Origin: a virus | Direction: 5' to 3' (one strand) | DNA length: 24,445 nt | IMG/VR virus record: IMGVR_UViG_3300031951_001164 | Span: 1 to 24,445 of that record | Part shown: piece after piece, positions 1-24,445 of the stretch | Position numbering within the stretch: the stretch's first letter is position 1 | Layout of the letters: each line of letters begins with the position of its first letter | Translations under genes and position numbers: made by a program | The notes under the pieces: model-generated | What the model was told of the DNA's origin: nothing | Seen by the model: only the letters and a program-made list of their open reading frames with translations | The model's database searches: none

Positions 1-364
1 ACAAATCGGGAGTATCTTCCGTAAAGAAAGTCAAAGTAGCACTTAAACCTTCATCAAAATCAAAGTTATTGTACCTTAATTGAGCAATAATATCTTGGCA
101 GATTTCTAATTGGTCACTCAAAACCTCTGCCTCATTAGTGTCCTCTGGTAACATCCTATCAAAGAAATATAAAGAGAAATTTAAAGTAACATTCCTTTCT
201 CCAACTGAACCACCTGTTAAATCAAAGAACAACGAAGGATAAATATTCTCCGTTCCCCTTGATAGGTAATCCGATAAGTCACCGAAGTAAACGCTTTTTA
301 TCTGCTTGTGAGCATTCCCGAGGCTTGTTATCTGTGCCACTATTTGATTGAGCGTTAGTGCCAT
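1..364 (-). CDS. Phage tail-completion/neck-like protein (3' truncated)
   Basis: The ATG is at 364 and the frame stays open to the window edge, giving about 121 residues that begin MALTLNQIVAQITSLGNAHK. The C-terminus lies outside the window. The pattern of a short helix, 'AHKQI', an FGD motif, then strands such as NVTLNFSLYFFD resembles small neck or tail-completion proteins that follow the adaptor in Bacteroidota phages. This resemblance is from memory. It is the last visible gene of the leftward late block, 57 nt after the adaptor-like gene, which supports a connector role. The exact function is not established. Confidence 0.6.
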   Translation of the reverse strand, partial: MALTLNQIVAQITSLGNAHKQIKSVYFGDLSDYLSRGTENIYPSLFFDLTGGSVGERNVTLNFSLYFFDRMLPEDTNEAEVLSDQLEICQDIIAQLRYNNFDFDEGLSATLTFFTEDTPDL

Positions 365-420
365 TTTCTTGTTTTTGTAAGTAAAGCCGTAGCTTTTTTT
401 GATTTTTTAGAGAATAGGTT

Positions 421-1011
421 TTATTCGCCACAACAACGATTTATATTACCTTGATATTTTTCTTCAAAACTCTTGCCCCTACAACAATCGGAATCATCCA
501 ACCAAATCGAAGTAGTATAGGCTTGTCTTTCTGGAACCATCGTATCGTAAGTAGAACCCGGATTGTTGTACTCTGGAAAAGTATTATATCCGCTTCTATC
601 AATTAAATACTTAACTAATCTTTGTTTATAAAACTCGGCTCTTGCTCTATATCTATCTGCTACATCAATAATCTCCGCAGCCGAAGGATTCTCTTGCCCT
701 TCTCCAGATTTACGAACCATTCCCTTATTGTAGAATTGATAACTCAATCCCATAGGAAGTTCACTCATTACATAATAAACGAGTGTCGGTGTTATGTAAG
801 TATCTAAAAGGCTTGTTTCAATTTGCGTTAGATTGTTATTAGCAATCCCATCTTGTAACCTTTCGTATAAAGCCGTTCCCAAAGCAGGAAGGATATACAT
901 ATCCTGTGCGGTTAAGATTTCTGGATTAACTAACTTTTCATCCACATTATTGTGAAGTCCTGTTCTGTCCTTAATAGTATCTACTGAAATAAAAAGTATG
1001 TTCCTGCTCAT
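421..1011 (-). CDS. Head-tail connector/adaptor-like protein (DUF6712-like)
   Basis: This is a 196-residue protein starting MSRNILFISVDTIKDRTG. It is mostly helical, with a core around residues 35-90 (TAQDMYILPALGTALYERL) typical of small phage adaptor proteins that dock below the portal. The C-terminus is Cys-rich, with two CC pairs (DDSDCCRGK and NRCCGE), which could bind metal or form disulfides. It starts 3 nt after the portal gene, so translation is probably coupled. I recall a Bacteroidota phage family, DUF6712, with this look, but the assignment is from memory and the role is inferred mainly from its place between portal and completion protein. Confidence 0.6.
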   Translation of the reverse strand: MSRNILFISVDTIKDRTGLHNNVDEKLVNPEILTAQDMYILPALGTALYERLQDGIANNNLTQIETSLLDTYITPTLVYYVMSELPMGLSYQFYNKGMVRKSGEGQENPSAAEIIDVADRYRARAEFYKQRLVKYLIDRSGYNTFPEYNNPGSTYDTMVPERQAYTTSIWLDDSDCCRGKSFEEKYQGNINRCCGE

Positions 1012-1014
1012 TTC

Positions 1015-2982
1015 TTATTTTTTAACTACAACTTTTGAAACCCATCTGTGTCTGCAAGAAGGAGAATGAATACCGTTTGGCATTGTCCACCAACCGCCAC
1101 CTCTATCGAATACCGAATATCCTAATCTACGAGAAAGCGTTTCTATTTCCGTTCTTGACCAAAACTTATCTAATCCCATTACTCGTTGGCAAAAAGGTCT
1201 CGATGGATGTGCATTTGAATCTCTTTCCCCATAAGGAACTTCTGGCTTCCATTCGTAAGCATAACGAATCAAAAAAGTTCTTTTAATAGGCTTATCAATA
1301 ATCTCACTTAAAGGCTTTAATAAAGTAGGTAATCCCGTTTTAGCATTTATTTTTAAATACTCTAATTCTATTAATTTATTAATCCTTTCTTGAATAACAA
1401 CTAAATCTTCTTTTAATGCTTTTGCGATATCCTCTGCAACTATGTTTTTATTTTTATCAATAATACTCAAGATTTTTTTATCTAATGTATCATCAACTAC
1501 TTCAGCGAACATTTGCATTTCTTCATCCGCATTAAATACTTGTCTTGTTGCTAATACAGAAAAGTTTTCAGCCTTCTCTCCGTATTCATCAAACATAGAA
1601 ATAACGGAATCAATATCACTAAATCTCTGCTCATACGTTTCATCCCCTAACCAAGTGTTAATTGCTTCATCATCTAATCCATAGCCACTCTTTAACATTT
1701 GTATGGCTTGGTCTCTTGTTATTTCCCCTTTATTGTATTTACGGATTATTCGTTGAAAATTTTGCCATTCTCTACCTTTCATTCCCTTTAAATGCTCATT
1801 GATTAGCCCTTGTTGAGTAGGTTCAACAGGTGTTTGGTATTTGGTCATATCAACACCAATCTTTTCAAGAATCCACTCTTTAGGAGCAAATTGAGAAATA
1901 ACGCTCTCGCTAAACTCAAAGTTTATCGGTTCTACCGGCTTAATATAAAGTTCAGTAGTTACTCCGTTGATTTCAGCCAAGGAATTAAAAATACCCTCTA
2001 AATACTGTTGCTTATCGTTTACATAAGTATTCTTAAAAACCTCGTAACCATCTCTAATCTCGGAACGAGTACCCAAAGAACCTTCAACCAAAATACCAAA
2101 CAAAGAAGGCGTAGTTATCTGATGTCCTGCAAAAATATTCTGCTGAATCATTGTATCTACTCTTCCGAAATCTTCTTTTGTTAAATCACTCGCTCCTAAA
2201 TCATCAACCGCAGGTTTCTTTGCGATATCTTGAACGAAAGAAAGAATAAACTTCTTACCATCCGAACCGCTAAATCTTTCGGTAAATCTTCTTTCAATAT
2301 TTCTCTTTTCATCCGGTGTCGGCTCTCCGTTAGGTAAAGTAATAAGTTTACTTGCAGAAAACCCTGTTTGTGCATTACCCAAGACGTGCTTGGAAACCTC
2401 AACATCACTTTCAATATAATTTAACGCACCTATGTAACCCGGTAAAGCGTAAGTATCTAAACCCGGTCTGTATTCTTTAATGTAAAGAATCTGCTTACCC
2501 TCTCTTAAATCTTTATTATATCCTAAAACAACTTCTGCCTCGGCTTTTCTATCGTTCCAATCTTTAATCCAATATTGAGTATTGTCTTTATTAGAACGAA
2601 CTTTTGTATAGTCAATATGACTAATAGAAGCAATTTGACCACCAATTTTACTCCAAACTATCTCTAAATAAGCACCACCGAAAACCTCTATATCAATGGA
2701 AACTTTACGAGTAACATCAGTCAAAGATTCGTAAGGATTAGCCTTATTAATAAACTCTTCGGCTTTTACATCATCTTCTTTTGCTGCCCATCCATTTCCT
2801 GTAATGTAATTTACCTTACCTTTTACAATAGCGTTATGTTTCGCACTCTTATTGTAAAGGCTTAATAAATAATTAGGGTAATCGTTTTTGTCTCCAAACT
2901 CGATATATCCTACACCCTTTTTTTCTTTGTATTCGGGTTGCTTTGCTTCCGCAAATGTTAATATAACTAAATTATCCATCAT
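1015..2982 (-). CDS. Portal protein with MuF/gp7-like C-terminal domain
   Basis: This is a 655-residue protein. The N-terminal about 400 residues read as a phage portal (GDKNDYPNYLLSLYNKSAKH, then a Gly/Asn-rich turn, and GTRSEIRDGYEVFKNTYVN near residue 320), the ring through which DNA enters and leaves the head. Residues about 500-545 look like a small winged helix (AEDIAKALKEDL, then a recognition-like helix). Residues 567-655 carry HPSRPFC (592-598) and CRHRW (643-647), a Cys/His arrangement seen at the C-terminus of SPP1 gp7/Mu F minor head proteins. The protein therefore looks like a portal fused to part of a minor head protein. The ATG at 2982 overlaps the previous stop (ATGA); a second ATG lies at 2979. 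Portal is well supported; the C-terminal assignment is moderate. Confidence 0.8.
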   Translation of the reverse strand: MMDNLVILTFAEAKQPEYKEKKGVGYIEFGDKNDYPNYLLSLYNKSAKHNAIVKGKVNYITGNGWAAKEDDVKAEEFINKANPYESLTDVTRKVSIDIEVFGGAYLEIVWSKIGGQIASISHIDYTKVRSNKDNTQYWIKDWNDRKAEAEVVLGYNKDLREGKQILYIKEYRPGLDTYALPGYIGALNYIESDVEVSKHVLGNAQTGFSASKLITLPNGEPTPDEKRNIERRFTERFSGSDGKKFILSFVQDIAKKPAVDDLGASDLTKEDFGRVDTMIQQNIFAGHQITTPSLFGILVEGSLGTRSEIRDGYEVFKNTYVNDKQQYLEGIFNSLAEINGVTTELYIKPVEPINFEFSESVISQFAPKEWILEKIGVDMTKYQTPVEPTQQGLINEHLKGMKGREWQNFQRIIRKYNKGEITRDQAIQMLKSGYGLDDEAINTWLGDETYEQRFSDIDSVISMFDEYGEKAENFSVLATRQVFNADEEMQMFAEVVDDTLDKKILSIIDKNKNIVAEDIAKALKEDLVVIQERINKLIELEYLKINAKTGLPTLLKPLSEIIDKPIKRTFLIRYAYEWKPEVPYGERDSNAHPSRPFCQRVMGLDKFWSRTEIETLSRRLGYSVFDRGGGWWTMPNGIHSPSCRHRWVSKVVVKK

Positions 2983-3356
2983 CGTACTATAAATGTGTTA
3001 TTTGGTTGGTGTTTCGTATATGTAAAAGAAGTAGATTCCGAAAGCCTCATTATGCCTGTTTCCACTAATCCGGTAGCATTGGCAGGGTTTGTATTCGTGG
3101 TAGAAGTTTGCTCATAGATTTGATATTCCCACTCCCCAGAATCTTGAGTACCGAAATAAGTATTTGTAACGATTGAGAATTGATTAAACCTATCTTTAAA
3201 AGCAGAAGTATCGGCAGCGTTTAGGATAACAAATTTAACCTCTATATTACTGCCCCTATGCGTAAAAACGAATAAATAATTCGGTGCTGAAAGTGTCTGC
3301 TTCTCCTTTAAAGTAAGGATAATTTGACTTGTTGCACCCTTCGTTAAATATATCAT
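2979..3356 (-). CDS. Small phage structural protein, unknown function
   Basis: This is a 125-residue protein starting MIYLTKGATSQIILTL. It is Thr/Ser/Asn-rich and strand-rich, with no membrane segment and no catalytic motif. The pattern resembles small beta-sandwich virion proteins found beside the portal in Bacteroidota phages (recollection only). It overlaps the portal start by 4 nt. It is the first gene after the strong terminator at 3399-3420, and a promoter-like TTG-N18-CTATTTA lies 5 nt before its ATG, so it may head its own transcript with the portal, adaptor and completion genes. Function is unknown; virion component is inferred from position. Confidence 0.6.
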   Translation of the reverse strand: MIYLTKGATSQIILTLKEKQTLSAPNYLFVFTHRGSNIEVKFVILNAADTSAFKDRFNQFSIVTNTYFGTQDSGEWEYQIYEQTSTTNTNPANATGLVETGIMRLSESTSFTYTKHQPNNTFIVR

Positions 3357-3361
3357 ACTAC

Positions 3362-3389
3362 TAAATAGATAAATCGTGAATTTTTACAA
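3362..3389 (-). promoter_or_regulatory. Candidate late promoter (TTG-N18-CTATTTA)
   Basis: On the minus strand TTG (3389-3387) is followed after 18 nt by CTATTTA (3368-3362), which ends 5 nt before the ATG at 3356. It lies just after the terminator at 3399-3420. The layout resembles Bacteroidota promoters (-33 TTG, -7 TA-rich). Similar elements occur at 5593-5622 and 13298-13326. If it is a promoter, the mRNA would start almost at the ATG. Confidence 0.35.
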
Positions 3390-3420
3390 TAAAGAAAAAG
3401 CCACCCCCGAAGGGATGGCT
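3385..3420 (-). terminator. Rho-independent terminator after the tail tube gene
   Basis: On the minus strand AGCCATCCC-TTCG-GGGGTGGCT (3420-3399) forms a 9-bp stem with one G-T pair, capped by a UUCG loop closed by C-G. It is followed by TTTTTCTTTATTG. This is a classic intrinsic terminator. It separates the tail tube gene (stop at 3453) from the unknown-portal-adaptor genes. Confidence 0.85.
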
Positions 3421-3452
3421 AATCTACCTACCTATAACGAACCACGAAAGCC

Positions 3453-3965
3453 TTATGATACGAGACCTGCGATAATTCCGCTATTTACTTCGGGAGCAAG
3501 TTCTTTCTCGCCACCTGTAAAAGTCAGAGAATATCCATTACGGTCTCCTTGTGCGGTTCCTGTTGCAGAAGTTCCACCGGTTACATCTAAACCAGAATAA
3601 CGACCTAACAACCAATATTTGTCGTTAGCATCTTGAACAACTGCCATTAATGTATTTTTTGCAAGTAACAAGATTTCATTTCTTGTATTTGCTTGAAGTT
3701 TGTTAAGAACGATAGATAGTTCTTGAGCATAAAACACAGTTCCGTTCTCAACAGAAGCGGTAATTGTTTCAGTCAAAGCACCTGTATTCTTAACTAACTC
3801 ATATTTGTAGAATACCTTTCCGGCTGCTTTTGTGATAGCTGAAACGATACCAGAAGCCTCTGTAACTGAACTCACATTAGCGTGAGCAATCAGCCATACC
3901 GCTTTGATACCGCCTAAACTTTCTCTGCAATCCAGAGTGTATCCTTGTGTTAAAGCACAAGCCAT
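3453..3965 (-). CDS. Putative major tail tube protein
   Basis: This is a 170-residue protein starting MACALTQGYTLDCRESLGG. It is Ala/Thr/Gly-rich with alternating strands and no charged coiled coil, as expected for a tube subunit made in many copies. The Cys-containing start (CALTQGYTLDC) is, to my memory, typical of a Bacteroidota phage family annotated as tail tube or tail structural protein. It lies directly after the major capsid gene, with a hairpin between the two and a strong terminator after its stop. This suits a highly expressed short mRNA. It could instead be a head decoration protein; tail tube is favoured but not proven. Confidence 0.6.
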   Translation of the reverse strand: MACALTQGYTLDCRESLGGIKAVWLIAHANVSSVTEASGIVSAITKAAGKVFYKYELVKNTGALTETITASVENGTVFYAQELSIVLNKLQANTRNEILLLAKNTLMAVVQDANDKYWLLGRYSGLDVTGGTSATGTAQGDRNGYSLTFTGGEKELAPEVNSGIIAGLVS

Positions 3966-3987
3966 TGTATTGAGTTTATTAAGTTAA

Positions 3988-4017
3988 GAGTGGGTAACCC
4001 AGAAAGATTACCCACTC
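3988..4017 (-). other. Perfect 10-bp hairpin between capsid and tail tube genes
   Basis: GAGTGGGTAA (3988-3997) and TTACCCACTC (4008-4017) are perfect inverted repeats with a 10-nt loop. On the minus strand the stem is followed by TTAACTTAATAAAC, a poor T-tract. It is therefore more likely a leaky terminator, an mRNA-end stabiliser or a processing site than a full stop. The tail tube ATG is 22 nt downstream. Confidence 0.65.
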
Positions 4018-4023
4018 GTTTAA

Positions 4024-4965
4024 TTAGATAATGAAAGAAGCAATCTCATCCAAGAAGGCAACATTCACGCCCATCTTGAACTCGCTCACGAAACGAACTT
4101 GGTCAGCCTCTTTTGCATAGAAAAGTTCGAAACGCTCTTCTTCATTAAGAAGGTCTGTTCCCAAGAACATATTGCTCAAACGGATAGCATAAATCTTGTT
4201 AGTTCCGTTCAAACCGGGAGTTGCTACAACTTTAATCGGAGTACCGGGCAAGAAGAACTCGCTATTTGCCTTTCCATCGAAAGCGTAGTTGTACATATTC
4301 GCATTCTTCAAAGCGATAGTGTAAGTACGGAACACATCCATACCGCACCAGATAGTCATATCATCCTTATCTACAACAGTAGCAGGAATTGCTTTGTAAA
4401 GAGCATCGAAGATAGCAACAACATTCGCAGTAGTGATTGCAGTTGCAGTACCACCGTAATAAGTAGCGTTGTTAGCTTCTACCGCAGAAGTACCAATCAA
4501 AGTAACTAAACCTTGGAATTTGTTAAGGTTTACATTCGCACTTCCTGTTGAACCTTGCCAGATAGCAGTTTCAAGTTGAGATGCGATACGAGCAGCCTTC
4601 TTGTCTGTATAGTCAGAAGCGAAAGCGATTGAATCGTAGCGGCTTCCCTCTGGTAAAGCCTTCTGCAAATATTTTGCTTCAAGGTCTTTAGGGCAAAGAG
4701 ATTCGTTTACTTTAATCTTACCAACAGTTACAGTACGCTGCGTGAAAGTAGTAGAACCAGAAGCATTGAAGCCACAAGTACCACCGCTTTGGAAGATAGC
4801 GTCAGTATCCATAATGTTGATTGTCTCGGCAGATTTTACACCTACCATTACGTTTCCTTGACTCTTAATCAAAGAAGCGGTTTTGCTTCCGAGTACGGAA
4901 GAAGTTACCAATAGAGCTTCATTCTCTTTGGTATAATTTGCTAATGCTGAAACATCAAAAGCCAT
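4024..4965 (-). CDS. Major capsid protein
   Basis: This is a 313-residue protein starting MAFDVSALANYTKENEALLV. Its length, its place after the protease and scaffold genes, and its C-terminal half (MTIWCGMDVFRTYTIALKNANMYNYAF, cited in part; then FFLPGTPIKVVATPGLNG; then ending VRFVSEFKMGVNVAFLDEIA) fit a capsid protein of Bacteroidota tailed phages, probably HK97-fold. The N-terminal about 30 residues are helical and could be trimmed by the upstream protease, but no cleavage site is evident. It is followed by a hairpin and then the tube gene, as expected for the most abundant virion product. No Shine-Dalgarno is seen; the leader is AT-rich. Confidence 0.8.
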   Translation of the reverse strand: MAFDVSALANYTKENEALLVTSSVLGSKTASLIKSQGNVMVGVKSAETINIMDTDAIFQSGGTCGFNASGSTTFTQRTVTVGKIKVNESLCPKDLEAKYLQKALPEGSRYDSIAFASDYTDKKAARIASQLETAIWQGSTGSANVNLNKFQGLVTLIGTSAVEANNATYYGGTATAITTANVVAIFDALYKAIPATVVDKDDMTIWCGMDVFRTYTIALKNANMYNYAFDGKANSEFFLPGTPIKVVATPGLNGTNKIYAIRLSNMFLGTDLLNEEERFELFYAKEADQVRFVSEFKMGVNVAFLDEIASFII

Positions 4966-4993
4966 TGTTATTAAATTTTAAGTTTTTAAAAAT

Positions 4994-5578
4994 TTATTTT
5001 GCGTAATTAGAAAGAAAACGAGAGATTTTATCGTTTTTAGATTCGAAATGCTTTGTGAATTGTTTAGGTTGAGTAGGAGCAACTGAAGGAGTTTTAGTAA
5101 GTTCGATAACTACATCTGTAAGTTCAGAAATAGCTTTTGAGAACTTATCGTTCATTTGAGCAATATTCTCGCTCATTTTAACTTCAGCTTCTTTCTTGTA
5201 ACCTTTTAAAGCCTCAAGTTGTGCTTCCATTTCAGCAACCTTCTTCTTCATTAATTCAACTTCAGATTCAGGTGCTTCAACTTCTACTTCAACTTCTGGA
5301 ACTTTGATTTCAAGGATTGTGCCTGTTTCATCTAAAACGATAACAGATCCATCAGCAAGAGTATGCTCTCCGGCAGGAGCAGGAACTTCGTTTCCGGCTT
5401 CATCTAAAAGAGTAACCTTACCGCCAACCTCAAGTTTATCAACCATAACTTTAACGCCACTCGCTAAAACATATTCAGCGAAATTGGCAACAGCGACTTC
5501 GGGAGCATCTACCGATGGCTCGATAGTAGCTTCAGCGAACATCGCCTTGATTTTTAATAATGCTTCTTGTGGAGACAT
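4994..5578 (-). CDS. Scaffold-like head assembly protein
   Basis: The 194-residue form starts MSPQEALLKIKAMFAEA. Residues about 35-90 form a beta-rich unit with repeats of the type KVTLLDEAGNEVPAPAGEH. After an acidic Glu/Val stretch comes a charged coiled coil (about residues 105-165, MKKKVAEMEAQLEALKG), then a basic C-terminus ending KISRFLSNYAK. Beta unit plus coiled coil between protease and capsid genes suggests an internal scaffold, possibly digested by the protease. The frame is open back to a TTG at 5662, but that part codes through the terminator at 5631-5654. An ATG at 5593 (MGKFF) overlaps a promoter-like CTATTTA, so 5578 is preferred and 5593 is possible. Confidence 0.65.
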   Translation of the reverse strand: MSPQEALLKIKAMFAEATIEPSVDAPEVAVANFAEYVLASGVKVMVDKLEVGGKVTLLDEAGNEVPAPAGEHTLADGSVIVLDETGTILEIKVPEVEVEVEAPESEVELMKKKVAEMEAQLEALKGYKKEAEVKMSENIAQMNDKFSKAISELTDVVIELTKTPSVAPTQPKQFTKHFESKNDKISRFLSNYAK

Positions 5579-5592
5579 AAAGAATTTACCCA

Positions 5593-5622
5593 TAAATAGT
5601 AAACAATAATATATGTGACCAA
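5593..5622 (-). promoter_or_regulatory. Candidate late promoter before the scaffold gene
   Basis: On the minus strand TTG (5622-5620, within TTTGG) is followed after 20 nt by CTATTTA (5599-5593). It begins 9 nt past the terminator stem at 5631-5654 and sits 14 nt before the ATG at 5578. It has the same elements and similar spacing as those at 3362-3389 and 13298-13326. Confidence 0.35.
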
Positions 5623-5654
5623 ATAGAAAAAGGGGAGTGTAGAAACACCCCCCT
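5621..5654 (-). terminator. Rho-independent terminator between protease and scaffold genes
   Basis: On the minus strand AGGGGGGTGT-TTCT-ACACTCCCCT forms a 10-bp stem (one G-T pair) with a 4-nt loop, followed by TTTTCTATTT. The protease gene stops at 5678 and the scaffold starts at 5578. Its presence argues against scaffold starts further upstream. Confidence 0.8.
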
Positions 5655-5677
5655 TCAAACAAAACTATGAAAACTAA

Positions 5678-6562
5678 CTATGAAACCTCTTTTAGAATGT
5701 CGATAATGTCTTGCATCATCTTTTCTTCTTTTGATTGGGTTTTGTAATTAAATATCCCTTCAACCGAAAACCCTTGTACTTTGCCATCCTTAATCATCTG
5801 CCAAACTTCATCATTTTCAACCTTAAAAGAACCAAACCAACTACCATCCTTTACATCTTCAAAACCTTTCATTGGTTTAATGCCTCTGTTTTCATCTACT
5901 ATCCAACTCTCAAACATTGTTATCCCATCCATCACTTGACCAGAATCGTGCATCAAATTTACATTATTTTGGTAACCTTTCTTAAAATATTTTTGAGCAA
6001 TCTTTTTAATAGTGTCTTTTGTAAATACAACATAATATTCTCCATTTCCATCGTTTCGGTAAATAGGAGTATCGGCTAACATCAAAGCACCACTTATGAT
6101 TCTTTCCTCTTCATCTTGAATGGCAAACTTTTGTCTTTCTATTGATTTAATTTTAGCCTCTGCCCAACTCAAAGCACTCGCTCCACCCCACGCATCGTAC
6201 ATTAATTGCCCACAACCATCTCCGTAACCTTTTGACTTTTCAGCATTCTCTTTGTGTCTGGCAAGAAAAGAGTACATTCTTTTAATTGTCTCAAAAGATA
6301 TCGGTTCGCCTTTTGCTAATTGGTTTGCTCTTTGCTTACCAACAGGAGTACCACAAGAACCCCATCCGTTTTCTTCTGCCCATTTTAAAGCCGCCTTTGC
6401 GTTATTACTTACGGATTCAGGATAATCAGAATAAGAATCTTGGAAAGCTAAAAATGATTTTTCTATCGCAGGTCTATCTACTAACGCAACGAAATCAACC
6501 TCTACATTAGATTCTAAATCTTCAACTATATCTAATCGGTATATTGGTAATTCTTTTTCCAT
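5678..6562 (-). CDS. Phage head maturation protease, XkdF-like (S78-type), with inserted domain
   Basis: This is a 294-residue protein. Residues 1-42 (PIYRLDIVEDLESNVEVDFV) and 150-294 match the pattern of XkdF-like putative phage serine proteases. His205 in NLMHDSGQV and Ser266 in GFSVEGIF are the likely catalytic pair. The protease would trim the capsid or scaffold during head assembly; both genes follow directly. Between the halves, residues about 47-145 form a separate domain with SCGTPVGKQRANQLAKGE, a Lys/Arg helix and GDGCGQLMYDAWGG. That motif set recurs in other phage proteins, to my memory, but I cannot name its function. CTATTTA lies 5 nt before the ATG but has no TTG partner. The gap from the tape measure stop is 15 nt. 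Confidence 0.75.
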   Translation of the reverse strand: MEKELPIYRLDIVEDLESNVEVDFVALVDRPAIEKSFLAFQDSYSDYPESVSNNAKAALKWAEENGWGSCGTPVGKQRANQLAKGEPISFETIKRMYSFLARHKENAEKSKGYGDGCGQLMYDAWGGASALSWAEAKIKSIERQKFAIQDEEERIISGALMLADTPIYRNDGNGEYYVVFTKDTIKKIAQKYFKKGYQNNVNLMHDSGQVMDGITMFESWIVDENRGIKPMKGFEDVKDGSWFGSFKVENDEVWQMIKDGKVQGFSVEGIFNYKTQSKEEKMMQDIIDILKEVS

Positions 6563-6577
6563 AACTATAAATAGATT

Positions 6578-8221
6578 TTAACCTAATCTTGCAGCTCTGT
6601 TAATTCTTCTAATTCTTTCTTGTGAGTTAGTTACATCACTTTCAAGGACATACGCTCTATTTGTCGCTGAACCTAATTGCTGAATAGCTTGAGCATTTAA
6701 CAAAGTAGGATTAGATTGTATAAATTGTCCGGGATTAATTGGTGGAGTGTTACTTACTGAAGGTGCTTGTGTATTGTCACTAACTCCTGTTGCACCCGGT
6801 GGTGGTGGTATTTTTGTAGCTAAAATTTTCTTAACATTTAATAAACCCGCAAGGATTACCGTACCTGCCGCAATCCCACCAAATGGTGGTGGATATGTCG
6901 CTAATGCTTTGTTTGCTCCTGCATAAGTATCAACAGTAGCCTGAGCAATAGATAAAGCCTTCCCTGCAACTGTATTCCTTCCAACTGCATCTGCGATTGT
7001 ACCTAATGCACCAGAAATAACCGCAGCCTTTGTTTCTGCTGCTGCTTCATCTCTTTTCTTTTCTTGTTCTTTCGATTGTTTATCAAATAAATCAAATTCA
7101 GCTTGTGTTGCTTTTCTATCTACTAATTTTTGCCTTTCAAGTTCTCTTATTTGTTGAAATCTTTTTTCTTGTTCTTGAAAAGATAAATTACCAGATTCAA
7201 TTTCAAAACCTAATAACGCTGCGTATTGGTCTCTCGCACTTTGAATGTTTTTGCTTGTAATTACCGATAATGCACTACTAACTTCTTGTGCTGATGTTAT
7301 TTGATTTATTAATTCTTGTTGTGTGTTTTTTGCAAACTCTTCATCTTTTTTCTTTTGAAGTTCTGCTGCCCTTTTTGTTTCTTCATCTTGATAAAATTGC
7401 AATAATGCCTTTCTTGATTCAAGTTGCCTTTGTAATCTTTTCTTTTCTTCTTCTGCCGACTTTTCTTCTCTCTTCTTTCTTTCTTCTGCGGCTTTTTCTT
7501 GTGCTTCTTTTCTTTTGTCTAATTCTTCTTGCTCTGTTTTTGTTACCTCTTGTGTTCCGGCTATAAATCTTTTATTTGCTTCATCGTATCTTTTGCCAAA
7601 TCCTGTAACCGCTTCTTTTGCACTATCCCACGCACCAACAAAATCCCCTTGAATTAATTTACCTACTGCTTTACCTAAACTTCCAAGACCTTGTAAAAAT
7701 GCAGTAATTGCTGAATATGCAACACCGAAACCTTTTGTAACATAAGGTAAGGCTTGTGTCGCTAAATCTATAAACGCATCAAAGACAGGTTCAATGGCGG
7801 CGAATATGCCATTAAATATCTTTTGAAACCCTATTAATAAAGGCTGAAGTTTCTTTGTTGCTCTTTCCGATTGAGCAAACGCAGCAATCAAACCACCTAA
7901 TGCCGCTACAAACAAACCTATTCCGGTAGCCTTTAACGCTCCACCGAATGTTTGAGTAGATACTTTTAGTTTATTTAACGCACCGCCTACTTGCCCCAAA
8001 GGACCGGGTGCTGCGGATAATTGGTCAATCCAATCTCCTGCGGCTTGTTTACTACCTTTGAGTTTATCTTCTAAATCATCAATCTCATTGGTAAGCCTTT
8101 TAAAGTCCTCTGAACCTGCTGCGGTTTCTTTTAATTGCTTTTTTAAAGCCTTTAATTCGCCAATAGAACCTGCAACATTGGTTTTTATATTGACATTTAC
8201 GCCAACTGTCTCGTTTGCCAT
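6578..8221 (-). CDS. Tail tape measure protein
   Basis: This is a 547-residue protein. After a short basic N-terminal helix region (GELKALKKQLKETA) come hydrophobic stretches at about 98-116 (GIGLFVAALGGLIAAFA) and 125-180. A long Lys/Glu/Arg coiled coil follows at about 225-300, with more helix to about 400. A second hydrophobic Gly/Ala segment (about 400-470) precedes a Pro/Asn-rich C-terminus. This architecture is typical of tape measures, which set tail length and pass into the host envelope at ejection. It is short for the family, suggesting a short flexible tail of roughly 80 nm by the usual length rule (inference). It overlaps the previous gene by 25 nt. Confidence 0.8.
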   Translation of the reverse strand: MANETVGVNVNIKTNVAGSIGELKALKKQLKETAAGSEDFKRLTNEIDDLEDKLKGSKQAAGDWIDQLSAAPGPLGQVGGALNKLKVSTQTFGGALKATGIGLFVAALGGLIAAFAQSERATKKLQPLLIGFQKIFNGIFAAIEPVFDAFIDLATQALPYVTKGFGVAYSAITAFLQGLGSLGKAVGKLIQGDFVGAWDSAKEAVTGFGKRYDEANKRFIAGTQEVTKTEQEELDKRKEAQEKAAEERKKREEKSAEEEKKRLQRQLESRKALLQFYQDEETKRAAELQKKKDEEFAKNTQQELINQITSAQEVSSALSVITSKNIQSARDQYAALLGFEIESGNLSFQEQEKRFQQIRELERQKLVDRKATQAEFDLFDKQSKEQEKKRDEAAAETKAAVISGALGTIADAVGRNTVAGKALSIAQATVDTYAGANKALATYPPPFGGIAAGTVILAGLLNVKKILATKIPPPPGATGVSDNTQAPSVSNTPPINPGQFIQSNPTLLNAQAIQQLGSATNRAYVLESDVTNSQERIRRINRAARLG

Positions 8222-8481
8222 AATAGTTTAATTAATTTAAAAGCATCTGTCCAAGTGTCGGGTGTAACATATTTTAGTTTTTCCCTTTTGTCTTTCAGTA
8301 GTAGCGTATTATTGGTAGGCAAATATTGAGATAGTGCAACTTTGTTTTGTGCTTCTACGATTGATTTTTCTTGCTTAAATGAATAAATATTCAATAAACC
8401 AGAAATAGAATTATAGCCGAAAGAAATACTTTCGTTAGATAAAATAAAATTCTCTTGTATTTTTTTAATATCTAAATTCAT
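8197..8481 (-). CDS. Small phage protein upstream of tape measure, unknown
   Basis: This is a 94-residue protein starting MNLDIKKIQENFILSNESIS, with no recognised motif. It is mixed helix and strand, ends TDAFKLIKLLWQTRQLA, and has no signal or membrane segment. Its stop overlaps the tape measure start by 25 nt, and its own ATG touches the end of the large tail-tip gene, so translation is tightly coupled. The position suggests a small tail assembly or tip factor. No function can be assigned. Confidence 0.5.
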   Translation of the reverse strand: MNLDIKKIQENFILSNESISFGYNSISGLLNIYSFKQEKSIVEAQNKVALSQYLPTNNTLLLKDKREKLKYVTPDTWTDAFKLIKLLWQTRQLA

Positions 8482-10661
8482 TATTCGTAGGTTAATTCAA
8501 TTACTCGTAAAAATTCACATTTAGTGCTTTCGGGGTTCGTAGGATTGTAGTCAATAACTCGGTTTAATCTCCACAAAGCACCATCAATATAGATTAGCTT
8601 TGAGAAATCTAAACCATAGATATCGGTTATCTTTAAATAGACATTACAAGTTAAAAGTTTACTATCCTTATCGGTAATCTCCGCAACATAATCACTCCAG
8701 AATCCGTTAAATAAATTAGCGGTTGGATAAGTAACAGGCAATGTAAAATATAACTGATTAGGTACACCGAAGTTAATATCTGCGGTTGGTGCATCTGGTT
8801 CATCCAAATGCCCTGCATAACCATAATTAGTTAATCCTGCTCCTATATTTTGGTTGCCATCTTTAATATACCAAGTTGTTAAACCAGACATTCTCCTAAT
8901 TTGCATTATTCGTAAGTTATGGTCTATTGGGTCTTCGGATTGCGTGTTTTGTGTGTTTGATAGTTTAAAGATTGTCGGAAATACTTTATCTTCTCCAGAA
9001 TAACCAACCAATGAAGTAGCGGAGAAAATTACTTCAGTAGTTTGGATATCTTTTGCAAACTCATACCCTGTATCTTCGATATGGTCTGCGTAACCTTTTG
9101 AATAATGTTTAGCGTAATCTTCATTATAGTAATCGACATCACTCTTATATTTAAACTCAAAGAATCTTCCATTGAGTTCAGACATTGGCTTTAATCTAAA
9201 TGGTTTATTTCTATCTATTTTGCCTGTCCAATCCAAGTGAGTAGCGGAATAATCATCTAATAAAAGCAGGTCTGTATTATCAATTAATAACTCTTCTTCA
9301 AGGTCATTAACTTGTAAAAAGTTAGCAGTAGTTGTATAGTAATCAATAAATGGAATAATCTTTAAATGCTTTTCTTTTGTTGTATCCTCGACAATATAAA
9401 GATTAAACATTTTAACAATAGAAGCAACAAAATCTCTTTGATATATTCCTTTTGGAACAGATTGATTTACTTCAACAACATCTCCTAAAACAAAATCAAC
9501 AGGTATTAAACCCGGTGTTTTTATTTTTACTAATCCTTGCCCAACTTGTACTGATAGTTCAAAGTCAGATGCTATATCTTGTCTAAATCTAAAACTTACA
9601 ATATCATTCGTGTTTAATGTTATTAAACCTGTTGCTTGTAATTGGTATTCTATCGGTGTTGCAGAAGTGTAACTTTCCCAACTATGTGTTCCGATTATTG
9701 TTCCGTTTACTAATACATCAAAATGAAAAGGAATCGCACTATTCTTTTGCCAAAACAATCTTATATCGGTTTCGTATTGACCTGTAAAACTTGTGCCTGT
9801 ATAAGTGAATTGTGTAAATGCTCCGTTAGGTGTGTAGTTTTGTGTAAGTTCGGAAATACTTAAAGGAAATAGTTTAGTAGTTCCATCTGCTTCCGTAAAT
9901 GTGTAACTTGAGTTTCTCCTTTGAAAATTATAGTTTCTTAATCTCGAAAATGACTTTTGGTTATTTGGGATTACTAATCTTTTAAATAAGTTAGTATCAA
10001 AGAAAGGTGCTTCGTATGTATAGCCTGTTCCTGTTATAATTTTATCTAAATACTCACGAACAAAAAGAGCAGGTCGGAAGGCTTTATATGACCAACTTCT
10101 TTTTGGGTGGTTATTATCTGGATGCGAAACTTGTCCGTAATCAATTAAAGGATAATAATACCCCATTCCAGATGCGGTAGTTCCAGAGGCTTGATTCCAA
10201 GAATTAACTATATTATCGTATGTCCATTGGTGGTCATATTCGCTAAAATCTAAATCTTCTAACTTATCATTATTTAAAGCTGTAATAAAGCCACCTAACT
10301 CCCCAAACACAACACACTCATATTCAATAGAACCTCTATCAATAGTAATTTCTATTAATCGAATAATACCTTTAAATACTTGAATCTTATCTACATAAAT
10401 AACACAACTTGCTGACTTGGCTGCGTTAAAGTTGTAACCCACATTATCTGCTGAAGGGTTATAGAAGTTACTTGATGTGAACTCAAAAGTATGTCCGAAT
10501 ATTTTATTATTGATTGCATTTCCCGGTAGAATAATGGTTTTGGAAAAGTTAGTATTCCTTGATGCAAAATCTTGTATATCATCAATAGCGTAAGTAAACT
10601 CTGATGATAAATCTTTGCTTAAATCTAACCTGTTATCTTCTATGTAGATTTCAGTTATCAT
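8481..10661 (-). CDS. Large tail-tip/baseplate candidate protein
   Basis: This is a 726-residue protein starting MITEIYIEDNRLDLSKDLSS. The first about 130 residues contain FASRNTNFSKTIILPGNAIN and IYVDKIQVFKGIIRLIEI, a strand-rich pattern like the distal-tail/hub start of tail proteins. The rest is beta-rich with many Tyr, Asn and Thr, including NVYLKITDIYGLDFSKLIYIDGAL (cited in part) near the end, which suggests receptor-facing domains. No enzyme motif is seen. The start overlaps the 404-residue gene by 4 nt. Such a protein recurs in Bacteroidota siphophages to my memory, usually unnamed. Tail-tip or baseplate is inferred from size, composition and neighbours. Confidence 0.6.
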   Translation of the reverse strand: MITEIYIEDNRLDLSKDLSSEFTYAIDDIQDFASRNTNFSKTIILPGNAINNKIFGHTFEFTSSNFYNPSADNVGYNFNAAKSASCVIYVDKIQVFKGIIRLIEITIDRGSIEYECVVFGELGGFITALNNDKLEDLDFSEYDHQWTYDNIVNSWNQASGTTASGMGYYYPLIDYGQVSHPDNNHPKRSWSYKAFRPALFVREYLDKIITGTGYTYEAPFFDTNLFKRLVIPNNQKSFSRLRNYNFQRRNSSYTFTEADGTTKLFPLSISELTQNYTPNGAFTQFTYTGTSFTGQYETDIRLFWQKNSAIPFHFDVLVNGTIIGTHSWESYTSATPIEYQLQATGLITLNTNDIVSFRFRQDIASDFELSVQVGQGLVKIKTPGLIPVDFVLGDVVEVNQSVPKGIYQRDFVASIVKMFNLYIVEDTTKEKHLKIIPFIDYYTTTANFLQVNDLEEELLIDNTDLLLLDDYSATHLDWTGKIDRNKPFRLKPMSELNGRFFEFKYKSDVDYYNEDYAKHYSKGYADHIEDTGYEFAKDIQTTEVIFSATSLVGYSGEDKVFPTIFKLSNTQNTQSEDPIDHNLRIMQIRRMSGLTTWYIKDGNQNIGAGLTNYGYAGHLDEPDAPTADINFGVPNQLYFTLPVTYPTANLFNGFWSDYVAEITDKDSKLLTCNVYLKITDIYGLDFSKLIYIDGALWRLNRVIDYNPTNPESTKCEFLRVIELTYE

Positions 10662-11872
10662 CTAAATTGTGAGTTTATTGGATTTCCTATTTCAATATCA
10701 AGTTCTAAATTATAGTTCTTATCTGCGTAACGCTTTTTCTCTGTCCAAGTATTAGTTGTAATTTGAACAGGAATAAAATTGCTTCCTCTTTCTAAATATA
10801 CTTCTGGAGAGGCAATGAGTTCTTTCATAGCCAAATAATCAATATAACTTAACCAATCGGAGATTAACTTATAACTTAACTTTTGTCTTGTGGCGAATTG
10901 ATTACTACCACCATACAAAACACCATAAGTATTTGCTCGGTTCATCGAGCCATCATAAACGCCATCCTTGTATCCCCACTCAATAGCTTCAAAAGAACTC
11001 TTTTCTATGTTTCTTGTTTGTCGGTTTACTGCGGTAAAATCCATAGTTTCATATCCACCGAGAGCATTTAAGTAATGTAAAGTGACTACATCGTTTTGTG
11101 TACAAGTTAAATATACTCTTGCGGTACATCTTAAATTACCAGCAATCTTTACTTTTACATCATAGTAAACGGTATTTGTAGTAATAATTGAAGATGCGAT
11201 ATAATCATTTATTGCTCTTGGAGAAATATCCAATAAAGCAAAGTCCTTAAAACTTACGCTTGTTCCTGTATAGTTTGTTGTTGTGCTTCCGTTCCATACA
11301 GACACATCAATAGAGTGACTTTTAGTAGTATTCTCCGCATCTGATAAAAAGGAAAGAAATAAATACCCTGTTTGCAATCTTTCTTTGTTAAAGTAGATAT
11401 TGGCATAATCTCTATTTGAAATAAAGTTACCTTGATATTGTGTTTCGTACTCTAATGGAGTAAGATACATAGGACTTGTTGGAGTATAAAGATAATCTTG
11501 AACATAGTTGTATGCTCTCTTTGTGCTTGTTGCTAAATTCAAATAAGTAGTGCTATCGTATTGCTCTCCAAATTTAATTTCGAAATCTACATAGATATCC
11601 GAGCCTGTATAAGAAAAAGCCGAAGGTGTTACGATATCGGGTTTAAAATAAGATGCCCAATAATTACGAATTATCGGAGCAACATTAAAAATACATTTTG
11701 AAGATACAGGTTGAGGAAATGATTTTAAAGTGGCTACTAAATTACCGCCTACATAAACCTCGCAAACATATTTAAAATTTGTTTGATTGGTATTATTTGA
11801 ACCTACTACATACCACAACGGAGCGTGTAGGCTTGAATAAATATCTGGTGAACTATTGATTGTTATTGCCAT
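10658..11872 (-). CDS. Tail structural protein, distal-tail/tip candidate
   Basis: This is a 404-residue protein starting MAITINSSPDIYSSLHAPLW. It is strand-rich, with many Tyr, Asn, Ser and Thr, and motifs such as FKYVCEVYVGGNLVATLK near residues 33-50 and YNLELDIEIGNPIN at the end. No transmembrane segment or catalytic motif is seen. It overlaps the gp10-like gene by 20 nt and the 726-residue tip gene by 4 nt, so the three are probably made together. Its place between a tail-completion-like protein and a large tip protein suggests a ring at the tail end. Receptor binding is equally possible. Confidence 0.55.
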   Translation of the reverse strand: MAITINSSPDIYSSLHAPLWYVVGSNNTNQTNFKYVCEVYVGGNLVATLKSFPQPVSSKCIFNVAPIIRNYWASYFKPDIVTPSAFSYTGSDIYVDFEIKFGEQYDSTTYLNLATSTKRAYNYVQDYLYTPTSPMYLTPLEYETQYQGNFISNRDYANIYFNKERLQTGYLFLSFLSDAENTTKSHSIDVSVWNGSTTTNYTGTSVSFKDFALLDISPRAINDYIASSIITTNTVYYDVKVKIAGNLRCTARVYLTCTQNDVVTLHYLNALGGYETMDFTAVNRQTRNIEKSSFEAIEWGYKDGVYDGSMNRANTYGVLYGGSNQFATRQKLSYKLISDWLSYIDYLAMKELIASPEVYLERGSNFIPVQITTNTWTEKKRYADKNYNLELDIEIGNPINSQFR

Positions 11873-12545
11873 AAGATACTAATAATTGAATGTCTCTACC
11901 TATTGCTTTTCCTAATTGATTTGTAAACTCTTTACCAAAACTTTGTTGGATTGCTTTATCAAAAAAGCCTGTTGTTTTTAATCCTTTTCGTTTTATACTT
12001 ATAGCGGTAGCATAAGCAAGTGATTTCTTGCTTTTTTCTGCATCTACCATTTTAGTAAGTTTCTTTCTTTTCTTTTGTAAGCCAGAAAGGTTTGTAGTTT
12101 GCGTTTCTTTTCTACCTAACGAAGCGTGTCTGCGATACCAACCTAATATTGCTTTGTGGAACTCGCCACCCCATTTAGGATATTCGCTTTTGTATTTGTA
12201 AGGAGAATTGGGTGCTTTTGTTTGCTCTTTAAAACCTTGTACCCCTTTATTTACAAAGTCATAATACTTTGCAGCCTTTGAGCCTTTCGGATAACCTAAT
12301 GTAATTTGATAACCTGTTGCGGTTTTAATTAAGTCACCTTGTGCTATATCGTTGAATAAATCGCCTGTATCTATTTTGTTTGCTTTCGTTAAATTATCTT
12401 GAACATTCAAAATAAAGTTAGCAGCACTTAAAAGAATTAATTGTTCAGCCGCAGGTAAACCTGTTACTTCTTCGTAGAGTTGTTTGTTTCTTGTTTCTAA
12501 CCCTGCAAAAACATCATCTAATATTTGTTTGCTACTTTTGGGCAT
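11853..12545 (-). CDS. HK97 gp10-like tail completion/assembly protein
   Basis: This is a 230-residue basic protein. The pattern KIDTGDLFNDI (about 57-67), then a strand with ITLGYPKGSKAAKYYDFVNKG, then a C-terminal LKTTGFFDKAI resembles the HK97 gp10 family of tail-completion proteins ('vDTG.L...i' and a final helix after 'tgff'). A Lys/Arg-rich linker (about 155-185, LSGLQKKRKKLTKM) is longer than usual. It overlaps the frameshifted chaperone ORF by 14 nt and the 404-residue gene by 20 nt. The family assignment is by motif only and moderate. Confidence 0.55.
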   Translation of the reverse strand: MPKSSKQILDDVFAGLETRNKQLYEEVTGLPAAEQLILLSAANFILNVQDNLTKANKIDTGDLFNDIAQGDLIKTATGYQITLGYPKGSKAAKYYDFVNKGVQGFKEQTKAPNSPYKYKSEYPKWGGEFHKAILGWYRRHASLGRKETQTTNLSGLQKKRKKLTKMVDAEKSKKSLAYATAISIKRKGLKTTGFFDKAIQQSFGKEFTNQLGKAIGRDIQLLVSYGNNNQ

Positions 12546-13292
12546 ACGCTCTTTTTAGTTGGTCTGCTTCGTATTCGCTTTTCGATTTAAGATAAGAGAG
12601 GTCATTAAGGAATTGGATTGTAGGTAACTCATAAGCCTCTTCAAGCGTGATTCTTTCGAATGCAGCAACCAGTTCGGTTTGGTATATCCATCCATAATAC
12701 TGCATAAACTTTGATGTACCGCCTCGGCTTGATATCTCGTTAGTTTGTTCTCCATCATCTCCCGAATCAAATAATCCTTCGAACTCTTTATCCAATTTCT
12801 GTAAACTTGATAAAAAAAAACCACGCTTCCGAGAACTTGCGTTATTGGTGCTTCTAAAATATCCTGCGAGTATTCTTCGTGCCGACTTGCATCGTATTTA
12901 ACCACTTTCCAACCAAATAATGTTCTTTTCATCGGCATAACCATACAAGCCGCAATTCTGTGAAGATTAGCGTTTACATCTTTGCCAAAGTGTTTAGTTT
13001 CTATATAACGAGCCGCAGGAATCTTGCGAACATCGTAGATACACTTGTAACGCTTTCCTTTGAGTTTTATGAACCTTTCGGGTTGTGGCTTGAGTTCTTC
13101 GTGGATAAAAGAAATAACCTTTAAAAGAGGCGTTAAATCGCTTACAGGCAAAGAATCAATTTCGTGTTCCGTTAAGCCGGTACAAATAGAAGCAGCACTT
13201 ATTGCCAAATCTAAATCGGTAGCATCTTTACTTTTTAGGAAAAGGTCATTGAGTTGCTGCCATTGAAATACATTAAGGTCTTTCCAATTCAT
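12532..13292 (-). CDS. Tail assembly chaperone, -1 frameshift fusion (gpG-gpGT type)
   Basis: The 0 frame starts at the ATG at 13292 and encodes 160 residues up to the slippery run (…VLGSVVFF). Slipping back by 1 nt there joins the -1 frame, which reads LSSLQKLDKEFEGLF, then an acidic Gly/Ser linker, then FMQYYGWIYQTELVAAFERI and LPTIQFLNDLSYLKSKSEYE, ending at 12532. The product is 253 residues. The -1 part looks like a genuine T-type tail: helical, acidic to basic, and ending near the next gene. Long-tailed phages make G and G-T chaperones this way to load tape measure and tube protein. Here the gene lies four genes before the tape measure rather than next to it. A homopolymer sequencing error would give the same picture. 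Confidence 0.7.
12555..13292 (-). CDS. Unshifted product of tail assembly chaperone gene (G-like)
   Basis: Without slippage the frame from 13292 stays open to 12555 and gives 245 residues. The first 160 (MNWKDLNVFQWQQLNDLFLK, later KRYKCIYDVRKIPAARYIE and FGKDVNANLHRIAACMV) are the shared chaperone domain. The last about 85, after the slip site, are rich in Ser, Cys, His and Trp (SLCSIMDGYTKPNWLLHSKE). They look less like selected protein than the -1 frame does, so this tail may be partly fortuitous. The stop is 9 nt before the next gene's ATG at 12545, which would suit translation coupling. Confidence 0.55.
   Translation of the reverse strand: MNWKDLNVFQWQQLNDLFLKSKDATDLDLAISAASICTGLTEHEIDSLPVSDLTPLLKVISFIHEELKPQPERFIKLKGKRYKCIYDVRKIPAARYIETKHFGKDVNANLHRIAACMVMPMKRTLFGWKVVKYDASRHEEYSQDILEAPITQVLGSVVFFYQVYRNWIKSSKDYLIREMMENKLTRYQAEAVHQSLCSIMDGYTKPNWLLHSKESRLKRLMSYLQSNSLMTSLILNRKANTKQTN
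12812..12820 (-). other. Slippery run of nine T (-1 frameshift site)
   Basis: On the minus strand the 0-frame codons are gtg gtt ttt ttt tat. The run contains T TTT TTT in the correct phase for tandem -1 slippage (pattern X XXY YYZ). After the slip the next codon is TTA in the frame of the T-like ORF. No obvious pseudoknot was found by eye. RNA polymerase slippage on the run is an alternative. Confidence 0.7.
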
Positions 13293-13297
13293 ACCCT

Positions 13298-13326
13298 TAA
13301 ATAGAAAAAACCCTTTCAGTTGTCAA
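13298..13326 (-). promoter_or_regulatory. Candidate promoter upstream of tail chaperone gene
   Basis: On the minus strand TTGACA begins at 13326. The TTG is followed after 19 nt by CTATTTA (13304-13298), 5 nt before the ATG at 13292. This also reads as a sigma-70-like -35/-10 pair (TTGACA, 17 nt, TATTTA). The mRNA would be almost leaderless. It matches the elements at 3362-3389 and 5593-5622. Confidence 0.4.
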
Positions 13327-13338
13327 GGATTCCTTTAC

Positions 13339-13417
13339 AAGTCAAAAAGTCAAGATTTTGACTTACTTTTTGGGGATATAAGTCAAATTATAACTTTATG
13401 TACATATATCTGTACAT
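13339..13417. repeat. AAGTCAA repeats and TGTACA inverted repeat in terL/chaperone gap
   Basis: AAGTCAA occurs at 13339-13345, 13347-13353 and 13380-13386, and inverted as TTGACTT at 13358-13364. AGTCAA-GATT-TTGACT is a compact palindrome. At 13398-13417 ATGTACA and TGTACAT flank TATATC, just after the terL stop. Repeated short motifs with dyad symmetry beside a promoter-like element suggest a protein-binding site. No T-tract follows, so this is not a terminator. Confidence 0.5.
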
Positions 13418-14568
13418 CAGGCAAAGCTATACTTCCCCTGTCCTGTATTCCTTGTATAGTGTTGCCAAGCCAATCCCAAAGCTATCACGCAGTCATCGTG
13501 AAAGCCTTGCGGTGCTGAATAACGAACCCCTGTTGCGGTGTATTGGTACTCAAAGATTTCGAGTTCCTCGGTTATGTGTCCTTGTGGGAAGGTTATCTTT
13601 CTTTGTTGAATAGCCGAAGCCAATCCTTCCATTAATTGTTGCTTTGAGGTAGAACTAAACTTAAAACCACTTACGTTTAACCCATCCCTTTGTAAGTCCT
13701 CGAAGATTGGGTCTCCTGCCCCTGTTGAATCTATTAACATCGGGATTTTAGGTAAATTATTTATTACTTGCTTTGTCTGTCTCCAATCCTTCTGAAACCT
13801 ATCAAAATAACTAACCGAGCCATTTTTATCAAGTCCTATGATTACGGTAAAATCAACCGACTTCGCCAAATCGATTCCAAACACAATAGGAGCCTCGTGG
13901 CTGACCTCAAATGTGCATTGCTTGATATAACTACTCCCGAAAGGATTAGAGGCATTTTCGGCAGGATTAGCCATATATTCTTGCTCAAAGACAACTTCGG
14001 GTAGTTGAAGCCTTGCATCATCTATTTCCGTTTTGTCGATATAAGGGTTGTCATAGGTGGTAAACTTAAACGATTCCCAATCGGGTTCCCCAGATTTTAA
14101 AAATAAAGAGTAAAAGAAGTTTTTGCCTTTTGGGGTTGAGATAAACAAGGCTCTTCCTTTGTAATCGGTTAAGGTAGGTCGGATTGAGTTGAGCCATCCG
14201 TTCTCAAGGTCTGGTATAAAAGAGGCTTCGTCAATAACCCCGAAATGAAATTTCCTACCTCGAAGGTTGTCTAATCGTTCTCCGGTAAAGAAGTAAACCG
14301 CTCCGCCATTTGGGAACTTAATTGATAGTTCAGATTTATTAGATTCAAAGGGAACTGCTTTGGCTAATTGGTCAAAAAATACCCTTGCCAAGTTATAAGT
14401 AGGTGTAACATAGAAAACTTGTTTCCCTTGTAAAGCATTGACTATTATTTCAATTTGAGATAGTTCACTTTTTCCAAATCGCCTTCCGGCAAGTACCACT
14501 CTGAATCTTGCTTTACTATCTATTATCTTTTGTTGGTTAGTATGTGGGTTAGGTAGTTCAATCCTCAT
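13417..14568 (-). CDS. terL: Terminase large subunit (DNA packaging ATPase/nuclease)
   Basis: This is a 383-residue protein. Walker A is LAGRRFGKS (26-34), Walker B is FGVIDEAS with D113 and E114, and motif III is FISTP (142-146). The C-terminal nuclease domain shows FGIDLAKSVDFTVI with D233, LIDSTGAGD with D280, and HDD (357-359), a set of acidic residues for two metal ions. It cuts concatemeric DNA and drives it into the head through the portal. Length is slightly short but all motifs are present. The ATG overlaps the stop of the TerS candidate (ATGA). A 124-nt gap with repeats and a promoter-like element follows. Confidence 0.93.
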   Translation of the reverse strand: MRIELPNPHTNQQKIIDSKARFRVVLAGRRFGKSELSQIEIIVNALQGKQVFYVTPTYNLARVFFDQLAKAVPFESNKSELSIKFPNGGAVYFFTGERLDNLRGRKFHFGVIDEASFIPDLENGWLNSIRPTLTDYKGRALFISTPKGKNFFYSLFLKSGEPDWESFKFTTYDNPYIDKTEIDDARLQLPEVVFEQEYMANPAENASNPFGSSYIKQCTFEVSHEAPIVFGIDLAKSVDFTVIIGLDKNGSVSYFDRFQKDWRQTKQVINNLPKIPMLIDSTGAGDPIFEDLQRDGLNVSGFKFSSTSKQQLMEGLASAIQQRKITFPQGHITEELEIFEYQYTATGVRYSAPQGFHDDCVIALGLAWQHYTRNTGQGKYSFA

Positions 14569-14933
14569 AGAATCGTTTTGCCATTAACAAAAACAACTTC
14601 AATCCTTGAATCTTGGCTAATCTCTTGAGTTTCTTTTGGTTTGCCAATAGATCTCGTTATTAATGTTTCCAAGTTATATAAGCTACCTTTCTCTAAACCT
14701 TTTAAAACTGCTTTGGCTACTGTTCTTTCAAGAGCAGTATTGCTTTCATTATCAATGATTTCTTGAAGTTCGGATTGTGTTAAAGCGACAATAGCCATCA
14801 TAGTATCTACAATCTCTCTATTGGTATAACCTACTTCAGACAAATGAGATATAACCTTACGAGGAGCACCATCATAATTTCTTCTTACATCGTAACCTTT
14901 TTTAAATGGTTTTAGGTTCTGTTCGTTAGCCAT
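14565..14933 (-). CDS. Terminase small subunit candidate
   Basis: The protein is 122 residues from the ATG at 14933 (MANEQNLKPFKKGYDVRRN); an upstream in-frame GTG at 14939 is less likely. The basic start 'LKPFKKGYD.RRN..G.PRK' is common in small phage proteins next to TerL. It is followed by a helix-turn-helix-like region (SHLSEVGYTNREIVDTMMAI) and a helical oligomerisation-like segment. Small terminase subunits recognise the packaging site and form rings. Adjacency and the ATGA overlap with terL support the call; no motif is diagnostic. Confidence 0.6.
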   Translation of the reverse strand: MANEQNLKPFKKGYDVRRNYDGAPRKVISHLSEVGYTNREIVDTMMAIVALTQSELQEIIDNESNTALERTVAKAVLKGLEKGSLYNLETLITRSIGKPKETQEISQDSRIEVVFVNGKTIL

Positions 14934-14946
14934 ATTCACACTTATT

Positions 14947-15294
14947 TCACAGTTTATTTTTATAATGTTCGCAAATCTTATCTATTTCGCTCTGATAATA
15001 GGTTGAGAAATCCTTGTAACCTTTGTTATCTTGTTGATAGTTAAGGAATAAAATACCTCTTAATCTTTGAGAAGGTGTCTTTTGTGTCTCAAGGTCTGTT
15101 TTAAGTTTATTTATTAGGTCGGTTTCTTCTTTTGTAAAGTATTCTGGTTTTAAAGCTAAATAGCAAAATTGTTGAGTTAGTGTAAATAGTTCAGCCGCTT
15201 GATTATGGTTTAACTCTTGTGTGCCTATGGTTAGTTTTATTGTTTTGTCCTTTCGGCTTGAGATTGATTCTATTTGACCTCCAATCGTTATCAT
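14947..15294 (-). CDS. Conserved phage protein near terminase, unknown
   Basis: This is a 115-residue protein starting MITIGGQIESISSRKDKTIK. An N-terminal beta segment (KTIKLTIGTQELNHNQAAEL) is followed by helices with TPSQRLRGILFLNYQQDNKG and a C-terminal helix DKICEHYKNKL. I have a sense of this pattern in other Bacteroidota phages, but no named function. It overlaps the GT-A gene by 4 nt and ends 13 nt before the TerS candidate, so it may belong to packaging or be a late accessory. It has no membrane segment or Cys/His metal site. Confidence 0.55.
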   Translation of the reverse strand: MITIGGQIESISSRKDKTIKLTIGTQELNHNQAAELFTLTQQFCYLALKPEYFTKEETDLINKLKTDLETQKTPSQRLRGILFLNYQQDNKGYKDFSTYYQSEIDKICEHYKNKL

Positions 15295-15929
15295 TCGTAT
15301 TCATTTAAGAAGATAGTGTAATCGTTGTTATCGTGGTATTTTTGTGTTTCTCTTACCCATAAGTAATCACACTTACTCAATCCTTCATCTTTCATTTTTC
15401 TGTAAGGAGTGTCTTGTCCTACATCGTGTCCTATGTGTTCTGATCTTAAATCGTGCAAATAATAGTTTAAATGTCCTGTCATTTTTAAACGATAGGCATA
15501 GTCGGAATCTTGCATTCCATAGGGGTCGTAAGCCTCGTTAAAATATCCTATTTTTTCTATTGCTGACATTGGTATTAAGACATTTCCGAAAGAAGCATCT
15601 TGTGGGTGTATTTGTATTCCGTTAATTGTTTGTAAAGGATTAATGCCTTCTACGCAATGTATTCCGCACATTCCCGTATTTGGAATATTTAAAGCCGCTT
15701 CCACCATTCTTAAAAGCCAATTATCTGGCATCAAAATATCATTAGCCATTGTTACTATGGCATCGAAGGCTTTGCTTCTTGATATTCCATAATTTAAGGC
15801 TCTGGATATTCCTTTCATTCCTACTTGAGTAAAAGAAAAGTCATACCCTGCATTTGAGAAGTTTCGGTTCTTTACTTGCTCTGTAAAGTCGTGCCTTTCG
15901 TAATCTAAAAAGATAATATTAACGAGCAT
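15291..15929 (-). CDS. GT-A fold glycosyltransferase (GT2-like)
   Basis: This is a 212-residue protein. It starts MLVNIIFLDYERHDFTEQ like the nucleotide-binding strand of family 2 glycosyltransferases. VTMANDILMPDNWL (59-72) occupies the metal/nucleotide motif position, with ND instead of DxD. GYFNEAYDPYGMQDSDYAYR (128-147) matches the acceptor/catalytic acidic region, and HIGHD (165-169) could complete the metal site. It would move a sugar from a nucleotide donor to an acceptor. It overlaps the acyltransferase gene by 11 nt and the next gene by 4 nt. Substrate is unknown: virion protein, DNA base or host surface glycan are all possible. Confidence 0.75.
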   Translation of the reverse strand: MLVNIIFLDYERHDFTEQVKNRNFSNAGYDFSFTQVGMKGISRALNYGISRSKAFDAIVTMANDILMPDNWLLRMVEAALNIPNTGMCGIHCVEGINPLQTINGIQIHPQDASFGNVLIPMSAIEKIGYFNEAYDPYGMQDSDYAYRLKMTGHLNYYLHDLRSEHIGHDVGQDTPYRKMKDEGLSKCDYLWVRETQKYHDNNDYTIFLNEYE

Positions 15930-16395
15930 TTAATCCGATTTCTTTTACAGGAACTCCTGCGTATTTATGAAAAGGTTTTAGAATAGATTTCTTTCCTACA
16001 AAAGCAGAAGCACCAATCATACACCCTTCGGGTATTCTTAACTTTTGATGGATAACTGCGTTTAGTCCTATATTACAATTCCTTTCAATTATTGTGTGAC
16101 CGCCTACTTTCGCTCCGCAACTTATTGTTACATTCTCGGCAAGTATAGCATCGTGACCTATATGAGAATGCTTCATCAAATAACAATCCCTACCGATTAC
16201 AGTTCTTTTATCCGTACCAGAATCAACAGTAACCAATCCTGTTAATCTTGCTCCGCTCATTATAAGGACTAATCCTTCGTTATGCTCATAGCCTTTCCAT
16301 TCGGGTGGGGAACCAATAACACAATACTCCCCAATATAAGCACCTTGTTCTATTATTACTCCGGGATAAATTATTGCGGTATGATGAATAAACAT
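15919..16395 (-). CDS. Hexapeptide-repeat (left-handed beta-helix) acyltransferase
   Basis: This is a 158-residue protein with imperfect hexapeptide repeats through most of its length (AIIYPGVIIEQGAYIGEYCV, then VTISCGAKVGGHTIIERNCN, then NAVIHQKLRIPEGCMIGASA). It ends in the typical AGVPVKEIG tail. HSHIGHDAIL (about 77-86) carries the His expected for acyl transfer. Such LpxA/maltose-acetyltransferase-like enzymes transfer acetyl or acyl groups from CoA or ACP to sugars. Its start overlaps the previous stop (TAATG), and it sits between two glycosyltransferase genes, suggesting it decorates the sugar they add. Fold is clear; substrate is unknown. Confidence 0.85.
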   Translation of the reverse strand: MFIHHTAIIYPGVIIEQGAYIGEYCVIGSPPEWKGYEHNEGLVLIMSGARLTGLVTVDSGTDKRTVIGRDCYLMKHSHIGHDAILAENVTISCGAKVGGHTIIERNCNIGLNAVIHQKLRIPEGCMIGASAFVGKKSILKPFHKYAGVPVKEIGLNAR

Positions 16396-16556
16396 TAGTT
16401 GCTAACTTTTAAATATTCTATATCATCTACCTTGCCCACGATAATTTCGTTCCTTTCTATTGTGTTTATTAGTTCCCTTATTAGCCTTTCCTTTTCTTCT
16501 CTTTCCGAAAGATATCTTTCCAATAGTTCCTGATTTAGCCATAACTCAACTACCAT
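16395..16556 (-). CDS. Tiny helical protein in glycan cassette
   Basis: This is a 53-residue protein from the ATG at 16556 (MVVELWLNQELLERYLSERE), highly charged and helical, likely a coiled coil, with a short C-terminal strand (VDDIEYLKVSN). The frame extends upstream to a GTG at 16634, but that part overlaps a better small ORF, so the ATG is preferred. It overlaps that ORF by 11 nt, and its stop overlaps the acyltransferase start (TAATG). No function is recognised. Confidence 0.5.
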   Translation of the reverse strand: MVVELWLNQELLERYLSEREEKERLIRELINTIERNEIIVGKVDDIEYLKVSN

Positions 16557-16686
16557 TTTTTTTCTTCTTGAATTTGCCTTGAGCAAGAATCGCCTTGTAA
16601 GCCTTCTCTGCTTTTTCTTTTGTTTCAAATACACACGCTCCTGTTCCTATTCTATACTTTCCGTTTTTACATTTTAAGACCGGCAT
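16546..16686 (-). CDS. Small conserved-looking phage protein (KYRIGTGACVF motif)
   Basis: This is a 46-residue ORF with an ATG at 16686: MPVLKCKNGKYRIGTGACVF, then a helix TKEKAEKAYKAILAQGKF and a Lys-rich end. The order is two strands with paired Cys (C6, C18), then a helix. I recall similar stand-alone or fused segments (KCxxGKYRIGxGxC…A..AYKA) in other phages, so it is probably real. It starts inside the last codons of the GT-B gene (stop at 16667) and overlaps the following 53-residue ORF, as expected for translation coupling. Function is unknown; a small metal- or nucleic-acid-binding module is possible. Confidence 0.65.
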   Translation of the reverse strand: MPVLKCKNGKYRIGTGACVFETKEKAEKAYKAILAQGKFKKKKNGS

Positions 16687-17671
16687 ATAATTGTTTTCTT
16701 TTCTCGTTTACTTTAAATAAGTTATAGTTTGTAACTGCCCATTCAAATAGTTCCAAACCTTTCTCTTGTCTATAAATAGCATCTTCGGTAACTTTTTTAA
16801 TCTCCTTGTACCAATCTCCTTGCTGATTTACTTGTATCATTGGCGAGTTTAAATAAGGCTCAACGTGACTACCAATTACAGGAATCTTCTTACAAGCCGC
16901 CTCTAAAAGTTTTAGATTAGATTTCATTGAATTAAACTTCGTGGCTCGTAACGGAACGATAGAACAATCCGCATCGTTATAAAAATTCATATACTCGGTA
17001 ACAGGAAGGAATCTTCTTACATCTCCTAACTTTAAACCACAAGTAAAGTTTGATATCATCCGATGCCAAATTGCAGCCGAACCCTCTCCAGAATCATCAA
17101 AGCCACAAAGTTGAAAATGAACCTTACTTCTTAAAGAAGAATCGGAAGCGACTTTCTTAAAAGGAAACTGAACTAATTTAATATCTTCTTCGTGAGTTAT
17201 TGAGCCTGTATAAACAAACTTTACTTTGTCGGTGTATTCTCTTACATCTGTGAATTGGTCATTACCATACGGAAGAGCATTTGGAAGTATTGCAACATTT
17301 GAGTTTATAGGTCTAATCTCGTTCCATAACTTTTCGTTAGTGCAAGTAACCAAATCGGCTTCTCTAATGTGATTAATGATTTCTTGTGTTGGGTAAACAC
17401 TTGATAAAATATGCGACCTATCTAATATCCAATAGTCATCTATATCGCAAATCATTTTAAAGCCATACTTTTTTCGTTTCTCTAAAAGAGTTTCCAGATT
17501 AGTTCCTGCAATAAAACGATTAAACAAAAGAATATCGAAGTTTTCTTCTAATACTTCATCCGTTAAAGTATCAGTAAAGAAAGCATAAGTTTTCTCTAAA
17601 TAGTAAATCGGTAGCATCATTCGGTGGTAACCAACTCCGCTTCCTTGTGATGTTAAAACAAGTATTCTCAT
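16667..17671 (-). CDS. GT-B fold glycosyltransferase (GT4-like)
   Basis: This is a 334-residue protein. It starts MRILVLTSQGSGVGYHRMML, a glycine-rich first Rossmann strand-turn. It has ICDIDDYW at about 74-81 and a second domain beginning KVKFVYTGSITHEEDI (about 148). The donor-site region is FNSMKSNLKLLEAACKKIPV (about 247-266), a degenerate form of the GT4 pattern with a conserved Glu. It would transfer a sugar from an NDP donor. It overlaps the previous gene by 4 nt (ATGA). Together with the acyltransferase and GT-A genes it forms a compact glycan-modifying set in the late block. Acceptor is unknown. Confidence 0.8.
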   Translation of the reverse strand: MRILVLTSQGSGVGYHRMMLPIYYLEKTYAFFTDTLTDEVLEENFDILLFNRFIAGTNLETLLEKRKKYGFKMICDIDDYWILDRSHILSSVYPTQEIINHIREADLVTCTNEKLWNEIRPINSNVAILPNALPYGNDQFTDVREYTDKVKFVYTGSITHEEDIKLVQFPFKKVASDSSLRSKVHFQLCGFDDSGEGSAAIWHRMISNFTCGLKLGDVRRFLPVTEYMNFYNDADCSIVPLRATKFNSMKSNLKLLEAACKKIPVIGSHVEPYLNSPMIQVNQQGDWYKEIKKVTEDAIYRQEKGLELFEWAVTNYNLFKVNEKRKQLYAGLKM

Positions 17672-17985
17672 TTTTTAGGTCTGCCTCTTTTTTTCTTTAC
17701 TTCTTCGATTGTGTTTTGAATAACCTCTGTTTGCACTTTTTGTTGTGCAGTTTCTATTGGATTTTTAGGTTGTGCATTTTCATAAAGTACAATTAATCTT
17801 TTCAGCATATCAAATACACATTCCCCACACCAATAGGTTAAAGAGAATTGTGCATCTAAATACTCCCGGTACATTCTTTCGTATTCTCCGAGAACATCAA
17901 AAGGAATGTTACGAGTGAATCCAAGTTTAACAGATTCAAAATTAATAATGTGTTGTTTGCAATAATCAAGGTCTTTTTGGTTCAT
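17668..17985 (-). CDS. Small late protein with basic RGRPKK tail
   Basis: This is a 105-residue protein starting MNQKDLDYCKQHIINFESVK. It is helical, with YWCGECVFDMLKRLIVLYEN (about 51-70) containing a CxxC. It ends EEVKKKRGRPKK, a GRP core like an AT-hook, so it may touch AT-rich DNA. The CxxC with C9 could bind metal, but only three Cys are present. It overlaps the membrane protein gene by 20 nt and the GT-B gene by 4 nt. Function is unknown. Confidence 0.55.
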   Translation of the reverse strand: MNQKDLDYCKQHIINFESVKLGFTRNIPFDVLGEYERMYREYLDAQFSLTYWCGECVFDMLKRLIVLYENAQPKNPIETAQQKVQTEVIQNTIEEVKKKRGRPKK

Positions 17986-18223
17986 ACAAATTATTTAAAA
18001 AGTTTTTAAAAAATGGCGATATAACTCCGGCTCCGAACATACATACAACCGCATCAGTTACAACTTGCGGAAGCAGGAAAAGCAAAAGAGCAACCCAAGC
18101 GGTTAAACAAAGTGTGCAGTTAAAAGGTTTAAAATCTAAATGCCACTTAAATGGAAATCGATTTTGAGTAATAAAGTAAAACGAAAAAAAGTTAGCCGCT
18201 AAAATAATTTCAATCAAGTTCAT
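17966..18223 (-). CDS. Small two-TM membrane protein
   Basis: This is an 85-residue protein with two likely membrane segments, about 3-18 (LIEIILAANFFSFYFI) and about 40-68 (CLTAWVALLLFLLPQVVTDA, continuing), separated by a loop FPFKWHLDFKPFNCTLC, with a basic C-terminus. The size and topology would allow a holin, but no endolysin is nearby and the conserved-looking FNCTLCLTAW motif is not a holin hallmark I know. It overlaps the sigma-like gene by 14 nt and the next gene by 20 nt. Confidence 0.55.
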   Translation of the reverse strand: MNLIEIILAANFFSFYFITQNRFPFKWHLDFKPFNCTLCLTAWVALLLFLLPQVVTDAVVCMFGAGVISPFFKNFLNNLYEPKRP

Positions 18224-18707
18224 TGTTTCTAATTTTATATTTTAAAAGTGTCTTTGCTTTACGAATTGTTTTTAATAGTGAACGATAAGGAATCTTTGTC
18301 TCTCTGGAAATAGCTAAAAGATTCTTATTGTGAGAATATAGTTTTAAAAGTTCCGCTTCATACCAATGCAAAACTTTCATTCCTTCATTTAATTTTTTAA
18401 ATATATTTTCGTCATAATCTTCTTTAATATCTTGATATGATATAGGTATTTCTTCAAATATTTTTCTAAATTTTATATAAAATTCACTTCTATTACTTTT
18501 AGCCATATTTAAAATAGTTCTTACAGTAAAATATTTTAAATATCCGTTTTGATGCATATCAATTATTTTTTCTTCATTGATTTCACACAAAACTAGAAAG
18601 ACTTCTTGAAGTAAATCTTCTTGAAGTTCATAAGGTTGCATTTTTGAAATTGCATTCCTAATATCTTCAGAAAGATATAGATCTTGTATAATTTGATTTT
18701 TATTCAC
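18210..18707 (-). CDS. Sigma-70-like phage transcription factor
   Basis: This is a 165-residue protein. Residues about 26-45 (PYELQEDLLQEVFLVLCEIN) match the region 2 helix pattern of sigma-70 family proteins ('…eDllQevfl.l'). Residues about 60-80 could continue region 2. The C-terminus (about 118-155, LLAISRETKIPYRSLLKTIR) is a region 4-type helix-turn-helix for -35 contact. It is the first gene of the leftward block and lies at the divergent control region. It probably redirects host RNA polymerase to phage late promoters, possibly the TTG/CTATTTA elements. It is short even for an ECF sigma, so some phage proteins of this kind may act without full core binding. Confidence 0.7.
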   Translation of the reverse strand: MNKNQIIQDLYLSEDIRNAISKMQPYELQEDLLQEVFLVLCEINEEKIIDMHQNGYLKYFTVRTILNMAKSNRSEFYIKFRKIFEEIPISYQDIKEDYDENIFKKLNEGMKVLHWYEAELLKLYSHNKNLLAISRETKIPYRSLLKTIRKAKTLLKYKIRNNELD

Positions 18708-18949
18708 TTTCTATATAAAACTACTATATATATTTTATTCTTTATATTATACTTCTTATTCTTCTTTATATTGTACCCTATACGGTAGGGTATACTATAC
18801 CTATTAAATAGCTATTTAATACCTATTATTAATATATTGTAGCATATTGATATTCAATAAGTTATAAAATATATAAAAAAAATACAAAAAAATTTTTTTG
18901 GTTTAGAAATAGTATATAAATTCACGCTTATAAAACAAAACAAAACCCA
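18708..18949. promoter_or_regulatory. Divergent AT-rich control region with three inverted repeats
   Basis: This 242-nt gap holds no gene and separates the two divergent blocks. It contains TACCCTA-tacgg-TAGGGTA (18774-18792), a perfect 20-bp palindrome TATTAAATAGCTATTTAATA (18802-18821) and TATTGA-tat-TCAATA (18845-18859). The palindrome carries CTATTTA on both strands, the same 7-mer found in the candidate late promoters. Near the rightward gene, TTTTTTTGG (18894-18901) and TATAAATT (18915-18922) could serve as a promoter with short spacing. No clear consensus leftward promoter was found. Operators for a repressor or activator are likely, but no regulator other than the sigma-like gene is in the window. 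Confidence 0.6.
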
Positions 18950-19195
18950 ATGAAAACTTACAAATTAACAAACCAAACAAAAGGATTACTAAATGAAACC
19001 CTTTATTCTTACAAGTCTGATGATAAAGGATTAGTATTTTGTATGCATCCAAAAAAGGCTTTCTCTTTTGTATTATATAGTCGCACACCTAATATGACAA
19101 TGAAAGAGGTTAAGTTGTTTTTTAACAAGTGGATGGAAACTGCAATAGGACCTTCAGAAACTTTTAACAATAGAATACAAATTGTAAATTTATAA
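18950..19195 (+). CDS. First early-block gene, unknown
   Basis: This is an 81-residue protein starting MKTYKLTNQTKGLLNETLYS. It has a mixed helix-strand pattern with a central aromatic strand (KAFSFVLYSRT) and an amphipathic helix MKEVKLFFNKWMETA. No known motif was recognised. The leader is A-rich (aaaacaaaacaaaaccca before ATG), a Bacteroidota-like start context without Shine-Dalgarno. As the first gene after the control region it may be an early host-takeover or regulatory protein, but this is guesswork. Confidence 0.55.
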   Translation: MKTYKLTNQTKGLLNETLYSYKSDDKGLVFCMHPKKAFSFVLYSRTPNMTMKEVKLFFNKWMETAIGPSETFNNRIQIVNL

Positions 19196-19199
19196 ATAT

Positions 19200-19283
19200 A
19201 TGAAACCACAAACAAAACTCGCAATCGTTCTAATTTTAGTAATGTACCTTGTAGGACTTTTACAAGATATCCATTCACTTTAA
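19200..19283 (+). CDS. 27-residue membrane peptide ORF
   Basis: The ORF reads MKPQTKLAIVLILVMYLVGL and continues for seven residues to a TAA. It is one hydrophobic helix (about residues 7-21) with a basic N-terminus. It starts 4 nt after the previous stop and ends 11 nt before the next ATG, filling the gap exactly as a real gene would. Too short for statistical certainty. Confidence 0.4.
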   Translation: MKPQTKLAIVLILVMYLVGLLQDIHSL

Positions 19284-19294
19284 AAACAAAACAA

Positions 19295-19546
19295 ATGAAA
19301 ATCCAAATCTCTGTCTCTGCCGAAAACGCTGCCTTTTTAATGGCTACTGAAAAGTTTAAATTCAAGGCTTCTTTCAATTCCGTTGCACCAAATGGATTGA
19401 TAGTCCTTGATGTTTACTTCTCTCCGTTAGCCGATTCTGAAACTATTGCTTCTTCATTTTTTTATGCAGGAATGCAATGCTCTATTGATCAAATCAAAAA
19501 AGAAGTTTTTAACAATGAAAACAGTTTATCCGCCCAACCCCTGTAA
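19295..19546 (+). CDS. Small early protein, unknown
   Basis: This is an 83-residue protein starting MKIQISVSAENAAFLMATEK. It has N-terminal strand-helix, central strands (GLIVLDVYFSPLA) and a C-terminal helix (SIDQIKKEVFNNENS). It is preceded by an A-rich leader (aaaaacaaaacaa). It has one Cys and no motif or membrane segment. The end overlaps the next 29-residue ORF by 32 nt. Function is unknown. Confidence 0.55.
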   Translation: MKIQISVSAENAAFLMATEKFKFKASFNSVAPNGLIVLDVYFSPLADSETIASSFFYAGMQCSIDQIKKEVFNNENSLSAQPL

Positions 19547-19604
19547 AGATTTTAACGAGTGGATTAATTATATCTACTCATTACTTAAAAGTCCGTCTCG
19601 TTAA
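19515..19604 (+). CDS. 29-residue ORF overlapping previous gene
   Basis: The ORF starts at 19515 (after aacaa) and reads MKTVYPPNPCKDFNEWINYI, then nine more residues ending in SPSR. It overlaps the preceding gene's 3' end in another frame. The start context is good and the C-terminal half is an amphipathic helix. It could be a real microprotein or chance; there is no further support. Confidence 0.35.
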   Translation: MKTVYPPNPCKDFNEWINYIYSLLKSPSR

Positions 19605-19626
19605 GGACTTTAATCTGCAACGAAAA

Positions 19627-19668
19627 AGGGGGGTGTTGAATCTGGGTTTTGGTCAAAAATGCCCCCCT
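19627..19668 (-). terminator. GC-rich long hairpin with T-tract on minus strand
   Basis: AGGGGGG (19627-19633) pairs with CCCCCCT (19662-19668), with a second small inverted repeat (TTTTGGTCAAAA) within the 28-nt loop. On the minus strand the stem ends CCCCCCTTTTTCG, a good T-tract; on the plus strand it is followed by TAACTTTTAAAAT, weaker. No leftward gene is known to need it, so it may stop antisense transcripts or act in both directions. The flank GAAAAAGGGG resembles that of the 5631-5654 terminator. Confidence 0.45.
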
Positions 19669-19688
19669 AACTTTTAAAATATACCGCT

Positions 19689-19814
19689 ATGAACCTCAAA
19701 GAAAAAATAATACACTATTTAATTTTCGGTACATTAGCTTATACAATCTATATCTCGGTTTGCATCTTATTTGAATTACATACACTTTATAAAAAAATAA
19801 AACAATGGAACTAA
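19689..19814 (+). CDS. 41-residue single-TM protein ORF
   Basis: The ORF reads MNLKEKIIHYLIFGTLAYTI, continuing YISVCILFELHTLYKKIKQWN. It is one membrane helix (about 10-30) with a charged N-terminus and basic C-terminus. Its last codons overlap the start of the following 217-residue gene (ATG at 19805), as in translation coupling elsewhere in this block. It may be a small membrane early protein. Function is unknown. Confidence 0.5.
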   Translation: MNLKEKIIHYLIFGTLAYTIYISVCILFELHTLYKKIKQWN

Positions 19815-20458
19815 CTAAACCAAACGAAGCCTTACAAGTTGCTTCTACGCTCCAGACATTTGTTACAGAACGAAAACTTACCGCCAACATTCAAGGTAAA
19901 AACTATCCATTAGTTGAGGCTTGGCAATTTGCCGGAAGCCAATTAGGACTTATCCCTGTTGTTAAAGAAGTTAAAAATCTCTCTACTGATACCGAATTAA
20001 AGTACGAAGCAATGGTTGAGGTTATTCGCCTTACTGATTCGGTTGTACTTTCCAGAGGCTACGCAGTTTGTTCTAATAAAGAAAACTCCAAGAGAAGATT
20101 CGATGAATACGCAATCGCATCAATGGCTCAAACAAGAGCAGTAGGGAAAGCCTATCGGAATATTCTTGCTTGGCTTATGAAAGCCGCAGGTTTTGAGGCT
20201 ACTCCTGCCGAAGAGATGGATTTCATTAAAGATGAAGTTGGGGATGATGGAAGAGATTTTTTATTAAATTTACTTGAAACTTCTTCTTATGAAGGAAAGG
20301 TTCGGGATAAACTTTATATTCGTATAACAGGAATTTTAACTAATGAGGATTATGAAAAGGCTAAAAAGGATTTATTGGCGAATCAAGTTGGCATTGGTGC
20401 TATACCTAATCCAAGTCAAAAAGACATTAACAATCACCTCAAAAAATCTATAAAATGA
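19805..20458 (+). CDS. Conserved phage early protein, SMAQTRA motif, possible recombination role
   Basis: This is a 217-residue protein. LVEAWQFAGSQLGLIPVV (36-53), a strand region with VVLSRGYAVCSNKE (80-93), and YAIASMAQTRAVGKAYRN (102-119) followed by GFEATPAEEM form a pattern I recall from many phages of actinobacteria and Bacteroidota, usually unnamed. The basic helix with SMAQTRA followed by a hydrophobic helix might bind nucleic acid. The position at the head of the replication and recombination genes would suit a single-strand annealing or loading role, but I see no diagnostic Rad52/RecT motif. The C-terminal 60 residues are a charged linker with DINNHLKKSIK. Confidence 0.6.
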   Translation: MELTKPNEALQVASTLQTFVTERKLTANIQGKNYPLVEAWQFAGSQLGLIPVVKEVKNLSTDTELKYEAMVEVIRLTDSVVLSRGYAVCSNKENSKRRFDEYAIASMAQTRAVGKAYRNILAWLMKAAGFEATPAEEMDFIKDEVGDDGRDFLLNLLETSSYEGKVRDKLYIRITGILTNEDYEKAKKDLLANQVGIGAIPNPSQKDINNHLKKSIK

Positions 20459-20928
20459 ATATAGCCACTCAAACTGATTTAAGCCTATTTGAGACCTCTA
20501 AAACCGAAAGGCAAGAGTTTGCTCAATCGGTAATAAATAACGCAAAGGAAGGTCTCCTAAACCCTTTAAAGTTACATCTACAAGTTAAATGTTTAGAGGA
20601 CTTGATTAAGCAGATAACAAGCCATCCAAGTTATCGAGAACTAACTTTAGATGAAGCCTATAAATACGGAAAGACATTTGAGCATTACAACGCCAAATTC
20701 GAGATAAAAGAAATGAGTGTTAAATATGATTACTCGGTTTGTAATGACCCTATTTACAATAGCCTAAAAATTGAGTTAGAAGCGTTACAAGAAAAGATTA
20801 AAGCCAGAGAAATGGTTTTAAAATCTTTATCTCCGCAAGGATTGCAAACATTAATTGAAGATGAAGTAGTAACTTTATATCCACCTAATAAAACATCTAC
20901 TACTACTATATCCGTAAATTTAAAATAA
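20455..20928 (+). CDS. Conserved-looking phage early protein, unknown
   Basis: This is a 157-residue protein starting MNIATQTDLSLFETSKTERQ. It contains GLLNPLKLHLQVKCLEDLIK (34-53), LTLDEAYKYGKTFEHYNAKF (64-83), VKYDYSVCNDPIYNSLKIEL and a coiled-coil helix, then a terminal VTLYPPNKTSTTTISVNLK. The pattern resembles a phage family I have seen paired with the preceding gene; no function is known to me. The start overlaps the SMAQTRA gene by 4 nt, so the two probably act together. Confidence 0.6.
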   Translation: MNIATQTDLSLFETSKTERQEFAQSVINNAKEGLLNPLKLHLQVKCLEDLIKQITSHPSYRELTLDEAYKYGKTFEHYNAKFEIKEMSVKYDYSVCNDPIYNSLKIELEALQEKIKAREMVLKSLSPQGLQTLIEDEVVTLYPPNKTSTTTISVNLK

Positions 20929-21158
20929 TGACACGCACCGAAGTTATCACACTAACAGTATTTAATCCCGAAACAGAAATGTACGAGGATATAAAAGCCA
21001 AAGTTGAATTTACTTTGTATGTTGGTAGAGTAGAACCTTTTGAGGCTGATGAATACGATTGGAATATTTTATGGATTGAAGGTTCGGATTGGGTAGATGA
21101 ACAAATCGTAGATAAAGCAATAGAAACTGATTTTGATATAAGAAGCATCTTTTACTAA
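20928..21158 (+). CDS. Small acidic early protein, unknown
   Basis: This is a 76-residue protein starting MTRTEVITLTVFNPETEMYE. It is very acidic, with several Asp/Glu runs (FEADEYDWNILWIEGSDWVD) and many Trp. It is strand-rich at the N-terminus, with a C-terminal helix. The ATG overlaps the previous stop (TAATG). A DNA-mimic or inhibitor is conceivable from charge alone, but nothing else supports it. Confidence 0.5.
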   Translation: MTRTEVITLTVFNPETEMYEDIKAKVEFTLYVGRVEPFEADEYDWNILWIEGSDWVDEQIVDKAIETDFDIRSIFY

Positions 21159-21169
21159 ACCCCTGTTAT

Positions 21170-21310
21170 ATGAAAGCAAAAACACCTTCGAACATTCAGA
21201 AAGAAGGCAATTCGTACAGAGTACGAGTTCAAACAAACGGAATCCGAGTAAGTAAAAACTTTACTTCGCTCCGTAAGGCTTTGCAATTTAGAAAGCAGTT
21301 GCAAGGTTAA
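21170..21310 (+). CDS. 46-residue AP2-like DNA-binding microprotein
   Basis: The protein reads MKAKTPSNIQKEGNSYRVRV, then QTNGIRVSKNFTSLRKALQF, then RKQLQG. The order strand-strand-strand-helix with 'GNSYRVRV..NG.RVSK.F.SL..A..FR' is like the arm-type AP2 DNA-binding domain at the N-terminus of tyrosine integrases and in some HNH homing endonucleases. Here it stands alone, basic, without a catalytic domain. It could be an accessory factor binding repeat DNA or a remnant of an integrase or HNH gene. It ends 6 nt before the tRNA-like RNA. Confidence 0.6.
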   Translation: MKAKTPSNIQKEGNSYRVRVQTNGIRVSKNFTSLRKALQFRKQLQG

Positions 21311-21316
21311 TGGGTA

Positions 21317-21401
21317 AGCCGGTTGGCGTAAGTGGGAATGAATACCACTCAAGGTAACGCCTCTGCAAAGAGAGATGGGAGTTCGAATCTCCCACCGGCT
21401 T
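21317..21401 (+). tRNA. tRNA-like RNA with canonical ends and abnormal core
   Basis: AGCCGGT (21317-21323) pairs with ACCGGCT (21394-21400) as a 7-bp acceptor, followed by T as discriminator. GGGAG-TTCGAAT-CTCCC (21377-21393) is a textbook T-arm. The core is odd. GGCGT (21322-21330 area) pairs with ACGCC, enclosing an extra hairpin AGTGG…CCACT and an AAGGTA loop. Next comes CTCTGCAAAGAG, where CTGCAAA could be a Cys anticodon loop (GCA), supported by the U discriminator; the stem would be poor (two Watson-Crick pairs and a wobble). At 85 nt it has type-II length. No CCA is encoded. It may be a diverged tRNA-Cys, a pseudogene or a structural tRNA mimic. Confidence 0.45.
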
Positions 21402-21419
21402 CGAATCAAAAATTAAATT

Positions 21420-21629
21420 ATGAAACTAAAAGTTTATCGAGAGGTCACGCTTGACCGCAAGTATTATTCTGTCTATCAAACTGATGGCGAATATGAAAGC
21501 ATTATTAAAGTTTTTTTGTTCGATGCATCAAACGAAGATGAAGTTTATCAAACTACAATGAAGTTTGCCAAACACATCGAAGAAGAAGGATTACCAGACA
21601 AAAAACAATTAATTTACGAAACAATCTAA
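21420..21629 (+). CDS. Small early protein, unknown
   Basis: This is a 69-residue protein starting MKLKVYREVTLDRKYYSVYQ. It has an N-terminal sheet pattern (VYREVTLDRKYYSVYQTDGE), then a helix with DEVYQTTMKFAKHIEEEGL. No motif was recognised. It begins 19 nt after the tRNA-like RNA and stops 5 nt before the SSB-like gene. Function is unknown. Confidence 0.5.
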   Translation: MKLKVYREVTLDRKYYSVYQTDGEYESIIKVFLFDASNEDEVYQTTMKFAKHIEEEGLPDKKQLIYETI

Positions 21630-21634
21630 ACACA

Positions 21635-21916
21635 ATGGAAAAACAACAAAAAATCTACTGCGGTAGCGGTAAGAAAAAGTCAGACACTTGGTTACAAGCC
21701 TCAATCAACTTGGACAAAATTAAAGAACATATCCAAGAATATAAGGGTAGCCGATTTATTAAAGTAAACATCAATATTAAATCTGAACCCGACCAATACG
21801 GAAAAGATGTTTCTATTTCAATTGATACTTGGAAGCCAGAGGAATCTGAATTTAGGCATAAGCCAGACCCAAAGTTTACACACGATAACACTCCACCCAA
21901 TGACCTTCCGTTCTAA
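21635..21916 (+). CDS. SSB-like single-strand DNA-binding protein candidate
   Basis: This is a 93-residue protein. A short beta-rich core (KIYCGSGKKKSDTWLQASIN, then SRFIKVNINIKSEPDQYGKD, then VSISIDTWKPE) is followed by a disordered Pro/His/Asp tail ending PPNDLPF. The last residues (DLPF, 90-93) match the acidic C-terminal tip by which bacterial SSBs recruit partner proteins (typically DDDIPF). The core is shorter than an OB domain of SSB and lacks its usual motifs, so this may be a phage-specific binder using the same tip. Place beside ninG in the replication block supports a DNA role. TAATG overlap with ninG. Confidence 0.6.
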   Translation: MEKQQKIYCGSGKKKSDTWLQASINLDKIKEHIQEYKGSRFIKVNINIKSEPDQYGKDVSISIDTWKPEESEFRHKPDPKFTHDNTPPNDLPF

Positions 21917-22290
21917 TGGCTAAATTAACCCCACTTCCGAAACTTTTAAAGAAAGCTCAAGACAAATTTAACGCTCATATTAGAGAGCGAGACAAAGAGT
22001 TGGGTTGTATCAGTTGCGGTGGCGAAGTGCAACAAGCAGGGCATTACTTTTCTCAAGGTCAGCACTCTGCATTAAGATTTGCTTTACCTCACGAAGTAGC
22101 TTATTTTAATACTAACGGACAATGTATTCGATGCAATATGTACTTATCTGGTAACTTAATAAAATACAGACAAGGACTTGTTAAAAGGTATGGCGAAGAA
22201 TTTGTTTTGAGATTGGAAGAGGAAGCAGAACAACGCACAAAGAAATGGTCAAGGAGTGAATTAGAAATAATAATTGAAACTTACAAATGA
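21916..22290 (+). CDS. ninG: NinG/Rap-like recombination protein
   Basis: This is a 124-residue protein. C31-x2-C34 (GCISCGG), H43 (AGHYFSQGQHSALRF) and C70-x2-C73 (GQCIRCNMYLSGN) form the Cys/His metal-binding pattern of lambda NinG (Rap), a structure-specific endonuclease acting on branched DNA in recombination and related to HNH folds. It is shorter than lambda NinG but has the N-terminal KLLKKAQDKFNAHIRERD helix and the core. It overlaps the SSB-like gene by 1 nt and the methyltransferase by 4 nt. Confidence 0.85.
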   Translation: MAKLTPLPKLLKKAQDKFNAHIRERDKELGCISCGGEVQQAGHYFSQGQHSALRFALPHEVAYFNTNGQCIRCNMYLSGNLIKYRQGLVKRYGEEFVLRLEEEAEQRTKKWSRSELEIIIETYK

Positions 22291-23141
22291 GACACGGATC
22301 ACTATTTAGCGGAATAGGCGGCTTTGACCTGGCGGCTGAATGGATGGGATGGGAAAATGTGTTTCATTGTGAATGGAATGAGTTTGGTCAAAAAGTCCTA
22401 AAATATTATTGGCCACAAGCCGAAAGTTTTTCGGATATTACAAAAACTGATTTTACTAAATATGCAAACACAATTGATATTCTCACAGGAGGATTCCCTT
22501 GCCAACCATACTCCCAAGCCGGGAAGCGACTCGGCAAAGAAGATGACAGACATCTCTGGCCAGAAATGTTGCGAGCAATTAGAGAGGTTAAACCAAGTTG
22601 GGTTGTGGGCGAAAATGTTTACGGCCTTGTTAATTGGAATGGAGGGTTGGTATTCCACGAAGTGCAATCTGACTTGGAAGCTGAAGGGTACGAAGTATTC
22701 CCGTTTTTACTGCCAGCTGCGGCCGTTAACGCTCCGCACCGTAGAGACCGAATTTGGTTTATTGCCCACACCAACTTGTATGGATATAGCAAATATAAAA
22801 CAGGGAAGAAAAAGCAGCAATTTAGAACAAGGTGGGAGACATTCAGTAACACTAATGGAAATGGCAGCGAAAGGATTTTTACCGACTCCACAAGCTTCAG
22901 ATGGGGGCAAGGAGAATCAAGACAGTTTAACGAAAAGAGCAAGATTAACAACTGGAGTAACTTCCCAACTGTCTCCCCAATTTGTATTGGAGATGATGGG
23001 CTTTCCAACAGATTGGACTCTATTACCTTTCCTAAATGGAGAAACGAATCAATCAAAGCCGGAGGAAATGCCATAGTCCCACAAGTAGTTTATCAAATAT
23101 TTAAAGCAATAGAACAATATCAAAACTTAAAAAATGAATAA
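22287..23141 (+). CDS. dcm: DNA (cytosine-5) methyltransferase
   Basis: This is a 284-residue protein with the C5-MTase motifs in order: I SLFSGIGGFDLAAEWMGW (5-22), IV GGFPCQPYSQAG (68-79, catalytic C72), VI GENV (108-111), VIII APHRRDRIWFIAH (149-161) and X IKAGGNAIVPQVVYQIF near the C-terminus. The target-recognition region between VIII and X is short (about 90 residues). It methylates cytosine in a specific sequence; no cognate restriction enzyme is nearby, so protection of phage DNA from host enzymes is likely. This gene is visibly richer in G+C than its neighbours and holds a long ORF in the +1 frame, both signs of a separate origin. Confidence 0.95.
   Translation: MRHGSLFSGIGGFDLAAEWMGWENVFHCEWNEFGQKVLKYYWPQAESFSDITKTDFTKYANTIDILTGGFPCQPYSQAGKRLGKEDDRHLWPEMLRAIREVKPSWVVGENVYGLVNWNGGLVFHEVQSDLEAEGYEVFPFLLPAAAVNAPHRRDRIWFIAHTNLYGYSKYKTGKKKQQFRTRWETFSNTNGNGSERIFTDSTSFRWGQGESRQFNEKSKINNWSNFPTVSPICIGDDGLSNRLDSITFPKWRNESIKAGGNAIVPQVVYQIFKAIEQYQNLKNE
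22462..23076 (+). CDS. Overlapping ORF inside the methyltransferase gene (+1 frame)
   Basis: This is a 204-codon ORF wholly inside the methyltransferase gene, from an ATG at 22462; the frame is open from 22402. It encodes a basic, Pro/Ser/Thr-rich protein. It has the repeated motif LLPTPTCMD and FLPTPQASDGG, and ends TSQLSPQFVLEMMGFPTDWT-LLPFLNGETNQSKPEEMP (cited in parts). I recall a phage/bacterial protein type with 'LLPTPT..D' repeats and 'L.P.FV..MMGFP..WT.L', so this frame may be selected. Motif X of the host frame (GGNAIVP) corresponds to PEEMP-stop here. The start lacks a Shine-Dalgarno; an AGGAGG at 22488-22493 lies within the ORF. Whether it is translated is open. Confidence 0.45.
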   Translation: MQTQLIFSQEDSLANHTPKPGSDSAKKMTDISGQKCCEQLERLNQVGLWAKMFTALLIGMEGWYSTKCNLTWKLKGTKYSRFYCQLRPLTLRTVETEFGLLPTPTCMDIANIKQGRKSSNLEQGGRHSVTLMEMAAKGFLPTPQASDGGKENQDSLTKRARLTTGVTSQLSPQFVLEMMGFPTDWTLLPFLNGETNQSKPEEMP

Positions 23142-23589
23142 CCACATACAAGCAAACAAACTAATAGAAATGATTTGTGAGGAATACGGAATCACAATGA
23201 AAGATTTAAAGAAAAAGAAATCTGGTTTTCCAAATAGGTTAGTAAATAGAAAAGGTAAAGATGTAAGTTTAGCCTCTATAAGACAAGCACTCTCTTATTT
23301 TATCTTTATGCACTTTCCGTTAAGAATAAAAGAAGTTGCCTCAATGGTTGGGTATTCTGATCATTCTCCTTTATCTTGCCAACGAAAAACTATCGAATAT
23401 TATATCAAAACAAAGGACTTTTATTTTTATCCTTATTATCAAAAAGTTAAAGAGTATGCAGAATTAATCGGAATTAATACTGAAGTTAAAAGGTTAATTT
23501 TACACGAAACACCTTTTGTTAGATATGAAAGTGATTTAGATTTTTTAAGCAATTTAAAATACTATGAAAATGCCGAAACGATTCGTTGA
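23134..23589 (+). CDS. DnaA domain IV-like DNA-binding protein
   Basis: This is a 151-residue protein. The segment SLASIRQALSYFIFMHFPLR (45-64), IKEVASMVGYSDHSPLSCQR (65-84) and a following helix match the pattern of DnaA domain IV: helix, then 'ei…gysdHs.v' box, then basic helix. There is no AAA+ ATPase domain, so it is a stand-alone origin-type binding module. It likely binds phage origin repeats or host dnaA-box-like sites and helps start replication. It overlaps the methyltransferase by 8 nt and the initiator-like gene by 26 nt. The N-terminal 40 residues are helical and basic. The origin itself is not identified. Confidence 0.65.
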   Translation: MNNHIQANKLIEMICEEYGITMKDLKKKKSGFPNRLVNRKGKDVSLASIRQALSYFIFMHFPLRIKEVASMVGYSDHSPLSCQRKTIEYYIKTKDFYFYPYYQKVKEYAELIGINTEVKRLILHETPFVRYESDLDFLSNLKYYENAETIR

Positions 23590-24184
23590 TACTGATATCT
23601 GGGAGAAAGAATGGTTTATGTCCTGCACTCCAACCGAAAAATGTTTAGTTAAATATGTAAGAGATAAATGCGATTTAGCCGGTATCTGGAAGCCTAATTT
23701 TACATTAGCAACTTATGTTATCGGAAGTAAAGTAGATGAAGAAATGCTTTTGAATATTGATAACGGAAATCAATTTGAGCGTTTACAGGATGGGAAAATA
23801 CTTTGCATTGACTTTGTAAAGTTTCAATACGGAACAGAGTTAAACCCCTCAAGTCCTATTCATAGAAAGGTTATAGATTTGCTTTCCAAGTATGATGTAG
23901 AGTATCAAACAAAAGAAGTACAAGGAAAAGGATTTAATAAGCCTACGATTGAAGATATCAAAGAAGAAATGCTAAACAAGTGGGATGATAAAACCGCTTC
24001 ATATCAAGCAAAAAGATTCTTTGATTATTACGAAAGTGTTGGGTGGTTTGTAGGTAAAAACAAAATGAAATCTTGGAGACACGCAGTAAACGGATGGATA
24101 GCACGAACAAAAATCGAACCTACAACCGAATCAATAAAACAAAAACTTTCTATATTAGGGAATAAAAAACTATCTGAACTATGA
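23564..24184 (+). CDS. Phage replication initiator/replisome organiser-like protein
   Basis: This is a 206-residue protein. The N-terminal winged-helix-like region (MKMPKRFVDTDIWEKEWFMS, then TPTEKCLVKYVRDKCDLAGI) resembles the N-terminal domain of phage replisome organisers (DUF4373/Lin1244 type). The mid part has LCIDFVKFQYGTELNPSSPI, and the C-terminus KRFFDYYESVGWFVGKNKMK with WRHAVNGWIAR is a typical helicase-loader-interacting tail ('sW..avn.Wi.r'). It probably binds the origin and loads helicase. The first ATG (23564) overlaps the previous gene; 23570 is an alternative start. Confidence 0.7.
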   Translation: MKMPKRFVDTDIWEKEWFMSCTPTEKCLVKYVRDKCDLAGIWKPNFTLATYVIGSKVDEEMLLNIDNGNQFERLQDGKILCIDFVKFQYGTELNPSSPIHRKVIDLLSKYDVEYQTKEVQGKGFNKPTIEDIKEEMLNKWDDKTASYQAKRFFDYYESVGWFVGKNKMKSWRHAVNGWIARTKIEPTTESIKQKLSILGNKKLSEL

Positions 24185-24360
24185 CACCAAAAGAAGATGC
24201 AAAATTTTTATTTGATTATGCCAAGAATAAATATTATTTTAATTATAAAGATGCAAAAAGATTTTCTTATTTATATGTAGAAAATAAATTATGTATATTA
24301 AAAGATAAAAGAAGAATTAAACATTGGGAAAAAGTAAAAATTGAAATTAATAATATATGA
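24181..24360 (+). CDS. 59-residue small early protein
   Basis: The ORF starts MTPKEDAKFLFDYAKNKYYF and ends WEKVKIEINNI. It is Lys/Tyr/Asn-rich, with helix then strand, and more AT-rich than its neighbours. It overlaps both the initiator-like gene and the next ORF by 4 nt (ATGA). This tight packing supports it as real. No motif was recognised. Confidence 0.6.
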   Translation: MTPKEDAKFLFDYAKNKYYFNYKDAKRFSYLYVENKLCILKDKRRIKHWEKVKIEINNI

Positions 24361-24445
24361 ATGTAGCATTTGAATATTTAAGGCAATTCAAAAAAGTATC
24401 TGATGAAGCCGAAGAACTTGTAATGAAAGTTATTAAAAAGCGTTA
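24357..24445 (+). CDS. Unidentified early protein, truncated by window end
   Basis: The ATG is at 24357, overlapping the previous stop. It reads MNVAFEYLRQFKKVSDEAEE, then LVMKVIKKR, to the window edge (29 complete codons). It is helical and charged. Product cannot be named from this fragment. Confidence 0.5.
   Translation, partial: MNVAFEYLRQFKKVSDEAEELVMKVIKKR

Follow-up and report, generated by a model that had tools for sequence, protein, structure and literature searches.

Does a long open reading frame lying inside a phage cytosine methyltransferase gene, in a different register from it, encode a protein of its own, and if so, what would that protein contribute? The question is raised by a virus record of 24,445 bases (the whole stretch of DNA analysed, referred to below as the window), in which siphophage-like genes (portal, tape measure, terminase) are present. 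Within its gene for a C5-cytosine DNA methyltransferase (MTase), here called alpha, the +1 frame is open from position 22402, just past a stop codon, as far as the stop at 23074–23076, a total of 225 codons, and the first ATG at 22462 gives a 204-aa product, here called beta. The length of this frame and the ordered motifs that it encodes were pointed out in the initial annotation, and both were borne out; an open frame of this kind lies far beyond chance expectation. The features of the locus are the following:

22287..23141, + strand: alpha, C5-cytosine DNA methyltransferase catalytic chain, 284 aa, with motifs I–VIII and X and without motif IX or a folded target-recognition domain (TRD)
22462..23076, + strand: beta, ORF of 204 aa overlapping alpha in the +1 frame (family PHROG 1008; selection and stop tests)
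22462..22758, + strand: N-terminal part of beta, residues 1–99, over alpha motifs IV–VIII
22488..22508, + strand: alpha motif IV (GGFPCQP, with the catalytic Cys; G68, G69, P71, C72 and Q73 invariant in the alpha alignment)
22611..22619, + strand: alpha motif VI (ENV), invariant in the alpha alignment
22737..22757, + strand: alpha motif VIII (HRRDRIW), conserved in the alpha alignment
22759..22875, + strand: beta module 1 (LLPTPTCMD...), putative TRD cassette, 39 aa (module analysis)
22782..23021, + strand: alpha residues 166–245, disordered linker at the place of the TRD and motif IX of monomeric C5-MTases
22876..22968, + strand: beta module 2 (FLPTPQASD...), putative TRD cassette, 31 aa (module analysis)
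22969..23019, + strand: putative beta motif IX (LSPQFVLEMMGFPTDWT), from hhalign, spacing to alpha motif X and actinophage homology
23064..23081, + strand: alpha motif X (GNAIVP; G260, N261, A262 and P265 invariant in the alpha alignment)

The gene directly 5' of the MTase (window positions 21916–22290) is NinG-like (Pfam NinG, 8.9e-29), and the one directly 3' (23134–23589) is weakly DnaA-C-terminal-like (4.8e-5, below the cut-off). Further away, a glycosyltransferase-like gene on the − strand (16667–17671; phrog_7162, 2.2e-60) may be a second gene that serves to modify DNA or the virion. No endonuclease or nuclease gene was recognised adjoining the alpha/beta locus.

Coding constraint in the two frames

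Stop codon expectations were obtained by redrawing synonymous codons from the usage of the phage's other genes. With the MTase protein held fixed, 9.0 stops were expected in the +1 frame of the window, and none of 20,000 draws was free of stops. In the reverse test, with the +1 protein held fixed, the MTase frame would be expected to contain 15.3 stops, yet it contains none. On these two tests, neither frame is likely to be a by-product of the other.

Relatives were fetched using MTase-frame patterns and, separately, +1-frame patterns; the pooled set comprised 126 distinct genes having motif X in full. The MTase-frame patterns name only alpha residues, and relatives selected in this way were therefore not chosen for an open +1 frame. 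This set alone contained 93 distinct genes in which +1 was open from motif IV through the motif-IX-like site; nine non-scoring genes comprised one with a variant motif, one at a contig end, one truncated MTase and six without the anchor motif, of which four (L181, L187, L189 and L193) were open in +1 by eye. Stops occurring freely in close relatives had been named beforehand as evidence against the overlapping gene. Across the 126 genes, a single +1 stop was observed against about 1,300–1,380 expected (1382 by the redraws), and an in-frame internal ATG for beta was present in 125 (13.5 expected). Frames other than alpha and +1 were full of stops in the relatives. Overlap length differed by more than 100 codons among them, with both frames nonetheless open. 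The sole +1 stop (L058, 3024–3848) lies 24 codons past motif IV, and may represent either a sequencing error or a decaying beta.

Regional counts, made in the 113 genes whose motif VIII could be recognised, gave one +1 stop in the core covering motifs IV–VIII (674–712 expected) and none in the TRD region (519–626 expected), compared with 119 (142–159 expected) in the N-terminal and 192 (137–164 expected) in the C-terminal non-overlap control.

Differences per alpha codon position followed the normal pattern upstream of the overlap (0.18/0.11/0.47), and were 0.28/0.11/0.12 around the +1 MMGFP (motif IX region) and 0.40/0.13/0.09 in matching TRD-module stretches of 75–85% identity, where amino acid identity was 52% in the alpha frame versus 86% in +1. 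The dN/dS-like ratio for the +1 frame fell from 0.95 in the non-overlap control to 0.55 over the core, 0.44 over motif IX and 0.15 across the TRD modules, and the corresponding values for the MTase frame were 0.11, 0.17, 0.80 and 1.65. Each site was classed by what a change there does in the two frames; the ratios leave transition bias and common ancestry uncorrected and the SS class was small, and the non-overlap control carries the comparison as a safeguard. These data show purifying selection on both frames over motifs IV–VIII; past motif VIII and up to motif IX, it is +1 that is conserved and not the MTase frame. It follows from the ratios that the MTase frame is dominant over motifs IV–VIII and the +1 frame over the TRD. 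Purifying selection beyond the constraint imposed by the MTase frame, on which the initial annotation had made the case for dual coding depend, was thus found both in the codon-position pattern and in the +1 ratios relative to the control.

On these sequence comparisons, the +1 ORF is evidently a real protein-coding gene, and the stop and selection tests in relatives favour the true overlapping gene that had been offered as one of two explanations. Long same-strand overlapping genes are rare in prokaryotes and often doubted; the internal controls available here make the statistical case strong. A 151-codon antisense ORF located in the overlap (22619–23074, − strand) was rejected as a gene, having no family and being interrupted by stops in relatives; it is a by-product of the double constraint.

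Division of motifs between alpha and beta

Alpha matched Pfam PF00145 (DNA_methylase) with an E-value of 2e-47, over profile positions 1–189 of 324 only, and the alpha family profile matched M.HhaI 13–179 (4.5e-37). M.HhaI and M.HaeIII were also the best Foldseek matches of the alpha AlphaFold model, in which pLDDT was mostly >90 in the catalytic domain and about 35 in residues 166–245, a stretch with no predicted secondary structure over most of its length and few conserved columns in the alpha alignment. The C5-MTase motifs I, IV (PCQ), VI (ENV), VIII (RxR) and X were all identified in alpha, and motif IX was absent from frame 0 by motif/profile search and in the alpha alignment; alpha does not combine motif IX and a TRD on one chain, as a monomeric enzyme does. 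The earlier statement that the host frame keeps all MTase motifs to its end therefore holds for motifs I–VIII and X but not for motif IX and the TRD, both missing as judged from the partial PF00145 match and AlphaFold: alpha is without motif IX and without a folded TRD. Eleven genomes were found to carry both kinds of enzyme; their monomeric MTases matched PF00145 over nearly the full length, whereas the overlap MTases matched it mostly over the first half only and bore the +1 motif. When monomeric MTases were examined frame by frame, +1 was closed and motif IX, where found by search, lay in frame 0.

Beta matched phrog_1008 (2e-21), as did 56 out of 56 betas aligned from relatives to PHROG 1008. 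Searches of Pfam and NCBIfam returned no family for beta, its N-terminal 100 residues resembling no Pfam family, and a sequence search of PDB gave a chance match only (E 0.41). Residues L57, W63, S65, L70 and W72 of the N-terminal part were conserved in the beta alignments. An AlphaFold model of beta alone (53 sequences, phage-record sequences left out) had a mean pLDDT of 53.7 and a pTM of 0.22; because of this poor quality, no TRD fold is demonstrated and the model was not used for fold searches.

Near its C-terminus, beta carries the motif L.P.FV.EMMGFP.DWT. When beta was compared with monomeric C5-MTases using hhalign, this stretch alone paired, and it did so, weakly (E 0.07), on their motif IX (ITPREASRLQGFPSDF). 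Its distance to alpha motif X (median 23.7 codons) is near the IX–X spacing of monomeric sequences. A bridge is provided by actinobacteriophages, in which the MTase consists of two consecutive genes, the second of which bears motifs IX and X as well as LPTP modules. These second genes were found by the beta HMM (E 1e-17 to 1e-9; hhalign 97%, 1.7e-11) and aligned to motifs IX–X of monomeric MTases (1.3e-4), alpha not being matched. The putative motif IX of beta is thus assigned from its position and from the actinophage bridge, the direct profile match being weak. Collectively, these observations support the view that beta would supply motif IX and the modules at the TRD position, i.e. the part that alpha lacks.

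Between motifs VIII and IX, beta was found to consist of one to five units per gene, with a median length of 39 aa, starting LPTP.A.D. A total of 299 units grouped into 112 clusters, and 103 arrangements were seen in 118 genes; the commonest unit had 20 different successors, and the cluster of module 2 of the window (FLPTPQASD...) was present in 30 genes. Judging by these arrangements, the modules behave as exchangeable cassettes. Their position, together with the tandem TRDs of multispecific phage MTases, suggests that each module may represent one recognition domain. If the modules are TRDs, nature provides in them a library of specificities for cytosine methylation that can be interchanged, and the anti-restriction repertoire of a phage could be read from sequence. 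A wider proposal of combinatorial recognition, for and against which we see the balance as even, would have the ~39-aa beta cassettes act as TRDs which, swapped between phages with both frames open, set the protected restriction sites, the two chains being reciprocally overprinted, with conservation passing from one frame to the other where motif VIII meets the TRD.

Occurrence and annotation of the overlap

Overlaps of this kind turned up among phages and prophages belonging to Bacteroidota (the type seen in the window), Bacillota (Paenibacillus, Lacticaseibacillus, Lihuaxuella), Pseudomonadota (N15 gp58 and phages SEN4, BcepC6B and ABMM1) and cyanobacteria (one cyanophage), and also in one Armatimonadia contig. 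It was uncommon in host genomes, with 3 of 395 positive in one phylum sample, including the genome used as centre. In Acinetobacter phage ABMM1 (L211, 1195–2091), a 298-codon beta lies almost wholly within a 304-codon alpha, starting four bases later. Lihuaxuella thermophila displayed three overlapping MTase loci on separate contigs with equal match scores (L182–L184), probably because a prophage is present more than once or as a product of the assembly.

Both ORFs are annotated as methyltransferase in Paenibacillus and Xanthomonas phages, and elsewhere only alpha is. In Porphyromonas phage 018a (L196, 1700–2750) and Synechococcus phage Sc-Yong805-2 (L210, 1000–2500) beta alone is annotated, as hypothetical; a stand-alone beta without an MTase was considered for these Porphyromonas and Synechococcus phages and rejected, as an unannotated MTase reads in the other frame. 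Bacteroides finegoldii plasmids (L203, L205) carry beta as a hypothetical gene beside a short or missing MTase annotation. PHROG 1008, the cluster of beta, is itself labelled 'DNA methyltransferase', but its members are not the catalytic chain and overlap it in the cases examined. Many phage 'DNA methyltransferase' annotations thus name the wrong half of a two-chain enzyme, or miss one half. The second of the two explanations offered initially, a widely mis-annotated shifted frame of MTase genes, was accurate as regards mis-annotation, with both ORFs called 'DNA methyltransferase' or one only annotated.

Among actinobacteriophages, the split MTases (L259, L260, L262) consist of a gene with motifs I–VIII followed by one with modules, IX and X, an M.AquI-like layout, and a tblastn search with the second half of a split actinophage MTase matched 572 phage records. 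Gp4 of Gordonia phage McKinley (L261, 1116–1523) carries a DNA methyltransferase annotation, but its sequence resembles a beta chain and contains LPTP modules. In Gordonia phage Gudmit (L209, 1284–2669), LPTP modules occur in +1 mid-gene and in the MTase frame at the end, there with IX and X; this gene is possibly a frame-switch intermediate or a frameshift site.

Proposed enzyme and its relation to known systems

From its sequence, the locus very probably encodes a two-polypeptide C5-cytosine methyltransferase of the M.EcoHK31I kind, with beta as the TRD-plus-motif-IX subunit. Alpha, read in frame 0 and bearing motifs I–VIII and X, would bind AdoMet and methylate. Translation of beta would start at its own internal ATG and yield a chain in which target-recognition modules stand in tandem ahead of motif IX; these are the elements of the small domain that are missing in alpha. 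The two chains would then assemble into one active enzyme in which beta picks the target sequence or sequences, and the likeliest use for the phage would be to shield its own DNA from host restriction. As to the origin of the overlap, a monomeric gene may have been split at the motif VIII/TRD boundary with its TRD–IX segment passing into the +1 frame, after which the N-terminus of beta would have been overprinted on alpha motifs IV–VIII and the alpha linker on the TRD.

Programmed ribosomal frameshifting near motif VIII, giving one longer chain with motifs I–VIII, TRD and IX and no independently started beta, would account for the TRD and IX directly following motif VIII in +1 in the monomeric order, and is consistent with gp58 of Gordonia phage Gudmit, where modules, IX and X stand in the MTase's own frame at the C-terminus. 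We nevertheless regard it as improbable, as +1 is also open over motifs IV–VIII (the one stop against 674–712) and under selection there, a frameshift product requires no ATG and a near-universal one lies just upstream, and motif X would be lost after a single +1 shift. It is also very improbable that beta acts separately, as a regulator or accessory protein (e.g. an anti-restriction or transcription regulator) whose gene merely overlaps that of the MTase. Its N-terminal 100 residues without Pfam likeness and its lack of a confident fold would fit such a protein, but its C-terminal half is homologous to the TRD–IX part of split actinophage MTases, at the motif IX position, and exactly the TRD–IX part is missing from alpha. 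The suggestion that the +1 product might be a partner or a regulator of the MTase is therefore supported in its first half, beta having the missing motif IX and modules at the TRD position, and very improbable in its second.

There is next to no probability that +1 is open simply from the amino acid and codon composition of a conserved MTase and yields no product. The conserved alpha sequence does dictate some of the pattern seen in +1 over motifs IV–VIII, yet an artefact of this sort is contradicted by the synonymous redraws, which never open +1, by the ends of the same genes, which carry the expected stops, and by the TRD modules, in which +1 is the conserved frame.

The locus can be compared with several known systems. 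For M.EcoHK31I, Lee, Kam and Shaw reportedly described in 1995 a second chain in an alternative frame inside the first, and M.EaeI is also a two-polypeptide C5-methyltransferase of that kind. A later account of M.EcoHK31I, in which the 1995 work is cited, describes a large subunit with motifs I–VIII and X and a small one with motif IX, and places the predicted TRD on the large subunit (PMC3404938). Alpha likewise has motifs I–VIII and X without IX, which lies on the second chain (with a weak direct E-value), and beta lies in another frame inside alpha, as reported for the second chain of M.EcoHK31I. Unlike that system, the present one belongs to a phage without a recognised endonuclease gene, its beta has 1–5 shuffled modules, and its TRD would be on beta rather than, as predicted there, on the large chain. 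Plasmid searches with N15-type and ABMM1-type beta returned matches, none of them named EcoHK31I.

M.AquI resembles alpha/beta in having catalytic and recognition chains as separate polypeptides split around the TRD. However, its second chain has IX and X, whereas here X is on alpha and the genes overlap; consecutive genes with IX and X on the second chain are found in the actinophage pairs, which are closer to M.AquI than alpha/beta is. In multispecific phage C5-methyltransferases, modules are about 40 aa in size. Enzymes of this group (SPR, H2 type) have several tandem recognition domains between motifs VIII and IX, as set out in a published account (PMC8936443). They are single chains, whereas the array described here belongs to a second chain, read from a different frame.

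No description of such an overlap in phages was found in the literature searches; a paper on a Paenibacillus phage lists two cytosine methyltransferases (gp62, gp63), the overlap being unmentioned in its relevant passages (PMC6070908). Given the M.EcoHK31I precedent, the two-chain C5-MTase is a known kind, of which the phage variant was not found described in the literature searched; it is set apart as a variant by its phage distribution, by measured dual coding with exchanged roles and by its cassette array. What is new relative to the known systems is the wide distribution in phages, dual coding in which the roles of the frames are exchanged at the TRD, module shuffling and systematic mis-annotation.
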